From Alphaproteobacteria bacterium (GTDB lineage: Bacteria > Pseudomonadota > Alphaproteobacteria > Sphingomonadales > Kordiimonadaceae): a DNA stretch of 64,000 nucleotides. A program made the translations under genes and the position numbers. This document shows positions 1-64,000 of this stretch, in pieces; position 1 is the first letter of the stretch, and the number at the start of each line of letters is the position of its first letter. Under the pieces are notes generated by a model. That model saw only the letters and a list, made by a program, of their open reading frames with translations, had not been told where the DNA came from and ran no database searches. Where the stretch lies: the NCBI GenBank assembly GCA_006226495.1, contig SBGU01000052.1, positions 62,001 through 126,000 of the forward strand, in the 5' to 3' direction.

Positions 1-184
1 TGGGCGCGCGCGGCAGGTCCATGAGGGGTGCCGCCCAGCGCCCGCGCCCCCTGAGGGCGAGCCGGCCTGCAAAGGCAAGGGCCCAGACCCCGATGAAGGC
101 AAGCCAGAACCACTGCCACACGGGCCTGGCGCTGGCGAACGGCAGCGGCGACAGGGCCAGGAGGAAATAGAGGGCGTTGCGCAT
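1..184 (-). CDS. N-terminus of a membrane protein, O-antigen ligase-like (cut by window edge)
   Basis: Only the first 61 codons are inside the window; the gene continues to the left. The peptide starts MRNALYFLLALSPLPFASAR and has a second hydrophobic stretch (about residues 22-42), then basic residues. A short hydrophobic start with an LSPLPFASARP-type turn is common at the N-terminus of alphaproteobacterial O-antigen ligase/polymerase (Wzy/WaaL-like) proteins, and the neighbours (UDP-xylose synthase, sugar-phosphate transferase) fit a polysaccharide locus. The assignment rests on that resemblance and context, since the catalytic loops lie outside the window. It follows the UDP-xylose synthase gene by 63 nt in the same direction. 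Confidence 0.45.
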   Translation of the reverse strand, partial: MRNALYFLLALSPLPFASARPVWQWFWLAFIGVWALAFAGRLALRGRGRWAAPLMDLPRAP

Positions 185-201
185 GATCGGTCCATCCGTA
201 T

Positions 202-221
202 GCCGGCCCGACCGGGCCGGC
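202..221 (-). other. GC-rich intercistronic hairpin
   Basis: Perfect 8-bp stem (GCCGGCCC / GGGCCGGC) with a 4-nt loop between the UDP-xylose synthase stop and the next start. There is no T-run on the minus strand, so it is more likely an mRNA-processing or stability hairpin than a classical terminator. Confidence 0.35.
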
Positions 222-247
222 TTGGCACAATATTCTACGGAAATTGC

Positions 248-1195
248 CTATTCTGACAACAGCTTGTCAAAATACTCGATCGTCGGCTTCAGACCTTCTG
301 CAAGCGGAACCGTCGGCTGCCAGTCCAGCTCGGCCTTGGCGCGGGTCAGGTCCGGGCGGCGCTGTTGCGGGTCGTCGGCGGGCAGCGGCTTGAATTCAAG
401 CCTGGAAGCAGACCCCGTCAGCTCGATCACCTTCTCGGCCAGTTCACGGATGGTGAATTCGCCGGGGTTGCCGAGGTTGATCGGGCCGGTGACATGATCG
501 CCTGACGCCATCAGCCGCACAAAACCCTCGATCAGGTCGCTCTGGTAACAGAAGGAGCGGGTCTGCTGACCCTCACCATAAATGGTGATCGGCTGGTTCT
601 GCAGCGCCTGGACCACGAAGTTGGACACTACACGGCCATCGTTCGGATGCATGCGCGGGCCATAGGTATTGAAGATACGGGCCACCTTGATGCGCAGGTT
701 ATGCTGGCGGTAATAGTCGAAGAACAGGGTCTCGGCGCAGCGCTTGCCTTCGTCATAGCAGGACCGCGGGCCGATGGGATTCACATTGCCCCAATATTCT
801 TCATGCTGCGGATGGATGTTCGGATCACCGTAAACTTCGCTGGTGGATGCCTGGAAAATTTTGGCGCCGACACGTTTGGCCAGTCCCAGCATGTTGATGG
901 CGCCATGCACGCTGGTCTTGGTCGTCTGAACCGGATCGCGCTGATAATGGATCGGCGAGGCCGGGCAGGCCAGGTTATAGATTTCGTCAACTTCCACATA
1001 GAGCGGGAAGGTGACGTCATGGCGCATAAGCTCGAAATTCGGATGGTCCAGAAGATGCGCCACGTTGCGGCGGGTGCCGGTATAGAAATTGTCGACACAC
1101 AGAACCTCATGGCCTTCGGCCAGCAGGCGCTCGGAAAGGTGGGAACCCAGGAAACCGGCGCCCCCGGTGATCAACACACGTCGTACAGTATGCAT
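248..1195 (-). CDS. UDP-glucuronate decarboxylase (UDP-xylose synthase)
   Basis: This is a short-chain dehydrogenase/extended NAD-dependent epimerase of 315 aa, the usual length for UXS. It converts UDP-glucuronate to UDP-xylose with tightly bound NAD+, in the cytoplasm, feeding surface-polysaccharide assembly. Visible are the NAD-binding GGAGFLGS turn (residues 11-18), the catalytic YDEGK motif with Tyr147 and Lys151, and family blocks such as NLACPASP and FNTYGPRM. The ATG at 1195 follows a GAGGG ribosome site and sits 23 nt after the sugar-transferase stop, so the two are co-transcribed. The substrate is made by the UDP-glucose dehydrogenase at 58048-59355. Confidence 0.92.
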
Positions 1196-1218
1196 TCAAA
1201 CCCTCAAAAGAAATTCAT

Positions 1219-2676
1219 TCAGTATGCATTTTTGTCGAGCAGGCTGGGCAGGGTCATGAATATGATCCTGAGGTCAAGCCAGACCGACCAATGGTCCACG
1301 TACCATAGATCACATTCGACCCGTTTGGTCATTTTTTCCAATGTTTCGGTTTCGCCCCTGAGACCGTGAATCTGGGCCCAGCCGGTAATGCCGGGCTTCA
1401 TCTTGTGGCGCGCCAGATATTCCTCGACATCGTCCAGGAACTGGTGCGACAGCGCAACCGGGTGCGGGCGCGGCCCCACAAGCGACATGTCGCCCTGGAT
1501 GACGTTCAGGAGCTGCGGCAGTTCGTCGAGGCTGGTGCGCCTCAGGATACGGCCAAGCCTGGTTACCCGCGGGTCATTCTTCACAGCCTGCTTGAAAGCA
1601 TTCTGTTCGGGCGGACGGTTATACATGGTGCGGAACTTGTAGACCCGGAAGGTCGCGTTGGCAAAACCGTGCCGTTGCTGACGGAAAAAAACCGGGCCCG
1701 GGCTGTCGATCTTGATCAGGAACGCGATCAGCAGCAGGACCGGACTGGCCATCAGCAGGAACAGGGAACCAAGGATCAGGTCTTCGGCGCGCTTGAACAT
1801 CTGGTCGGTGCTTGAAAGCGGACGCCGGCCCAGTGTAACCGCTGGCACACCGGCATGCTGGCCAACCGCGCGGCCCGGGAAGGCCGCAGCAACCGGCAGG
1901 ATCGGCGCATGAATTTCGCACGGCAGCACCGAAAGTTTGGCGCGCACATGCTCGATGCTTTGCGGATTGTCCCAGTCAAGCGCCAGCCAGACGCTGTCAT
2001 AATTGCAGGCATGATAGTCTTCAACCAGGGTGCCGATGGAACCCCGAACCGCAACCGCATTGTCGCCGTCGGTATGTTTGTCGTCACTGATGGTATAAAG
2101 CCCGGTCACGGCCACCGACGTATCGCCGCGTTCGAACATGTCCATCAACTGGCGCACCAGACGCATATCGTCGCCGACCACAGCAACCTGGGAACAGAAA
2201 TGTCCCGCCAGTTCGGCACGGCGCACAGCCAGGTTCCAGCCAAAGCGTGCCATCAGAAGGCCGCCGCCGGCTGCAGCAAAAAAGAAACCCGCCCACAGGC
2301 GCGAGAAGCCGGAACCGCTTTTGGTCGCAAACGCAAGGGCGGCAACCCCGAGCGCCACATAGACCCAGGATGCGGCAACACGGCGGATGCCCATGAAAAT
2401 GTGGCGACGTTCCTCGATGTCATAGACCTTGCTGCGCGCGGCAAACCCGGCCCAGCCGAGGCAGGCCAGCAGGGTTACGAGAATATAGTCGGGCGAGATG
2501 AAACCAAATCCGAAGCGCAGCATCCACGCACCCTGGGCCGCCAGGAGAATGATGCACAGATCGACGAAATACATGGCGCTGACACGCGCGTCCGACCGCC
2601 AGAACGCCCTGCCACGCGACGCCTTGGCAAATTGCCGTTCGGCCAGTGCCCCGGCCGGATATTCTGAATCAACCAT
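1219..2676 (-). CDS. Undecaprenyl-phosphate sugar-1-phosphate transferase (WcaJ/ExoY type)
   Basis: An initiating enzyme of surface-polysaccharide synthesis that transfers a hexose-1-phosphate from a UDP-sugar to undecaprenyl phosphate at the inner membrane. The N-terminal half has four hydrophobic segments and a Rossmann-like cytoplasmic region, as in long WcaJ/WbaP enzymes. From about residue 295 comes the bacterial sugar transferase domain, with a membrane re-entrant helix, the PGPVFFRQ and FRTM blocks, SLVGPRP and [10 protein letters not shown] use the ATG at 2676 (485 aa); an in-frame GTG at 2706 would add 10 residues, and neither has a strong ribosome site. The sugar specificity cannot be read from the sequence. 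Confidence 0.9.
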
Positions 2677-2706
2677 TTTAAAAATGTCCCAACACAGATG
2701 GAACAC

Positions 2707-2982
2707 GTCCCCACCTGGGGCGCCCCACCGCCCGGAAATAAAGCAAACCGGTAGCGTACTAAAGTCCTCAATCCACCTTCAAGCTATGCCAAAATGCCTG
2801 CAAAAGGCAACAAACTTGGACCTTTGCCCGCTGTGCCACAGCAAATAGCGGCCAATCGTTGCAACAATAAAACAGGAATGCCGGTTTCCGGCACCTGCGT
2901 GCCCGCAGCACGCGCACACGGGCACGTTCTGCAAGCTCGGCGTGTGGCCCGGTTGCCCGAGTCCCCAACACGCCAGGCCGCG
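2707..2982. other. Intergenic region with hairpins and a 12-bp palindrome
   Basis: No gene is seen here. The region holds two hairpins just after the HIT gene (2879-2893 and 2898-2926) and a perfect 12-bp palindrome, TGGGGCGCCCCA, at 2716-2727 close to the sugar-transferase start. A promoter for the polysaccharide genes presumably lies here on the minus strand, but I cannot pick a convincing -35/-10 pair. Confidence 0.5.
2879..2893 (-). terminator. Possible terminator of the HIT gene
   Basis: Six-bp stem TGCCGG/CCGGCA with a 3-nt loop, followed on the minus strand by a T-rich stretch (TTCCTGTTTTATTGTT). A second, longer hairpin lies at 2898-2926 (CGTGCCCG/CGGGCACG), nearer the gene. The T-tract is interrupted, so termination is likely but not certain. 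Confidence 0.45.
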
Positions 2983-3423
2983 TCAGGCACTTTCCCGCAT
3001 GGCCAGGCCAAAGCGTGCGCCCAGAAGCTTCCTGAGGGCCGCCACGCGCCGCGCCAGTCGCGCAGGGTCGTATGTTGCGGCAGGCGCCGCACCCCACACG
3101 GGGCCGGGCCAGGCAACATCGCCTTCAAAACGCGCAATCACATGCACATGCAGTTGCGGCACCATGTTGCCAAGGCTGGCGACATTCATCTTGTCGGCAC
3201 TGGTCTTGGCTTCAAGCACGTCGGCGACGGCGGTCATTTCCGCCATCAGCACCTGCTGGTCCGCGGCAGGCAACCGGTGCAGTTCCCGCGCGTCCATGCG
3301 ACGGGGCACAAGGACAAGCCAGGGATAGTTGGCGTCGGTCATCAGAAGCACGCGGCACAGCGGCAGGTCGATGACCGGCACGGTGTCGGCGGCAAGTTGC
3401 GGATGCAGGCTGAAATCGCTCAC
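2983..3423 (-). CDS. HIT family (histidine triad) protein
   Basis: A 146-aa nucleotide-binding hydrolase or transferase of the HIT superfamily. The triad is QLHVHVIAR with His92 and His94; the first histidine of the usual triad is Gln90. That variant occurs in a known branch of the family, so the gene need not be inactive. A buried strand ([10 protein letters not shown]) precedes the motif as in other HIT folds. The start is a GTG at 3423 with a weak ribosome site. The substrate is unknown; AMP-linked or dinucleoside-polyphosphate compounds are typical for the family. Confidence 0.85.
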
Positions 3424-3463
3424 GGTTCACACACTCGATACAGTTGGCGGCGGTTGCGCGTAT

Positions 3464-4009
3464 TTACGCACCCGCCCCCGCATAGACAAGCCAGATTTCG
3501 GACAGCGCGAACAAAACCGCAAGGCCATAGACAATGGGCTGCAGATTCTGAAGCAAGGCCGGTACCGTGGACGCATTGGTCTCGGACAGCTTGCGGATCG
3601 AGCCAAGCCCCGGCAGCATTTTTGACAGGATGAAACCACCGATCACCAGGCTGATGACCGCCGGCACATAAGCCGGGTCTTCAAGCAGCAGGAAAGTGGC
3701 GATGCGGCAGCCGATGATGACCACAACAAGGCCAGCCAACACCTGTCCGGCCCGCAGCGACAGACCCGACGCCATATAGGCCAGCAGGGCAAAGGTTCCA
3801 GCGATCAGCACCTGTATACCAAGCTGCAGGGCGCCATTCTCGAACATCATGAGCCCGACAAGGCCGGAAGCAAGATTCAGGAGCGCGATGATATAGCCGT
3901 AATTCACGAGCTTCGAGACATCCTCGCGCTCGAACGCCTCCTCGTTGGCCGCCAGGACACGCCGCACCACATCGTCGCCCACCTTGGGCGCCGCAACTTC
4001 TTCTGTCAT
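3464..4009 (-). CDS. Small integral membrane protein of unknown function
   Basis: A 181-aa protein with a soluble acidic N-terminus (about 35 residues) and five hydrophobic segments, roughly residues 36-56, 62-84, 87-108, 113-132 and 155-178. I do not recognise a family motif. The ATG at 4009 has a good ribosome site (GGGGAA, 6 nt away). It lies 40 nt upstream of the HIT gene on the same strand and may share its transcript. No catalytic residues can be proposed. Confidence 0.7.
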   Translation of the reverse strand: MTEEVAAPKVGDDVVRRVLAANEEAFEREDVSKLVNYGYIIALLNLASGLVGLMMFENGALQLGIQVLIAGTFALLAYMASGLSLRAGQVLAGLVVVIIGCRIATFLLLEDPAYVPAVISLVIGGFILSKMLPGLGSIRKLSETNASTVPALLQNLQPIVYGLAVLFALSEIWLVYAGAGA

Positions 4010-4123
4010 GAATTCCCCCTCAGACAGTGCCGGCCTGCAAAGCCCGGCATTTCCCCCAAATAAACCATGGACATAGAGGCAGCCGCGTACCGGTCTGTCA
4101 AGCCGCGAGACACAGGCCGGCGA

Positions 4124-5599
4124 TCAGTTGGCTGACGCGGCCTTTTTCATCAGGGCTTCGAAAAAGTCGACCTGGCGCGCGAGGGCCGTGGCCGGCAATT
4201 GTTCATTGTTGCCATGGATGCGCTTCAGGTCCTCCGCATGGAATACCATGGGCATGAAGCGGTAGGTGTCCTCGGCCACCGTATCATAGTGGCGGGCGTC
4301 GGTGCCCTGCACGGTCAGGGTCGGGGCCACAGGAATGTCACCGAACACGTCGCCGATGGTGGCTTCGATCAATCGGTACCCCTCGCCATCCGGGTTCGAC
4401 AGGCTGGTGGCCTCGCGCCCACCCAGCGCCATGATATTAACCTTGTCGTCTGAGACGATTTCGGCGGCGCGCGCCACCACGCCGGCCACCGTGTCACGCG
4501 GGTGGATGCGGTAATTGACCACGGCCTCGCCATATTGCGGCAGCAGGTTTTCCTTGGTGCCGGCTTTCATCATGGTGAAGGCGGTGGTGGTGTGCATGAA
4601 GGCGCCGACGGTCGGGCTTTTGGCCAACTGTTTCGCCAACAGCGGCCGGGTCAGCCACAGGTTGGCGATGGCGATGCGTTTGGTGAAATCCATCTCGGGT
4701 GCGACGGCCTTCAGGAAACTTTCCAGATGTTCATCCAACACCAGCGGATAGGGATTGTCGGTCACCAGATAACCGGCGCGCGCGGCCAGGCTGGCAGCGG
4801 TGAAATCCTTGGGAGCCGACGAATGGCCGCCTTCATCGGTGGCCGAGAATTTGAGGGTGACCGAGCCTTTTTCAGCGAGCGAGATCAAGGCCACAGGCGA
4901 CTTTACACCCGGCACAATACCTTCGGCGATGGCCGAGCCTTCATCCAGCGCCCAGGCAAGGCCGATGCCGCGCGCCTTGAGGGCTGCCGCCATCTGGGCC
5001 GCACCCTTGTCGCCACCCAGTTCCTCGTCGTGCCCGAACAGGAAATAGATATCCCGGTCCGGCACAAAGCCGGCCGCGGCCAGCCGGTCGGCGGCTTCCA
5101 TCAGGCTGATCAGGATGCCCTTGTCGTCCATGGCACCCCGGCCCCAGATGATGCCCTTGTCATCGATCACGCCGTCGAACGGCCCATGCTGCCACAGGGA
5201 CAGGCCTTCTTCCGGCACCGGCACCACATCCTGATGCGCGAGGAAGGCGATCGGTTTTTTGCCGCCCGCGCCCGTGCCCGGCCAGCGGTACATCAGCGAA
5301 TAACCGCCCACGATCTCCAGTTCCGCCGCCTCGTGAAACGCGGGATAGGTTTCCTTGAGGAAGGCATGAAAGTCCGTAAACGCCTTGTCGTCTGGCGCGA
5401 CTTCAAGGCCGTGCGAGATGGTCGGGAAGCGGATGGCGGCAGCGAGATGCTCCGCCATGGTGCGCACACGGGCCGGGTCCTGTTCCACGGTCTTCAGGCT
5501 TTTGGCCTCGCCCGCCGGCAGCACAATCACCGTGCGCACCATCAGGAACACCACCAGGGCCACAAGGGCCAGCACCAGGACTTTGAAAAACCGCACCAT
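4124..5599 (-). CDS. M20 family metallopeptidase (carboxypeptidase S/PM20D1-like)
   Basis: A 491-aa di-zinc hydrolase of the M20 family. The N-terminus has one membrane anchor or uncleaved signal (about residues 6-26), so the enzyme probably faces the periplasm. Metal and catalytic motifs are in order: AHQDVVPV, the DDKG/GRGAMDDKG block, the GHDEELGG glutamates, GGHSSAP in the dimerisation/catalytic region and a late GTDARHY. Length and motif spacing match the CPS1/PM20D1 branch, which cleaves or forms N-acyl amino acid and dipeptide bonds. The ATG at 5599 is preceded by GGGGGAAG; earlier in-frame codons lack a ribosome site. It lies 63 nt downstream of the nth gene chain. Confidence 0.88.
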   Translation of the reverse strand: MVRFFKVLVLALVALVVFLMVRTVIVLPAGEAKSLKTVEQDPARVRTMAEHLAAAIRFPTISHGLEVAPDDKAFTDFHAFLKETYPAFHEAAELEIVGGYSLMYRWPGTGAGGKKPIAFLAHQDVVPVPEEGLSLWQHGPFDGVIDDKGIIWGRGAMDDKGILISLMEAADRLAAAGFVPDRDIYFLFGHDEELGGDKGAAQMAAALKARGIGLAWALDEGSAIAEGIVPGVKSPVALISLAEKGSVTLKFSATDEGGHSSAPKDFTAASLAARAGYLVTDNPYPLVLDEHLESFLKAVAPEMDFTKRIAIANLWLTRPLLAKQLAKSPTVGAFMHTTTAFTMMKAGTKENLLPQYGEAVVNYRIHPRDTVAGVVARAAEIVSDDKVNIMALGGREATSLSNPDGEGYRLIEATIGDVFGDIPVAPTLTVQGTDARHYDTVAEDTYRFMPMVFHAEDLKRIHGNNEQLPATALARQVDFFEALMKKAASAN

Positions 5600-5662
5600 C
5601 AGACTTCCCCCAGAGGATTTGTTCGGCTGTAAGGTAACCCACTGGACCATGAAGTCCAGTAT

Positions 5663-6220
5663 TTACAGATCAGATTTGTTCACGCGCACACAGGCATTCT
5701 GGCCCGCAGGCGCGCCATCATCGACATCGCATTTGAATGCATAATCCTGCATGAGCGCATAGATTTCCCGGCCGGCGCGGTTCGAGACCTCGTGGTCGCA
5801 GCCCGGTACGCCGGGCACCTGATCGAGGATGAAGATAGCTTTGCGGTCGCCCGCCTTGAAGACAAACGCGGTCTGCACATGGGCACCATGGCTGGCATTC
5901 ATGCTTTTGAGCAGCTCTGTCATGTCGCAGCGGTTCCCCTTCGGTTGCGCCATTTCATCGCCCGTCGCCTCGGTGATAGCCAGAGCCCTATGCCAAAAGT
6001 CGCTTTCATCGACCACAATCCGGGTTGGACCCCGATCACGACCCGAGGCATGGGTTTGCTGATAGCTATCTGGTCCAACCTGCTGGACAAAGGTCTCGCG
6101 CCAATTCCGCGGTGTACCCTCGCCCTGCAGATAGCTCCAGCCGTCAGGCGTTTCGGCCTGCGCCCGGGGACCCAGCGCAAAGCTGGCCATCATCAGGAGT
6201 AGGAGACCCGACCCTCTCAA
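5663..6220 (-). CDS. Secreted protein of unknown function, TTG start coupled to nth
   Basis: A 185-aa protein with a signal peptide (LRGSGLLLLMMASFALGPRAQA, residues 1-22, cut after AQA) and a mature domain with four cysteines and no motif I recognise. The start is inferred: a TTG at 6220 overlaps the nth stop codon (TTGA) and has AAGGAG 8 nt upstream, while the longer ORF beginning at 6319 would run through nth and bury the signal peptide. Translation is therefore probably coupled to nth. A periplasmic location is likely; the role is unknown. Confidence 0.72.
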   Translation of the reverse strand: MRGSGLLLLMMASFALGPRAQAETPDGWSYLQGEGTPRNWRETFVQQVGPDSYQQTHASGRDRGPTRIVVDESDFWHRALAITEATGDEMAQPKGNRCDMTELLKSMNASHGAHVQTAFVFKAGDRKAIFILDQVPGVPGCDHEVSNRAGREIYALMQDYAFKCDVDDGAPAGQNACVRVNKSDL

Positions 6221-6870
6221 ACCGTTTTCTCCTTGAACAGGCAGATATGGTGAACCTTGCATCTGGCGCAATCGGGCTTGCGGGCCTTGCAGATATAGCG
6301 GCCATGCAAAATGAGCCAATGGTGTGCATGCAGCCTGAAGGGCTCGGGGATCACTTTCTCAAGCGCCAGTTCCACCTTCAGCACATCCTTGCCGGGCGCG
6401 AGGCCGGTGCGGTTCGAGACCCGGAAGATATGGGTATCCACCGCGCAGGTCGGTTGCCCGAAGGCGATGTTCAGGACTACATTCGCGGTCTTGCGGCCAA
6501 CACCGGCCAGCGCCTCGAGCTCCTCCCGCGTTTCGGGTACCTTCGAGCCATGGAACGCGATCAGGTCCTTCGAGAGCTGGATGACATTCTTGGCCTTGGA
6601 GTTAAAGAGCCCAATGGTCTTGATGTGCTGTTTCAGCCCTTCTTCCCCGAGCGCGACCATTTTTTCAGGCGTGTCGGCCACCGGCCACAGGCTGCGTGTG
6701 GCCTTGTTCACACCCACGTCGGTCGCCTGCGCCGACAGCACCACGGCAACCAGCAAGGTATAGGCGTTCACATATTCAAGCTCGCCCTCGGGGTTCGGGT
6801 TATCTTCGGCCAGCAGGCGGAAAAACTCGAAAATCTGCTCGCGGTTCAGTCTGGAATAACGCCCGGCCAT
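6217..6870 (-). CDS. nth: Endonuclease III, DNA base-excision repair
   Basis: A bifunctional DNA glycosylase/AP lyase removing oxidised pyrimidines. The 217-aa length is standard. The helix-hairpin-helix has LAGVGRKTANVV with catalytic Lys127, the catalytic Asp is in AVDTHIFR (Asp145), and the [4Fe-4S] cluster ligands are Cys194, Cys201, Cys204 and Cys210 (C-x6-C-x2-C-x5-C). It shares a TGATG overlap with the hydrolase gene upstream and overlaps the start of the secreted protein downstream, making it the middle of a coupled four-gene chain. Confidence 0.97.
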   Translation of the reverse strand: MAGRYSRLNREQIFEFFRLLAEDNPNPEGELEYVNAYTLLVAVVLSAQATDVGVNKATRSLWPVADTPEKMVALGEEGLKQHIKTIGLFNSKAKNVIQLSKDLIAFHGSKVPETREELEALAGVGRKTANVVLNIAFGQPTCAVDTHIFRVSNRTGLAPGKDVLKVELALEKVIPEPFRLHAHHWLILHGRYICKARKPDCARCKVHHICLFKEKTV

Positions 6871-7622
6871 CAGAGGAGACCCGCCAGTTCATCGACGGTC
6901 AGGCACAGGCGGCGGAGGTCCGTGGGGGTGGACAAACGGTGGTCGCCACCCGGCACCAGGATGATTTCCACGTCATTGCCGGTCATCTTTTTGGTGATCT
7001 CCAGCGCCGATTGCCAGGGCACGTCCGGGTCGGCGAGCCCCTGGATCAGCCGCACAGGGATGCTCATATACCAGGGTGCCGCGATCACCCGGTTGTTCCA
7101 GCCGTCCTCGATCAGCGCTTTGGTGATCGTGTAGGGCATGTCGCCGTATTCGGTCGGGATCTTCACGAAACCCTGGCTGCATATCTCGGCGCGCTCACGG
7201 TCGCTCAGTTCCTCGTTCCACATGCGCACGGTAAAGTCGGGCGCCGCCGCCACGCCGATCAGGCCCTTGACCCGGCCGGGCCGCGCACGTGCCGCCAGCA
7301 TGGAAATCCAGCCGCCCATGGACGAACCAACCAGAATTTGCGGCCCTTCCGTCAGCCGGTCGATCACCGCCAGCGCGTCCTTGAGCCAAAGGCCGATGGT
7401 GCCGTCCTCGAACCTGCCGGCAGACTGTCCGTGGCCCGAATAGTCGAAGCGCACAAACGCAAGGCCCCGCGCCTTGCAATGTTCCTCAAGTGCCAACGCC
7501 TTCGAGCCTTCCATGTCGCTCATGAAACCGCCCAGGAACACCACACCGGGGCCATGCCCTTTCAGGCGGTGATAGGCGATGCGGCTGCCATGCGCTGCGT
7601 CGAGAAATTGCGGTTCAGTCAT
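6870..7622 (-). CDS. Alpha/beta hydrolase (ABHD10-like)
   Basis: A 250-aa serine hydrolase. The nucleophile elbow is G-S-S-M-G with Ser101; an acidic residue in LADPDVPW and His in GGDHRLS complete the triad, and VFLGGFMSDM supplies the oxyanion region. The wording of these blocks resembles the ABHD10/palmitoyl-protein-thioesterase-like group, so thioesterase or ester hydrolysis is likely, though the substrate is unknown. I start at ATG 7622, which overlaps the end of the upstream membrane-protein gene by 8 nt and follows GGAGG; the longer frame up to 7742 lies wholly inside that gene. Confidence 0.85.
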   Translation of the reverse strand: MTEPQFLDAAHGSRIAYHRLKGHGPGVVFLGGFMSDMEGSKALALEEHCKARGLAFVRFDYSGHGQSAGRFEDGTIGLWLKDALAVIDRLTEGPQILVGSSMGGWISMLAARARPGRVKGLIGVAAAPDFTVRMWNEELSDRERAEICSQGFVKIPTEYGDMPYTITKALIEDGWNNRVIAAPWYMSIPVRLIQGLADPDVPWQSALEITKKMTGNDVEIILVPGGDHRLSTPTDLRRLCLTVDELAGLL

Positions 7623-8397
7623 AGGGTGAAAATTCCTCCGGTCTGGGCTCGGTGTGGGTGAAGCGCCCGATATGCCGGGCCAATGCGGCAAGGTCGCGCT
7701 CGCTGAAATCGTCGTTCGAAACGCCCAGGCTTTCCCAGACATGACCGTCGGGGAAATGCAGCACCAGCCGGCGCCGGATGATCACATTGCCGTTGGGGGC
7801 GGTGGCACGGTCCACCAGCAGAAAGTCGTCTGCTTCGGCCAGATTGTGCCATGTGCTGCCAAGGGCCAGAAAACCGCGTTCCCGGACCATGTCGCCTTCG
7901 ATCACGTTAACCATGGTGGCCGCCTTGAGGCCGGCCAGCAATACGAGAACCGCAAACGGATAAACAATCACCTTCATCAGGCGCACTGAATCCATGCCCT
8001 GGCTGGCCATGGTGAAAAGAACATATTTCCGCCAGGCCCTGCCGTGCAACGCTTTGACATACGGCACCCAGACAAGGCCAGGCGCAATAATGCCGACAAA
8101 CAGGGCGGCAAGGGTCGCCACAACCAGGCCATCTTCGCCGTTGTAGGCCACATCCGCAGGCACGGCCAGCATGGCAACCAGCCAGTACAGACCGAAGGCC
8201 GCGCCGAAAAAGACGGCAACCAGCAGCACATAAATCACAAAATCGACGACCATCCATTTGCCGAAACCGCGCCCGCGAAGGCGGCGGCCGATCAGCTCAT
8301 AGTCGCGCGGGCGACGTTTACCCCGCCCCGTCTGCGACAGCCGCGCCAGCGCCACCGCTGCAATCGCTGTAATGATCGCCACGATCACTGTTTTCAT
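7615..8397 (-). CDS. Integral membrane protein of unknown function
   Basis: A 260-aa protein, first gene of a coupled minus-strand chain (this gene, hydrolase, nth, secreted protein). It has hydrophobic segments near residues 3-20, 49-78, 91-112 and 143-165, then a soluble C-terminal third (about 95 residues) rich in charged residues and beta-like stretches that looks cytoplasmic. I recognise no family. The ATG at 8397 has a GAGGGGC-like ribosome site somewhat far upstream. The gene is divergent from thrS. Confidence 0.75.
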   Translation of the reverse strand: MKTVIVAIITAIAAVALARLSQTGRGKRRPRDYELIGRRLRGRGFGKWMVVDFVIYVLLVAVFFGAAFGLYWLVAMLAVPADVAYNGEDGLVVATLAALFVGIIAPGLVWVPYVKALHGRAWRKYVLFTMASQGMDSVRLMKVIVYPFAVLVLLAGLKAATMVNVIEGDMVRERGFLALGSTWHNLAEADDFLLVDRATAPNGNVIIRRRLVLHFPDGHVWESLGVSNDDFSERDLAALARHIGRFTHTEPRPEEFSPYD

Positions 8398-8500
8398 TGG
8401 TGTGCTGCCCCTCGCCGTATCGCGATTGCCGATTGTGTCTCCCGGGCGACCCTAGCAAGTAAGAATGCTTCACTCAACGCCCGAAAAGCCCGGAGTCTGC

Positions 8501-8529
8501 TTGACTTCAGGGTCTGCCCCGGCTACCTC
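8501..8529 (+). promoter_or_regulatory. Possible thrS promoter
   Basis: TTGACT at 8501-8506 and TACCTC at 8524-8529, spaced 17 nt, about 40 nt before the thrS start. The -10 is weak, as is common in GC-rich alphaproteobacteria. Confidence 0.3.
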
Positions 8530-8569
8530 GCAGAACACCTTATTTTCACCTGAACAGGAAACAGGAAAG

Positions 8570-10573
8570 ATGAACGAGCAGCAAAGTATCAATCACCCGG
8601 TCAACCTGCGCCTGCCGGACGGCAGCGTGCGCACGTTTGATGGCCCGGTGACTGGCACTACCCTGGCTGCCGACATCGGCCCCGGCCTCCTCAAAGCCGC
8701 GCTTGCCATGAAAGTGAATGGCGAGCTGATGGACCTGTGCCGTCTGATCGAAAAGGACTCGGATGTTGCGATTGTCACCAAGCGCGACCCCGAAGGCCTG
8801 GAACTGATCCGCCACGACGCCGCCCACATCATGGCCGAAGCCGTGCAGGAACTGTTCCCCGGCACCCAGGTTACCATCGGCCCGGTTATCGAAAACGGGT
8901 TCTTTTATGATTTCGCGCGCGACAAGCCGTTTACGGAAGACGACCTTGAGGTCATTGAAAAGCGCATGGCCGAAATCGTCGCCCGCGACGAGGAAATCAT
9001 CCGCGAAGTGTGGGCCCGCGACGATGCTATCGCCTATTTCAAGAAGATCGGCGAGCACTATAAAGCCGAGCTGATCGAAGCAATCCCGGCCGGCGAAGAA
9101 GTGACCATCTACAAACAGGGCAACTGGCTGGACCTGTGCCGCGGCCCGCACCTGCCGTCGACCGGCAAGCTGGGCGACGCCTTCAAGCTGATGAAGGTGG
9201 CCGGTGCCTATTGGCGCGGCGACAGCAGGAACGCCATGCTGACCCGTATTTACGGCACCGCCTGGAACGACAAAAAGGACCTGAAGGCTTATCTGACGCG
9301 CCTTGAGGAGGCCGCCAAGCGCGACCACCGCAAGCTGGGCCAGGAGATGGATCTGTTCCACCTGCAGCCGGAAGCGCAGGGTTCGGTCTTCTGGCATCCG
9401 AAGGGCTATATCGTCTGGCGCCAACTGGAAACCTATATGCGTCGCCGCCTGGATGCCGCGGGTTATGCCGAGGTCAAGACACCGCAACTGATGGACGTGA
9501 ACCAGTGGGAGCGTTCCGGCCACTGGGGCAAATATAGCGAGAACATGTTCGCGGTCCCCGACGAAGTGCCGCAGGGCGAGGGCAACGGCCCGGTGTTCAA
9601 GGGTGACGGCGCCATGATGGCCCTGAAGCCGATGAACTGCCCGGCGCACATCCTGGTATTCAAACAGGGCACCAAGTCCTACCGCGACCTGCCGATCCGC
9701 ATGGCCGAGTTCGGCTGCTGCCACCGGAACGAACCGCACGGCGCGCTGCATGGCATCATGCGCGTGCGCCAGTTCACCCAGGACGATGCCCACATCTTCT
9801 GCCGTGAAGACCAGTTGATCGATGAAATCGTCCAGTTCTGTGACCTGCTTGACAGCGTCTATAAGGACCTGGGCTTCGACCAGTATCAGATCAAGCTGGC
9901 CCTGCGCCCGGAAAAGCGCTTCGGCACCGATGCGGAATGGGACAGGGCCGAGCAGATTCTGCGGGACGCCGTTGCCAAAGCCGGCCGCGCATCCGAGGAA
10001 TATGGCTGGGAAGAACTTGAAGGCGAAGGCGCCTTTTATGCGCCCAAGCTCGAGTTCCACCTGACCGACGCCATCGGCCGCACGTGGCAGGTTGGCACCA
10101 TCCAGGCGGACACCGTGCTGCCCGAGCGTCTCGATGCCTCCTATGTCGGTGAAGATGGTGCCAAGCACCGCCCGGTCATGCTGCACCGCGCCATCCTGGG
10201 GACGTTCGAGCGTTTCATCGGCATCATGATCGAACATTATGCCGGCAAGCTGCCGCTGTGGCTCGCGCCGACCCAGGCCGTGGTGGCGCCCATCACGTCC
10301 GAGGCCGACGCTTACGCGACCGAAGTGCATGAGGCGCTGAAGGCCGCGGGCATTCGCGTGAACCTTGATCTGAGGAACGAGAAGATCAACTACAAGGTCC
10401 GCGAACACAGCCATGCCAAGGTGCCGCTCATTCTGGTGGTCGGCGCGCGTGAAGCCGAAAGCCGCAAGGTCAGCGTTCGCCGCCTTGGCAGCAACGACCA
10501 GGCGGTCGTGCAGCTTGACGACCTGATCGAAACCCTGAAGGCCGAGGCTGCCATGCCCACGGGCGCGGCCTGA
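8570..10573 (+). CDS. thrS: Threonyl-tRNA synthetase
   Basis: Class II aminoacyl-tRNA synthetase of 667 aa charging tRNA-Thr in the cytoplasm. Domain order is normal: N-terminal TGS domain (LPDGSVRTF), the SAD editing domain ([11 protein letters not shown]), the catalytic core, and the C-terminal anticodon domain (about the last 100 residues). The zinc ligands are visible in MNCPAHI, in TQDDAHIF and in MLHRAILG. The ATG at 8570 follows AGGAAAG; an in-frame extension to 8465 has no ribosome site and codes for unrelated residues. It precedes infC, a common gene order. Confidence 0.98.
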
Positions 10574-10606
10574 AAACCGGCACGGAAACCCGCTGTTATC
10601 AAGGCT

Positions 10607-10634
10607 TTGCATCTGCCTCGATAACCGTTATAGT
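10607..10634 (+). promoter_or_regulatory. infC promoter
   Basis: TTGCAT at 10607-10612 and TATAGT at 10629-10634 with a 16-nt spacer, in the gap between thrS and infC. This is one of the closest matches to a sigma70 consensus in the window. A 6-bp inverted repeat, GTTATC (10595-10600) and GATAAC (10620-10625), straddles the -35 element. Confidence 0.6.
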
Positions 10635-10645
10635 AGCGCGCGAAA

Positions 10646-10674
10646 GGCGGACCGGCCCCTGTGACTGGTCCGCC
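10646..10674 (+). promoter_or_regulatory. Hairpin in the infC 5' leader
   Basis: Perfect 8-bp stem GGCGGACC/GGTCCGCC with a 13-nt loop, located 12 nt before the AAGGAG ribosome site of infC and just after the predicted transcript start. It could tune infC mRNA stability or translation. Confidence 0.45.
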
Positions 10675-10693
10675 CGCAACTTTCAAAAGGAGA

Positions 10694-11236
10694 ATGAACA
10701 TACGTAAAGGGCAATTTGCCGGCCCGCCCAAACAGGAAGGGCCGCGCGTTAACGATCAAATCCGGGTCAAAGAAGTTCGACTGATCGGAGCAGAAGGTGA
10801 AAACCACGGGGTGGTCACGATTCATCAGGCGCTGAATATCGCTGCCGATGCGGGCCTCGACCTCGTCGAGATTTCGCCGAATGCTGAGCCACCCGTATGT
10901 AAGGTTCTCGATTACGGCAAGTTCAAATACGAACAACAGAAAAAAGCCAACCTGGCGCGCAAGAACCAGAAGACCCAGGAGGTCAAGGAAATCAAGATGC
11001 GCCCGGGTATCGATACCCACGACTATAATACCAAGATGAAGAAGATCCGCGAATTCATCGAGGACGGCGACAAGGTAAAGGTCACCATCCGGTTCCGGGG
11101 CCGCGAAATGGCCCACCAGGACCTGGGCATGGAAGTCCTGAACCGCGTGACCGCCGAAATGGAAGAATCCGCCAAGATCGAAGCGCGCCCGAAACTGGAA
11201 GGCCGCCAGATGATCATGGTCATCGCGCCCAAGTAA
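10694..11236 (+). CDS. infC: Translation initiation factor IF-3
   Basis: IF-3 binds the 30S subunit, blocks premature 50S joining and checks the start codon. The product (about 180 aa) has the N-terminal domain ([13 protein letters not shown]), the lysine-rich linker ([11 protein letters not shown]) and the C-terminal domain with [11 protein letters not shown]. Start choice is unusual: the ATG at 10694 is only 1 nt from the AAGGAG site at 10687-10692, while the in-frame ATA at 10700 is 7 nt away, the normal distance. IF-3 genes are known for rare start codons that allow self-repression, so ATA at 10700 may be the true start. An intrinsic terminator follows. Confidence 0.97.
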
Positions 11237-11260
11237 GGCTGCGCGATATCTGAACAATGG

Positions 11261-11290
11261 AAAAACCGGTCTTTTCAGGCCGGTTTTTTT
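11261..11290 (+). terminator. Intrinsic terminator of infC
   Basis: Stem AAAAACCGG/CCGGTTTTT with a short loop, followed directly by a T-tract, 24 nt after the infC stop. Clear Rho-independent terminator. Confidence 0.85.
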
Positions 11291-11326
11291 GTTTGTACGA
11301 CGCCAGCGCAGGCCCACGCGGCATCC

Positions 11327-11509
11327 TGCCCTTCGACAGGCTCAGGGCGAACGGTGGGGAGGCTTGGCCGGAAACATCACTATGAACTTGGCCAGAATTT
11401 CGCCAGGAACAGCTTGGAATAGTGCCATCGGGAGCAAGGTGCCCCCTTATCTGAACACCGATGCTGCAGCTTCCCACACCGCCGTTCGCCCTGAGCCTGT
11501 CGAAGGGCA
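11327..11509. repeat. REPIN-like inverted repeat element
   Basis: Two perfect 28-nt arms, 11327-11354 and 11482-11509, face each other across 127 nt. Each arm contains CCTTCGACAGGCTCAGGG, a sequence I remember as a dispersed palindromic repeat in sphingomonad-like and other alphaproteobacterial genomes. Just inside the arms the symmetry continues imperfectly (GGTGGGGAGGCTTG against GGTGTGGGAAGCTG when reversed). Two such palindromes in opposite orientation form a REPIN, a non-autonomous element normally moved by a RAYT transposase elsewhere in the genome. No ORF is needed to explain it. It sits in a roughly 400-nt gap with no gene, after the infC terminator. Confidence 0.7.
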
Positions 11510-11555
11510 AGACATGGGGCTCTTTTTTCGGTCCCTTCAGGACAGCCCACCCCAT

Positions 11556-11581
11556 GAATATGCATATTCCGGCATATTCAT
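11556..11581. promoter_or_regulatory. Operator-like cluster of GCATATTC half-sites
   Basis: A perfect 14-bp palindrome GAATATGCATATTC (11556-11569) is followed by a further direct copy of GCATATTC at 11572-11579. The two direct copies start 10 nt apart, one helical turn. A larger inverted repeat, ATGAATATGC/GCATATTCAT, spans 11554-11581. It lies 117 nt before the XRE regulator gene, a typical place for an autoregulatory operator. Confidence 0.5.
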
Positions 11582-11697
11582 CTGGCATTCCCGCCATGAC
11601 TTCAAAAGAATTTCCCGTGTTTTCAACGGCCTGATGCCGTACCCTTGGGCCGACCCCTCGGACATGGCGGACATCTGGCACCAGACGGAGACCAACA

Positions 11698-12399
11698 ATG
11701 AAGTTTGGCGACTATATACGACAGAAACGCGAAAAAAATGGCTGGACCCAGCCCGAGGCCGCAGCGAGGGCCAATATCGAACAATCCTACCTCTCGAAGC
11801 TCGAGACCGGGAAAAGCTATCCGTCCGAGGATATTTTCGGGCGCCTGATCCAGATTTACGACATCGACATGGACGACCTGTGCCGCACGGTCACGCCGGG
11901 CGAGCTGGATACACTGCGCGAAATCCGGCAGGTGCGCGATATCCTGCTTTTGCGCCAGCGCAACGAAAAGCGTTTCATGCGTGGCTGGCTGCTGGCGGGC
12001 CTGGTGATGGTGATGCTGGGCGGCGGCATGCTGGGCATCGCCGCGTCGGTGCAGGACCCTGGCCGAAATCTCTATACCTACCGTTCCGAGGGCGTGATCC
12101 GCGAAGGCGAACCCCTGCATGTGTTCGATTTCATGGCCGCCGGCGTGCCGATGGGTGACGACGAAAGCCGGTCGACCGCCGAAACCCTGGCCAGCCGGCT
12201 CGATTACAAATTCATCGAAACGGTGACCAACCGCGGCGACAGTTTTGTCGAACGCGAGCAGGACGGCATCCGCGTGTTCCAGCTCGTGGGTCGCGAACAG
12301 CGCCCGGACGGCATGGCCATCAGCCTGCATTATGGCATGGGCGTGATGTTCCTGATCGGCGGCATCGCCTGCTTCTATATCGCCCGCCGCTGGCGGTAG
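11698..12399 (+). CDS. Membrane-anchored XRE/Cro-family regulator
   Basis: A 233-aa protein with an N-terminal helix-turn-helix of the XRE type (residues 5-60; TQPEAAARANIEQSYLSKLE is the core), a linker (65-92), a transmembrane helix (about 94-117), a 95-residue domain that should face the periplasm, and a second transmembrane helix at the very C-terminus (about 212-229, ending ARRWR). The layout suggests a regulator that senses an envelope signal and binds DNA from the membrane. No family name is clear for the sensor part. The ATG at 11698 follows AGACGGAGA-type sequence. The GCATATTC sites upstream are the obvious candidate target. Confidence 0.82.
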   Translation: MKFGDYIRQKREKNGWTQPEAAARANIEQSYLSKLETGKSYPSEDIFGRLIQIYDIDMDDLCRTVTPGELDTLREIRQVRDILLLRQRNEKRFMRGWLLAGLVMVMLGGGMLGIAASVQDPGRNLYTYRSEGVIREGEPLHVFDFMAAGVPMGDDESRSTAETLASRLDYKFIETVTNRGDSFVEREQDGIRVFQLVGREQRPDGMAISLHYGMGVMFLIGGIACFYIARRWR

Positions 12400-12407
12400 G
12401 GACAGGC

Positions 12408-12443
12408 GTCGCGGTCGCTTGCGGAAGGTCCGGCGACCGCGAC
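12408..12443. repeat. Perfect 11-bp inverted repeat after the XRE gene
   Basis: GTCGCGGTCGC (12408-12418) and GCGACCGCGAC (12433-12443) form an 11-bp stem with a 14-nt loop. No T-tract follows, so it may be a factor-dependent terminator, an mRNA-stabilising hairpin or a site for the LysR protein encoded next. Confidence 0.45.
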
Positions 12444-12534
12444 TGCGCCCCGACGGCGTTGAATGAGACGCGACAGCGGATGGCTTGGCTGCTAATGTTG
12501 ATGCAATAAGGGCAACACGAAACATGGGACCATC

Positions 12535-13440
12535 ATGGACCTTCAGGCCATCAAGACCTTCTGCCGCGCCATTGAAACCGGCAACCTGACCGCCGCCGCG
12601 CGCGGCCTGCATATCACCAAATCCGTTGCCAGCCGCCGCATCCAGGCGCTGGAGGACGAACTGGGCGCGCGGCTTCTGGCCCGCAATACCAAGGGTGTGA
12701 CCGCGACCGACGCCGGCGCCGCCTTTTATGAACGCTGTCTGCGCATCCTGGATGACCTTGAGGACGCACGCCAGTCGGTCAAATGCGCGAGCGATAACCT
12801 TGTGGGCACGCTCCGCTTCACCGCACCGCGCAGCTTTACCGACAAGCGACTGGGCAGGCCGTTGACCGAATTCATGAAACGCCACCCCGACCTGGCGATG
12901 GACATGAACCTGACCGACGAAAAGGTCGATATCATCGGGGGCGGCTATGACCTTGGCCTCAGGATCACCAGCCAACTGGACGACACCAGCCTGATCGCCC
13001 GCAAGGTGACCAGTATCCACAGCCACCTGATCGCAAGCCCCCAGTATCTGGCAGAACGCGGCACACCTCGGGCGCCCGAGGACCTGAAGGGCCACAGTTG
13101 TATCCTCTATTCCAACCTGCCATCCAACAACCAGTGGCGCTTCCTCATGGGCGGCGAAACCGTGTCGGTGCGCGTGGACGGTGCCATCAGCACCAATTCG
13201 GGCGACATGCAACTGGATGCCGCACGCGCCGGGCTCGGCATTGCTGCGCTGCCGCGCTTTTACCTGCATGAAGCCGTGCAGAAGGGCGAAGTAGTGACAG
13301 TGTTGGAGGATTTCAGCCGTGCCGACGTGCATCTTTATGCGCTGTATCCGGAAAAGCGCCTGTTGCCGCTGAAGGTGCGGGCCTTTGTCGATTTTCTCGT
13401 CGAATGGTTCCAGATACCGGGCAATTCCGACTGCCTGTAA
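12535..13440 (+). CDS. LysR family transcriptional regulator
   Basis: A 301-aa LysR regulator. The N-terminal winged helix-turn-helix (residues 1-60) reads MDLQAIKTFCRAIE, followed by SVASRRIQALEDELGARLL, typical of the family; the rest is the periplasmic-binding-like effector domain (about 90-290). It resembles the DmlR/CrgA subgroup. It is followed in the same direction by glutathionyl-hydroquinone reductase and pirin genes. LysR proteins of this kind often control nearby redox or quinone enzymes, but usually divergent ones, so this target is an inference. Confidence 0.93.
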   Translation: MDLQAIKTFCRAIETGNLTAAARGLHITKSVASRRIQALEDELGARLLARNTKGVTATDAGAAFYERCLRILDDLEDARQSVKCASDNLVGTLRFTAPRSFTDKRLGRPLTEFMKRHPDLAMDMNLTDEKVDIIGGGYDLGLRITSQLDDTSLIARKVTSIHSHLIASPQYLAERGTPRAPEDLKGHSCILYSNLPSNNQWRFLMGGETVSVRVDGAISTNSGDMQLDAARAGLGIAALPRFYLHEAVQKGEVVTVLEDFSRADVHLYALYPEKRLLPLKVRAFVDFLVEWFQIPGNSDCL

Positions 13441-13547
13441 CGTCCGCGTTCGCCATTTTGCAACACCGGCTTGTGGACAAGCGCCCTACAAGCGCCCTGA
13501 AAATCTGCCATCTTTAGCCTGACGACAGCAGGAAAGGAGGCTGAAAA

Positions 13548-14543
13548 ATGGGCCGCATGGTAGACGGAAAATGGCACGACGAATGGTATGACACCAAAAC
13601 AACCGGGGGCCGTTTCAAGCGCGAAAGCAGCGGGTTCCGGCACTGGATCACCCCTGACGGCAGCGCAGGTCCCACCGGTGACGCCGGTTTCAGGGCCGAG
13701 CCGGGACGTTATCACCTTTATGTATCCTATGCCTGCCCCTGGGCGCACCGCACCCTTATCGTGCGGGCCCTGAAGGGCCTTGAAGATATGATCGATGTAT
13801 CTGTCGTCGGCATGCAGATGCTGGAAAACGGCTGGACCTTCGACACCGAAGATGGCAGCAGCGGCGATGCACTGTTTGGCAGCCGGTACCTGCACGAAAT
13901 TTATGCCCGCGCCGACGCCGGCTATACCGGTCGTGTGACCGTGCCGGTTTTGTGGGACAAAAAGACCGGCACCATCGTGAATAATGAAAGTGCCGATATC
14001 ATCCGCATGCTGAACGGCGCCTTCGACCATCTGGGCGCCAGACCCGGCGACTATTGGCCCGAAGAACGGCGCGACGAGATCGAGGCCTTCAACAGCCGCG
14101 TCTATGACACGGTCAACAACGGGGTCTACAAGGCCGGCTTTGCCACCACCCAGGCTGCTTACGAGGAAGCCCTTGGCCCGCTGTTCCAGTCACTGGACTG
14201 GCTGGAAGCGCACCTGAGCGACAACCGCTACCTTCTGGGCGGGCGGCTGAGCGAGGCGGATATCCGCCTGTTCACCACCCTGGTGCGCTTTGACGCGGTG
14301 TATGTCGGGCATTTCAAATGCAACATCCGGCGCCTGGCGGACTATCCCGAACTGTCGGCCTATGTGCGGGACATCTATACCCTGCCCGGTGTCGCCGGCA
14401 CCGTGCATATGGATCATATCAAGAGCCATTATTACAAAAGCCACAAGACCATCAACCCGACTGGCATTGTGCCCCAGGGGCCGGTCCTGGATTTCAGCGC
14501 ACCCCATGGCCGCGACTGGCTGGATACGGAGGACGAAGAATGA
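13548..14543 (+). CDS. Glutathionyl-hydroquinone reductase (YqjG/ECM4 family)
   Basis: A Xi-class glutathione transferase of 331 aa that reduces glutathionyl-hydroquinones to free hydroquinones using a second GSH. The diagnostic CPWAHR motif has the catalytic Cys63 in an N-terminal thioredoxin fold; the C-terminal part is the all-alpha GST domain (LSEADIRLFTTLVRFD). The ATG at 13548 follows AGGAAAGGAGG, one of the strongest ribosome sites here. The stop overlaps the pirin start (ATGA), so the two genes are translationally coupled. Confidence 0.95.
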   Translation: MGRMVDGKWHDEWYDTKTTGGRFKRESSGFRHWITPDGSAGPTGDAGFRAEPGRYHLYVSYACPWAHRTLIVRALKGLEDMIDVSVVGMQMLENGWTFDTEDGSSGDALFGSRYLHEIYARADAGYTGRVTVPVLWDKKTGTIVNNESADIIRMLNGAFDHLGARPGDYWPEERRDEIEAFNSRVYDTVNNGVYKAGFATTQAAYEEALGPLFQSLDWLEAHLSDNRYLLGGRLSEADIRLFTTLVRFDAVYVGHFKCNIRRLADYPELSAYVRDIYTLPGVAGTVHMDHIKSHYYKSHKTINPTGIVPQGPVLDFSAPHGRDWLDTEDEE

Positions 14544-15373
14544 GCAACCGCACAATCGGCCGGCTGGTGCCGGCGGTAACCACCCCGGAAGGTGACGGCG
14601 TGACCGTGCACCGCACCATCGGCATCCGCGCCATATCCGAGCTGGACCCGTTCCTGCTCTTGGATGAAATGGACATGCCTGCCGGTGCCAAGGGCCCATT
14701 TGGCTTCCCGCAACACCCGCACCGGGGGTTCGAGACCGTCACCTACATGCTGTCGGGGCGCATGGCGCACAGTGACACGGTTGGCAACAAGGGTGAGATC
14801 GGGCCCCTGGACGCCCAGTGGATGACCGCCGGGCGCGGCATTATCCATTCCGAAATGCCCACAAGCAAAGGCGAGGCTATTCGCGGTTTCCAGCTTTGGG
14901 TGAACCTGCCGCGCGCCAGGAAAATGATCCCGCCCCGGTACCAGGACGTGATGGCCAACACGATCCCGAGTGTGGAAGGTGAAGGCTTCTCGGCGCGCCT
15001 GGTCGCCGGCAGCCTGTTGGGCCAGGAAGGCCCGGTGAAGGATATCGCGGTCAAACCCCTGTTCGCGGACGTGACACTTGCGGGCGGCGTGGCCCATATC
15101 CCGGTGCCCACGGGCCATACGGTGTTCCTGTACGGCATCGAAGGCAGCATTTCGGTCGCGGGCCAGAAAGTGGCGCCCCGCACCCTGATCGTGCTGACCG
15201 ACGGTGACCGCGTGGCGATCGAAGGTGACGCCGGCACCCGCTTGCTTCTGGTGGCCGGGGCACCGATCGGAGAACCCGTGGCACGGTATGGCCCGTTTGT
15301 GATGACCACGCGCGACGAGATTATCGCCACCATCGAGGACTGGAATGCAGGCCGTTTCCTGCATGCCGGCTGA
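14540..15373 (+). CDS. Pirin family protein
   Basis: A 277-aa bicupin. The metal site of pirins is visible as HPHRGFETVTYM (His59, His61) and IIHSEMP (His103, Glu105). Bacterial pirins include quercetinase-like dioxygenases and redox-linked regulators; the substrate cannot be inferred. Coupling to glutathionyl-hydroquinone reductase by an ATGA overlap at 14540-14543 suggests a shared role in quinone or aromatic detoxification. The reading frame is open further upstream, but that part lies inside the preceding gene. Confidence 0.93.
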   Translation: MSNRTIGRLVPAVTTPEGDGVTVHRTIGIRAISELDPFLLLDEMDMPAGAKGPFGFPQHPHRGFETVTYMLSGRMAHSDTVGNKGEIGPLDAQWMTAGRGIIHSEMPTSKGEAIRGFQLWVNLPRARKMIPPRYQDVMANTIPSVEGEGFSARLVAGSLLGQEGPVKDIAVKPLFADVTLAGGVAHIPVPTGHTVFLYGIEGSISVAGQKVAPRTLIVLTDGDRVAIEGDAGTRLLLVAGAPIGEPVARYGPFVMTTRDEIIATIEDWNAGRFLHAG

Positions 15374-15429
15374 TACGGATTTCCCGAGGTTCCGGGCCAT
15401 CCTCGCTTGGCCTGGGCTTCCAAACTGCA

Positions 15430-15465
15430 AAGGGGCCGCCCCATGGGCAGCCCCTTCTTTTTTCC
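15430..15465. terminator. Bidirectional intrinsic terminator
   Basis: Stem AAGGGGC-c-GCCC / GGGC-a-GCCCCTT at 15430-15456 with a 3-nt loop, followed by CTTTTTTTCC. It lies between the convergent pirin and acyltransferase genes; on the minus strand the stem is followed by TTGCAG, so it is stronger in the plus direction. Confidence 0.85.
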
Positions 15466-17375
15466 TATTCCGGGGCCGGTTGCGGACTGACCGCCCGTTC
15501 AAACAGCGGCGTCATCAACAGGGCGGCCTTGGCGCCCAGATGGTTGCTGTCGGCATAATAGGTGGTCATGTCCTTCCAGAAATAACAGGCATCGGCGTCG
15601 CACAACGTCTCGTGCGGCAGCAGCAGATGGTCGCCAAGGGCCGCCTGAAGCTGGGCCACCAGCGGGCCGTATTCGGCCTCGAACTGCGCCCGGGGTTCAC
15701 GGGTTCTTGCCGCGACCAGGGCATCGGGGTCAGCGTCCGAGAACATGAGCGTGCGGCTAAGCTCCGACGCCATGTCATAACCCGGGATCGCGATAGGCCC
15801 GACCACATAGACTTCCTTGCCCGCAGCCCTGAGGTCATCCGCCAGCGCGAGGATTGCGGCACCCATGCGGCTGTGGTCCGTGTCCATGACGGCAACACCA
15901 TCTTCGGTGACCAGGTCCTTTGGCCCCCAGGTCAGGGCGATGATGACCCGGCTGACCTTCGCATCGTCGCGCACCGCTTCGAAATTCTGGCGCGCAAGCC
16001 GGTTGCAGTCCCGCGTCAGGTTGATGGTGGGGCTGGGCACACAATTGTTGAGCGGCACGATGACACCGCGTTTGCCTGCGGCATCAAGCGCTGCCGTGAA
16101 GGCCGGGCCGTACATCTGGGCATGCGAGTTGCCCATAAGCGCGATGTCATAGTCGCTGCCTTCCGCATGACCCGCCGCACAGGCCCGCGAGCCGCCATAG
16201 GGGAAGTAGGATGCCACCGAACAGCGGAAATTGGTCTGGATCGCGCCGGACAACGAATTCACGAGCGCGCTGTGGCGCCCCCTGAAACCCTCTTCTTTCA
16301 CCGACAGTGCCGCGAAACCGATACCCAGAAGCACAAAGCTGCATACCAGCAGCACCACCTTGCGCCGGTTGGCATTGTCCCGGCAGGGGTTTTCGATGAA
16401 ACGCCAGCTCAGATACGACAATACGAAAGTGGCCACGATGCCGGCCACCAGCGCGCCCATCGGCACACCGTCCACATGCATGTAGCGGAGGAAGGACACG
16501 ATGGGCCAGTGCCACAGATACAGGGAAAAGGAGATCAGCCCGACCGCCCGCACCGGACCCGCGCGCAGGGCCCGCGTCAGCCACAGGTCGTCCGCCATGG
16601 GGCGGGCCAGCAACAGGCCGGTGACCAACGTCAGCGCCAGCGCGTCCGGCAACGGTGCGACCTTGAAGACAAAGTTGGCGGCCCCCAGAAGCGCGGCACC
16701 ATATATCAGCCAACGGTTCACCGCCGGCCGTTCGGCACCGTGCGCGAGCGCGGCCAAAGCACCGACACCAAACTGCCAGGCCCGGGTCGGCAGCAGGAAA
16801 AAGGCCGGGGTTTCACCGCCGATATGGATCAGGAAAATGTTGGCCATCAGGGAACCGGCGGCAAACAGGGCTATGAGGGTTACCCACACGGGCACCTTGC
16901 GGGTCATGCGCACCAGGATGAACAGGAACAGCGGAAAGACCAGGTAGAACTGTTCTTCAACGCCCAGGGACCACATGTGCAACAGGGGTTTCAGCTCGTC
17001 GCTTGAGCCAAAATAGCCGCCGGTGCGCCAGAAATACATATTGGCGATAAAACCGATCGAGGACGCGAGGCTGTAGGCATAACGCACCAGGTCGGGCGGG
17101 GTGAGGATGAACAGCGCCGCAAGCGACGTGACCAGCATGACCGTCAAGGCCGCCGGCAGGATGCGCCGGATGCGCCGCCAGTAGAAGCGCCGGAAGGTGA
17201 AGCGGCCTTCTTTCATCTCGGCCGAAATCTGGCTCGTGATCAGGAAGCCGGAAATGACAAAAAAGATGTCCACGCCCAGGTACCCGAGCGGCAGGGCCGT
17301 CGGGAAAAAATGGAACACCAGAACCGAAAGAACCGCGACCGCCCGAAGGCCGTCAATTTCTGTACGATAGCGCAA
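15465..17375 (-). CDS. Acyltransferase 3 / SGNH two-domain protein (OafA-like O-acetylase)
   Basis: A polysaccharide O-acyltransferase of about 636 aa. The N-terminal part (first about 340 residues) is the acyltransferase-3 domain with around ten membrane helices, starting RYRTEIDGLRAVAVLSV and containing SLGVEEQFYL. The C-terminal part is an SGNH-hydrolase-like domain facing the periplasm, with LMGNSHAQM as the first block (GNSH instead of the usual GDSH, serine kept) and DSNHLGA near the end. It probably acetylates a surface polysaccharide such as the one built at the left of the window. I propose a TTG start at 17375 because the family begins there; an ATG at 17477 adds 34 unlike residues and lacks a ribosome site. 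Confidence 0.88.
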   Translation of the reverse strand: MRYRTEIDGLRAVAVLSVLVFHFFPTALPLGYLGVDIFFVISGFLITSQISAEMKEGRFTFRRFYWRRIRRILPAALTVMLVTSLAALFILTPPDLVRYAYSLASSIGFIANMYFWRTGGYFGSSDELKPLLHMWSLGVEEQFYLVFPLFLFILVRMTRKVPVWVTLIALFAAGSLMANIFLIHIGGETPAFFLLPTRAWQFGVGALAALAHGAERPAVNRWLIYGAALLGAANFVFKVAPLPDALALTLVTGLLLARPMADDLWLTRALRAGPVRAVGLISFSLYLWHWPIVSFLRYMHVDGVPMGALVAGIVATFVLSYLSWRFIENPCRDNANRRKVVLLVCSFVLLGIGFAALSVKEEGFRGRHSALVNSLSGAIQTNFRCSVASYFPYGGSRACAAGHAEGSDYDIALMGNSHAQMYGPAFTAALDAAGKRGVIVPLNNCVPSPTINLTRDCNRLARQNFEAVRDDAKVSRVIIALTWGPKDLVTEDGVAVMDTDHSRMGAAILALADDLRAAGKEVYVVGPIAIPGYDMASELSRTLMFSDADPDALVAARTREPRAQFEAEYGPLVAQLQAALGDHLLLPHETLCDADACYFWKDMTTYYADSNHLGAKAALLMTPLFERAVSPQPAPE

Positions 17376-17516
17376 TGATAAACCCGCCCCAATGTCCCGC
17401 CTGACGCGGGTCCGTTCAAAATGCCCTGAAAGAATCCTGGGCCCAACCCCTTGGTTGCCCGATAAAATGCCAAGCATCCGGAATAGTCAACCGTGTGCGC
17501 CGGCATGGGCAAAGGA

Positions 17517-17550
17517 AAAGGGCGGCCATTGCGTGCCGCCCTTTCGTTTT
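17517..17550. terminator. Intrinsic terminator after the NAD-GDH gene
   Basis: Perfect 10-bp stem AAAGGGCGGC/GCCGCCCTTT (17517-17526 and 17535-17544) with an 8-nt loop, about 20 nt past the NAD-GDH stop on the minus strand. T-runs exist on both sides. Confidence 0.82.
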
Positions 17551-17564
17551 TCTGTTGGCCAATC

Positions 17565-20500
17565 CTAGCGCAGGATCGAGCGCAGGTGCCGCGCCGCGAA
17601 GCTGAGTTTGGCAACCGACAGCGCGCCCGAAGACGACAGGTCTTCGACCAGGCGCTGGGCCCGGATGATGCGGGTCTGCTGTTCGGCGGTCCATTCCTTG
17701 GTGGCTTTTTTCGCCGTCTTGTCACCCGCACCCTTGCACACCACTTCGACAAGCGAGCGCTGCTGGTCGGCCAGGTCTTCCTTCAGGGACCGGATGGCCA
17801 GCACTTCCCAGTGGTCGTCCGGCTGGATACGGTCGGCCCGCTGCTTGAGCCAGTCGAAACCAAGCGTGTCACCCAGCGCGAAGTGGATGGCAGCGACATA
17901 GTCGACCGCTTTTTTCGCTTCTTCGGCAACCGTGATGACATCAAGGCCCGATGCCAGCACCTCGAAGGCCGAGACGAAGGTGGCCAGGTCGTGACCCACG
18001 CCCAGGTCCTTCAGGCTGTCGCGCCGGTGCAGGAAGGCTTCCTGTGCCGGTTCACTGAGGATTTCCTGCTTGATGCCGAACAGTTTGGCCACGGGGTTCT
18101 TGAAGCGTTCGATCAACTGGCTGACATTAAACGGGCGCGGCAGATGGCGGAGCACCCACATGACCTGTGTCTTCAGCGAATCCGACACCGACTGGTGCAT
18201 GTCATACTGCACGGCAGCCGGTACCTTGTAATCGAGCGCGTTGATGGCTTCCCACTGGTGCTGAAGGCCATACACTTCGCGCACGATCACGAAGGCGGCG
18301 ATGATGTCCTCGACCCCCAGGCCGGTTTCTTCCTTCACTTCATAAACGAAGGTCAGGCCGGCCCAGTTCACCACTTCGTTCGCAAGTACCGTTGCGATGA
18401 TCTCGCGCTTCAGCCGGTGGCCCTGCAGTTCGGTGGCATATTTGGCGCGCAGCACACTCGGGAAACCCCATTCCAGCTCGGGCGTCAGCACCGGATCGTC
18501 GACCAGCTTGCTTTTCACCAGGATGTCGAGCAGTGACATCTTGGCATAAGCCATGAGGGTCGAGATTTCAGGGCGCGTCAGGCCGCGTTCGTTGGCCGCC
18601 AGTTCGGCGAAACCTTCGTCGGACGGCAGGAATTCGATATCCCGGTTCAGGCTGCCATCGCGTTCCAGTGCGCGAATGAGGCCCAGGTGATATTCCCGCG
18701 AGCTGACAGCCTGAGCTTCCGCGAGCGAGATCGCCTGCGTCTGCAGATAGTTGTCGCTGAGCACGATCGATGACACTTCGTCGGTCATCGAGCCCAGCAA
18801 TGTGTCGCGGTCGGCGCGGGTCAGCTTGCCGTTCTGGATCGCTGCGGTCAGCAGGATCTTGATGTTCACTTCCTTGTCCGAACAATCCACACCGGCAGAG
18901 TTGTCGATAAAGTCGGTGTTGGTGCGGCCGCCCCGGCGCCCGAATTCGATGCGGGCGCGCTGGGTCATGCCCAGGTTTGCGCCTTCACCGACCGCCTTGA
19001 CCTTCAGTTCGGTCGAGGTGACACGGATGGCGTCGTTGGCGCGGTCGCCCACCTGCTGGTTGCTTTCGTCGGTCGCGCGCACATAGGTGCCGATCCCGCC
19101 GAACCACAGAAGGTCCGCTTCCGCCTTCAGGATGCGGTGCATCAACTCGGAGGGGGTCATGCTGTCGGCGTCCACCTTCAGCCAGGCTTTCACCTCGGCG
19201 CTCAGGGGGATCGACTTCATGGAGCGGGCAAAAATGCCGCCGCCCTTCGAGATCAGCTTGCGGTCATAGTCTTCCCAGCTCGACCGCGGCAGGTCGAACA
19301 GGCGCTTACGTTCGGCCCAGGTGGCTTCGAGGTCCGTGGGCGCCGGATCGAGGAAGATATGCATATGGTTGAAGGCGGCCTTCAGCCGGATGGTTTTCGA
19401 CAACAGCATGCCGTTGCCGAACACGTCGCCGGCCATGTCGCCGACACCGATCACGTCGATGGGGTCGGTCTGCACATTGACGCCGATTTCGCGGAAGTGG
19501 CGCTGTACGCTGACCCAGGCACCCTTGGCGGTGATGCCCATTTTCTTGTGGTCGTAGCCATGCGAACCACCGGACGCAAACGCATCATCCAGCCAGAAAT
19601 TGCGGCCTTCGGACAGGCTGTTGGCAATGTCCGAGAAGGTTGCCGTGCCCTTGTCGGCCGCGACCACCAGATAGGGGTCGTCGCCATCGCGGCGCACAAC
19701 GCCTTCGGGCGGCACAACCTTGCTGCCTTCCAGGTTGTCGGTAACACTGAGCAAGCTGCAGATGAAGGAGCGGTAAGACGCCACACCTTCCGCGAGGAAG
19801 GCTTCACGGTCGCTGGACGGCGGCAGCATTTTCGGGAAGAAGCCGCCCTTCGCGCCCTGCGGCACGATCACGGCATTCTTGACCTGCTGTGCTTTCACAA
19901 GGCCCAGCACCTCGGTGCGGAAATCCTCGCGCCGGTCGGACCAGCGCAGGCCGCCGCGGGCCACAGGGCCCGAGCGCAGATGCACACCTTCAACCCGCGG
20001 GCTGTAGACCCAGATTTCGGCGAAGGGTTTCGGCAGCGGCGCTTCGTCCACCTGGCGCGAGCGGATCTTGAAGGCCAGCGCGCGTTCGTCGACACCTTCA
20101 ATGACACCGGGCTGGTAGAAGTTGGTCCTGAGCGTCGCTTTGATGACATTCATATAGGCGCGGAGAATACGGTCCTGATCGAGGCTCGTGACGGCCTCCA
20201 ACTGATTCTTCAGGTCCGAGATGATGTTGGCGGCCAGTTCGTCGCGGTTGCCGGTGCCATATTTCGGATCGAACTGAACCTTGAACAGCGCCACCAGTTG
20301 CGCCGAAATCTGCGCATGTTCGACCATGCTGTCGGCGATATAGTCCGGGGTATAGCCCATGCCCAACTGGCGCAGATATTTGCCGTAGGCGCGCAGGATG
20401 ACAATTTCATCCCAGCCCATGGCCGAAGTCAGCACCAGTTCGTTGAAGCCGTCGTTTTCGCAGGCACCGGCGCAGACCTTGCTGTAAAGCGCTTCAACAA

Positions 20501-22376
20501 GCAGTTTCAGCCGGTCAAGCGCAAAGGGCGTGCCTTCGGGGCGGTCGAGCGCGAAGTCATGGATATAACCCGGCGCACCTTCCTGCATGTCATAGCTGTG
20601 CTCAGACAGGACCTTGAAGCCCATATTCTCCAGGATCGGCATGCAGCTCGACAGCGCGATCAGGCGGCTGCCGTGATAGATTTTGAGCCGGAAGCGGCTC
20701 GCGCCGTCCGAAAGGTTGCGGTAGAAATCGACGCGCAGGTCGTCCCGGCCCGCCACTTCCTCGAGCTTGACCACATCGAACGCGGCCTGCGCCGGCGTGA
20801 AGGCCTCGCGGTAGGCAATGGTGAAGCGGTTCTTGTACTGGTGATGCAGCCGGTTGCCGACTTCTTCGCCCTGGCGCTGCACCAGTTCGAGATGCAGCCG
20901 GTCGGTCCAGCCCTGGGCGGCTTCGGCGATCTGGCGGTTGATTTCCTCTTCGCTGGCCTTGCCAACCTCGCCCGGGCGGGTGCGGATGATGAAATGCCAG
21001 CGCGCCAGCGATTCCTCGCTCAGCATCGCATAATAGACCGACACTTCGCCGTTGAAGCTTTTGCACAGGATATCGGCGACGGCGGCGCGCAGGCCGGAAT
21101 GATAGTTTTCGCGCGGCACATAGACGATGGCGGACACAAAGCGGCCAAAGCGGTCCGGGCGCACAAAAGCCCGCGGGCGCGGCCGTTCGGTCAGTTGCAG
21201 CACACCCATCACGGTTTCGAACAGGCGGTCTTCGCTGATCTGGAACAGTTCATCGCGCGGGAAGGTTTCCAGGATGTGCGCAATGGCCTTGGCGGCATAG
21301 GAGCGCGGGCCGAACTTGGCGCGCTGCTTGACATTGTTCACCTTGTTCCTGAGCACCGGCACGTCATGGGCGAACTGGCTGTAGGACAGCGAGGTAAAGA
21401 GGCCGACAAACCGGCGCTCGCCCACGGCACGACCGTCGGCATCAAAAATCTTGACGCCGATATAATCGAGGTGCGACGGGCGGTGCACGGTCGACTTCAC
21501 GTTGGCCTTGGTGATCACCAGCGGTTCCGGCTGCACCAGGAAGTGGCGGATTTCCGGCGAAATCGGCGTCAGGCCATCCTTGTCGCGAAGCACATTGCGG
21601 CTGGGGTCCCTGAGGATACCGAGGCCCGAACCTTCAACCCGGTTGAAATCAAAAGTCGCCGGGTCGCCCTCGAACCGGTATTCCCGGAAACCGAGGAAGG
21701 TGAAATGATCCGAACCCAGCCAGCGCAGGAAACGGATGGTTTCATCCACTTCTTCCTGGTCGATGGGCGGCGGGTTCACGGTCAGGGACGCGACGGTTTC
21801 ATCGATCTTGGCCAGCATGGCCTTCCAGTCGTTCACCGCCAGGCGCACATCCGACAGGGTGGTGCCGATCGCGGTTTCGATATCGGCCAGCACCGTCTTG
21901 TCGGACTGGGCGTCGATCTCGATATACATGTAGCTTTCGGCGACCGGTGCGCCGTCGCCCGCCTTCACGCGCTTGCCCTTGGCATCGCGCGAAACCGACA
22001 TGATCGGATGGTGCATCATATGGATGCGGTGATGCTGGGTCACGGCGAGCGAGCCGGTGATCGAATCGACCAGGAACGGCATGTCGTCATTGACGATTTC
22101 AATGACCGTATGCTGGATGTCCCAGTCCTTGCCACGCGGGTTCAGAAGCCGGACCAGCGGCTGGCCGGGCTTGCGGGTGGCGGCCAGGGTCCACATGCTG
22201 CGCGCAATGGCGAACAGGGTCGCCGGCGGCTGGCCCATCAGGTCGTCAGGGCCCTTCATCCCGTAGAATTCGTTCAGGAAGGCTTCAAAATCGTCGAAGA
22301 CTTCACCCGGCATAGCCTCCATCGCCAGACGGCTGATTTCGGCCATTATCTGTTTTCTCTGTTCGTCCGTGGTCAC
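17565..22376 (-). CDS. NAD-specific glutamate dehydrogenase, large (180-kDa) type
   Basis: A 1,603-aa enzyme oxidising glutamate to 2-oxoglutarate and ammonia with NAD+, mainly catabolic. The length matches the L-GDH180 class. The N-terminal half is the regulatory region with ACT-like modules; the catalytic domain shows PQGAKGGFFPK (substrate/catalytic lysine region), DDPYLVVAADKGTATF and GVGDMAGDVFGNG of the NAD-binding part. ATG at 22376. A terminator follows, and a PAS_5 gene lies 48 nt upstream on the same strand, which may make a two-gene unit. The opposite strand carries a long open frame that I treat as a shadow. Confidence 0.96.
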   Translation of the reverse strand: MTTDEQRKQIMAEISRLAMEAMPGEVFDDFEAFLNEFYGMKGPDDLMGQPPATLFAIARSMWTLAATRKPGQPLVRLLNPRGKDWDIQHTVIEIVNDDMPFLVDSITGSLAVTQHHRIHMMHHPIMSVSRDAKGKRVKAGDGAPVAESYMYIEIDAQSDKTVLADIETAIGTTLSDVRLAVNDWKAMLAKIDETVASLTVNPPPIDQEEVDETIRFLRWLGSDHFTFLGFREYRFEGDPATFDFNRVEGSGLGILRDPSRNVLRDKDGLTPISPEIRHFLVQPEPLVITKANVKSTVHRPSHLDYIGVKIFDADGRAVGERRFVGLFTSLSYSQFAHDVPVLRNKVNNVKQRAKFGPRSYAAKAIAHILETFPRDELFQISEDRLFETVMGVLQLTERPRPRAFVRPDRFGRFVSAIVYVPRENYHSGLRAAVADILCKSFNGEVSVYYAMLSEESLARWHFIIRTRPGEVGKASEEEINRQIAEAAQGWTDRLHLELVQRQGEEVGNRLHHQYKNRFTIAYREAFTPAQAAFDVVKLEEVAGRDDLRVDFYRNLSDGASRFRLKIYHGSRLIALSSCMPILENMGFKVLSEHSYDMQEGAPGYIHDFALDRPEGTPFALDRLKLLVEALYSKVCAGACENDGFNELVLTSAMGWDEIVILRAYGKYLRQLGMGYTPDYIADSMVEHAQISAQLVALFKVQFDPKYGTGNRDELAANIISDLKNQLEAVTSLDQDRILRAYMNVIKATLRTNFYQPGVIEGVDERALAFKIRSRQVDEAPLPKPFAEIWVYSPRVEGVHLRSGPVARGGLRWSDRREDFRTEVLGLVKAQQVKNAVIVPQGAKGGFFPKMLPPSSDREAFLAEGVASYRSFICSLLSVTDNLEGSKVVPPEGVVRRDGDDPYLVVAADKGTATFSDIANSLSEGRNFWLDDAFASGGSHGYDHKKMGITAKGAWVSVQRHFREIGVNVQTDPIDVIGVGDMAGDVFGNGMLLSKTIRLKAAFNHMHIFLDPAPTDLEATWAERKRLFDLPRSSWEDYDRKLISKGGGIFARSMKSIPLSAEVKAWLKVDADSMTPSELMHRILKAEADLLWFGGIGTYVRATDESNQQVGDRANDAIRVTSTELKVKAVGEGANLGMTQRARIEFGRRGGRTNTDFIDNSAGVDCSDKEVNIKILLTAAIQNGKLTRADRDTLLGSMTDEVSSIVLSDNYLQTQAISLAEAQAVSSREYHLGLIRALERDGSLNRDIEFLPSDEGFAELAANERGLTRPEISTLMAYAKMSLLDILVKSKLVDDPVLTPELEWGFPSVLRAKYATELQGHRLKREIIATVLANEVVNWAGLTFVYEVKEETGLGVEDIIAAFVIVREVYGLQHQWEAINALDYKVPAAVQYDMHQSVSDSLKTQVMWVLRHLPRPFNVSQLIERFKNPVAKLFGIKQEILSEPAQEAFLHRRDSLKDLGVGHDLATFVSAFEVLASGLDVITVAEEAKKAVDYVAAIHFALGDTLGFDWLKQRADRIQPDDHWEVLAIRSLKEDLADQQRSLVEVVCKGAGDKTAKKATKEWTAEQQTRIIRAQRLVEDLSSSGALSVAKLSFAARHLRSILR

Positions 22377-22424
22377 CTTGTGGTCCCTCTGTAACCCGTT
22401 ACAATGGCAGTATTTTTATGGTTT

Positions 22425-23540
22425 TTAGTCTGTAGTCAGCAGGCCCAGCATCTTTTCTGTCGTGCTGTCGCCCGCGTCGGCTTTGCCCAGAAGGTCGATG
22501 CCGCCGTCCTTGTTTCGGCGGCCGACCAGCAGGCAAAATTCTTCTTCGGTCTTGAGTGTGTTGAGCTTCACGGCCTTGCGTTTGCGCGCGCTTTCCATGA
22601 GCGCCCGGCGCTTGTCTGCGGCAGGGGTCCCGCCCTGGCCGCGGCGCACACGCCGTTCTTCCAGCACACAACCCTTGATGCCGCCCGGCTGGTCCTTGAG
22701 GAACGCCACAAGGTCCTCGGCGCCAAGCCCGGCGCGTTCGGCGCAAGCCAGGGCTGCGGCATATTCGGTCAGGCGTGTCTTGTCATAATCCTTGCCGAAC
22801 GTCAGCTTCAGGGCCGGCGTGAAAGGCGCGCGCGCCTGCGCCTTGAGACCCGCATCCCTGAGCATGATTGCCCAGGCATCGGGGTTTTTCCGACCTTCGT
22901 CATAAAGCGCAAAGGCCCGCGCCAGCGCTTCATAAAGGCTGTCGCGGCTGCCACCGTCCAGATGCACCACATCCCGGGCGGCGCGCACGCTGGCCGAACG
23001 CAGGTCCTCAAGCACAAAACCGGCGCCATGATCAACACCTTCGCGGCGGCGGAAGTTGGTCACCACCATGACAAAATGGGCATGGTCGCCGTCGCGGCTG
23101 AAGGGCAGCATGATGCCCCGGCATTCAAGCACGTCTTCGACAAATTCAAATTCGGCGGCTTCGGCACGGCCAGGTTCGTCGCTCAGTTGCTCGAGGATGG
23201 CCTGCGCGAACGGCGAGCGTGGAAAATCGCTGAGGTTGGTGCCGGCTACGATCGGCGCGTCGATCAGGATGCTGACCCGGTCGCCGATGAACCGCACCAC
23301 CGCGCCGGTGCCGGCGAATTCCAGGAGCAGCGCATTCGACCGGTAAGGCGCAAGGCCCCCGGGGCTCAGGTCCTGGAAAAGCGGCAGGGTGCGATCGGCC
23401 CGAAGCGCAAGCCAATAGTCGAACGCCTTCAGATGCAGGCGCCGTTCACCGGTGTCATCATGGGGGTCAGAGGAAAAGTCGTCCCGGACAGGTTGGGGCG
23501 AACCCCCTGTGTCTTCTATGTCTTCGTGTGCGCCACTCAT
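22425..23540 (-). CDS. PAS_5-type domain protein
   Basis: About 371 aa. The N-terminal half (FDYWLALRADRTLPLFQDLSPGG) matches the alphaproteobacterial PAS_5 pattern, where a D-YW dyad, a Pro and a DLxP-like block recur. The middle contains FSRDGDHAHFVMVVTNFRRREG. The C-terminal third is lysine- and arginine-rich with no motif I know. The open frame extends upstream to 23840, but codon content there is poor; I chose ATG 23540 (23555 is also possible), and neither has a strong ribosome site. It lies just upstream of NAD-GDH, so a regulatory link to glutamate metabolism is possible but unproven. Confidence 0.7.
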   Translation of the reverse strand: MSGAHEDIEDTGGSPQPVRDDFSSDPHDDTGERRLHLKAFDYWLALRADRTLPLFQDLSPGGLAPYRSNALLLEFAGTGAVVRFIGDRVSILIDAPIVAGTNLSDFPRSPFAQAILEQLSDEPGRAEAAEFEFVEDVLECRGIMLPFSRDGDHAHFVMVVTNFRRREGVDHGAGFVLEDLRSASVRAARDVVHLDGGSRDSLYEALARAFALYDEGRKNPDAWAIMLRDAGLKAQARAPFTPALKLTFGKDYDKTRLTEYAAALACAERAGLGAEDLVAFLKDQPGGIKGCVLEERRVRRGQGGTPAADKRRALMESARKRKAVKLNTLKTEEEFCLLVGRRNKDGGIDLLGKADAGDSTTEKMLGLLTTD

Positions 23541-23691
23541 GGCCAACAACCACATTTTTCGACTTAAGCAGCACGAAGACCTAGCGTCCGCCTGCTTTCC
23601 GTTACGGTATCGCACCGTGCATGGCCCGACGCAAGGAAGATCGGCCAATTTGGACAACTTTTTTGCAATCCGCACGCCCTGTGGTGCCACA

Positions 23692-23720
23692 GGCACACAT
23701 CGGGCACACATCGGGCACAC
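23692..23720. repeat. 11-bp tandem repeat, 2.6 copies
   Basis: GGCACACATCG at 23692-23702 and 23703-23713, then GGCACAC at 23714-23720. It lies in the 285-nt divergent gap between the PAS_5 gene and the acyl-CoA synthetase gene, where I see no ORF. One-turn spacing suits a regulator with direct-repeat sites, but slippage alone could make it. Confidence 0.6.
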
Positions 23721-23825
23721 GCATGAGATGTTACGGGAGCGCACAGACACCGAAGCATGCTTGCCGCCGCGCGCTTTTTGGGCCACAAAGACAGCATCCG
23801 ATGGGAAGGATGGGAGACTGTATCT

Positions 23826-25613
23826 ATGCCGATCAAGCACTGGCCGAGCCTAACGTCGATGTTTTTCGAACAGGCGGCCACATACGGCAATAAACCCTTC
23901 TTGCACGCGAAACTGGACGGCGCCTGGCAATCGATCAGTTGGACCGAAACAGCGGAGCGGATCGCAAAGCTGGCGGCAGCCCTTGAACGCCTGGGCGTCG
24001 AAGCCGGCGACAGGGTGGTCATTGTCAGCGAAAACCGCCCGGAATGGTTCATCGCCGACCTGGCGATCATGACCCTGGGTGCCATCACGGTGCCGGCCTA
24101 CACCACCAACACCGCGCGCGACCACCTGCATATCCTGGAAAACAGCGGCGCCAAGGCGGCCATTGTATCAACCAAACAACTGGCGCGCACCTTCCTGAAA
24201 GCCGCACACCAGTCGGACGACCTGTTGCACACGGTCATGATCGAGCCGGCGAGGCTGGAGCAAAGCCTGAATGTGGCCGTACATGAATGGGACAAATTGC
24301 TGGCCGCCGAGGCGGCCGATGTTGCGGCCTGCGCGGCCCGGGTGGCCACGGTCACACGCGACGAGGTCGCCTGCCTGATTTACACCAGCGGCACCGGCGG
24401 CGCGCCCAAGGGCGTGATGATCCACCATGGCGCCATCCTGCACAACTGCGAAGGTGCGGCCGAGGTGATCAGGGAACTGGGCCTGAAGGGCAACAGCTTC
24501 CTGTCGTTCCTGCCGCTCAGCCACGCTTACGAGCATACGGCCGGCCAGTGCCTGCCCCTGAGCCTGGGCGCCGAAATCTGGTACGCCGAAAGCCTGGACA
24601 AACTGGCCGCCAACATGGCCGAAGCGCGCCCGACCATCATGGTGGTGGTGCCGCGCCTGTTCGAGATGCTGCGCACCCGCATCAGCCGCAATGTGCAGAA
24701 GGAAGGCGGCCTGAAGGCGCGCCTTTTTGACCGCTGTATCGAGCTGGGCACCCGCCTTGCCAAGGGCGAACGGCTAAATGTCGCCGAAAAGATCGAGAAT
24801 GCCGTGCTGGGCCTGGCGGTCCGCCGCAAGGTCAAGGCGCAGTTTGGTGGCCGCTTGAAAGCCCTGGTATCCGGCGGTGCGCCGCTCGCGCCGGATGTCG
24901 GTTATTTCTTTGCCGCCCTTGGCCTGCCGCTGTTGCAGGGCTACGGCCAGACCGAAGCCGGGCCGGTGATATCCGTGAACCCGCCGTCGGCGCCGCGCCT
25001 GCACACGGTTGGCAAAATTTTCAAACATGCTGAAGTGAAGATCGCCGAAGACGGCGAAATCCTGGTGCGCGGCGAACAGGTAATGAAGGGCTATTGGCGC
25101 GACGAACGCACCACCGCCCGCACCATTGTGGATGGCTGGCTGCACACGGGCGACATCGGCCGCTTCGATATCGACGGGTACCTGGAGATCACCGACCGCA
25201 AGAAGGACATCATTGTCAATGACAAGGGCGACAATGTTTCACCCCAGCGCATCGAAGGCATGCTGGCGCTTGAGGACGAGATCGCCCAGGCCATGGTGTA
25301 CGGCGACCGCAGGCCCTATCTGGTCGGCATGATCGTGCCGGACCTTGAATGGCTGCGCGGCTGGGCCAAGACCCATGGCAAAGACACGGAACTGTTCGCG
25401 CTCGCGGAAGATACCGACCTGCACAAGGCACTGGATGCCGCTGTCGTGCGGGTGAACCACCGGCTGTCGAACCTCGAGAAGGTGCGCAAATTCATCGTGG
25501 CGCCCGAGAGCTTCACCATCGAGAACGAACAACTGACCCCGACCCTGAAACTCAGGCGCCATGTGGTCAAGGCCGTGTATGGCGACGCACTTGAAGGGCT
25601 GTACAAGCGGTGA
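23826..25613 (+). CDS. Long-chain acyl-CoA synthetase (AMP-forming)
   Basis: A 595-aa ANL-superfamily enzyme that activates fatty acids to acyl-AMP and then acyl-CoA. The P-loop-like motif is YTSGTGGAPKGV (Gly in place of the usual second Thr); the A5 region is GYGQTEAGPV and the hinge/A8 region is GWLHTGDIGRFD, followed by DRKKDIIV. The N-terminal substrate region and C-terminal lid are both present. ATG 23826 has GGGAGA upstream; the frame is open further back without a ribosome site. The DUF1289 gene overlaps its stop by GTGA. Acyl chain length cannot be read; the long-chain label follows overall similarity (FadD15-like). Confidence 0.9.
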   Translation: MPIKHWPSLTSMFFEQAATYGNKPFLHAKLDGAWQSISWTETAERIAKLAAALERLGVEAGDRVVIVSENRPEWFIADLAIMTLGAITVPAYTTNTARDHLHILENSGAKAAIVSTKQLARTFLKAAHQSDDLLHTVMIEPARLEQSLNVAVHEWDKLLAAEAADVAACAARVATVTRDEVACLIYTSGTGGAPKGVMIHHGAILHNCEGAAEVIRELGLKGNSFLSFLPLSHAYEHTAGQCLPLSLGAEIWYAESLDKLAANMAEARPTIMVVVPRLFEMLRTRISRNVQKEGGLKARLFDRCIELGTRLAKGERLNVAEKIENAVLGLAVRRKVKAQFGGRLKALVSGGAPLAPDVGYFFAALGLPLLQGYGQTEAGPVISVNPPSAPRLHTVGKIFKHAEVKIAEDGEILVRGEQVMKGYWRDERTTARTIVDGWLHTGDIGRFDIDGYLEITDRKKDIIVNDKGDNVSPQRIEGMLALEDEIAQAMVYGDRRPYLVGMIVPDLEWLRGWAKTHGKDTELFALAEDTDLHKALDAAVVRVNHRLSNLEKVRKFIVAPESFTIENEQLTPTLKLRRHVVKAVYGDALEGLYKR

Positions 25614-25813
25614 GTGTATCGGTGGACGATTTTTTTGCCGTTGAGAGCCCGTGCATCGGCATCTGCAAGCTGGACAGCAGCGGTGTCTATTGCACCGGCT
25701 GCTTCCGGACACGGCAGGAAATCGGACGCTGGTCCATGGCCCCGGCGCATGAAAAACGCGCCATCGTTGCGGCCGCGGCTGCGCGGCAAGAACGGCTCGC
25801 GCCGCGCCGCTAG
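25610..25813 (+). CDS. DUF1289 family protein
   Basis: A 67-aa protein with the DUF1289 signature: SPCIGICKLD, then YCTGCFRTRQEIGRW. Four cysteines suggest a small metal or Fe-S site. The GTG start at 25610 overlaps the acyl-CoA synthetase stop (GTGA), so translation is coupled. Function is unknown in the family. Confidence 0.85.
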   Translation: MSVSVDDFFAVESPCIGICKLDSSGVYCTGCFRTRQEIGRWSMAPAHEKRAIVAAAAARQERLAPRR

Positions 25814-26530
25814 TTAGCCTGTTGCCCGGCGTTTGGCCACGGGTTTCTTGCGCCAGGCCACATACCGCACCTCGGCGCCGCGCAGGATGCTGCGCCTGAG
25901 TTCCGACGCAGTCTTGACAATGCCCAGGGTTTCGATGGCCATCCTGATATCTTCTTCAGTCGGTTCCCAGTCCTCGAGCCCCAGATAGCTGCATTTGATC
26001 TGCTGCGCAGTCTCTTCGCTGACATTATAGTTGCCGACAAGGATGAAGCGCTTCTCGAGCGTATTGCGTTTGCTCGGCAGCCGGTCGGACACCTGCGAAT
26101 AGACAAAATAACCCTGGTCCCGGATCATGCCTTCGACACTGTCGGTCCATTCATGTTCCTCGCGGAAGGACCTGAGGTCATCCATGCAGAAAAGCGCATC
26201 ATAGCTTAGTTTCGAGCGCCGGATCGGGTCGTCGAGGTGCCGGCGCGGCATGATGCGCACATTGCTGTCGGCCCGGAACTGACGCTCGAGATGATCCAGG
26301 CATTCCTGCCGGCCTTCGAAGGCATCGACCAGATAGCCGCGTTCCGCGAGATTGCGGACCAGGCGGCCACCACCGGGCGCGATGACACCGACACTGGCAC
26401 GTTCCGGCAATTCCATGAAAATGGACATGCTGTAAACCGCCGACAGGCTCATCGGGCGCTCGCAATAATCCATGTGCTGACCGTTGAACAGCAGGTCGAG
26501 GGCCATAGAGAAGGCCAAACTTTCAGACAT
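25814..26530 (-). CDS. SAM-dependent methyltransferase-like protein
   Basis: A 238-aa protein with a Rossmann-type core: GVIAPGGGRLVRNLAERGY is a motif-I-like glycine-rich turn followed by VDAFEG (acidic end of strand 2) and YDALFCMDDL near motif IV. The ending is basic (RKKPVAKRRATG). I read it as a class I methyltransferase fold, but substrate residues are not recognisable and it could be a catalytically inactive homologue. It is convergent with the DUF1289 gene, with no space between stops. Confidence 0.6.
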   Translation of the reverse strand: MSESLAFSMALDLLFNGQHMDYCERPMSLSAVYSMSIFMELPERASVGVIAPGGGRLVRNLAERGYLVDAFEGRQECLDHLERQFRADSNVRIMPRRHLDDPIRRSKLSYDALFCMDDLRSFREEHEWTDSVEGMIRDQGYFVYSQVSDRLPSKRNTLEKRFILVGNYNVSEETAQQIKCSYLGLEDWEPTEEDIRMAIETLGIVKTASELRRSILRGAEVRYVAWRKKPVAKRRATG

Positions 26531-26647
26531 ACCGACCCCTAAATCGTATGCGATGTGCGGGCGTCAGGTCCGAGCCAGCACGACAACCAGCTCCCAAGGC
26601 TAAGGGGAAATGTTAAAAAACCCGTCAAACGATCGCGAAATTTTTAG

Positions 26648-27406
26648 CTATTCGCTTGTATCATACTCAACCTGACGGAAATAAAGGCCGTCGGGCGGTG
26701 CGTTCAGACCCAGTGCCTGCCGGTTTTTGGCCTCGAGCGCAGACCTGACCCGGTCGGCGTTCCAACTGCCTTCCCCCACCAGTTTCAAGGTGCCGGTGAT
26801 CGAGCGTATCTGGTGATGCAAAAACGACCGCGCGCCCGCATGCAGGCTGATTTCCTGCCCGTCACGCTCGACCGTCAGGTAATCAACCGTCTTGACCGGG
26901 CTTTTGGCCTGGCATTCGGTATGGCGGAAAGTGGTGAAATCGTGCGTGCCGACCAGCAGTTGGGCGGCTTCATGCATGGCTTCATGGTCAAGCAACCGGC
27001 TGACCTGCCACACAAGGCCACGTTCGAATGTCAGCGGCCCGCGCCGGTTGATGATACGGTAGGTATAGTGGCGCCTGGTCGCTGAAAAACGGGCATGGAA
27101 ATCATCCGGCACCGCCTCGACCTTCAACACCGAAACCGGGTTCGGGCGCAGGTGGTAATTCAGGGCCCCCTGCAGGGCATCCGCCGTCATCTCGCGCACA
27201 AGGTCCATGTGCGCCACCTGGCCTGTGGCATGCACGCCTGCGTCGGTGCGACCTGAACCCGTTACAGTGATATGTTCATCCGGCGCAAAGCCCCGGCAGG
27301 CGGCTTCCAGCGCGGCCTGTACGGTCGGGCCGTTATCCTGCTTCTGCCAGCCGACAAAGGGCCGGCCGTCATATTCGATGGTCAGCTTGAACCGCTGCGC
27401 TTTCAT
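26648..27406 (-). CDS. truA: tRNA pseudouridine(38-40) synthase TruA
   Basis: A 252-aa enzyme converting U38-U40 of many tRNAs to pseudouridine. The catalytic aspartate is in [26 protein letters not shown] and [15 protein letters not shown] are family blocks. The start overlaps the fmt stop by 4 nt, so it is the last gene of def-fmt-truA. Confidence 0.97.
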
Positions 27407-28320
27407 GCGAATTTTGTACCCTTGGGCACAGACCAGCCGCGCAGCAGGGTGTCGCGGTCCATCGCGGCCTTGCTGGCACGCTGGGCGCGTTCGATACGGT
27501 AGGCGCCACTGCCACAGGCCACCAGCAACTGGTCGTCAAGCGCGGTGCCGGCCTCGCCCTTGGCATCGGACACAACGGTACCCCCCAGGAGCTTGAGGCG
27601 TTCGCCGCCCATGTCGGTCCAGGCTCCCGGGAACGGGCACAGGCCGCGGATCAGCCGGTCGATCTCGACTGCAGACAGGCTCCAGTCGATATGGGCTTCG
27701 GCCTTGTCGATCTTCTTCGCGTAGGTCACGCCGTCCTCGGCCTGCACTTCGGCCTTCAGGCTGCCATCCGAGAGCCCTTCAAGTGCCGGGCCAATGAGCG
27801 CGCCACCCATGGCGGCCAGCCGGTCGTGCAGGTCGAGCGTGGTGTCCTGCGCGCCGATCGGCGTCGTCTCGCGCATCAGCACCGGGCCGGTATCAAGACC
27901 CGCTTCCATCTGCATGATGCACACGCCGGTTTCCGCATCGCCCGCCATGACCGCGCGGTGGATGGGCGCGGCACCGCGCCAGCGCGGCAGCAGGCTGGCA
28001 TGCACATTCACACAACCGTACCGGGGCGCGTCCAGCACTGCCTGCGGCAATATCTGGCCAAAGGCGACAACGACAGCGCAGTCAAGGCCAAGGGCGGCGA
28101 AGCGCGCCTGTTCGTCGGCGTCTTTCATGCCTTTGGGGGTAAAAACGGGAATGCCCGCTTGTTCCGCACGCAGGTGCACCGGGCTTTTCTGTTCTTTTTT
28201 GCCGCGGCCAGCGGGGCGCGGCGGCTGGGTATAAACTGCGGCGACATCATGGCCGGCGGCAATCAGGGCATCGAGGGTCGGCAGCGAAAACTCGGGCGTG
28301 CCCATGAAGGCGATCCGCAT
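27403..28320 (-). CDS. fmt: Methionyl-tRNA formyltransferase
   Basis: A 305-aa enzyme that formylates Met-tRNAfMet using 10-formyl-THF. Family signatures are [10 protein letters not shown] at the start, [17 protein letters not shown] (catalytic Asn, His and Asp region, here NVHASLLP) and GLDTGPVL. The C-terminal OB-like domain is present. It sits 11 nt after def and overlaps truA, the usual alphaproteobacterial order. Confidence 0.98.
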
Positions 28321-28331
28321 GGTCCGCCTCC

Positions 28332-28850
28332 TTACAGCACAGCCATGTCGCGCGTGGCTTTCTGGACCTTCTTGACGATCATGTTGCGGCGCAGTTTCGA
28401 CAGGTAATCGATGAACACGACCCCGTTCAGATGGTCGATCTCGTGCTGCACGCAGGTGGCCAGAAGGCCGTCCATCAGCTCTTCATGCTGCTTGCCGTCA
28501 TAGTCCAGATATTTCACCTTCACGGACGCCGGGCGCTCGACCTCGGCATAATGTTCGGGCACCGACAGGCAGCCTTCGTTATAGACATTATATTCTTCCG
28601 ATTCCCAGGTCACTTCCGGGTTCACCAGGAAACGCGGCTTGCGCATTTTCTCGTCGCCTTCGGTGTCGATCACGATCACACGCCGGGGCACGGCCACCTG
28701 GATCGCCGCCAGGCCGATGCCGGGGGCGGCATACATGGTCTCCAGCATGTTATCCATCAGGCGCCGAAGCTCATCATCCACCTGCGCAACAGGGTCGGAG
28801 ATGGTTTTCAGCAGCGGGTCGGGCACATTGATGATGTTCAGAAGGGCCAT
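28332..28850 (-). CDS. def: Peptide deformylase
   Basis: A 172-aa metalloenzyme removing the N-formyl group from new proteins. All three motifs are intact: [18 protein letters not shown] (metal-binding Cys) and QHEIDHLNG (HExxH). First gene of the def-fmt-truA unit. Confidence 0.98.
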
Positions 28851-28926
28851 GCAGTTTTATCCGGTTCGTCTCTTGTTCGCGCCTTACCTATGAATGCGCG
28901 GGCCTGCCGTCAAGCCTTTCAGCGCC

Positions 28927-29268
28927 TTATAGCGCGGAAATCGGGGCATCGGGCTGATATTGCCCGCGTGCGTCCTCGATTTCAATCACCCACAGGTCGG
29001 GGTCGAAACCGCGCTTTTTGGCGATGCGGCTGTCGGCTTCGGCTTCATCGGTGCCTTCAGGCGCACCAAGGATACGCCAGATCTTGCCGCCATCGAAATC
29101 GCGCGACTGTTCAAGAAGCAATACGCCCGCAGCAAAACGGTTGATCTTCAGGATCACGCCGCCGCGCGCGTCATCGCCTTTCGCGACCACAAAGGCCGGC
29201 ATGTCGGCAAGGAAGCAGGTGCGCACGTGCGCTGCGACCCAAAGGCCGGTTGTCAGTCTGGTTTCCAT
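28927..29268 (-). CDS. DUF1491 family protein
   Basis: A 113-aa soluble protein with the DUF1491 pattern: a VAAHVRTC-type start, a strand (PAFVVAKGDDARGGVILKIN), and FDPDLWVIEIEDARG near the end. The family is mostly alphaproteobacterial and has no assigned function. It lies 18 nt downstream of the PilZ gene on the same strand. Confidence 0.85.
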   Translation of the reverse strand: METRLTTGLWVAAHVRTCFLADMPAFVVAKGDDARGGVILKINRFAAGVLLLEQSRDFDGGKIWRILGAPEGTDEAEADSRIAKKRGFDPDLWVIEIEDARGQYQPDAPISAL

Positions 29269-29286
29269 GAAAGGATATGACGGCGA

Positions 29287-29703
29287 TCAGATCTCGTCGT
29301 CAAGCCCGAGCACATGCAGCCGGTCGGCGAACATGCGTTTGATCACTTCGGGCGATACGTTGAACGACAGGCCCAGGGCCTCGTCCCGGTGCCAGACCAC
29401 ATCGGCGGGGATATCGCCCCGGTCGGATACGGACAGGATCACTTCGGTGCCGCTTTCAAGCGGCAGGTCGACCCGCACACGCGCGCCACCCAGGGAAAGG
29501 TTCCAGATCTGACAGGAAAAAACATGGCGTCCGACCCGCAGTTTTGCTGGCCACAGCACGCTGCGCCGCCGGTAAATGCGGTTGTCTTCGCCCTGCTTTA
29601 CCGGCAGGGCCTGGGTGTCGGTTGCTTTCTCACCACTGGCCATGGGTTGCTCTGCCCTCTGTTTCCTCACCGGCAGCATAGCCGATTTCGGTAAATCAAT
29701 CAT
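29287..29703 (-). CDS. PilZ domain protein
   Basis: A 138-aa protein whose C-terminal 95 residues form a PilZ domain, the usual c-di-GMP receptor. The RxxxR-like motif reads YRRRSVLW and the second motif NLSLGGARV carries the (D/N)xSxxG signature, so c-di-GMP binding is plausible. The N-terminal 45 residues are disordered-looking. I chose ATG 29703; a TTG two codons upstream is possible. It is divergent from a sigma54-type response regulator, across a gap with a perfect palindrome. Confidence 0.85.
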   Translation of the reverse strand: MIDLPKSAMLPVRKQRAEQPMASGEKATDTQALPVKQGEDNRIYRRRSVLWPAKLRVGRHVFSCQIWNLSLGGARVRVDLPLESGTEVILSVSDRGDIPADVVWHRDEALGLSFNVSPEVIKRMFADRLHVLGLDDEI

Positions 29704-29731
29704 GACCAATCAGCTAGAATTTTCATAAAAA

Positions 29732-29745
29732 GACAAGCGCTTGTC
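29732..29745. promoter_or_regulatory. 14-bp perfect palindrome in a divergent gap
   Basis: GACAAGCGCTTGTC is identical to its reverse complement and lies between the PilZ gene start (29703) and the regulator start (29801). This is a natural operator for control of either gene. Its position argues against a TTG start at 29741 for the regulator. Confidence 0.5.
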
Positions 29746-29800
29746 GGCGCTGGGACTTTTCGTTACCAATGAAGTTCCGGAAGGGGATTACGGGGCACCG

Positions 29801-31207
29801 ATGGCGGAACCAGAACCAAGCATCCTGATTGTCGAGGACAGCCCCACGATGGCGCTGACCTACAGGGAATATCTGCGCGGTGTCGGGCGCGAGGTGCGCA
29901 TCGCCGAAACCGGCAAGGCCGCGCTGGCTGAAATCGCTGACCATAACCCAGGTGTCGTGCTTCTGGACCTCAAGCTGCCGGACATGGACGGCCTGGATAT
30001 CCTGAAAAAACTGACCACCGAACACCATAGGGCGCGGGTGATCGTGATCACGGCACATGGTTCGGTCGCCACCGCGGTGGATGCCATGCGCGACGGCGCC
30101 ACCGACTTCCTGTTGAAGCCGTTCCCGGCCGAACGGCTGGTGACCACGGTCAAAAATGCGCTGGAAATTCATAGGCTTGAGGGCCTTGTCGAACAATATG
30201 CCGGGCGCAAGAGCAAGAAATTCGGGCGTTTCATCGGCGACAGCCCGGCCATGCAGGCGGTCTACCGCATGATCGAGGACAGCGCGGCATCGCGCGCATC
30301 GGTGTTCATCATGGGGCCGTCGGGCACCGGCAAGGAACTGTGCGCCGAGGCATTGCACCAGCTAAGTCCCCGCAGGGCCAAGCGTTTTGTCGCGCTCAAC
30401 TGCGCGGCCATCCCGGCGAACCTGATCGAAAGCGAGATTTTCGGCCACAAGAAAGGCGCCTTCACAGGGGCGGTGGCCGACCGGGACGGCGCGGCGGTCG
30501 CGGCCGACGGCGGCACCCTGTTCCTGGACGAAATTTGCGAGATGCCCTTGGATTTGCAGGCAAAATTGCTGCGTTTCATCCAGACCGGCCATATTGTGCC
30601 GGTGGGCAGCAACGAATCCCGCCGGGTCGATGTGCGGTTTGTCTGCGCCACCAACCGCATCCCCTGGGAAGAGGTCGAAGCCGGGCGTTTCCGGGAAGAC
30701 CTCTATTACCGGCTGCATGTGGTGCCGATCCATGTACCGCCCCTCAAAGACCGGGGCGACGACGTGCTGTTGATCGCGCGGGAAATGCTGAAACACTATG
30801 CGGCAGAAGAGGATAAGGACTTTGAGGGCCTGTCCGCGGACGCCGAGGAACGCCTGTTGGCCCACGGCTGGCCCGGCAACGTGCGCGAGCTGGGCAACGT
30901 GATCCAGAGCGCGGTGGTGCTGAACGAGGGACCGGCCCTGACCGCCGCCATGCTGCAGGCACTGATGGGGCCATCCAGACGTGCTGCATCGGCAACAGGA
31001 GTGCAACAAAACGGCCCTGAAACTGTTGCATCTGCAACACTTCAGGCGCCGGGACGCGACAATGGCGTGATCGAACCGCTGGCGGTGGTCGAACGCCGGG
31101 TCATCGAACGGGCGATCAAGCTGTCAGGCGGCAAGGTCGGCCTTGCCGCCAAAAAGCTGGGGGTGAATGCCTCCACCCTTTACCGCAAGATCAAGGACTG
31201 GTCCTAG
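29801..31207 (+). CDS. Sigma54-dependent response regulator (NtrC/LuxO family)
   Basis: A 468-aa regulator with three parts: a receiver domain (acidic pair Glu12/Asp13, phospho-acceptor Asp56 in LLDLKLPDMDG, Lys in LLKPFP), an AAA+ domain with Walker A GPSGTGKE, an intact GAFTGA loop that contacts sigma54 and LFLDEI (Walker B), and a Fis-type helix-turn-helix at the end (KLGVNASTLYRKIK). A linker of about 50 residues rich in Ala, Thr and Gln precedes the HTH. There is no sensor kinase gene nearby. The ATG at 29801 is chosen over the TTG at 29741. It ends 4 nt into the malic enzyme gene on the other strand. Confidence 0.93.
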   Translation: MAEPEPSILIVEDSPTMALTYREYLRGVGREVRIAETGKAALAEIADHNPGVVLLDLKLPDMDGLDILKKLTTEHHRARVIVITAHGSVATAVDAMRDGATDFLLKPFPAERLVTTVKNALEIHRLEGLVEQYAGRKSKKFGRFIGDSPAMQAVYRMIEDSAASRASVFIMGPSGTGKELCAEALHQLSPRRAKRFVALNCAAIPANLIESEIFGHKKGAFTGAVADRDGAAVAADGGTLFLDEICEMPLDLQAKLLRFIQTGHIVPVGSNESRRVDVRFVCATNRIPWEEVEAGRFREDLYYRLHVVPIHVPPLKDRGDDVLLIAREMLKHYAAEEDKDFEGLSADAEERLLAHGWPGNVRELGNVIQSAVVLNEGPALTAAMLQALMGPSRRAASATGVQQNGPETVASATLQAPGRDNGVIEPLAVVERRVIERAIKLSGGKVGLAAKKLGVNASTLYRKIKDWS

Positions 31208-33510
31208 TCGTCCCTGGGCGCCTTTTTGGACGCGCGAACCTGGTCGAGGGCATGCGCCGTGGTGGCGGCCAGGCCGGCCATGTTCACGAGGTCGTTGGCA
31301 CTGGCGGTCATGCGCGAAATCTGGATCGAGTGGCTCATGCCCAGGAGCATGGGGCCGATAACCCGGCCACCGCCCAGTTCGGCCAGCAGCTTATAGCTGA
31401 TGTTGGCCGAATGCAGCGCCGGCATGATCAGCACGTTCGCGGGGCCGGACAGGCGCATGAAGGGATACAGGCTCATGAGGTCGCGGTTCAGCGCCACATC
31501 GGCCTGCATTTCCCCGTCATATTCGAAGTCGACATCGCGGTCACCCAGGATCGAAACTGCTTCCTGGATATGTTTCGTGAGGTCCGACGGCGGGTTGCCG
31601 AAGTTCGAGAAGGAGAGGAACGCCACCCGCGGGTCGTGGCCCAGGCGTTTCACAAAATAGGCCGCGCTTTCGGCGATATGGGCCAGGTCCTCGGCACTCG
31701 GGCGTTCGTTGACCGTGGTATCGGCGATAAAGACCGTGCGGCCCTTCGTGACCACAATCGACATGCCGAACGGACGCTGGCCGGGCAGCGGATCGATGAC
31801 CCGGCGCACGTTCTTGAGCGCGCGCCAGTAATGGCGGGTCACACCGGTGACCATGGCATCGGCTTCGCCGGTCGCGACCATGCAGGCCGAAAAGACGTTC
31901 CGGTCGCGCTTCACCAGGCGCTGCACATCGCGCAGCAGGAAACCACGACGGTTCAGGCGTTCATACAGATGGTTCACATAGGCGCCGGTGTCGCTGGTAT
32001 TGGCGGCATTCTTGATTTCGAATTGGGTGTCGTCCACGCCCATGTCGCGCAGCTTTTCGCGGATCGGCGCTTCGTAACCCACCAGCACCGGAATGCCGTA
32101 GCCGGCGTTCTTGAAGCTGACGGCGGCGCGCAGCACCTTTTCTTCCTCGGCTTCGGCGAACACCACACGTTTGGCCGGGCGGCGTTTCAGTTCTTCGAAC
32201 ATCACGCTGAGGGTATCGGCGGTCGGGTCCAGCCGGCTGGCCAGTTCTTTTTCGTAGGCCGCCATGTCGGCAATCGGCTTGCGGGCCACGCCGGTATCCA
32301 TTGCGGCCTGGGCCACACGCACCGGAATGGTGCGGATGAGGCGCGGGTCGAACGGCGCCGGGATGATATAATCCGGGCCATAATGCGGGTGCGCGCCACC
32401 ATAGGCGACGGCCACTTCCTCGGGCACGTCTTCGCGTGCAAGGGCCGCCAGCGCATGCGCGGCGGCGATTTTCATTTCTTCGTTGATGGTGCGGGCCCGC
32501 ACGTCCAGGGCGCCCCGGAAGATATAGGGGAACCCCAGCACGTTGTTGACCTGGTTCGGATAGTCCGACCGGCCGGTGGCGATGATGGCGTCCGAGCGTA
32601 CTTCACGCACATCTTCGGGCGTGATTTCGGGGTCCGGGTTCGCCATGGCGAAGATGATCGGCTTCGGCGCCATCGAGGCCACCATTTCCTTGGTGATGGC
32701 ACCGGCGGCGGCGAGGCCCAGCACCACATCGGCGCCTTTCATGGCTTCTTCAAGCGTGCGGGCCGTCGTCTCGATCGCATGGGCCGATTTCCACTGGTTC
32801 ATGCCTTCGGTCCGGCCGGAATAGATCACGCCCGTGCGGTCGACCATGGTGACGTTATTATGCGGCAGGCCCATGGCTTTCATCAGTTCGACACAGGCGA
32901 TACAGGCGGCACCCGCACCAATGGCCACCACCTTGGTGTCCTTGATGTCGCGGCCTGTAAGATCAAGCGCATTGATGAAACCGGCGGCCGAAATGATCGC
33001 CGTGCCATGCTGGTCGTCATGGAACACCGGAATGTCCATCAGTTCGCGCAGGCGCTGTTCGATGATGAAACAGGCCGGGGCGCCGATGTCCTCGAGGTTG
33101 ATGCCGCCGAAGCTGGGGCCCAGGAGTTTCACGCAGTTGACAAATTCGTCGATGTCTTCGCTGTCGACCTCAAGGTCGATGGAATCCACATCCGCGAACC
33201 GCTTGAACAGGACCGACTTGCCTTCCATCACCGGCTTGGAGGCCGCGGCGCCCAGGTTGCCAAGCCCAAGGATCGCGGTGCCGTTCGAGATAACCGCCAC
33301 CAGGTTGCCCTTGGTGGTATAATCATAGGCCGTGTCCGGGTCCGCCGCGATTTCCCGCACCGGCACAGCAACACCCGGGCTGTAGGCCAGGCTGAGGTCG
33401 CGCTGGGTGGCCATCGGTTTGGAAGGCACGATTTCCAGTTTGCCGGGACGGCCGGACGAATGGAAACGCAGGGCCTCGGCATCCGAGAATTTGGAGGATT
33501 TGGTCGACAT
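31204..33510 (-). CDS. maeB: NADP-dependent malic enzyme with phosphotransacetylase-like domain
   Basis: A 768-aa two-domain protein: residues 1 to about 420 are malic enzyme (malate to pyruvate, CO2 and NADPH), with SPGVAVPVREI, FHDDQHGTAI and VAIGAGAACIACVEL of the nucleotide site; residues from about 430 are a phosphate acetyltransferase-like domain used for acetyl-CoA regulation in this class. Length matches MaeB. It is convergent with the sigma54 regulator (4-nt overlap of stops) and divergent from mutS. Confidence 0.95.
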   Translation of the reverse strand: MSTKSSKFSDAEALRFHSSGRPGKLEIVPSKPMATQRDLSLAYSPGVAVPVREIAADPDTAYDYTTKGNLVAVISNGTAILGLGNLGAAASKPVMEGKSVLFKRFADVDSIDLEVDSEDIDEFVNCVKLLGPSFGGINLEDIGAPACFIIEQRLRELMDIPVFHDDQHGTAIISAAGFINALDLTGRDIKDTKVVAIGAGAACIACVELMKAMGLPHNNVTMVDRTGVIYSGRTEGMNQWKSAHAIETTARTLEEAMKGADVVLGLAAAGAITKEMVASMAPKPIIFAMANPDPEITPEDVREVRSDAIIATGRSDYPNQVNNVLGFPYIFRGALDVRARTINEEMKIAAAHALAALAREDVPEEVAVAYGGAHPHYGPDYIIPAPFDPRLIRTIPVRVAQAAMDTGVARKPIADMAAYEKELASRLDPTADTLSVMFEELKRRPAKRVVFAEAEEEKVLRAAVSFKNAGYGIPVLVGYEAPIREKLRDMGVDDTQFEIKNAANTSDTGAYVNHLYERLNRRGFLLRDVQRLVKRDRNVFSACMVATGEADAMVTGVTRHYWRALKNVRRVIDPLPGQRPFGMSIVVTKGRTVFIADTTVNERPSAEDLAHIAESAAYFVKRLGHDPRVAFLSFSNFGNPPSDLTKHIQEAVSILGDRDVDFEYDGEMQADVALNRDLMSLYPFMRLSGPANVLIMPALHSANISYKLLAELGGGRVIGPMLLGMSHSIQISRMTASANDLVNMAGLAATTAHALDQVRASKKAPRDD

Positions 33511-33642
33511 GGGGATTCCTGTGTTCTTATTCTGGCGGTAGCAGGCAGAATGCTCTAAAAGCTGAGACGCTTCTGCCGCATACTATGGCACAAAGCATGT
33601 GACAATTGAAATCGATCAGTAATCTGGCGTTTGGGGGCTGAA

Positions 33643-36390
33643 ATGGAAGGCGGCAAAGTATCTGGCATCAATTCCGGGGATGGTCGCGCCGCCAGTGCCA
33701 CGCCCGACAATAAATGGGCCATTGCGGCGCGCGATCCGTCCGCGACCCCGATGATGGCCCAGTATCTGGGCACCAAGGCCGATTACCCGGATTGCCTGCT
33801 GTTCTACCGCATGGGCGACTTTTACGAGCTGTTTTTCGAGGACGCCGAAAAAGCCGCGGAAGCGCTGGACATCACCCTCACCAAACGCGGCAAACATGGC
33901 GGCGAGGACATCCCCATGTGCGGCGTGCCCGTGCATGCGGCGGAAATGTACCTGTCGCGCCTCATCCGCAAATCCTTCAAGGTTGCGGTCTGCGAACAGA
34001 CCGAAGACCCGGCAGAAGCCAAAAAACGCGGCTCCAAATCGGTGGTGCGGCGTGAAGTGGTGCGGCTCGTCACCCCCGGCACCATCACCGAAGAAAACCT
34101 GCTGGACGCCCGGAGCCATAACTATCTGGTGGCGCTTGGCCGCGCGCAGGCCGACCTGTCGCTGGCGGTCGCCGAAATGTCGACGGGCGAGTTTTTCATC
34201 CTGCCCACCAAGGCCGGCCGGCTGGACGCCGACCTTGCGCGCCTGACGCCGGGTGAACTGCTGGTACCCACGGACGTGCTGGCGGACGAAAACATCAACC
34301 GCGCCCTGTTCGACTGGCGCGCGGTCACCAGTCCCCTCGAAAGCCACCGGTTCGACAGCACGTCGGGCGGGCGCCGGCTTCAGGACATGTTCGATGTCGC
34401 GACCCTGGACGGTTTCGCGAACTTCAGCCGCGCCGACCTGACCGCCGCCGGCGCGCTGGTCGACTATCTGGAAGACACCCAGAAGGGCAAGATGCCGCGG
34501 CTGTATCCGCCGCGCCGGCATGCCGCCGACGGCACCATGATGATCGATGCCGCCACACGCCGCAGCCTGGAGCTGACCCGCACCCAGCGCGGCGAAACGT
34601 CGGGCAGCCTTCTGTCCGTCATCGACCGCACGGTCACGGGCGCGGGGGCGCGCCTTCTGGCCAAACGGCTGGCGGCTCCGATTACCGATCCCGTGCGCAT
34701 CAATGAACGGCTGGACGCGGTAGCCTATATGCTGGACAACCCGCACCTGCGCGCCGACATCCGGGCGGCCCTCAAAGCCGCGCCCGACATGGAACGCGCG
34801 CTGGCACGCCTTGCGCTTGGCCGGGGTGGCCCGCGTGACCTGAGCGCCATCCGCACCGGGCTTGAGGCAGCGGCCCTTGTGCGCCGCTTCCTGGGTGTCG
34901 AACCCGGGGCGCTGGATGATGTGCCCATGCAGATCGCCGATGCCGCCGAGGATTTGGGCGAACATGCCGAACTGGTGCAGGAACTGACGGAAGCCCTGGT
35001 GGACGAACCGCCGATGCTGGCGCGCGACGGCGGTTTCATCAAGGGTGGCTACCACGCCGCGCTTGATGAATTCCGTATGCTGCGCGACGAAAGCCGGCGC
35101 CTGATTGCCGGCCTTGAGGGCGATTACCAGCGCGATACCGGCATTGGGTCCCTGAAAATCCGGCACAATAACGTGATCGGCTATCATGTCGATACCACGC
35201 CCAAACATGCCGAAAAGCTGATGGCGCCGCCCCTGAATGACATGTTCATCCACCGGCAGACCCTGGCCAATTCCGTGCGTTTTTCGACCGCCGAACTGTC
35301 GAAGCTGGCGGGCCGGATATCCGAAGCCGCCGACCGGGCCCTGGCCCTGGAACAGGAACTGTTCGCCGCGCTTGCGGCCCGTGTGCTCGACCGGTCGGGC
35401 CCGATTTCGACCGCCGCCGAAGCGCTGGCCGCGCTTGATGTGGCAACCGCGCTGGCGACCTTGGCGGAATCCGACCGTTATTGCCGCCCGGACGTGGACG
35501 ACAGCCTGGCCTTCGATATCAGGGCCGGCCGCCACCCGGTGGTGGAAAAGGCCCTGCAGGCAGCCGACGAAGGCAGTTTTGTCGCCAACGACTGTGACCT
35601 GGGCCCCGACGACCGGCTGTGGCTGATCACCGGCCCCAACATGGCCGGTAAAAGTACGTTCCTCAGGCAAAATGCGCTGATTGCGGTCCTCGCCCAGATG
35701 GGTAGTTTCGTGCCGGCGGACGAAGCGCACATCGGTGTGGTCGACCGGCTGTTCAGCCGCGTGGGCGCGTCCGACGACCTGGCGCATGGCCGCTCGACCT
35801 TCATGGTTGAAATGGTGGAAACCGCCGCGATCCTGAATCAGGCCGGGCCCCGCTCACTGGTGGTACTGGACGAAATCGGCCGTGGCACCGCCACCTATGA
35901 CGGCCTGTCGATCGCCTGGGCGGCGGTCGAGAACCTGCATAATATCAACCAGTCGCGCGCGCTGTTCGCCACCCACTATCATGAACTGACTGCGCTGAAG
36001 GAAACGCTGGACAGCGTGTCCTTGCGCTCCATGAAAGTGCGGGAATGGAAGGGCGACGTGGTGTTCCTGCACGAAGTGGCCATGGGCGCCGCCGACCGGT
36101 CCTACGGCATCCAGGTGGCCAAACTGGCGGGCCTGCCACCCCGGGTGATCAACCGGGCGCGCCAGGTGCTGGACCATCTGGAAACCAGCGACAAGGGCGG
36201 CAAGGCGCAAGGCCTGATCAGCGACCTGCCGCTGTTCCAGTCGGTGCCCGCCGTGCGCAAGCAGGAAGACCATGGGCCGTCCGAGGTCGAAGAACAACTG
36301 GCCACGGTCAACCCCGACGAACTGACCCCGCGTGAAGCCCTTGATGTGCTATATGCACTGAAAGAAACCCTGACCAACAGCCGCCCCTAA
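33643..36390 (+). CDS. mutS: DNA mismatch repair protein MutS
   Basis: A 915-aa mismatch-recognition ATPase. The mismatch wedge motif [11 protein letters not shown] lies in domain I, and the ATPase has Walker [17 protein letters not shown] and Walker B LDEIGRGT. The C-terminal region carries a beta-clamp/tetramerisation tail (LPLFQS). The ATG at 33643 follows GGGGG, 7 nt away; a TTG 12 nt upstream is less likely. It is 18 nt before glnD, and mutS-glnD-murJ-trpS read as one block. Confidence 0.98.
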
Positions 36391-36408
36391 CCCGGAGCCC
36401 CGAACGCC

Positions 36409-39174
36409 ATGACCACAGTCCGCAACCGCCGTGATGTGATCAGCCGAAAAAGCCTGGTGATCATGCTTGAAAACATGGTCGAGGAACGCCCGGAAAGCGA
36501 ATGGCGCCAGGGCCTGGTGACGATCCTGAAGGACGCCTACCAGCATGGCTGGAACGAGGTGAAGCGCCGTTTCATGGAAGAGGCGGAAACCGGCCGCAAC
36601 AGCGCCCATGCGCTGAGTTTCCTTGCCGACCAGATTTTGCGCACCCTGTATGATTTTGTCACCGGCCATGTCTATCCGCTGGCGAACCCCACGGCGTCTG
36701 AAAAGCTGTGCCTGGTGGCCACGGGCGGTTATGGCCGCGGCGAAATGGCGCCGTTTTCGGATGTCGACCTCCTGTTCCTGATCCCCTACAAATCGACACC
36801 CTGGGCCGAGAATGTGGTCGAATATATGCTCTATGTGCTGTGGGATCTGGGCCTGAAGGTCGGCCACGCCACCCGCACGCCAGAGGAATGCAGCCGGCTC
36901 GCCAAGGAAGACCTGACCATCCGCACCGCGCTTCTCGAGGCCCGTTACCTGTGGGGCGACGAAAGCCTGTTCGATGCCGCCGCCAAACGGTTTGTGCGCC
37001 GGGTCGTGGCCACCACCGGGCCCGAATTTGTCGACCAGAAGCTGGCCGAGCGCAACAACCGCCACCAGAAACTGGGCGACAGCCGTTATGTGGTTGAACC
37101 CAACATCAAGGAAGGCAAGGGCGGCTTGCGCGACCTGCAGACCATGTGGTGGATCGCCCGCTATCTGTATGGCACCGGCATCGACCATGAACAGGCGGTC
37201 AAGAAGGATATCCTGACCCAGAAGGAAAACCGCCAGTTCAAGCAGGCGGAAAACTTCCTCTGGACCGTGCGCGTGGCTCTGCATTTTGTCTCGGGCCGGG
37301 CCGAAGAACGGCTGACCTTCGATGTGCAGCGCCAACTGGCCGACCTGCTGCATTACAAGGACCACCCGGGCGCCAGCGGTGTCGAACGTTTCATGAAACA
37401 CTATTTCCTGGTGGCCAAACAGGTAGGCGACCTGACGCGCATCTTCTGTGCGGTTCTGGAAGCGCGCCAGAAAAAGACCGCCTTTTTCTCGCGTTTCCGC
37501 CGCACCAAGAAGCTGCAGGATTTTGCCCTTGAAGGCGGTCGCCTGACCTTCGTGGCCGAACAGGACCTGAAGGACAATCCGGCGCTGATGGTACGCATCT
37601 TCCGCGTGGCCGATGAAAAGGGGCTGGATATCCACCCGGATGCCCTCCGCCTCATCAAGCATAATCTGTCGCGCATCACCGACCGGGTGCGGCGCGACCC
37701 GCAGGCGAACGAGGATTTCCTCGCGGTGCTGACCTCGAAGAACGAGGGCGAAATCAACCTCAGGCGCATGAACGAGGCCGGTGTGTTCGGGCGCTTCGTG
37801 CCCGATTTCGGCCGGGTCGTGGCCCAGATGCAGTATGACATGTACCATCATTATACGGTGGACGAGCATACGATCCATGCCATCGGCCTTGTGGCCAAGA
37901 TCGAGTCCGGCGAGCTGCAGGCCGACCACCCGCTGTCGACCGATGTGATCCAGAAGGTGATCTCGCGCCGGGTGCTCTATGTCGCCGTGCTGCTGCACGA
38001 CATCGCCAAGGGCCGGGGCGGCGACCATTCGGTGCTGGGCGCCGATGTCGCCGAACATCTGTGCCCACGTTTCGGGCTCAAACCCGCCGAAACCGAAACC
38101 GTGGCCTGGCTCGTGCGCTGGCACCTTTTGATGAGCAGCACCGCCTTCAAACGTGATTTGAGCGACCACAAGACCATCCAGGATTTCTGCGAACTGGTGA
38201 AAAGCCCGGAACGGCTGCGCCTTCTCCTTGTGCTGACGGTTGTTGACATCCGCGCCGTCGGCCCGGGGGTCTGGAACGGCTGGAAAGGCCAACTGTTGCG
38301 CGAGCTGTATTATGCCGCCGAAGAGGTATTGCTGGCCGGCCATGCCAATGTGGGCCGCACCGAACGGGTGAAAGCCAAACAGGCGGAGCTGCGTGCCGCG
38401 CTCAAGGACTGGTCGGACGCCGCCTTCAAAAAACATGTGGAGCGCATGAACGACGCCTACTGGATCGCCGAGGCGCCGGATACCCTGGTGCAGAACGCCG
38501 AACTGATGAAAAAGACCGACGAGGCCAAACGCCCCCTGGGGGTGACGGTCCGCATCGAACAGTTCCAGGACATGACCAATGTATCGGTCTACACCGGCGA
38601 CCATCCAGGCCTGTTTGCCCGCATCGTCGGCGCGCTGGGGGTGGGTGGTGCCACCATCATGGGTGCCAAGATCCACACCTCAGCCGACGGTATGGCCATG
38701 GACAATTTCACGGTGCAGGACCTTGAGGGCCGGGCGTTCGACAGTACCCGCGCGCTCGACAAGCTGGAGCACACCATCCTTGAAACCCTGATGGGCAATG
38801 TACGCCCGAAGGAAAAGCTGGTCGAACGCCGCATGTTCGGCAAGAAAACCGGCGCCTTCGAGGTGGAACCCGTGGTGCTGATCGACAACAAGGCCTCCAG
38901 CCGCTCGACCGTGATCGAGGTCAATGCCAAGGACAGGCCGGGCCTTCTGTACGATCTCGCCTATGCGCTGTACCGCCTTAAACTTTCCATTTTCTCGGCC
39001 CATGTTGCCACCTATGGCGAACGCGCGATCGATGTGTTTTATGTGCGCGACCTTGTCGGCCAGAAAGTGACCAACAAGGTGCGGCTGAGGAACATCGAGG
39101 ACAAATTGCTGAAAGCCGCGCGCGGCGAACAGATTTTCTCGAGCAAGAACCGCCATACGGAGACGGTGCAGTGA
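36409..39174 (+). CDS. glnD: Bifunctional uridylyltransferase/uridylyl-removing enzyme GlnD
   Basis: A 921-aa nitrogen sensor that uridylylates PII proteins at low glutamine and removes UMP at high glutamine. The nucleotidyltransferase motif [19 protein letters not shown], the HD hydrolase motif [14 protein letters not shown], and two C-terminal ACT domains (about 710-790 and 825-905; [13 protein letters not shown] in the second) are all intact. It overlaps murJ (GTGA). Confidence 0.97.
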
Positions 39175-40736
39175 GCCTGGCGAAACGCCTGACCGCGGTC
39201 GGGGGCCTGACGATGCTGAGCCGCGTGCTGGGCCTGACCCGCGACCTTCTGGTCGCGCGCTACCTGGGCGCCGGCATGGCGGCGGATGCCTTTTTCATCG
39301 CTTTCAAGCTGCCGAACTTTTTCCGCCGCCTGTTCGCGGAAGGCGCCTTCACGGTCGGTTTTGTGCCGCTGTTCGCCCGGGTCCTCGGCAAGGATATCAC
39401 CCCCGAAAGCCGCATCGCCGCCGAGGCCTTCGCCGGCAGGGTGCTGGCCTGGTTCCTGCCGGTCCTGCTGGTCTTCCTCCTGATCATGGAAGCGGCGATG
39501 GTGCCGGTGATGACGGGCCTGACCGGTGGTTTTGACGGCGATACGGCCAAGTTCAATCTGGCGGTCGAGCTCGGGCGCTATACTTTCCCCTATCTGGTGC
39601 TGATCTCCTTGGCGTCGTTCCTGGGCGGCATCTTGAACGCCTATGAACGGTTTTCGGCTGCGGCCTTTGTGCCCGTTTTGCTGAATATCTTCATGATCAG
39701 CGCCATGCTGCTGGCCGGCGACAGCGAGCTTGATGTCGCGCGCTATCTTGCCATCGCCGTGTCGCTGTCCGGCGTCGCGCAGTTCCTGTGGCTTTATGTG
39801 GCCGCGCACCGGGCCGGCGTGCGGCTCAGGTTTCCGTTCCCGCGCCTGAGCGACGATGTGAAGGAACTGCTGAAGGTGATGGGCCCCGCCGCCATCGGCG
39901 CCGGCGTGATGCAGATCAACCTGCTGGTCGATACCCTGATCGCGGCGCGCTACCTGCCCGAAGGCTCGGTCTCCTGGCTTTTTTACGCCGACCGGCTGAA
40001 CCAGTTGCCGCTGGGTGTGATCGGGGTGGCGGTCGGTACGGTATTGTTGCCCAGCATTTCGCGCCTCCTGGCGGGCGGCGATGACGCAGGCGCCAACCGG
40101 CAGCAGAACCGCGCGCTTGAATTCACACTCCTTCTTACCATCCCGGCGGCGGGGGCACTGGCGGCGCTCAGCCTGCCGATCATCTCGACTATTTTTGAAC
40201 GTGAAGCCTTCAGCCACACAGACAGCATTGCCACCGCCGCCGCGCTGGCGGCCTATGCCTTCGGCCTGCCGGCCTATGTGATTTCAAAAGCGCTGTCGCC
40301 CGGTTATTTCGCCCGCAAGGACACCCGCACGCCGGTGCGTTTTGCCGTGGTGTCGCTGGTGTTGAACACGGTCCTGAACCTTGTGTTCATACAGTTCATG
40401 GGCCATGTCGGCCTCGCCGCCGCCACCGCGGTTGCGGCCTGGGTGAATGTTGTGCTGCTGTATGGCGGGCTGAAACGCCGCGGCCATATCGCGCTGGAAC
40501 ACCGCACCAGGGTGCGGGTGGTAAAATTCACGGCGGCGACCGTGCTGATGTCGGCCGCGGTCTGGTATCTGGCGCACATCTCGGCCGGGGCGTTCGCGAC
40601 CGACGGCGCCCTCAGGATCGCCAGCCTTCTGGGCCTGGTGGTTGCCGGTATCGTGCTGTATTTCATCCTGATCTTCGCCTTCCGCACCATGCCGGCCAGC
40701 GACCTGACCGGTTTCCTGAAGCGCAAGCGCGGCTGA
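39171..40736 (+). CDS. murJ: Lipid II flippase MurJ (MviN)
   Basis: A 521-aa membrane protein of the MOP superfamily with about 14 helices that flips lipid II across the inner membrane for peptidoglycan synthesis. N-terminal family sequence TMLSRVLGLTRDLLVAR and NFFRRLFAEGAF are typical. GTG start at 39171 overlaps the glnD stop. Confidence 0.97.
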   Translation: MSLAKRLTAVGGLTMLSRVLGLTRDLLVARYLGAGMAADAFFIAFKLPNFFRRLFAEGAFTVGFVPLFARVLGKDITPESRIAAEAFAGRVLAWFLPVLLVFLLIMEAAMVPVMTGLTGGFDGDTAKFNLAVELGRYTFPYLVLISLASFLGGILNAYERFSAAAFVPVLLNIFMISAMLLAGDSELDVARYLAIAVSLSGVAQFLWLYVAAHRAGVRLRFPFPRLSDDVKELLKVMGPAAIGAGVMQINLLVDTLIAARYLPEGSVSWLFYADRLNQLPLGVIGVAVGTVLLPSISRLLAGGDDAGANRQQNRALEFTLLLTIPAAGALAALSLPIISTIFEREAFSHTDSIATAAALAAYAFGLPAYVISKALSPGYFARKDTRTPVRFAVVSLVLNTVLNLVFIQFMGHVGLAAATAVAAWVNVVLLYGGLKRRGHIALEHRTRVRVVKFTAATVLMSAAVWYLAHISAGAFATDGALRIASLLGLVVAGIVLYFILIFAFRTMPASDLTGFLKRKRG

Positions 40737-40751
40737 GAGGTGCGTGCGGGC

Positions 40752-40780
40752 TTGACCGCCCCGGCGCCGCTTGCCATAAG
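40752..40780 (+). promoter_or_regulatory. Putative trpS promoter
   Basis: TTGACC at 40752-40757 and CATAAG at 40775-40780 with a 17-nt spacer, 50 nt before the trpS GTG. Suggests trpS can be transcribed apart from the mutS-glnD-murJ block. Confidence 0.45.
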
Positions 40781-40830
40781 CGTTGCCGGGCAACAAGGCC
40801 CGCAAACAGCCATATATACGGAGATTTTGG

Positions 40831-41829
40831 GTGACTAATCGCGTTTTTTCGGGCGCCCAGCCCTCAGGGAACATGCATCTTGGCAACTACCTTGGTGCGT
40901 TCCGGAACTGGGTGCGCCTGCAGGCCGACTATGAATGCATTTATTGCGTCGTCGACATGCACGCGATCACCGTCTGGCAGGACCCTGCGCAACTGGTCGA
41001 ACAGACCCGCGAAGCCGCAGCCGCCTATATGGCCGCCGGTGTCGACCCCAAAAGCTCGATCCTTTTCAACCAGAGCCGGGTTTCGGGCCATGCCGAACTA
41101 GCCTGGATTTTCAACTGTGTCGCCCGCATCGGCTGGCTGAACCGCATGACCCAGTTCAAGGACAAGGCCGGCAAGAACCGCGAAAACGCATCCGTGGGCC
41201 TGTATGTCTATCCGGACCTGATGGCGGCGGACATCCTTCTGTATAAAGCCACCCACGTGCCGGTGGGCGAAGACCAGAAACAGCATCTGGAGCTGACCCG
41301 CGATATCGCGCAGAAGTTCAACAACGATTATGGCGTCGAGCTGTTCCCGATCACCGAACCCATTATCCTGGGGGAAGGTGCGCGGGTGATGAGCCTCAGG
41401 GACGGCAACCAGAAGATGTCCAAGTCCGACCCGTCGGAATATAGCCGCATCAACCTCAATGACGATGCCGATGCCATCGCGCTCAAGATCCGCAAGGCCA
41501 AGACCGACCCCGAGCCGCTGCCGGGCAAGGCCGAAGACCTGGGCGACCGCGCCGAAGCCAAGAACCTGGTCGGCATCTATGCCGCGCTGGCGGACATGAG
41601 CCGCGATGCCGTGTGCGCCGAATATGAAGGCAAGGGTTTTGGCGACTTCAAGAAGGGCCTGACCGACCTGGCCGTGGCCAGGCTGGCGCCCATCACCGAA
41701 GAAATGGCGCGCCTGCAGAAGGACCCGGCCTATATCGACAGCGTGCTGAAGGACGGCGGTGAACGCGCAAGCGCGATTGCCGAGCCGATCCTGAAAGAGG
41801 TCAAGAAGGTCGTCGGTTTCATCAGTTGA
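40831..41829 (+). CDS. trpS: Tryptophanyl-tRNA synthetase
   Basis: Class I synthetase of 332 aa charging tRNA-Trp. HIGH-like motif is [10 protein letters not shown] (in [13 protein letters not shown]), and KMSKS is exact ([10 protein letters not shown]). The start is a GTG at 40831 with GGAG 7 nt upstream; the frame is open further back but those codons show no site. It follows murJ, as in many alphaproteobacteria. Confidence 0.98.
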
Positions 41830-41882
41830 GGCCTGCCCGTTCAGTTTGTGTTCAGGCAGCAGGCTTTAGCCTGAAGGTCAAT

Positions 41883-41912
41883 ATACGGGGCGGTGGAGCT
41901 TCCGCCCCGTAT
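41883..41912. other. Perfect 11-bp hairpin upstream of the DUF4136 lipoprotein
   Basis: ATACGGGGCGG (41883-41893) and CCGCCCCGTAT (41902-41912) with an 8-nt loop, between trpS and the lipoprotein gene. No T-run follows, so it may be a leader hairpin, an operator, or a terminator of the factor-dependent type for trpS. Confidence 0.45.
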
Positions 41913-41941
41913 CCATCCGGTTACCAAGTGGAGAGGACACC

Positions 41942-42571
41942 ATGGCCAGTTTGTTGAAGCGCATCGCCCTTGTTGGCGCTGTTTTCCTTGTAAGTGCCTG
42001 CACCCATACCTTCCGCAGCGATGTCACCACCTTCATGTCGCAGACCGTGCCGTCTGCCGGCAAGGTGTCGATCGTGCCGATGGACCAGGCCAAGCTGGAC
42101 AGCATCGAATACCGGCAATATGCCAGCGTGATCGCCAACGAACTGTCGAACATCGGTTATGCACAGGCCGGTGACGACAATCCGGAGCTGATTGTCGGCT
42201 TCGATATCGAAATCAATGATGGCCGCGAAAAACTGGAAACCCGTCCCGGCATGGGCATGGGCGCCGGTTACAATTACTGGACCCACAGTTGGCGCTGGGG
42301 CCGTTTCTGGGGCCCGGCCTACCCGTATGACCCCTTCTTCCCGGACAATGACCTTGTTGCCCGCACGGTCTATTTCGTGACCCTGAAGGTGGAAATGCGT
42401 AAACCCAACGGCGACATGATCTATGAAGGCCGCGCCGAGTCGGAAGTGCGCACCCGCGCCCTGCCCGAGATTGTGCCCCTGATGGCCGAAGCCCTGTTCA
42501 AGGAATTCCCGGGCCAGAATGGCAAGACCCAGCGTATCGTGCTGAGGCTGGACGACCGCAAGGCGCCCTGA
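41942..42571 (+). CDS. DUF4136 family lipoprotein
   Basis: A 209-aa lipoprotein: signal peptide with lipobox LVSAC (Cys20), so the protein is lipidated and anchored to a membrane, probably outer. The body has the DUF4136 pattern (YRQYASVIANELSNIGY, then a conserved beta region), a tryptophan- and glycine-rich loop (WTHSWRWGRFWGPAY) and the ending RIVLRLDDRKAP. Function in the family is unknown. ATG 41942 follows GGAGAGGAC. Confidence 0.85.
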   Translation: MASLLKRIALVGAVFLVSACTHTFRSDVTTFMSQTVPSAGKVSIVPMDQAKLDSIEYRQYASVIANELSNIGYAQAGDDNPELIVGFDIEINDGREKLETRPGMGMGAGYNYWTHSWRWGRFWGPAYPYDPFFPDNDLVARTVYFVTLKVEMRKPNGDMIYEGRAESEVRTRALPEIVPLMAEALFKEFPGQNGKTQRIVLRLDDRKAP

Positions 42572-42607
42572 CGCCGGCTCGGCAATAAGCCAATAAAATC
42601 AATCATT

Positions 42608-42640
42608 AACGCCTGTGCCCCCGGTACGGGCGTTTTTGTT
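42608..42640 (+). terminator. Intrinsic terminator after the DUF4136 lipoprotein
   Basis: Stem AACGCC/GGCGTT (42608-42613, 42629-42634) with further pairing inside, followed by TTTTTGTTTT. Located 36 nt after the stop. Confidence 0.75.
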
Positions 42641-42702
42641 TTCCGACACCTGTGCGCCTTTTGGCCAACCCATAACACACAAGAATCCTGCGCCCGCCCC
42701 TC

Positions 42703-42753
42703 TTGACATCTGTGTTTTACAAACTACTTTGTAATTCAAAGTGCTTTGTCATG
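42703..42753 (+). promoter_or_regulatory. Promoter with overlapping CAAAG/CTTTG operators
   Basis: TTGACA at 42703-42708 and TACTTT at 42725-42730 (16-nt spacer). Three overlapping palindromes cover the -10 and the start site: ACAAA-CTAC-TTTGT (42719-42732), ACTTTG-TAATT-CAAAGT (42726-42742) and CAAAG-TG-CTTTG (42737-42748). A regulator bound here would block RNA polymerase. The winged-helix gene at 43404 is the natural candidate, so the unit is probably autorepressed. Confidence 0.55.
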
Positions 42754-42770
42754 AACGAATGGAGTTTGAA

Positions 42771-43400
42771 ATGACAGACCATCAGAAAGACCTCGACGGC
42801 GCCGACATGGCAGACCGAACTGCCGCCACCGACCTGGCGCTGATCCGCAGCATGATGGAGGCCGGTCGCCGCCGCGCCGGTATCGACGGCACGCACTTTG
42901 TGCTGTGGGGCGCGCTTTTGATGCTGGCCTTCTTCGCCCAATATATGTCCGTCGTCGGTTATATCCCCGAAACCATCATCGGCATATGGGGTCCCGTGAC
43001 CGTGATCGGCTGGGGCGCCGAATTCTGGATGGCACACCGGGAACGCCGTCAGGGACCGGGCCGCAATATCGCGCTCATTGCCTACAGCACGTCCTGGGCG
43101 TCTGTCGGCCTTGGTGTGTTGATCTATTTTGTCATCTCGCTGGCGGCAGGCACGTTCGATGGCCGCACCACATCGATCCTGGCTTCGGGCCTGATCGGCG
43201 CCGCCTTCTTCGTCACCGCCCGGGTAACCGGCGTGAACTGGCTGCTGTATGTCGCGCTCGGCTGGGGGCTGTTGCTCACCTATCTCGCGCATACCACGGT
43301 CTATGACGCCGAAATGCTGCTGGTGATGGCGGGTGCCAGTGCCCTGTTGATCCTGCTGCCCGGCCAGTTGATGAAACGCCTGGCCGCCGACGAGGCCTGA
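42771..43400 (+). CDS. Multi-pass membrane protein of unknown function
   Basis: A 209-aa protein with a hydrophilic N-terminus (about 45 residues, acidic then basic) and about five membrane segments starting near residue 48 (FVLWGALLMLAFFAQYM), including a pair at 90-125 and two near the end. No enzyme motif is seen. Paired by 3 nt with a small winged-helix regulator; this pairing of a membrane protein with an HTH_34-type regulator recurs in proteobacteria. The ATG at 42771 follows GGAG at 8 nt. Confidence 0.8.
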   Translation: MTDHQKDLDGADMADRTAATDLALIRSMMEAGRRRAGIDGTHFVLWGALLMLAFFAQYMSVVGYIPETIIGIWGPVTVIGWGAEFWMAHRERRQGPGRNIALIAYSTSWASVGLGVLIYFVISLAAGTFDGRTTSILASGLIGAAFFVTARVTGVNWLLYVALGWGLLLTYLAHTTVYDAEMLLVMAGASALLILLPGQLMKRLAADEA

Positions 43401-43403
43401 GCC

Positions 43404-43712
43404 ATGAGCGATTATGATTATCGCGTGCTGGACGAGGTGATCCATTCAAGGGTCCGGCTGGCGATCATGTCCTACCTGTCAACCGCACGGGAGGCCGAAT
43501 TCACCGAACTGCGCACCCGGCTGAAGCTGTCGGACGGCAACCTGTCCACCCACCTGAAGAAGCTGGAGGACACTGGCTATGTCGCGGTGAACAAGGGTTT
43601 TGTCGGGCGCAAGCCGCAAACCCTGGTCAGCATCACCGATGCCGGCGAGACCGCGTTCAAAACTTATGTCGAGGGGCTGGCCGCCATGCTGGGCCCCGGC
43701 GCCCCGAACTGA
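43404..43712 (+). CDS. Winged-helix transcriptional regulator (HTH_34 type)
   Basis: A 102-aa MarR/ArsR-like winged helix: VRLAIMSYLSTAREAEFTE, then the recognition helix region LKLSDGNLSTHLKKLEDTGY and the wing GRKPQTLVSITDAGE. Nearly the whole protein is the DNA-binding domain, so no separate ligand domain is present. It likely binds the CAAAG/CTTTG repeats at 42719-42748 and controls its own operon. Start ATG 43404 is 3 nt after the membrane-protein stop. Confidence 0.88.
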   Translation: MSDYDYRVLDEVIHSRVRLAIMSYLSTAREAEFTELRTRLKLSDGNLSTHLKKLEDTGYVAVNKGFVGRKPQTLVSITDAGETAFKTYVEGLAAMLGPGAPN

Positions 43713-43778
43713 ATTTACCACCGAACGGACAGTCCGGCACCAGACCGGACGCCCGGGTCACACACGAGGAGACTGAAA

Positions 43779-44195
43779 ATGAAACTGATCCTGAGCACTG
43801 CCCTGGCCCTGATGGCCACATCCACAGCATATGCAGCCGACCTGACCCTGACTGTCACCGGCATGAAAACCGACACCGGCAACGTCATGATCGGCGTCTA
43901 TGACAAAGCCGACCGGTTCCTGCAGGTGGAAGGCATTGTCGCGCGCGGCCGGGTCCCGGCCAGCCATGACGCCGTGACCTATGTCTTCAAGAATCTGGCA
44001 CCGGGCCAGTATGCCATCTCGATTTTCCATGACGCGAACAACAACGGCAAGCTGGACAAGAATTTCATGGGCATCCCCACGGAACCCATCGGCATGTCGC
44101 GCGACGCCAAGGGCAGCTTCGGCCCGCCGCGCTATGAGGACGCGGTGTTCAGCCTGCCCGCAGACGGCATGAGCATGACCATCAAGGTCGAATAA
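43779..44195 (+). CDS. DUF2141 family secreted protein
   Basis: A 138-aa protein with a signal peptide (cut after ATSTAYAA, about residue 20) and a DUF2141 beta-sandwich: VMIGVYDKADRF, APGQYAISIFHDANNNGKLDKN (Ca-binding-like DANNNGKLD) and the GIPTEPIG block. Function unknown; periplasmic or extracellular. It lies 66 nt after the winged-helix gene and may belong to the same operon. The ATG follows GAGGAGA. Confidence 0.9.
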   Translation: MKLILSTALALMATSTAYAADLTLTVTGMKTDTGNVMIGVYDKADRFLQVEGIVARGRVPASHDAVTYVFKNLAPGQYAISIFHDANNNGKLDKNFMGIPTEPIGMSRDAKGSFGPPRYEDAVFSLPADGMSMTIKVE

Positions 44196-44222
44196 CCGGC
44201 CCCCAAGGGGCACCAGAACAGA

Positions 44223-44237
44223 ACCCGGAAACCGGGT
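44223..44237. other. Short hairpin between the DUF2141 and membrane-protein genes
   Basis: ACCCGG/CCGGGT with an AAA loop, 20 nt before the next ATG. No T-run; probably an mRNA-level element at most. Confidence 0.3.
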
Positions 44238-44256
44238 CACGACAGCGAGAACTATC

Positions 44257-44754
44257 ATGACCTTCTTCAGCTATCTGCATATCGCCAGCGCGATCATGTC
44301 CTACCTGACCGCCTTCCTGTTGTTCCTGAGCCCGGTGGGGGCCCGACGCCACCGCATGCTGGGCATCGCCTATGCGGTGTCCATGCTGTCAACCGCCCTG
44401 TCGGGCTTCGGCATGTACAACACCGGCGGCTTTTCGGTATTCCATATCTTCTCGGTGGTGACCGTGGTCACCATCGCACGCGGCTGGTGGGCGATCTTCG
44501 CCTTCCGCCGCACCCGCGACCGCACATATCTGATCCACCATTATTTCAACATGGCCTACAGCTTCATGGGCCTCAATCTGGCCGCCATCGCCCAGGCCAC
44601 ACGGCTGATGGACATCAAGAGCTGGAGCGACTATCTGGCCACGGTCGGCGTGTTTTACCTGTTTGCGGTCAGCCTGTCCGTCTATCTGGTGCGCAAGGTA
44701 TTTTACCCGCGTTTCGCCAACTGGTTCGGCCACAAACAGAAAGCGGCGGAATAA
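44257..44754 (+). CDS. DUF2306-like membrane protein
   Basis: A 165-aa protein with four membrane helices (about 5-27, 36-56, 62-85 and 128-150). GARRHRMLGIAYAVSMLSTALSG has the H-x-x-x-G and Y pattern of DUF2306-type proteins. Function unknown. Same direction as the preceding DUF2141 gene, gap 61 nt. Confidence 0.7.
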   Translation: MTFFSYLHIASAIMSYLTAFLLFLSPVGARRHRMLGIAYAVSMLSTALSGFGMYNTGGFSVFHIFSVVTVVTIARGWWAIFAFRRTRDRTYLIHHYFNMAYSFMGLNLAAIAQATRLMDIKSWSDYLATVGVFYLFAVSLSVYLVRKVFYPRFANWFGHKQKAAE

Positions 44755-44801
44755 CCGCCGCTTCATTGGTTTGGACGAGGGGGTTCGGCCTGGGGCCGCA
44801 C

Positions 44802-45689
44802 CTACAGGCTGTCGTAGACAAAGCCGATGAATTTGCTGTTCCAGTCCGCGCCCGCGCTCATCCAGAAGGCATCAACACCCTCAAGCGGGTTTTCAGCCAC
44901 CGTTTCATCAAGCGTCTTGCCCGCAGCCTTCAGGTCGGCAATCCGGTCCCGCACGTCGACCAGCATATCATGATAGCGTTCCAGCCCCGCCCGGTCGGTT
45001 ACCGGGCCATGGCCGGGGATGATGCGGGTCTTGTCGTCGGCGGATGCCAGCACCATTTCGGCAGCGCTGATCACACCGTCGATGTCGCCGCCATTGGGCA
45101 CATCGACAAACGGCAGCCGACCGTTGAAGAAAGTATCGCCCATATGGATGACATTCGAACCCTTGAACCAGATGATGGCATCGCCGTCCGTGTGGGCATT
45201 GTCGATATGGATGGCGCGCACTTCTTCGCCGTTCAGGAAAAAGGAAATCTGGTCATTGAAGGTGATCACGGGCAGCGCCTTGCCGGCCTTGGGCGGCGTG
45301 CGCATGTTGAAGGCCTTCACGAAAGACCCTTTCGAAAGCCTGAGGCGCACATTGTCATGCGCCACCAGGACCGCGCCGGCGTTCCCCATATTTTCATTGC
45401 CGCCCGTATGGTCTTCATGGAAATGGGTGCTGATCACATAGCGGATCGGCTCCGTGGATACACCCTGGATCGCGCTGATGATACGTTCGGTCAGCGGTGC
45501 ATACTGGTCGTCGACCAGAAACACACCGTCCGCGCCCGCCGATATGCCGATATTGCCGCCGGCGCCAAACAGTACCGACACCGACCCGGCTACGGGTTCG
45601 GTTTTCACCTCGACCTTGTCCCAGTCCTGTGCCATGGCCGCGCCGCTTGCCAACAGCCCTGCCAGTGTCGCGATTGCCAGTTTTTTCAT
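44802..45689 (-). CDS. Secreted MBL-fold metallo-hydrolase
   Basis: A 295-aa protein with a signal peptide (ending AAMAQ, about residue 21) and the metallo-beta-lactamase fold. The metal motif is HFHEDHTGG, with further ligand regions NAHTDGDA, MGDTFFNG and IPGHGPV. The layout resembles the quinoprotein-relay/SoxH-type group rather than true lactamases. The substrate is unknown. It is divergent from the Ddl-like gene. Confidence 0.88.
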   Translation of the reverse strand: MKKLAIATLAGLLASGAAMAQDWDKVEVKTEPVAGSVSVLFGAGGNIGISAGADGVFLVDDQYAPLTERIISAIQGVSTEPIRYVISTHFHEDHTGGNENMGNAGAVLVAHDNVRLRLSKGSFVKAFNMRTPPKAGKALPVITFNDQISFFLNGEEVRAIHIDNAHTDGDAIIWFKGSNVIHMGDTFFNGRLPFVDVPNGGDIDGVISAAEMVLASADDKTRIIPGHGPVTDRAGLERYHDMLVDVRDRIADLKAAGKTLDETVAENPLEGVDAFWMSAGADWNSKFIGFVYDSL

Positions 45690-45917
45690 GTGCGCCCCCT
45701 TCAGATCGGAATGTCAGCCCCATAGCTCCGGCACGACTTTAGCGCAGTTGCGGCCCGGATCAAATGACAAGCCGGTTACCGGCACAGTCGAATAGCGCCG
45801 CCACGCCCTGAAAGCGCCATGCTTTTGGATTTTGCTCTATTTGGCTTTGCCGTTTGGCCGTGAATTGGCTACATGAAGAAAACCGCCTGTCGAGGGCACA
45901 GCAAACAAGGGGGAACC

Positions 45918-47147
45918 ATGGCCGACAAGCAGGTCATCGCCGTCATTTTCGGGGGAAGAAGCGTCGAGCATGATGTGAGTGTGCTGAGCGGCCTGCAGTT
46001 CCTGGAGGCCCTCGATCCCGTGCGCTTCGAAGGCCTGCCCGTTTATGTCGACCCCCTCGGCCAATGGTGGACCGGCGACGCGCTCAAGAAACGCAGCCGC
46101 TACCCGCTGGACGACGAACAGAACAAGGACCTGATGCAGGTCAGCCTCGACCTCGCGACCCCGGCGGCGGGCCGGCCGCGCCTTGTCGGACACCAGAAGG
46201 GCCTGATGGGCGACAAGCGCATCCACCTGCCCTTCGACCTGATGGTGCCGGCGATCCATGGCTCGAACGGCGAAGACGGCACCTTGCAGGGCCTCCTGGA
46301 TTTTGCCGGTGTGCCCTATGCCGGCTGCCGCACTTTGGGGGCCGCCGCCACCATGAACAAGGTTTTCACCAAATCGGTCGCCCGCGCACACGGTATCAAG
46401 GTGCTGCCGGAGTTGACCCTCAAGCGCCCGGGCCGTGGCCAGTTCATCGACCCCGAAAAGCTGGCAGCCGAACTGGATGCGGCCTTTGGTGCCACATACG
46501 GTTTCCCCTATATCGTCAAGCCCGCAAACCTGGGCTCCAGCGTCGGGGTCGGCAAAGCCGGCGATATGGACGGCCTGGTGGCAGCACTCATGACCGCCTT
46601 CCGGCTGGACAGCGAGGTGATTGTCGAACCCTTCGTGCCGAACCTGACCGAATATAATATCGCCGTACGCCGCAAGTCTGACGGTGTGGTCGCCACTTCG
46701 GCCATCGAACGGCCGCTCAGGAACGCCGAACTCCTGGACTTCAAAAACAAATATCTGGCTGGCGGCACGCCCGGCGGCCCCAAGCTGGACAGTGGCCCCA
46801 GCGAAGGCATGGCATCGCTGAACCGGGTGTTGAACCCGGACGAGCTGTCGGCGGAACAGGAAAGCTTCATCCGCGGCAGCGCCAGCGGCATTTTTGAACG
46901 CCTGGCGCTCGCCGGCAGCGTGCGGGTCGATTTCCTGTGCGACAGCGAAACCGGCGAGCTTTGGCTCAATGAAGTCAATACCATTCCGGGCTCCTTCGCC
47001 TATTTCCTGTGGGAAGCGGCGGCAGAGCCCATCAGCTTCCTTGGCCTCACGAGCGCCATCATCGACGAAGGTTTCCGCCTGTCCGGCGAACGGCTGGGCG
47101 CGACCGATGCAGGCGCGGGCGGCGCGACCATCTTCCGCCGGGGCTGA
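45918..47147 (+). CDS. ATP-grasp ligase of the D-alanine-D-alanine ligase family
   Basis: A 409-aa ATP-grasp enzyme. Ddl motifs are present: SVEHDVSVLSG (first-substrate Glu17), YIVKPANLGSSVGVG (phosphate loop and Ser), KYLAGG (the Lys-Tyr seen in D-Ala-D-Ala rather than D-Ala-D-Lac enzymes) and NEVNTIPG (Mg-binding Glu and Asn). It is longer than typical Ddl (about 306-370) and lies outside any dcw cluster, upstream of a hydrolase and a membrane MurF-like gene. It may be the cell's Ddl, or a second ligase for a special dipeptide. ATG 45918 follows AAGGGGGAA. A longer frame from 45873 lacks a ribosome site. Confidence 0.88.
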   Translation: MADKQVIAVIFGGRSVEHDVSVLSGLQFLEALDPVRFEGLPVYVDPLGQWWTGDALKKRSRYPLDDEQNKDLMQVSLDLATPAAGRPRLVGHQKGLMGDKRIHLPFDLMVPAIHGSNGEDGTLQGLLDFAGVPYAGCRTLGAAATMNKVFTKSVARAHGIKVLPELTLKRPGRGQFIDPEKLAAELDAAFGATYGFPYIVKPANLGSSVGVGKAGDMDGLVAALMTAFRLDSEVIVEPFVPNLTEYNIAVRRKSDGVVATSAIERPLRNAELLDFKNKYLAGGTPGGPKLDSGPSEGMASLNRVLNPDELSAEQESFIRGSASGIFERLALAGSVRVDFLCDSETGELWLNEVNTIPGSFAYFLWEAAAEPISFLGLTSAIIDEGFRLSGERLGATDAGAGGATIFRRG

Positions 47148-47150
47148 GGC

Positions 47151-47930
47151 ATGGCGGACGCGGGCGGCAGCATGACAGAACCCTGGCACCAGGAAACGTT
47201 TGGCGGCGGCGAGCCCGTCTTTGTCTGGCTGCACGGCTGGGGCCAGACCGGGGCCTCGATGGCCCGCCTGGCGCAACTGTTCAGCGCCCATGGCCGGCAT
47301 GTGATCTATGACCTGCCCGGTTTTGGCCAGACAGCGATGCTGGCCGAAGGCGCCGGCACCGAAGATTATGCCGATGCGCTGGCGGCCAAGATGGCCTCAG
47401 CCGGCATCGGGCCCGCCATCATTGTCGGCCACAGCTTCGGCGGTCGCATGGCCGTGCAGATGGCGGCACGCCATCCGGACCGGGTGAAAGCCTGTATCAT
47501 CATCGCGGGCGCCGGGCTGAAGCGCCGGCGTTCGCTGGCCTTCAAGCTGCGCGCTATGGCACTGCGCACGCTCGGTCGTCTGGCACGACTTTCGGACCGG
47601 CTGTTCGGCACCCGCTTCCGGGATGCCTATGTGGCGCGCTTCGGCAGCGCCGATTATAAAAACGCCGGGGCACTCAGGGCCACCTTCGTGCGCGCCGTCA
47701 ACGAAAACCTGGTGGCCGAAGCCAAGGCCGGGCGCGCGCCAACCCTTCTCCTCTACGGGTCCGACGATACCGAAACCCCGCCCGAGATCGGCCGCCGTTA
47801 TGAACACCTGATCCCGATTGCGCGCTTTGTCGAGATGCCCGGATTCGGCCATCTGGATATCCTGAGCCGCGGCGCCTACCAGTGCGAGGCGCAGATCCGC
47901 GCCTTCCTCAAGGACCTTGCCGATGCCTGA
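47151..47930 (+). CDS. Alpha/beta hydrolase between Ddl-like and MurF-like genes
   Basis: A 259-aa serine hydrolase: oxyanion HGWGQTG, nucleophile GHSFGG (Ser95), Asp in LYGSDDTETPPE and His in PGFGHLD. The middle (about 115-165) is a basic, helix-rich cap. It starts 3 nt after the Ddl-like gene and overlaps the MurF-like gene by 8 nt, so the three are translated together. It may act as a thioesterase, peptidase or esterase on the product of its neighbours; the substrate cannot be read. Confidence 0.85.
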   Translation: MADAGGSMTEPWHQETFGGGEPVFVWLHGWGQTGASMARLAQLFSAHGRHVIYDLPGFGQTAMLAEGAGTEDYADALAAKMASAGIGPAIIVGHSFGGRMAVQMAARHPDRVKACIIIAGAGLKRRRSLAFKLRAMALRTLGRLARLSDRLFGTRFRDAYVARFGSADYKNAGALRATFVRAVNENLVAEAKAGRAPTLLLYGSDDTETPPEIGRRYEHLIPIARFVEMPGFGHLDILSRGAYQCEAQIRAFLKDLADA

Positions 47931-49653
47931 CCTGCCCTTCCATCCCGTCGTGCTGGCGCTTGGTGTGCCCCTGATTGTCTGGTTCGCGCTCGAACGCGGG
48001 CTGGCGCTGATGAAATTTTTCCAGCAGGAAGAATATGACGGCGTGCGTTTTGTCGCCTGGCTGAAGGACAATGCTGCCGTCGACCGGCGCGCGAGCCTGT
48101 GGCTTTTGGCAGCCGCCCTTCTGGGCACAATTTCGCAGACATTGCTGGCAAATGCGGTCGGCGTGGTCCTGAACAGTATCGGCTATCTGGTCTGGCCCAT
48201 GCTGGTGCTGGCCTTTGTGCATGGCGCCCTGCGTTCACGCAGCCAGCGGGGCGGCAGCAAAAAGCCGCTGGTGCTGACCGACCGGGTGAAACGCATCCTG
48301 ATGGTCTATATGGGCCTGGCAGTGGGCGCCCTTGTTGTGTGCCTTATCCTCGCAGGCCTGGCGCCGCGCGGGCACCAGTATGGCCTGCAGCTTGACGTCA
48401 ATGACATCCGCTGGCTGAGCCTGAGCTACGACTGGCGCGTGGTGGTGATCTCGCTGTTGCTGATCGCGTTCGCACAGAGCCTGCCGTTCCTGCTGGTCGC
48501 CGCCAACAAGCTGCTGGAGCCCGCCGAAGAACGGGTCAAAGCCCGCTTCCGCGCCGAAGCCATCGAAAAATTCACCAAACTGCAGCCGAAGGTGATCGCC
48601 ATCACCGGCTCGTTCGGCAAGACATCCACGAAACATATCCTGCAACATATCCTGTCAAGCGCCGCGCCGACGCTCGCGACCCCCGGCAGCGTGAATACCG
48701 ACATGGGCATCACCCGGGTGATCCGCGAACAACTGACGCCCGAGCACCAGTTTTTCATCGTCGAGATGGGCGCCTATGGCCCCGGCTCGATCGCGCGCCT
48801 GTGCCGGCTGACGCCGCCGGATGTCGGCCTGATCACCGCCGTGGGTGCCGCGCACTATGAGCGGTTCAAGACCCTGGAAACCGTTGCCCGCGCCAAGTTC
48901 GAACTGGCCGAAGCCACCTTCGCGCGCGGCGGCGAAGTGGTGGTGAACCCGGACGGCATCGCGCCGGACCTGCTGGCCGAACGCCAGGCCGCCGTGCCCG
49001 GTCGTTATATCAGTGCCGGCACCACCGGCGATATCCGGCTTGCCGACAGCCGGATGACCGCCGACGGACTGGTGCTGACGGTCAAGGACGGCGACGAAGA
49101 CCATATCCTGAAAGCGCCGCTTTATGGCCGCCACCAGGCCGGCAATATCGTGCAGGCCGCCGCCGCCGCCCGCGCCATCGGCCTGCCATGGGCCGCGATC
49201 AAGGGCGCGCTGGCCTCGATGCCGCAAATCCGGCACCGGCTGGAGGTAACCCGTGCGACCGGTTCGCCCACCATCGTGAACGATGCCTATAATTCGAACC
49301 CGGTCGGTTTTGCCGCTGCGCTGGAATGCCTGGATGTGCTGGTGGAACCGGGCGGGCGCCGCATTCTGGTGACCCCCGGCATGGTTGAACTGGGGGCGCG
49401 CCACGACAGCGACCATGCGACCCTGGGGGCGCTGGCCGCCAAACACTGCGATATCGTGCTGGTGGTCACGCCCGACCGTATCCCGACCTTCCTGTCGGGG
49501 CTGGCCGCCACCAACGACGGCAGCACCACGGTCATGACCTATGCCACGCAGGCAGAGGCCGAAGCCTGGGTGAAAGCCAACTGGCGCGCCGGCGATGCGG
49601 TGCTGTTCGAAAACAACCTGCCCGACCTTTACGAAGCCAAAGTCAGCTTCTGA
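47923..49653 (+). CDS. Membrane-fused MurF-like Mur ligase
   Basis: A 576-aa protein. Residues 1 to about 200 hold five hydrophobic segments (about 7-25, 59-80, 84-101, 124-147, 172-194) and the motif FFQQEEYD (32-39). Residues from about 220 are MurF-like: P-loop GSFGKTST (229-236), EMGAYGPGSIARL, NDAYNSNP and a C-terminal domain with TPGMVELG. The soluble MurF domain that binds UDP-MurNAc is replaced by the membrane region, so the substrate is probably membrane-bound or otherwise different. I recall uncharacterised Mur ligases with the same membrane start. ATG 47923 overlaps the hydrolase stop; a TTG at 47917 is less likely. Confidence 0.85.
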   Translation: MPDLPFHPVVLALGVPLIVWFALERGLALMKFFQQEEYDGVRFVAWLKDNAAVDRRASLWLLAAALLGTISQTLLANAVGVVLNSIGYLVWPMLVLAFVHGALRSRSQRGGSKKPLVLTDRVKRILMVYMGLAVGALVVCLILAGLAPRGHQYGLQLDVNDIRWLSLSYDWRVVVISLLLIAFAQSLPFLLVAANKLLEPAEERVKARFRAEAIEKFTKLQPKVIAITGSFGKTSTKHILQHILSSAAPTLATPGSVNTDMGITRVIREQLTPEHQFFIVEMGAYGPGSIARLCRLTPPDVGLITAVGAAHYERFKTLETVARAKFELAEATFARGGEVVVNPDGIAPDLLAERQAAVPGRYISAGTTGDIRLADSRMTADGLVLTVKDGDEDHILKAPLYGRHQAGNIVQAAAAARAIGLPWAAIKGALASMPQIRHRLEVTRATGSPTIVNDAYNSNPVGFAAALECLDVLVEPGGRRILVTPGMVELGARHDSDHATLGALAAKHCDIVLVVTPDRIPTFLSGLAATNDGSTTVMTYATQAEAEAWVKANWRAGDAVLFENNLPDLYEAKVSF

Positions 49654-49660
49654 GGCCGGC

Positions 49661-50509
49661 CTATTCGCCGGCTTTGTCCTCAGGCTTGTCTTCGGCCTTC
49701 AGGTCCAGCTTTTCGAGATTGTCGCGGGCGGCATCGGCATCCGGCCCGGTTTCGGTGATCAACAGCACCTTCAGCCAGGCCTTGCGTGCGTCCTCGATAT
49801 TGCCGAGCGCATGGTTCAGGTTGCCAAGCTCGAGATAGGCGGACGGCTCGTCCGGGAAGGCTTCCATATAAGCCTGAAGCGCGGCGGACGCTTCGGCATA
49901 CTGGCCGACACCGCGCGCGGCAGATGCCACCAGCACCAGGATATCCTTGCGACCGGGATCTTCCGCCAGGACCTTCTTCAGGTCTGAAAGCGCCATGGTG
50001 AAATCCTGGTCGGCAGCGGCAACACGCGCCCGGTCGATCAACAGTTCACGTTCCTGGGCCGAGCCCGTGGGCACCACGGCAAGCGCGAGCATGATCGCAT
50101 CTTCGGCCCGGATGGTTTCACCCGCCATCAGCCAGGCATTGGCCGCCTGGTCATACATGTCGGCCAGCATGGGTGCGTCGGCCACCAGGCGCTTGTCGCC
50201 CTTGACCGGCATGCCCTTGCCCACCCGCATGTCTTCGGCGATCTTCACCAGCCGTATGGCGGCTTCGGCATATTCGCCCATATGGTAAAGCCCCAAAGCC
50301 TCGCAGTGGCGCGCGGGCACACCGCCGCCTTGGCCCTGCCAGACAAGGGCCATGTTGATGCCCTTGTCCGGCGCGCGTTCGGCCAGGTCGATGCAATCGC
50401 TGTAGCGTTTTTCGTCGGCCTGCAGGCTGTCGTCCGCGGCCCGGGTGGGCCCGGCCAACAGGGCGCTGGCAACAAGGGCAAAAACCGGTATGGTAACAAG
50501 CGTTTTCAT
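49661..50509 (-). CDS. Secreted tetratricopeptide-repeat protein
   Basis: A 282-aa protein with a signal peptide (MKTLVTIPVFALVASALLAG, cut near AGPTRAA) and TPR-like helices, clearest around residues 170-265 (DFTMALSDLKKVLAEDPGRK, then PSAYLELGNLNHALGNIEDA). The end is acidic and lysine-rich. TPRs mediate protein contacts; the partner is unknown. Stops are convergent with the MurF-like gene, 7 nt apart. I start at ATG 50509; the longer frame to 50545 has no ribosome site. Confidence 0.82.
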   Translation of the reverse strand: MKTLVTIPVFALVASALLAGPTRAADDSLQADEKRYSDCIDLAERAPDKGINMALVWQGQGGGVPARHCEALGLYHMGEYAEAAIRLVKIAEDMRVGKGMPVKGDKRLVADAPMLADMYDQAANAWLMAGETIRAEDAIMLALAVVPTGSAQERELLIDRARVAAADQDFTMALSDLKKVLAEDPGRKDILVLVASAARGVGQYAEASAALQAYMEAFPDEPSAYLELGNLNHALGNIEDARKAWLKVLLITETGPDADAARDNLEKLDLKAEDKPEDKAGE

Positions 50510-50562
50510 GGCCGCGACACTGAACAAAGCCCGTGGCAAATTCAAGGCAGATTCGACTGATT

Positions 50563-51450
50563 ATGACTGATTTCCCCCCGCACCTGATGGTTTTTGGACC
50601 CGGCTACAGCGCCAGCGCGATCCTGCAACAGGCATTGGCTGCAAACTGGCGGGTAACGGCGACATCAAGGCGGCCGGAAACCAGTGAGCAACTGGCACAG
50701 ATGGGTGTTCATGCCGTTGATGGCACCAGCCCCGAAGCCTTCGAAGCCGCGGTGCAGGGCCTGCCACCGGTCACCCATGTGCTGACCAGCGTGGCGCCGG
50801 GGCCGGGCGGCGACCCGATCCTGGCGCTGGCAGAAGGTTGGCTTGAACAACAAAAGACCATCAACTGGATCGGCTATCTGTCCAGCACCAATGTTTATGG
50901 CGACCGGGATGGCGGCTGGGTTGACGAGGATACGGCGCCCGACCCCGGCCTTGAACGCGGCCAGCGCCGGGTCGAGGCCGAAGGAGCCTGGCGCCGGCTG
51001 GCCGACCGGCTGGGTGCCGACCTGCATATTTTCCGCCTGGCGGGCATTTATGGCCCGGGCCGCAATGCGATCCGCAGCGTGCTGGACGGCAAGGCAAGGC
51101 GCATCGTCAAGCCGGGGCAGGTGTTCAGCCGCATCCATGTTGCCGATATCGCGGGTGCGGTATGGCTGGCGATGAATTCCGGCCTGCCGTCCGAAATATT
51201 CAACATGGCCGACAATGAACCGGCACCACCCGGTGAGGTGATCGACTATGCGGCGCGGCTTCTGGGGGTCGAACCGCCGGCAGAGGAAGATTTCGAGACA
51301 GCGGACCTGAGCCCGATGGCGCGCAGCTTTTACCTTGAAAGCAAGCGGGTGCGGAACGGACGGGTGAAAATCCTGCTGGGCTATCGCTTCCGTTATCCGG
51401 ACTATAAAATGGCGCTGCAGGAACTGTTGCCCCTTGAGACCGGCGCCTGA
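50563..51450 (+). CDS. NAD(P)-binding SDR protein (YeeZ-like)
   Basis: A 295-aa atypical short-chain dehydrogenase/epimerase with the GPGYSASAIL nucleotide-binding turn of the YeeZ group and STNVYGD, then IYGPGRNAI further on. The YxxxK catalytic pair is not clear, as in other YeeZ proteins. Substrate unknown. ATG 50563 is chosen; a GTG at 50533 would add 10 residues. Confidence 0.85.
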   Translation: MTDFPPHLMVFGPGYSASAILQQALAANWRVTATSRRPETSEQLAQMGVHAVDGTSPEAFEAAVQGLPPVTHVLTSVAPGPGGDPILALAEGWLEQQKTINWIGYLSSTNVYGDRDGGWVDEDTAPDPGLERGQRRVEAEGAWRRLADRLGADLHIFRLAGIYGPGRNAIRSVLDGKARRIVKPGQVFSRIHVADIAGAVWLAMNSGLPSEIFNMADNEPAPPGEVIDYAARLLGVEPPAEEDFETADLSPMARSFYLESKRVRNGRVKILLGYRFRYPDYKMALQELLPLETGA

Positions 51451-51458
51451 GGCTCAGA

Positions 51459-51484
51459 CCAAAGTATCAGGCCAAAGTATCAGG
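51459..51484. repeat. Exact 13-bp tandem duplication
   Basis: CCAAAGTATCAGG occurs twice, back to back, at 51459-51471 and 51472-51484. The second copy covers the stop codon of the universal stress protein gene on the minus strand. Since the extra copy lies past the stop, the protein is unaffected. Confidence 0.85.
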
Positions 51485-51986
51485 CGAGCGCATCCACCTG
51501 TTCATAGGTCATGTTGCCGGGGATCAGGATCAGGGGGCATGGCAGGTTGGCTGCCAATGTGTGGGTGAAATAGTCGACAAGCGGCCCGGGGCCACCGTCG
51601 GCACCGGCGCCCAGCACCAGGCCGAACACATCCGGCTGGCTTTCAATGAATTTGAGGAGCTGTTCGCGCGGTTCGCCTTCCATGATGGCGATATCGGGCG
51701 TGACGCCGCTGTAGGCATGCAGGCGTTCGGCCATTTCGTCCAACAGCGCATGGGCTTCGTCATAGGCTTCTTCGCGCATGCGGTCGGCCACCGCCATCCA
51801 GTGCTGGAATTCACCCGGGCGAATGCAATGGAACAGGATCAGGCCGCCGCCGGTGATGTGCGAGGCGCGTGCCGCGGCAAAGCGGATCGCCACCTTGGAT
51901 TCGGGCGAACCATCGACCACCACCACAAGCTTGCGGCGCCGTTTCGGGATTGGCCGGATAGGCCCATGAATTTCTTCGGTCACCAT
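51480..51986 (-). CDS. Universal stress protein family (UspA-like)
   Basis: A 168-aa single Usp domain: KLVVVVDGSPESKVAIRFA at the start of the fold and the ATP-loop-like LVLGAGADGGPGPLVDYFTH (variant of G-x2-G-x9-G). The GxxG spacing suggests nucleotide binding, but not certainly. ATG 51986 follows AGGGA; the frame is open to 52151 without a ribosome site. Role in stress survival is inferred from the family. Confidence 0.88.
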   Translation of the reverse strand: MVTEEIHGPIRPIPKRRRKLVVVVDGSPESKVAIRFAAARASHITGGGLILFHCIRPGEFQHWMAVADRMREEAYDEAHALLDEMAERLHAYSGVTPDIAIMEGEPREQLLKFIESQPDVFGLVLGAGADGGPGPLVDYFTHTLAANLPCPLILIPGNMTYEQVDALA

Positions 51987-52044
51987 ATCTCTGTCCCTTG
52001 TTCTGGCCATAGGGTGACAGCAGAGCGAAAGGCTGGCAAGAGGC

Positions 52045-53067
52045 TTATTTCTGCAGGATGCTGGCGACCTCGCGCAGTTGGGTGCGGGCGCGCAACAGGT
52101 AAAAACCCTGTGTCGACAAGTGGTTGGCAAGAATACCGTCGCGCGCGCCATTGGTGACCATCAGGGGATCAAGCTGGGCGGCGGCGCTCAGGGACTTCAG
52201 GAGCTCGTCATAGAGCTGGGCCAGTTCACGGTCTTCGATCACCTTGGCATAGTCGGCGCGAAGGGCGGTCAGGATCACCGTATAGGCATAGACCTGGCCC
52301 TTGACCTGATAAAACAGGTCGTCGGCACCAAAATCGGGCAGCACACCACCGGCGTTTTCACCAATGTAACGCTCAAGCGCCGCGGACGATGCACCAAGGT
52401 CAAGCGCGATCCGGTCGATGGTGGCCAAAAGATTGTCCGAGCGGCGTTCAAACACCGCATTGCCGGCGGCAAGGCGCGCATTGTAGGCATCGAGCGAACG
52501 GGCCGCTTCGCGGTAATAGGAATCGGAGGTCCGGGTCGGCATCATCGAGGTCGAGAAATCGATCAACCAGCGGTCCGGCTCCTTCGAAAGGTTGCCAGCG
52601 GCGGATTCAAGGTCCGGGTCCACGGAGCTGGAGCCCCGCGTGCGGCCGATCTGGTCCCGAAGCTCGAAGGTAAAACGTGAAACGGCGCCGATGATGCCCT
52701 TCTGGTAGTTGGGCGTATTATCGAGCCACCAGCCCGGCATGAAGGCAGGGTCGTTTGCGGTCCAGGCATGGAGCACGGTTTCGCGTTTCACCAGATAAGC
52801 GATATCCGCCACGGTGCGCGAGCCGGCATTAGGGCCCGGAACCTCAAGCGGCAGGCGGTCGTCGACCCTGTGGGTCAGCGGCATGCCGATCAGGATATAA
52901 AGGATGAAGATGCCGGGCACGGCCAGCGCCACCTTGCGCCAGGTCGGGCCGGAAATGGAGGCGAGCCAGCCGGTGAACCAGCGCCACAGGCGGCCAAAGG
53001 CACGACCGATCGCACCCCTGAGGCGCGCCAGTTGCTCCCTGATCCATAACCAGATTTCCCCTGCCAT
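52045..53067 (-). CDS. DUF2333 family membrane-anchored protein
   Basis: A 340-aa protein with a basic, tryptophan-rich N-terminus, one transmembrane helix (about 45-66; VALAVPGIFILYILIG) and a large helical domain predicted in the periplasm. The WWLDNTPNYQKGIIGAVSRF stretch and the LSTQGFYLLRARTQLREV ending are DUF2333 hallmarks. No function is known. ATG 53067 has GGAGG 8 nt upstream. Confidence 0.85.
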   Translation of the reverse strand: MAGEIWLWIREQLARLRGAIGRAFGRLWRWFTGWLASISGPTWRKVALAVPGIFILYILIGMPLTHRVDDRLPLEVPGPNAGSRTVADIAYLVKRETVLHAWTANDPAFMPGWWLDNTPNYQKGIIGAVSRFTFELRDQIGRTRGSSSVDPDLESAAGNLSKEPDRWLIDFSTSMMPTRTSDSYYREAARSLDAYNARLAAGNAVFERRSDNLLATIDRIALDLGASSAALERYIGENAGGVLPDFGADDLFYQVKGQVYAYTVILTALRADYAKVIEDRELAQLYDELLKSLSAAAQLDPLMVTNGARDGILANHLSTQGFYLLRARTQLREVASILQK

Positions 53068-53220
53068 GGCTTTGCCTCCTGCGCTTGCCCTTAATGTCGT
53101 CATTTAATTGCGCCAAAACAAGGGCATAGTGTAATTATTTGGCGGCAGTGCGCCTTGTTCATGATCCGTTCAGCATGCGAACAGGACACTGGAAGACCAT
53201 TGGTCCGGAAAGGGACAACC

Positions 53221-53676
53221 ATGTTGAAACGCCTTGCCACCCTGACTTTGATTGCCGCCACAGGCCTGCCCGCCCTTGCGCCGGCCTTCGCAGCCGCCCG
53301 CGCCGAGGAGACGGTTATCGACGCGCTGAACAAGCTGGCCGAGCCCAAGGAAGTGCGCTGTGTCGATGCCAGCCGCATCATATCCTATGTGATCGAATCA
53401 GACGAAGTGGTGCGCCTGCAGATGAAGGGCCGCAAGGACGTGATCATGCAGTTGAAGCGCAACTGCAACCAACTGCATTACCATGCCTATATGGCCTACA
53501 AGCCCACCAATGGTGAATTGTGCGCCGGGTTCGGCGACATCTTCACCCGCACGGGTCTGCCCTGCCGCATCGACAGCATGACCGAAATCGAGCGCGGCGC
53601 CGAACTGCCGGCCCGGTTCAAGGCGGCGACGACCGACACCCCTGAAGACGCGGGCGATGAAGGCGGCGGTCGCTAG
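53221..53676 (+). CDS. Secreted protein, DUF6491-like
   Basis: A 151-aa protein with a signal peptide (cut near AFAAARA, about residue 25) and a mature domain with four conserved-looking cysteines (VRCVD, KRNCNQ, ELCAGF, LPCRID), a pattern like DUF6491 proteins. It ends in an acidic, glycine-rich tail. Disulfide-bonded periplasmic protein is likely; role unknown. ATG at 53221 with AAGGGAC upstream. Confidence 0.75.
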   Translation: MLKRLATLTLIAATGLPALAPAFAAARAEETVIDALNKLAEPKEVRCVDASRIISYVIESDEVVRLQMKGRKDVIMQLKRNCNQLHYHAYMAYKPTNGELCAGFGDIFTRTGLPCRIDSMTEIERGAELPARFKAATTDTPEDAGDEGGGR

Positions 53677-53771
53677 GCCCGGCTCCCAAATCAACCTGTA
53701 ACCCGCCGTTTTGGAGCGAGGGCGCCATCTGGGGCCTTGCCTTGGCGCACGCCACCGCCTATTCATCAGCT

Positions 53772-54137
53772 ATGCCTCGTTTCATATATAAATTGCTGCG
53801 CGCCGAGGAATGGCAACAGGCCAAATCGGCGCATTTTTTCGACGGCGCGCCCATCGACCTGGTGGACGGCTATATCCATTTTTCGACCGCAGAACAGGTG
53901 GCCGAAACGGCGCGCCTGTATTTCGCCGGTGTCGACCCCTTGTACCTGATGGCGGTCGACCCCTGGATGCTGCCGGTCGGGCAATTGAAATGGGAAGCCT
54001 CGCGCGGTGGCGACAAGTTCCCGCACCTTTATGGCCCGCTGCCCATGACGGCAGTGGCCCATGAATGGCAGCTTGCACGCAGCAAGGACGGTTCAGCCGA
54101 TTTTTCCGTGGTCATGGAGCATGAAGAAAGTGCTTGA
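53772..54137 (+). CDS. DUF952 family protein
   Basis: A 121-aa soluble protein with the DUF952 pattern: IYKLLRAEEW at the start, DGYIHFSTAEQV (His and Ser in a conserved block), LKWEASRGGDKFPHLYGPL (conserved Glu and Phe-Pro-His-Tyr). The fold resembles ADP-ribosyltransferase-like proteins, but function is unassigned. ATG 53772 lacks a clear ribosome site. Its end overlaps the pyrD start by 17 nt in a different frame. Confidence 0.85.
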   Translation: MPRFIYKLLRAEEWQQAKSAHFFDGAPIDLVDGYIHFSTAEQVAETARLYFAGVDPLYLMAVDPWMLPVGQLKWEASRGGDKFPHLYGPLPMTAVAHEWQLARSKDGSADFSVVMEHEESA

Positions 54138-55197
54138 TCTGTTCCCGCTGGTACGGCCGCTGGTGCATGCGCTGGACCCCGAGACCGCGCATAATATGAC
54201 CGTGCGTTTCCTGTCGCGCGGCCTGAGCGGTCGGTTCGGCGACACGGGCGACGACCCCATTTTGGCGACCCGCCTGTTCGGGATCGACTTCCCGAACCCC
54301 GTGGGGCTGGCGGCGGGCTTCGACAAGAATGCGGATGCCATCACTGGTGCACACAGCATCGGCTTCGGTTTTGCGGAAGCCGGCACCGTGACCCCGAAGC
54401 CGCAGGCCGGCAACGCACGGCCGCGCCTGTTCCGGCTCAAGGAAGACCGGGCGGTGATCAACCGGTTCGGCTTCAACAACAAGGGCCTCGAGAATTTCGC
54501 TGAAAACCTGGCCGCCCTGCCGCGCAGGCGCGGCCTTGTGGGCGCCAATGTGGGCGCGAACAAGGATGCCGCCGACCGCACCGCGGATTATGTGACCGGC
54601 ATCGAACGGCTGTATGGCCTGAGCGATTATTTCACGGTCAATATCTCAAGCCCGAACACACCGGGCCTCAGGGCCCTGCAGTCGCGCGCGGCACTTCAGG
54701 ACCTGGTCGACCGGGTGCTGGCTGCGCGCCAGGCCAAGATGGACGCGGGCGCAGCCTATGTGCCGATCCTGGTGAAAATCGCGCCGGACCTCACCAGCAC
54801 CGACATCCAGGATATTGCCGCGGTTGCAACATCTTCCGGTATCGACGGCCTGATTGTCAGCAATACCACCATCACCCGGCCCGCCAGCCTGACATCCAGA
54901 CACAAGGACGAGATGGGCGGCCTTTCGGGCGCGCCCTTGATGGGGCCGTCGACCGAGGTTCTGAAAGCCGTTTATAGGGCGACAGGCGGCAAGGTGCCGC
55001 TGATCGGCGTTGGCGGCATTGCCTCGGGCGCCGATGCCTTCGCGAAAATCCGTGCCGGCGCATCCCTGGTGCAGCTTTATTCGATGCTGGTGTATGAAGG
55101 CCCCGGCCTTGTGACCCGCGTCAAGACAGAGCTGGCGATGATCCTGAAGGACCATGGCTTCAAGTCGGTGGCCGATGCGGTGGGGACCGGGATCTAG
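54121..55197 (+). CDS. pyrD: Dihydroorotate dehydrogenase (quinone), class 2
   Basis: A 358-aa FMN enzyme that oxidises dihydroorotate to orotate with quinones at the inner membrane (pyrimidine synthesis). The N-terminal amphipathic helices mark class 2; VNISSPNTPGLR holds the catalytic Ser, and GVGGIASGADAFAKI with VQLYSMLVYEGPG bind FMN phosphate. The ATG 54121 lies inside the end of the DUF952 gene, with GGAG close upstream. Confidence 0.97.
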   Translation: MKKVLDLFPLVRPLVHALDPETAHNMTVRFLSRGLSGRFGDTGDDPILATRLFGIDFPNPVGLAAGFDKNADAITGAHSIGFGFAEAGTVTPKPQAGNARPRLFRLKEDRAVINRFGFNNKGLENFAENLAALPRRRGLVGANVGANKDAADRTADYVTGIERLYGLSDYFTVNISSPNTPGLRALQSRAALQDLVDRVLAARQAKMDAGAAYVPILVKIAPDLTSTDIQDIAAVATSSGIDGLIVSNTTITRPASLTSRHKDEMGGLSGAPLMGPSTEVLKAVYRATGGKVPLIGVGGIASGADAFAKIRAGASLVQLYSMLVYEGPGLVTRVKTELAMILKDHGFKSVADAVGTGI

Positions 55198-55209
55198 ACC
55201 TTCCGGGTC

Positions 55210-55989
55210 TCAGGCGATCAGATTGATGCCCGGCGACGGCGGGGTTTCGCCATTGTCCAGAGCTTCCTGCGCGGCGCGCCGTTCGTTGGCAAGCTGGCGT
55301 TCGGCTTCCCTCAGTTTTTCGGCGGCCGCCGCCGCAACGGCACGGTCCTGCCCGGATGGCCGCGCGGGTGCCAGCGCCGCGCGCTGCACCACTTCCATCT
55401 TGGCAATGGTGGCGGACGGATTGTCCGGCACTTCCCTGACATCGATCTGCACATGGCCGCCAACGGCATAGGGAATGCCGTCAGGCCCGCGCACATAATC
55501 GAAGCTGGGGCTGCCGGCGAAACCCTGGCCCGCCGATGCATGCGCCGCTTCATGGGCCCTGACTTCGCGGTCGCGGGCGCTGAGGCGCGAGACTTCGGCC
55601 TTGTCCTCGTCGCTCAGTTCGTCACTGGTGCTGGACCTGCCTTCGACAGCCGCGATCTCGCGCGCCAGGGTATCGGCGGCACCGGCGCCCTGCACACTTT
55701 CATTGATCTGGACCTGGATGGCGGCCGTGTCGGCAAGATTGCGACCGGCGCTGCTGGCCGACGGCTGCCCGGTCGCGGCGTCGCGTTCCCGGTTGGCAAA
55801 ATAGCTGGGCGGGGGCTCGGGCTGGCTTTGTGAAGTGCCGCCGGCACCAGCGTAAGAAGAACCCGACTGCCCCTCAACCAGTTTTTCGGTCGGGTTGGGC
55901 AGGTCAGGCCGCAAGTGCGCCGGTATGTAGGGCCGCCGAAGTTCAGGCGGCGCCGGCCCGGTTGATGGCAGTATGCTCGGGCTCGTCAT
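55210..55989 (-). CDS. SprA-family putative metalloprotease
   Basis: A 259-aa protein with a proline-rich, disordered N-terminal half and a C-terminal core with EVRAHEAAHASAGQG (HExxH-type zinc motif) followed by YAVGGHVQIDV. This matches the SprA-related putative catalytic-metalloprotease family. The last 60 residues are charged and coiled-coil-like. No signal peptide is seen. Convergent with pyrD, 12 nt between stops. Confidence 0.85.
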   Translation of the reverse strand: MTSPSILPSTGPAPPELRRPYIPAHLRPDLPNPTEKLVEGQSGSSYAGAGGTSQSQPEPPPSYFANRERDAATGQPSASSAGRNLADTAAIQVQINESVQGAGAADTLAREIAAVEGRSSTSDELSDEDKAEVSRLSARDREVRAHEAAHASAGQGFAGSPSFDYVRGPDGIPYAVGGHVQIDVREVPDNPSATIAKMEVVQRAALAPARPSGQDRAVAAAAAEKLREAERQLANERRAAQEALDNGETPPSPGINLIA

Positions 55990-56042
55990 GCCCCTATTTT
56001 AGCATGAAACCGCAGAATTGCGCCATATATCGCCGATATGAG

Positions 56043-56072
56043 AAAAGGAGCCCGCAATCGGAGCTCCTTTTT
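56043..56072. terminator. Intrinsic terminator between SprA-type and sensor genes
   Basis: Nine-bp stem AAAAGGAGC/GCTCCTTTT (56043-56051, 56063-56071) with an 11-nt loop. On the minus strand it ends in TTTT, just downstream of the periplasmic sensor stop at 56087, so it terminates the ECF operon. Confidence 0.78.
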
Positions 56073-56086
56073 GACTGTTCCTGCTG

Positions 56087-56686
56087 TCAGAAGTCGCCGT
56101 CCGGACCCTGCCGGCTGCCTTCCGGGCCTTCGGGCCCCTCTTCATCAAAGGGCGGCGGCATGGCACCGGGTTCGCCCGGGAACGGCGGCATTTCGGCGTC
56201 ACCATCGCGACCGCCGGCCGGGCCCATACGGTCGAAGCGTCGGCGGAACATATTGTCCGCCAGCTTGATCCGGGTTTCCTGGTCGAGGCCTGCCACCACA
56301 TCCAGGAGGATCTGGCGCACCGGGAAATGCAGGTCGCGCATCTTGGCTTCATGTTCATCAAGCGCGGCGGTGAGCGCGGCGCGGTCCACCGTTTCGGCCA
56401 TCATCAGGTCACGGATCTTGACTTCGCTTTCCCGCATGCTGGCAAAATGCCTGGACAGGGTCTTGCGATGTTCCTTCATCAGCGCCTTCAGTTCCTCGCG
56501 CTTGTCGTCGGGCAAAACCTTGCCCAGTTCACGCAGGCTGAAATCCACCTTGGGCGCGCGGTCGAAATGAACACGCTTTTCGTGGCTGAGGCCGCGACCG
56601 ACAAAAAAGCCCGCCGCCAGAAGGTTGGCCGCAACCGACAGTACCAGTGCGCCGATAACCAGTTTGTTCTTACCGTCCATACTCAT
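56087..56686 (-). CDS. Periplasmic heavy-metal sensor-like protein (CnrX/ZraP type)
   Basis: A 199-aa protein anchored by one N-terminal helix (about 8-29) with a helical periplasmic domain (about 45-155). The LxxVLPDDKREELKALMKEHRK and DLHFPVRQILLDVVAGLD blocks follow the CnrX/Spy-like pattern. The C-terminal tail is rich in Pro, Gly, Asp and Glu. No classic histidine metal cluster stands out. It is the third gene of an ECF sigma operon and overlaps the anti-sigma stop, so it should sense envelope state or metals and pass that to the anti-sigma factor. Confidence 0.8.
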   Translation of the reverse strand: MSMDGKNKLVIGALVLSVAANLLAAGFFVGRGLSHEKRVHFDRAPKVDFSLRELGKVLPDDKREELKALMKEHRKTLSRHFASMRESEVKIRDLMMAETVDRAALTAALDEHEAKMRDLHFPVRQILLDVVAGLDQETRIKLADNMFRRRFDRMGPAGGRDGDAEMPPFPGEPGAMPPPFDEEGPEGPEGSRQGPDGDF

Positions 56687-57174
56687 TGACCTCCGAGATC
56701 CAGGTCCGTGCTTGCGAACAGGCTTGCGCTCAGGTCAAGCTCGGTCGTTTCTTCCGCCGGGTTGCTGATACCGATCATGACGCCGGTCATCAGGAGCACC
56801 GCACAGGCCGCGCCCTGCGCCGCATATCCAACGGGCGAAAACAGTTGCCGGCTGTCCGCCAGCATGCCGGCGAGGCGCGCCAGGAAGGACGGTTTGGCCT
56901 GGGCATGTTCGATCGGGATATCCAGGAGCCGGTTCATGAAGGCGTCGCCGCCCGCGTCCGGCACCGGGTCAGCCGCCAGAAGCCGGGCACGGAAAGCCTG
57001 TTCGCGCGCCAGCACGCCACGACCGGCGTCGCTGGCCGCGAAGGCAAGCGCATCAACCGTGCGGCTATCCGCCGGCCAGTCAGCCGGTTCCGGGCCATGG
57101 AGTAGTACCAGCAATTCGAAATCTTCTGCTTTCATCGGCCGGTTTGTCCTGTTTTTGTCCATATCGGGCGTCAT
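56683..57174 (-). CDS. Probable anti-sigma factor (single-pass)
   Basis: A 163-aa protein: cytoplasmic N-terminus of about 110 residues, one transmembrane helix near 115-136 (AQGAACAVLLMTGVMIGI) and a short periplasmic tail. This is the layout of ECF anti-sigma factors, and the gene lies 13 nt after the sigma gene. The HxxxCxxC zinc motif of ZAS-type anti-sigmas is absent. I start at ATG 57174, which has GGAGG 9 nt upstream; the frame upstream overlaps the sigma gene. Confidence 0.72.
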   Translation of the reverse strand: MTPDMDKNRTNRPMKAEDFELLVLLHGPEPADWPADSRTVDALAFAASDAGRGVLAREQAFRARLLAADPVPDAGGDAFMNRLLDIPIEHAQAKPSFLARLAGMLADSRQLFSPVGYAAQGAACAVLLMTGVMIGISNPAEETTELDLSASLFASTDLDLGGQ

Positions 57175-57187
57175 TTCATTTGCCCTC

Positions 57188-57754
57188 CTATTCCACCACG
57201 GCAAACAGCCGGTCCTTGTCCGCTGTCAGTCGCTGTCTCATGTTGGCGCGCGCCCTGACAAGCAGGGATTCATACGCTTTCAATTTCAGTTCCATCACGT
57301 CGGCAGCTTCCTGGTTCGACATGTCGTCGAAATAGCTCAGGGTCACCGCGGTGCGCTGGCGCTCCGGCAAGTCCGCGAGCGCCGCCTTGATGCTTGCCTG
57401 GTCGTCGCTTTCGGCAAGCTGGGCCTCGGCCCCCGCTGACGGGTCCTCGGCATCATAACCTTCAGGCAGGGCCACCGGCCGCACCCGCCGCTTTTCATCC
57501 AGGCACCGGTTCACCACGATACGGTGGAACCAGGTGGTGAACCGCGCCCGGTCGGCATCGAAACTCGCGGCATGGGTCCAGAGCTTGATGAACGCTTCCT
57601 GGACGATGTCTTCCGCCTGTTCCATGTCGCCCATGAAACGGTAGGCAAGCGCACGGTACCGAAGGCTGTAGCGCCTGACCAGCACCGCATAGGCCGTGCG
57701 GTCGCCGGAGCCGATCCGCGCCATCAGCGCCTCGTCACCGGGCTCTTCCATCAT
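57188..57754 (-). CDS. ECF-type RNA polymerase sigma factor
   Basis: A 188-aa sigma70-family group 4 factor. Region 2 shows YRALAYRFMGDMEQAEDIVQ, followed by EAFIKLWTH and RFTTWFHRIVVNRC; region 4 shows LPERQRTAVTLSYFDDMSNQ, then EAADVMELKLKAYESLLVRAR. It is followed by an anti-sigma and a periplasmic sensor, the CnrYXH/RpoE type of arrangement. I start at ATG 57754 (MMEEPGDE); a longer frame to 57787 is possible. Confidence 0.92.
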   Translation of the reverse strand: MMEEPGDEALMARIGSGDRTAYAVLVRRYSLRYRALAYRFMGDMEQAEDIVQEAFIKLWTHAASFDADRARFTTWFHRIVVNRCLDEKRRVRPVALPEGYDAEDPSAGAEAQLAESDDQASIKAALADLPERQRTAVTLSYFDDMSNQEAADVMELKLKAYESLLVRARANMRQRLTADKDRLFAVVE

Positions 57755-57927
57755 GATACTCGCACGCTGTTGCCTAAGGGGCTGCACATTCTACTCCGAC
57801 AACCTTTCTCCTGTTACGACGGTCACTTGCAGCAACCTTCGCAGGCCCGTGTCATTTTTTTGACCCAATTTGGCGGAAGACAGCACCAGCATCACCGTTT
57901 GGTAACATAGGCGCGCTAGGCGAGGCG

Positions 57928-57957
57928 CCAAAGGTGCGCGGTCCAAAGGTGTGCGGT
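57928..57957. repeat. 15-bp tandem repeat upstream of ugd
   Basis: CCAAAGGTGCGCGGT (57928-57942) and CCAAAGGTGTGCGGT (57943-57957), identical but for one base, 10 nt upstream of the likely ugd promoter. Could be paired activator or repressor sites. Confidence 0.7.
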
Positions 57958-57965
57958 ATTGCCGC

Positions 57966-57994
57966 TTGCAGCATTTGTCCTAAAGCGGCATTGT
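57966..57994 (+). promoter_or_regulatory. Putative promoter of UDP-glucose dehydrogenase
   Basis: TTGCAG (57966-57971) and CATTGT (57989-57994), 17-nt spacer, 54 nt before the ATG. A 7-bp inverted repeat GCCGCTT/AAGCGGC (57961-57967, 57983-57989) spans it and may be an operator. Confidence 0.4.
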
Positions 57995-58047
57995 GTGCGC
58001 ATTACGAATGGGCGGCAACTCTTTAGGGTTATTATTGAGGACGATAG

Positions 58048-59355
58048 ATGAAAATCGCAGTGATTGGTAGCGGCTATGTCGGCCTGGTTTCGGGTACCTG
58101 CTTCTCGGAATTTGGCCATGAGGTTGTGTGTGTCGACAAGGACGCCAGCAAGATCGAAGGCCTGAACGCCGGCCGCATCCCCATCTATGAACCGGGCCTT
58201 GATGCCATGGTTGCGCGCAACGCCGAAGCCGGCCGCCTGAGCTTCACCACCAGCCTCGCGGAAGCCATGGACGGCGCCAAGGCCGTATTCATCGCGGTTG
58301 GCACGCCAAGCCGCCGGGGCGACGGTCATGCCGACCTGCAATATGTATTTGCTGCCGTCGACGAGCTGGCCGAACTGGTGAAAAGCTATGTGGTGGTCGT
58401 GACCAAATCGACCGTGCCGGTGGGCACCGGTGCCCGCATCAAGGCCAAACTGTCGGAAAAGCTGGACGCCAGCCTGTTCGATGTGGCCTCGAACCCCGAG
58501 TTCCTGCGTGAAGGTGCCGCGATCGAGGATTTCATGCGCCCGGACCGTGTGGTCGTCGGCGCCGAAACCGACCGCGCCCGCGACGTGCTGAAGGAACTGT
58601 ATCGCCCGCTGTTCCTCAACGAAACGCCGGTCGTGTTCACCAACCGCGAAACTGCGGAAGTGATCAAATATGCCGCGAACGCTTTCCTCGCGACCAAGAT
58701 CAGTTTCATCAACGAAATGGCCGACCTGTGTGAAGTGGTGGGTGCCGACGTCCAGGAAGTGGCCAAGGGCATCGGCCTCGACAAGCGCATCGGATCGAAA
58801 TTCCTGCATGCGGGTCCGGGCTATGGCGGCAGTTGTTTCCCCAAGGATACCCGCGCGCTCGTCTATTCGGCGGATGAAGCCGGTGTGCCCATGCGCATCG
58901 TGCGCTCGGTTGTCGACGTGAACGAAGACCGCAAGCTGGCGATGGCCGGCAAGGTCGTCACCGCTTTGGGTGGCGATGCCACCGGCAAAAAAGTTGCCGT
59001 CCTTGGCCTGACCTTCAAACCCAATACCGACGACATGCGCGAAAGCCCGTCCTTGGACATCATTCCCGCGCTTCAGAAAGCCGGCGCGTCCGTGCATGCG
59101 CACGACCCCAAGGGCATGGAAGAAGCGGCCAGGATGCTGAAGGGCGTGACCTTCCATGAAGACCCGTATGATGCCATGGACGGTGCTGATGTCCTGGTGA
59201 TCATCACCGAATGGAACCAGTATCGTGCGCTCGACCTTGACCGGGTCAAGGGCCTGATGGCTGACCCCGTGATCGTCGATCTTCGCAATATCTACGGTCG
59301 CGCCGACCTTCCGGCCCAGGGCTTCAAATACAGCGGCATCGGCCGCAAGTCCTGA
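58048..59355 (+). CDS. UDP-glucose 6-dehydrogenase
   Basis: A 435-aa NAD-dependent enzyme oxidising UDP-glucose to UDP-glucuronate in two steps. The N-terminal NAD fold GSGYVGLVSGTCF, EFLREGAAIEDF and the catalytic cysteine in GYGGSCFPKDTRAL are intact, and the C-terminal UDP-binding domain is complete. Its product is the substrate of the UDP-xylose synthase at 248-1195. The stop overlaps the MATE start (TGATG). GDP-mannose dehydrogenase is less likely because of the neighbouring UXS in the window. Confidence 0.95.
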   Translation: MKIAVIGSGYVGLVSGTCFSEFGHEVVCVDKDASKIEGLNAGRIPIYEPGLDAMVARNAEAGRLSFTTSLAEAMDGAKAVFIAVGTPSRRGDGHADLQYVFAAVDELAELVKSYVVVVTKSTVPVGTGARIKAKLSEKLDASLFDVASNPEFLREGAAIEDFMRPDRVVVGAETDRARDVLKELYRPLFLNETPVVFTNRETAEVIKYAANAFLATKISFINEMADLCEVVGADVQEVAKGIGLDKRIGSKFLHAGPGYGGSCFPKDTRALVYSADEAGVPMRIVRSVVDVNEDRKLAMAGKVVTALGGDATGKKVAVLGLTFKPNTDDMRESPSLDIIPALQKAGASVHAHDPKGMEEAARMLKGVTFHEDPYDAMDGADVLVIITEWNQYRALDLDRVKGLMADPVIVDLRNIYGRADLPAQGFKYSGIGRKS

Positions 59356-60713
59356 TGAGCGCCGACGCGCCGGCGCGCGTGCGTCCCGCACATCCGCACC
59401 GGCGCATCTGGGCCATCGCAGGCCCCGCGATCATTGCCAACAGTTCCGCGCCGCTGGTCGGCCTTGTGGATACCTGGGTTGTCGGGCACCTGCCCGGCGC
59501 CCGGTATCTGGCCGCCGTCGGTATCGGCGCCATGGTCTTCAGCTATCTTTACTGGGCCTTCGGTTTCCTGCGCATGAGCACCACCGGCCTTGTGGCCCAG
59601 GCGCATGGCCGCGAGGACCAGGACCAGATTGCCCGCACTTTGGTGCGCTCGCTTCTGATGGCACTGTTGTTCGGCAGCCTGATTGTGCTGGCAGCAGGTC
59701 CTGTCGAACTGGCCGCCACGGCTTTCCTCGCGCCACCCGAAGATACCGCGCCCCTGTTCCGCGACTATTTTGATATCCGGGTCTGGGCGGTGCCTGCCGC
59801 GCTGTTGACCTATGGCATCAACGGATACCTGATCGGCACGGCGCAGGCACGCAGGGCGCTTTACCTGCAACTGGTGCTGAATATCGCCAATGGCGCGCTG
59901 AACCTGTTGTTTGTGCTCGGCCTCGGCATGGGCGTTGCCGGTGTCGCACTCGGCTCGCTAATCGCGGAATGGCTGGCGGTATTGATGGGTCTCGCCTACG
60001 TGATCCAGGGCCTGGGTGCCCCACGCCTGAAGGCCGCGCTTCGGGGGGCGGAAACCTACGCCTTCGCCAAGATGCGCAAGCTTCTGAGCACCAACGGTTA
60101 TATTTTCGCCCGCACCCTGCTCCTTATCCTCGCCCTGGCGCTGACCACACGGGAGGCCGCGGCGCTCGGCGACGTGCCTTTGGCCGCCAACCATGTGCTG
60201 GGCACCTTCATGATGCTGATCGCCCTTGGGCTTGACGGTTTTGCCTATGCCGCCGAAGCGCTGACCGGCGCAGCCTGGGGAAAAGGTGTGCGGAACGACT
60301 TTCGTACCTGGGTGATCTATGGCCTTGGCTGGGCGGCGTTGGCCGCCATCTGCTACAGCCTCGGTTTCCATTTTTTTGGCGCGGGCCTTGTAGGGGTGTT
60401 GACCGATATCGAACCCGTGCGCGCGGCCACGGTCGAGGTGATGCCCATGATGGTGCTGCTGCCGATCATCGGCTTCTGGTGTTACCAGTTCGACGGCATC
60501 TATATCGGCGCCACCGCGGGCGCGGCCATGATGGGCACGGCGGCGGTTGCGGTCGCCACCTTCATCCTTGTGCTGAACCCGCTCACGGACCGTTATGGCC
60601 TTCTGGGCCTGTGGATGGCGGTCGGGGTGTTCCTGGGCATGCGCGGGCTGTCGCAGGCGGTGTGGTACCCTTGGCTTGAGCGCGGCATCGGCCGCGCAGA
60701 CGCAGGCGCCTAA
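59355..60713 (+). CDS. MATE family efflux transporter (DinF-like)
   Basis: A 452-aa protein with about 12 membrane helices. HRRIWAIAGPAIIANSSAPL and GLVDTWVVGHLPG form the family start, and the second half shows the MATE internal repeat (helices from about residue 235). Such proteins export drugs or other cations with Na+ or H+. The ATG shares bases with the ugd stop, so it is likely co-expressed; why a transporter follows ugd is unclear. It is convergent with the ArsC-like gene (4-nt overlap of stops). Confidence 0.92.
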   Translation: MSADAPARVRPAHPHRRIWAIAGPAIIANSSAPLVGLVDTWVVGHLPGARYLAAVGIGAMVFSYLYWAFGFLRMSTTGLVAQAHGREDQDQIARTLVRSLLMALLFGSLIVLAAGPVELAATAFLAPPEDTAPLFRDYFDIRVWAVPAALLTYGINGYLIGTAQARRALYLQLVLNIANGALNLLFVLGLGMGVAGVALGSLIAEWLAVLMGLAYVIQGLGAPRLKAALRGAETYAFAKMRKLLSTNGYIFARTLLLILALALTTREAAALGDVPLAANHVLGTFMMLIALGLDGFAYAAEALTGAAWGKGVRNDFRTWVIYGLGWAALAAICYSLGFHFFGAGLVGVLTDIEPVRAATVEVMPMMVLLPIIGFWCYQFDGIYIGATAGAAMMGTAAVAVATFILVLNPLTDRYGLLGLWMAVGVFLGMRGLSQAVWYPWLERGIGRADAGA

Positions 60714-61054
60714 AGGATTTCGAGCACACTTTCCGGCGGGCGGCCAATGCGCGCCTGGCCCTTGTTGAACACGATCGGGCGTTCAATCAGCTTCGGCGTC
60801 TTGTGCATGGCCGCAACCAGTGCCGCCGCATCGTCAACCGACGCCAGGCCCTGTTCCGCATAGTCCGCTTCCTTGACCCGCATCAGTTGGCGCGGTTCAA
60901 GTTGCAGGAGCGACAGCGCATCGCGGATTTCCGCCTCCGTCGGTGCATCGTCCAGATACAGCCGCACGGCGGGCTTCAGGCCGCGTTCCTCGAGAAGCGC
61001 CAGGGTCTGGCGCGATTTGCTGCAGCGTGGATTGTGCCAGATGGTCAGGCTCAT
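60710..61054 (-). CDS. Arsenate reductase-like (ArsC/glutaredoxin family)
   Basis: A 114-aa thioredoxin-fold protein. The NPRCSKSR motif carries the catalytic Cys10-11 region and ERPIVFNKGQARIGRPPE matches the ArsC ending with its Arg. It could be a true glutaredoxin-linked arsenate reductase, or the YffB-like homologue of unknown role; no other ars gene is near. Confidence 0.9.
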   Translation of the reverse strand: MSLTIWHNPRCSKSRQTLALLEERGLKPAVRLYLDDAPTEAEIRDALSLLQLEPRQLMRVKEADYAEQGLASVDDAAALVAAMHKTPKLIERPIVFNKGQARIGRPPESVLEIL

Positions 61055-61130
61055 GCATTGTCTCCCGAACTGAAAATCAGGACCGGTGTAACGGCTTCGG
61101 GAATTTGGGGCAAGACCTGAGGCGGCGTTC

Positions 61131-61204
61131 TGGAGCGGGTGAAGGGAATCGAACCCTCGTCGTAAGCTTGGGAAGCTTCTGCTCTACCATTGAGCTACAC
61201 CCGC
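61131..61204 (-). tRNA. tRNA-Gly (anticodon CCC)
   Basis: A full 74-nt cloverleaf with encoded CCA: acceptor GCGGGTG/CACCCGC, D-arm GCTC/GAGC, anticodon loop TTCCCAA (positions 61174-61168, anticodon CCC at 61172-61170), T-arm GAGGG-TTCGATT-CCCTT. It resembles E. coli glyU. The top anticodon-stem pair is G-A, a minor deviation. Confidence 0.96.
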
Positions 61205-61230
61205 ATGAACAGGCCCTCTCGGACGGCACA

Positions 61231-61259
61231 GCATTAACCACAGCTTTCAGAAAAAGCAA
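61231..61259 (-). promoter_or_regulatory. tRNA-Gly promoter
   Basis: On the minus strand, TTGCTT (61259-61254) and TAATGC (61236-61231) with a 17-nt spacer, 27 nt before the tRNA 5' end. Good fit for a sigma70 promoter. Confidence 0.5.
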
Positions 61260-61327
61260 GAAATGATAGCGTCTGGCACGCATGAAGCGCTTGACCTTCA
61301 AGTGCCGACACCGCAACGTGTGCGCCG

Positions 61328-61343
61328 CCTTGGGTGGCCAAGG
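61328..61343. promoter_or_regulatory. Hairpin upstream of metZ
   Basis: CCTTGG-gtgg-CCAAGG, a perfect 6-bp stem with a 4-nt loop, 23 nt before the metZ ATG. I looked for SAM or SAH riboswitch motifs here and did not find them, so this is only a short leader hairpin. Confidence 0.3.
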
Positions 61344-61366
61344 AATAGGAAGACAGGAGACCCGTC

Positions 61367-62575
61367 ATGAAACATCGCGCAGGCACCGACAAAAGCCTTA
61401 CTTCCACCTGGGCACGCCAGACCCAGATGGTGCGCGCGGGTTCGATGCGGTCCAATTTCGATGAAATGGGCGAAGCCCTGTTCCTGACATCGGCCTTCGC
61501 CTACGAAAATGCCGAAGAAGCCGAAGCCCGTTTTGACGGCCGCAAGGAAGGTTTCACCTATTCGCGCCAGACCAACCCGACCGTGGCCATGTTCGAAAGC
61601 CGCATGGCGCTACTTGAAGGCGCTGACGTGGGCCGCGCCACCGGGACCGGCATGGCCGCAATGACCGCGGCGCTTCTCTGTTACCTGCGCTCGGGCGACC
61701 ATATCATCGGTGCGCGCGCCGCCTTCGGCTCGTGCCGCTGGCTGATGGACGAACTGCTGCCACGCTATGGGATCGAAACCACAGTCGTGGACGGCACCAG
61801 CCTTGATGCCTGGAAAGCCGCGATCCGGCCCAATACCAGGATGTTCTTCATGGAAACGCCGGCCAACCCGACCCTCGATCTGGTCGATATTCAGGCCGTG
61901 GCGGACATGGCCCATGCGGTTGGTGCCAAGCTGGTGGTCGACAATGTGTTTGCAACACCTGTGTTGCAACTGCCGATGGCGCACGGGGCCGATATCGTCT
62001 GTTATTCCACCACCAAACATATCGACGGCCAGGGCCGCTGTCTGGGCGGCATTGTGCTGTGTGACAAGGAATTCGACGAAAAACATCTCTATCCCTTCTA
62101 CCGCCACACCGGCTGTGCCATGTCGCCCTTCAATGCCTGGGTGATGCTGAAGGGGCTGGAGACCATGGGCATCCGCGTGAACGCCATGTGCGACAATGCG
62201 GACAAGCTGGCTGCCGCCGTTGCCGAACGGCTGGAGGATGTGCGCCACCCGAGCCTTGCGCGGTTCAAGCAGCCCGAACTGGCCGCAAAGCAGATGAGCC
62301 GGGGCGGCACCATGGTGATCTTCTGCCTGCCGGGCGGGCGTGACCAGGCCTTCAAGTTCCTGAACGCGCTGCAGATTGTGGATATTTCCAACAATCTGGG
62401 CGACAGCCGCTCGATCGCCACGCACTGCTGGAGCACCACCCACAAGGCGCTCAGCGAAGAGGCACGGCTTGAAGTTGGCGTGACCCCCGGCCTGATCCGT
62501 TTCTCCGTCGGACTTGAAGATGGCGACGATCTGGTCAAGGATGTCATGCAGGCGCTTGACGCGGCCGGGGTCTGA
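61367..62575 (+). CDS. metZ: O-succinylhomoserine sulfhydrylase (MetZ type)
   Basis: A 402-aa PLP enzyme of the Cys/Met metabolism family making homocysteine from O-succinylhomoserine and sulfide. The PLP lysine is Lys217 in YSTTKHIDGQG; ETPANPTLDLVDI and TYSRQTNPT are family blocks. MetZ versus the acetyl-homoserine enzyme cannot be settled by eye; the name follows overall pattern. The ATG has GGAG upstream. Confidence 0.88.
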   Translation: MKHRAGTDKSLTSTWARQTQMVRAGSMRSNFDEMGEALFLTSAFAYENAEEAEARFDGRKEGFTYSRQTNPTVAMFESRMALLEGADVGRATGTGMAAMTAALLCYLRSGDHIIGARAAFGSCRWLMDELLPRYGIETTVVDGTSLDAWKAAIRPNTRMFFMETPANPTLDLVDIQAVADMAHAVGAKLVVDNVFATPVLQLPMAHGADIVCYSTTKHIDGQGRCLGGIVLCDKEFDEKHLYPFYRHTGCAMSPFNAWVMLKGLETMGIRVNAMCDNADKLAAAVAERLEDVRHPSLARFKQPELAAKQMSRGGTMVIFCLPGGRDQAFKFLNALQIVDISNNLGDSRSIATHCWSTTHKALSEEARLEVGVTPGLIRFSVGLEDGDDLVKDVMQALDAAGV

Positions 62576-62617
62576 CCGGCTGCCAGACCTGCGGGACTTG
62601 GGGGAACGGCGGGAAAC

Positions 62618-63046
62618 ATGTCTGACGACGACGACCTTATCGACGGGGTACTGACCTTTGATGCCATCACCGATGGCATCAGGGTGGCTGTGCAGTCCTT
62701 TTACCTGAACGAACAGTCGCGCCCTGATTCCGGCCATTATGTCTGGGCCTACCGTATCCGCATCAGCAACGAAAGTGCGCGTACCGTGCAACTGATGAAC
62801 CGGCACTGGGTCATTACCGACGGCATGGGCCAGGTGAAGGAAGTGCGTGGGCCCGGCGTGGTGGGCGAACAGCCGGTGCTGCATCCCGGTGAACAATTTG
62901 TCTACACCAGCGGCACGCCGCTTGGCACCCCCACCGGTTTCATGCGCGGCAGCTACGAGATGGTCGACGAAGGTGGGGACCCGCTCGAGGTGGCCATCCC
63001 CACCTTCTCGCTCGACAGCCCGCACATGTCGATGCATATCAACTGA
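62618..63046 (+). CDS. apaG: ApaG family protein
   Basis: A 142-aa beta-sandwich of the ApaG/F-box-like family. HYVWAYRIRISNES, the NRHWVITDGMG block, VVGEQPVLHPGEQFVYTSGTPL and GFMRGSYEMV are standard. Linked to Co2+/Mg2+ resistance or diadenosine phosphate metabolism in enterics; exact role uncertain. It lies 43 nt after metZ, as in many alphaproteobacteria. Confidence 0.95.
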   Translation: MSDDDDLIDGVLTFDAITDGIRVAVQSFYLNEQSRPDSGHYVWAYRIRISNESARTVQLMNRHWVITDGMGQVKEVRGPGVVGEQPVLHPGEQFVYTSGTPLGTPTGFMRGSYEMVDEGGDPLEVAIPTFSLDSPHMSMHIN

Positions 63047-63061
63047 CCGGGAGCGGCCGAG

Positions 63062-64000
63062 GTGCTTGATCTCAGGCCCGTCCTGTATACCCTTGGCATG
63101 CTGGTATTGATGCTGTCTGCCGGCATGCTGTTGCCCACCATCGCCGACCTGATGGCCGGGCACGAAGACTGGCAGACCTTCCTGATCGCCCTGTTCCTGT
63201 CGGCCCTGATCGGTGGCATGCTGATGCTGTCGAACCAGGGCACGGGCGGTGCGCTTGACCTCAGGCAGGCGTTCCTGGTCACAACCCTTGCCTGGGCGGT
63301 GCTGCCGGCCTTTGCCGCGCTGCCGATTGCCTTCTCGGAACTCGACCTCAGTTATGCCGACGCCTATTTCGAAGCCATGAGCGGTATCACCACCACCGGC
63401 TCGACCGTGATTTCCGGGCTCGATCACGCCCCTCCTGGCATTCTGTTGTGGCGCGCGCTGCTGCAATGGTTCGGCGGCATCGGTATCGTGGTGATGGCCG
63501 TGGCGGTGCTGCCGATCCTGCAGGTTGGCGGCATGCAGGTGTTCCGCACCGAAAGTTTCGAGACGGTGGAGAAGATCCTGCCGCGCGCCGGCCAGATTTC
63601 GAGCGCCATCAGCGGGCTTTATATCGCGCTCACCGCGCTGTGCACCTTCCTGTTCATGCTGGCGGGCATGGGCTCGTTCGATGCGCTGACCCACGCCATG
63701 ACCACGATCTCCACCGGCGGTTTTTCGACCTCGGACAGCTCGATGGGCAAGTTCGACAGTTATGCCGTGGATATGATCGCCACCGTTTTCATGATCATCG
63801 GCTCGCTGCCCTTCATCCTGTTCCTGCAGATCCTGCGGGGCCGGCCCATGGCCTTCTGGCGCGACGAGCAGGTGCGCGGGTTCCTGGGGCTTGTGGCCTT
63901 CCTGTGCGCGACCGTGACCATCTGGCTGGTGGTCTGGAAAGATTTCCTGCTGGCCGACGCCTTTCGCTATGGCAGTTTCAACATTGTCTCCGTGCTTACA
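63062..64000 (+). CDS. TrkH/KtrB-type potassium transporter (cut by window edge)
   Basis: The first 313 codons of a K+ uptake membrane subunit. ITTTGSTVISGLD is the first selectivity-filter P-loop (TTTGST); TTISTGGFSTSD is the second (STGGFS). LLQWFGGIGIVVMAVAVLPIL is the typical TrkH helix. The GTG start at 63062 has GGAG 8 nt upstream, 15 nt after apaG. The rest lies beyond the window. Confidence 0.93.
   Translation, partial: MLDLRPVLYTLGMLVLMLSAGMLLPTIADLMAGHEDWQTFLIALFLSALIGGMLMLSNQGTGGALDLRQAFLVTTLAWAVLPAFAALPIAFSELDLSYADAYFEAMSGITTTGSTVISGLDHAPPGILLWRALLQWFGGIGIVVMAVAVLPILQVGGMQVFRTESFETVEKILPRAGQISSAISGLYIALTALCTFLFMLAGMGSFDALTHAMTTISTGGFSTSDSSMGKFDSYAVDMIATVFMIIGSLPFILFLQILRGRPMAFWRDEQVRGFLGLVAFLCATVTIWLVVWKDFLLADAFRYGSFNIVSVLT

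Follow-up and report, generated by a model that had tools for sequence, protein, structure and literature searches.

A membrane-embedded MurF-like ligase encoded with a divergent Ddl and a hydrolase: a probable replacement for MurF and classical Ddl in Kordiimonadaceae

The operon and its proteins

The window analysed here, a stretch of 64,000 nucleotides from a Kordiimonadaceae genome, carries one coupled operon in which the genes for a Ddl-like ligase, an alpha/beta hydrolase and a MurF-like protein with a membrane domain (membrane MurF, or mMurF) all lie on the plus strand (Table 1). The first two genes are separated by exactly 3 nt, and the second and third overlap by exactly 8 nt. Because the identical order was found at 21 of 21 other loci, where mMurF is 60-77% identical, the layout is not a product of chance; 15 of these loci are labelled Kordiimonas, Pseudokordiimonas, Kordiimonadales or Kordiimonadaceae, six are labelled only as other alphaproteobacteria, and one (L019) ends at a contig end inside Ddl. 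A promoter scan gave no sites, and a terminator scan gave four sites against 3.9 expected.

Table 1. Genes, domains and diagnostic residues of the operon (positions in the window)
Feature	Position	Strand	Basis or remark
Module-type Ddl, 409 aa	45918..47147	+	PF01820, PF07478; sole Ddl found in genome
Leu273, aligned with E. coli DdlB Tyr210 (BpDdl Tyr215)	46734..46736	+	Alignments; equivalence derived here
Phe363, aligned with E. coli DdlB Ser281 (BpDdl Ser286)	47004..47006	+	Alignments; equivalence derived here
Alpha/beta hydrolase, 259 aa	47151..47930	+	Conserved Ser95-Asp206-His234
mMurF, 576 aa	47923..49653	+	Five-helix membrane domain + MurF central and C-terminal domains
mMurF membrane domain, residues 1-220	47923..48582	+	AlphaFold2 model, alignments
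FQQEEYDxxRF, residues 33-43, after helix 1	48019..48051	+	Hallmark; mMurF alignment
KKxLxxTxRxxRI, residues 113-125, between helices 3 and 4	48259..48297	+	Hallmark; mMurF alignment
P-loop TGSFGKT, residues 228-234	48604..48624	+	Alignment
Lys325, equivalent of E. coli MurF Lys202	48895..48897	+	49/49 mMurF, 16/16 canonical rows
ENNLPDLYE, residues 563-571, C-terminal, at canonical MurF KG	49609..49635	+	Alignment

Of the three Mur domains of a MurF, mMurF has Mur_ligase_M and Mur_ligase_C in Pfam, and the N-terminal, precursor-binding domain is absent. Its match to the murF model TIGR01143 is confined to model positions 63-403 of 418 and scores 219 bits, below the curated cut-off of 288.6 bits. 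In the AlphaFold2 model (mean pLDDT 87.2), the N-terminal region is predicted to form five long helices (6-35, 55-71, 81-109, 120-145 and 172-220). The membrane domain matched no Pfam family above cut-off and gave no clear match in a fold search (best Foldseek E 0.18); with VIA, the best Z was 5.4, with an rmsd of 5.1 over 127 residues, and no fold family was assigned. It does carry two hallmark motifs, which we followed through 49 mMurF rows (two genomes, L037/L146 and L038/L145, are counted twice in these and in the 47 hydrolase rows). In the first motif, Q34, Q35 and Y38 are kept in 49/49 rows and R42 in 47/49; in the second, K113, K114 and L116 are kept in 48/49 and T119 and R121 in 49/49.

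The best structural match of the mMurF core is MurF 3zl8 (Z 33.9, rmsd 3.9, 364 aligned), and by its predicted structure the core is a MurF. The P-loop and the equivalents of Lys202, which has the carbamate role in MurF, and of the active-site His188, Glu158 and Asn136 are present in every mMurF row. Other residues typical of MurF are substituted, at N137, E166, GD359-360 and KG432-433. At the last of these, E563 stands in 47/49 and N564 in 49/49 mMurF rows, whereas canonical MurFs have K in 16/16 and G in 15/16; these controls, E. coli MurF and 15 others chosen among the highest scorers and so weighted towards typical members, exclude MurFs that coexist with mMurF. The changes from GD to PG and from KG to EN fall in the domain described in PMC11915815 as binding the incoming residue. 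Judged from the alignment, such differences are as compatible with an unchanged reaction as with a shift in specificity. As a sign of an altered dipeptide, the arginine that follows KGS in canonical MurF was considered and rejected, because it varies too much among the 15 controls. In a tree of the core, all 49 mMurF rows form one separate group on a long branch, for which the support after re-rooting (29) is unreliable. This tree was made without five dcw MurFs (G000, G004, G005, G012 and G018), and its row from genome G201 falls with MurE and is therefore probably the MurE part of G201.

The Ddl of the operon resembles the DdlA/DdlB type (TIGR01205) in having both Ddl domains, the ATP-grasp and most residues of the dipeptide site: E15, S150, K215, Y216, R255, N272 and G276 of DdlB are kept in 29-30 of 31 module-type rows. 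It differs in its greater length (about 400-425 aa among module-type Ddls), an inserted loop, and a score of 224.5 bits, below the TIGR01205 cut-off of 245.65 bits, which the Ddl passes in none of 29 Kordiimonadaceae. It differs also at two residues of the dipeptide site: position 210 (E. coli numbering) is L in 29/31 module-type rows and Y in 12/12 canonical Ddls, and position 281 is F or Y in 29/31 and S in 12/12 (the canonical rows being E. coli and 11 others from the top of score-ordered lists, biased to typical members). According to PMC6899670, the corresponding Tyr215 and Ser286 of BpDdl contact D-Ala-D-Ala; the module Ddl lacks both. The sequence relatives of the hydrolase are general esterases, bromoperoxidase-like and BioH-like enzymes. 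Among the NCBIfam matches listed for it (25 of 29 families) all lie below cut-offs, so no substrate is claimed. In 18 of 20 other loci, a hydrolase with an intact triad is retained upstream of mMurF, no more than 0.8 kb away.

The first-pass annotation had described one coupled operon, an unusual kind of Ddl, and a MurF core in which a membrane domain takes the place of the UDP-MurNAc-binding one; gene spacing and conserved order, the length, residues and score of the Ddl, and the Pfam domains and predicted helices of mMurF bear this description out.

Loss of standard murF and ddl

A second ddl and a working standard murF were looked for in the source genome and not found. The murF of its dcw cluster, whose gene names were confirmed by family searches, is a remnant of 332 aa that lacks the P-loop and the C-terminal domain and keeps the Mur_ligase N domain (PF01225) in an open frame, with a dN/dS of 0.35 (G000 vs G012). 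A class-B transpeptidase gene (PF00905) stands at the ftsI position of the same cluster.

The membrane MurF is present in all 29 Kordiimonadaceae searched (match from model positions about 49-68 to 402-403, in frames of 541-642 aa), and the best Ddl match in each is the one beside it. In eight of the 29, the dcw murF is missing and murE is joined directly to mraY (gap -50 to +4 nt). It is dead or eroded in seven more (truncated in two, without P-loop and DDSYNAN in two, eroded in three). A motif-intact dcw MurF occurs beside mMurF in the other 14, which indicates a long coexistence of both. Deletion, truncation and P-loop loss fall in three separate clades of the genome tree, which includes five short rows (G008, G018, G017, G016 and G019; 691-2041 of 3253 columns). 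Of the 28 other genomes, 27 have a match to the transpeptidase gene of the source genome in their dcw stretch; the stretch of G006 begins inside murE. Elsewhere in some Kordiimonadaceae genomes there are CphA-like matches, recognized solely from the length of the frame and the range of the match.

In a survey of 385 Alphaproteobacteria genomes, mMurF was found in 22, which bear 14 family labels. A standard MurF over the cut-off was present in 3/22 mMurF-positive vs 326/363 mMurF-negative genomes (Fisher p 7e-15) and a standard Ddl in 1/22 vs 304/363 (Fisher p 8e-15), p-values that overstate independence because the genomes are related. The cut-offs are also sharp: in two further positives (G254 and G201) a MurF match that is diverged or fused takes in the N-terminal part and scores below the cut-off, so that 5/22 keep something MurF-like. 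Conversely, 37/363 mMurF-negative genomes also lack a MurF over the cut-off; among nine of these inspected, eight have N-domain-bearing MurF matches and G066 (63% complete) has none, and fragmented genomes can hide genes. A phylum sample of 398 genomes gave four mMurF matches, all within the class, and is a weak test of absence elsewhere. In a plasmid search with the Labrys mMurF, none of the 106 matching records covers 80% of the protein, and in the matches listed (15 of 106) the aligned part begins no earlier than residue 152, at the core or close to it.

Outside the Kordiimonadaceae, the module occupies the ddl position of the dcw cluster in two families, in the orders murG-murC-murB-mMurF-Hyd-Ddl-ftsQ-ftsA (G354) and ftsZ-ftsA-ftsQ-mMurF-Hyd-Ddl-murB-murC (G419). 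In G272, Hyd-mMurF adjoins murB-murC-murG-ftsW-murD.

Proposed function and alternatives

With a probability of roughly three in four, in our estimate, the operon, given its observed anatomy, conservation, catalytic residues and dcw location, the loss or decay of the standard genes and a distribution complementary to theirs, is a non-orthologous replacement module for MurF and classical Ddl in the last intracellular ligation of peptidoglycan synthesis. Most likely it is the step of D-Ala-D-Ala synthesis and addition itself, carried out by a different kind of MurF; it is the replacement pattern that points to a MurF-like function. The module Ddl would make the terminal D-Ala-D-Ala or a close analogue, and mMurF would join this dipeptide to the MurNAc-tripeptide at the inner membrane face, with the hydrolase in a presumably auxiliary role, for which the first-pass annotation had suggested trimming or editing. 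The standard dcw murF would thereby become dispensable, leading to its repeated loss or inactivation.

The first-pass annotation had tentatively placed the operon in a pathway apart from the cell wall, and had allowed that the genes would simply be housekeeping enzymes if the genome held no other ddl or murF. No other ddl was found and the dcw murF is a dead remnant, so the housekeeping reading applies. A pathway that puts a dipeptide on a lipid or small molecule, the loss of murF being coincidental or tolerated by walls without residues 4-5, might account for the changed Ddl pocket and MurF residues; it is nevertheless improbable, being at odds with the complementary distribution, with the module inside dcw in two families, and with the Ddl and transpeptidase matches across the Kordiimonadaceae. 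A separate secondary-metabolite pathway was abandoned in the light of the genome and class surveys. Still less probable is a split enzyme, in which mMurF would borrow the UDP-MurNAc-binding domain in trans from the dcw remnant: the retained PF01225 domain, open frame and dN/dS of the remnant would suit it, whereas the eight Kordiimonadaceae with murE joined to mraY have no remnant there, and in the three Labrys genomes every TIGR01143 match that reaches the N-terminal positions sits in a frame that also matches in a MurE-like manner. Those eight genomes refute it as a general mechanism and leave it at most a local side role.

Within the replacement reading, the acceptor of mMurF is most likely the tripeptide form of lipid I or lipid II, after MraY, rather than free UDP-MurNAc-tripeptide. 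Having no UDP-MurNAc-binding domain, mMurF may work on precursors linked to lipid, and by analogy we give this acceptor slightly less than even odds; the membrane-bound acceptor suggested by the first-pass annotation survives in this form. MurT enzymes are characterized by Mur_ligase_M, a MurT C-terminal domain and a gatD neighbour. The membrane MurF instead has Mur_ligase_C and lies beside Ddl and hydrolase genes; it is nearer to MurF and has a membrane domain of its own, whereas MurT amidates D-Glu with GatD. According to PMC6085368, MurT is a Mur-type enzyme that works on lipid-linked precursors (lipid I/II) without the usual uridine contact and spurns soluble UDP-linked ones. This precedent, together with the missing uridine-binding domain, weighs against a somewhat unlikely alternative, that mMurF does the same job as MurF on soluble UDP-MurNAc-tripeptide while its membrane domain serves only to anchor it next to MraY and to provide a new nucleotide or pyrophosphate pocket. 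The retained catalytic residues of MurF would agree with such an enzyme, and the basic KKxLxxTxRxxRI motif could bind the pyrophosphate of either substrate.

The remodelled pockets of Ddl and mMurF may accommodate an altered dipeptide. A re-ordered and chemically altered branch is doubtful and would go further: MraY, and perhaps MurG, would load the tripeptide on undecaprenyl phosphate, mMurF would complete the stem on the lipid, and the dipeptide, other than plain D-Ala-D-Ala (for example, with a different or capped second residue), would be generated, uncapped or proofread by the hydrolase. Hints in this direction are the two Ddl substitutions, the EN and PG changes in mMurF and the retention of the hydrolase.

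Significance

The enzyme MurF is generally treated as near-universal, soluble and essential, and as a drug target. Here, in a group of Alphaproteobacteria, a membrane-embedded enzyme encoded with two partners appears to have assumed a highly conserved step of wall building, the attachment of the terminal D-alanine pair, as the standard gene decayed or vanished. Cyanophycin synthetase CphA, as presented in PMC11915815, also joins ATP-grasp and Mur-ligase domains; it is a single fused protein, whereas the two lie on separate genes in this operon. No membrane MurF was seen among the matches listed in the open-access literature, and no open-access paper was found that pairs murF with Kordiimonas, or murF and peptidoglycan with Labrys.

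That these are housekeeping enzymes raises, rather than lowers, the interest of the finding. If the replacement is real, it would explain why cultured genera such as Kordiimonas and Labrys can do without a murF that passes the curated cut-off, and Kordiimonas likewise without such a ddl. A clean deletion of murF together with a membrane-integral substitute would mean that the membrane can host this ligation, possibly once lipid I has formed, and would open to direct test whether assembly must follow its usual order.

The three-gene module

The genes for the Ddl-like ligase, the alpha/beta hydrolase and the five-helix membrane protein with a MurF core (mMurF) are arranged as described in the first-pass annotation, and their coordinates, the 3-nt Ddl/hydrolase gap and the 8-nt hydrolase/mMurF overlap all agree. 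A Pfam search found no N-terminal Mur domain in the window mMurF, which scores 219 bits against the murF model TIGR01143 (cut-off, 288.6). An AlphaFold2 model, built from 29 aligned sequences of the window and its relatives, has a pLDDT of 87.2; five long helices at the N-terminus precede a body that resembles MurF, and the top matches among solved structures are MurFs (3zl8: Z 33.9, rmsd 3.9, 364 aligned). At the nearest 21 loci, mMurF is 60-77% identical to that of the window; the relatives of this genome are Kordiimonas. The gene for MurJ, a second peptidoglycan gene outside the dcw cluster, lies upstream of the module at a distance of about 5 kb.

Features of the module, its neighbor and the dcw murF remnant
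Feature	Position	Strand	Evidence
Ddl-like gene	45918-47147	+	both Ddl domains (Pfam)
Alpha/beta hydrolase gene	47151-47930	+	alpha/beta hydrolase domain (Pfam)
MurF-like membrane protein gene	47923-49653	+	Mur_ligase_M and Mur_ligase_C (Pfam)
MurJ, lipid II flippase	window 39171-40736		PF03023, 392 bits
murF remnant, 332 aa	G000:C45 = L039:14166-15164	-	flanked by murE and mraY; N-terminal Mur domain PF01225

Loss of standard murF in Kordiimonadaceae

The separate pathway first proposed for the module was to be tested by looking elsewhere in the genome for another ddl and for a normal murF. Neither was found in this 4.32-Mb genome (G000; 96.8% complete), whose dcw murF is a remnant. PF07478 matches five places, four of which are taken for other ATP-grasp enzymes, by our own assignment, because their scores are low (39.6-47.8 bits) and their frames are 449, 672, 730 and 755 aa long. 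The dcw cluster (L039) reads ftsI, murE, remnant, mraY, murD, ftsW, murG, murC, murB, ftsQ, ftsA, ftsZ, and no ddl was found in it; the names are backed by family searches, ftsI being the class-B transpeptidase in that position. The remnant retains an open frame, and its P-loop (GGADANLL is found there) and C-terminal domain are gone. This genome thus has a single recognizable Ddl, and no working standard MurF was found in it. A similar 329-aa remnant in G012 is 48% identical over 320 aligned residues, and the dN/dS of the pair is 0.35, versus 0.08-0.24 for five neighboring genes; selection on it thus appears relaxed, yet not free.

All 29 Kordiimonadaceae genomes have an mMurF-type match, recognized by match range and frame length, with the membrane domain aligned for the nearest-relative loci. 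In each, the highest-scoring Ddl match is located 2-3 kb from mMurF (its gene is divided between two contigs in G022), and in none does it reach the TIGR01205 cut-off that defines a standard Ddl. When the dcw stretches of our genome and the other 28 were compared, murE was joined straight to mraY in eight (G009, G015, G020, G021, G022, G024, G025 and G026; spacing -50 to +4 nt), murF was truncated in G000 and G012, the P-loop and DDSYNAN were gone in G004 and G005, and the NNxxG motif was gone in G007, G018 and G019. The 14 genomes with a motif-intact dcw murF are the same 14 that exceed the TIGR01143 cut-off. Even here, Val replaces the Lys after the P-loop, which is kept in 15 controls and E. 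coli. Because of this replacement and the long branch of the Kordiimonadaceae dcw MurF in the core tree (e.g., L079, L087, L101), these proteins may already be altered in function.

In a tree built from eight dcw proteins (alignment of 3253 columns, with G028 chosen as the root), the eight deletions form one clade, the two truncations another (intact neighbor G010, support 72) and the two P-loop losses a third, each clade with a support of 100. Deletion, truncation and P-loop loss in separate clades point to at least three inactivations of murF within the family. Among the matches listed, there are also extra Mur-ligase matches in frames of about 580-616 aa (G006, G015, G020, G021, G024, G025, G026) and 933-954 aa (G006, G020, G024), which look like cyanophycin synthetases, judged only by length and match range.

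Distribution across the Alphaproteobacteria

The membrane-domain profile matches 22 of 385 alphaproteobacterial genomes (19 genera, 14 family labels), and its 4 matches in a phylum sample of 398 genomes all fall within the Alphaproteobacteria. Standard MurF passes its cut-off in 329/385 genomes overall and in 3/22 mMurF-positive ones (G150, G233, G419), and standard Ddl does so in 305/385 and 1/22 (G272), respectively (Fisher tests, 7e-15 for MurF and 8e-15 for Ddl, both to be discounted for genome relatedness). The positive genomes G254 and G201 have diverged or fused MurF copies retaining the N-terminal part. Among the matches listed, the MurF-like match of G085, outside Kordiimonadaceae, contains an in-frame TAG. 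In family f22, likewise outside Kordiimonadaceae, MurE lies within frames of 760-778 aa (G056:C31, G188:C110, G286:C65). In G056 and G188, nothing more than the beginning of MurF comes after it (model positions up to 156); the MurE frame of G286 is similarly long, and no such partial MurF match is present, again among the matches listed. The frames look like murE-murF fusions in which the MurF half has decayed.

Eight of nine inspected mMurF-negative low scorers have a MurF match including the N-terminal part, and none was found in the ninth, G066 (63% complete). The seven genomes of loci L032-L038 (three Labrys, one a complete chromosome record) all have mMurF and no MurF over the cut-off; judging by their matches, two are G152 and G257 again, and five are thus additional. 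TIGR01143 matches nothing in three 0.9-Mb alphaproteobacterial genomes with one genus label (G103, G223, G395; f69, g79), which are perhaps wall-less.

Twenty mMurF loci were fetched from the 21 positives besides G000, with G056 left out. In 18 of them, all but L154 and L161, the hydrolase is encoded on the same strand no more than 0.8 kb upstream. The fetched stretch includes the module Ddl in 13, nine times divergent and four times in the same direction. The order is murG-murC-murB-mMurF-hydrolase-Ddl-ftsQ-ftsA in G354 and ftsZ-ftsA-ftsQ-mMurF-hydrolase-Ddl-murB-murC in G419; in G272, hydrolase-mMurF adjoins murB-murC-murG-ftsW-murD. The ddlB gene of E. coli, too, precedes ftsQ.

Possible substrates of the module enzymes

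Aligned with 16 canonical MurFs, the 49 rows of mMurF, in which two genomes occur twice, retain the P-loop and residues equivalent to Lys202, His188, Glu158, Asn136, Arg316 and Asn334. In 47-49 of them, Thr stands in for Asn137, Ser for Glu166, Pro-Gly for Gly359-Asp360 and Glu-Asn for Lys432-Gly433. The module Ddl keeps DdlB E15, S150, K215, Y216, R255 and N272 in 29-30 of 31 aligned rows, with Leu in place of Tyr210 and Phe/Tyr in place of Ser281 in 29 rows each. Three rows depart from this pattern: in G104, a different gene, neither site is changed; G254 has Phe at 210; and G085 is truncated and lacks a residue at 281. In 12 canonical Ddls, the two residues are Tyr and Ser. In a separate alignment, all 20 module Ddls have Leu at 210, and at 281 Phe occurs in 15 and Tyr in 5. 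These sites would correspond, by our own equivalence, to Burkholderia Tyr215 and Ser286, which PMC6899670 places among the D-Ala-D-Ala contacts. Given the changes in the Ddl pocket and in the C-terminal domain of mMurF, the dipeptide might differ from plain D-Ala-D-Ala; against a large change, 14 Kordiimonadaceae keep a motif-intact MurF with only a module-type Ddl. Among 47 hydrolase rows, 46-47 share Ser95, Asp206 and His234.

In the membrane domain, R25, Q34, Q35, Y38, D54, T119, R121, P188 and P200 are the same in every row, as K113-K114 are in nearly all. With a cytosolic catalytic core, five helices would place the QQEEYD and KKxLxxTxR loops on the cytosolic side. In Mur ligases, the N-terminal domain holds the precursor, and binding of the incoming residue falls to the C-terminal domain (PMC11915815). 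By analogy, we tentatively suggest that mMurF acts on a lipid-linked tripeptide; that it uses a soluble substrate instead seems less likely.

No description of a membrane-embedded MurF came up in searches of an open-access library. The separate pathway of the first-pass annotation gives way to a replacement: mMurF would take over the role of standard MurF at the last intracellular step of peptidoglycan synthesis and, alongside it, the module Ddl would take over that of standard Ddl. A membrane-embedded MurF with its own Ddl, substituting for the standard enzymes of this step, is the most likely reading.
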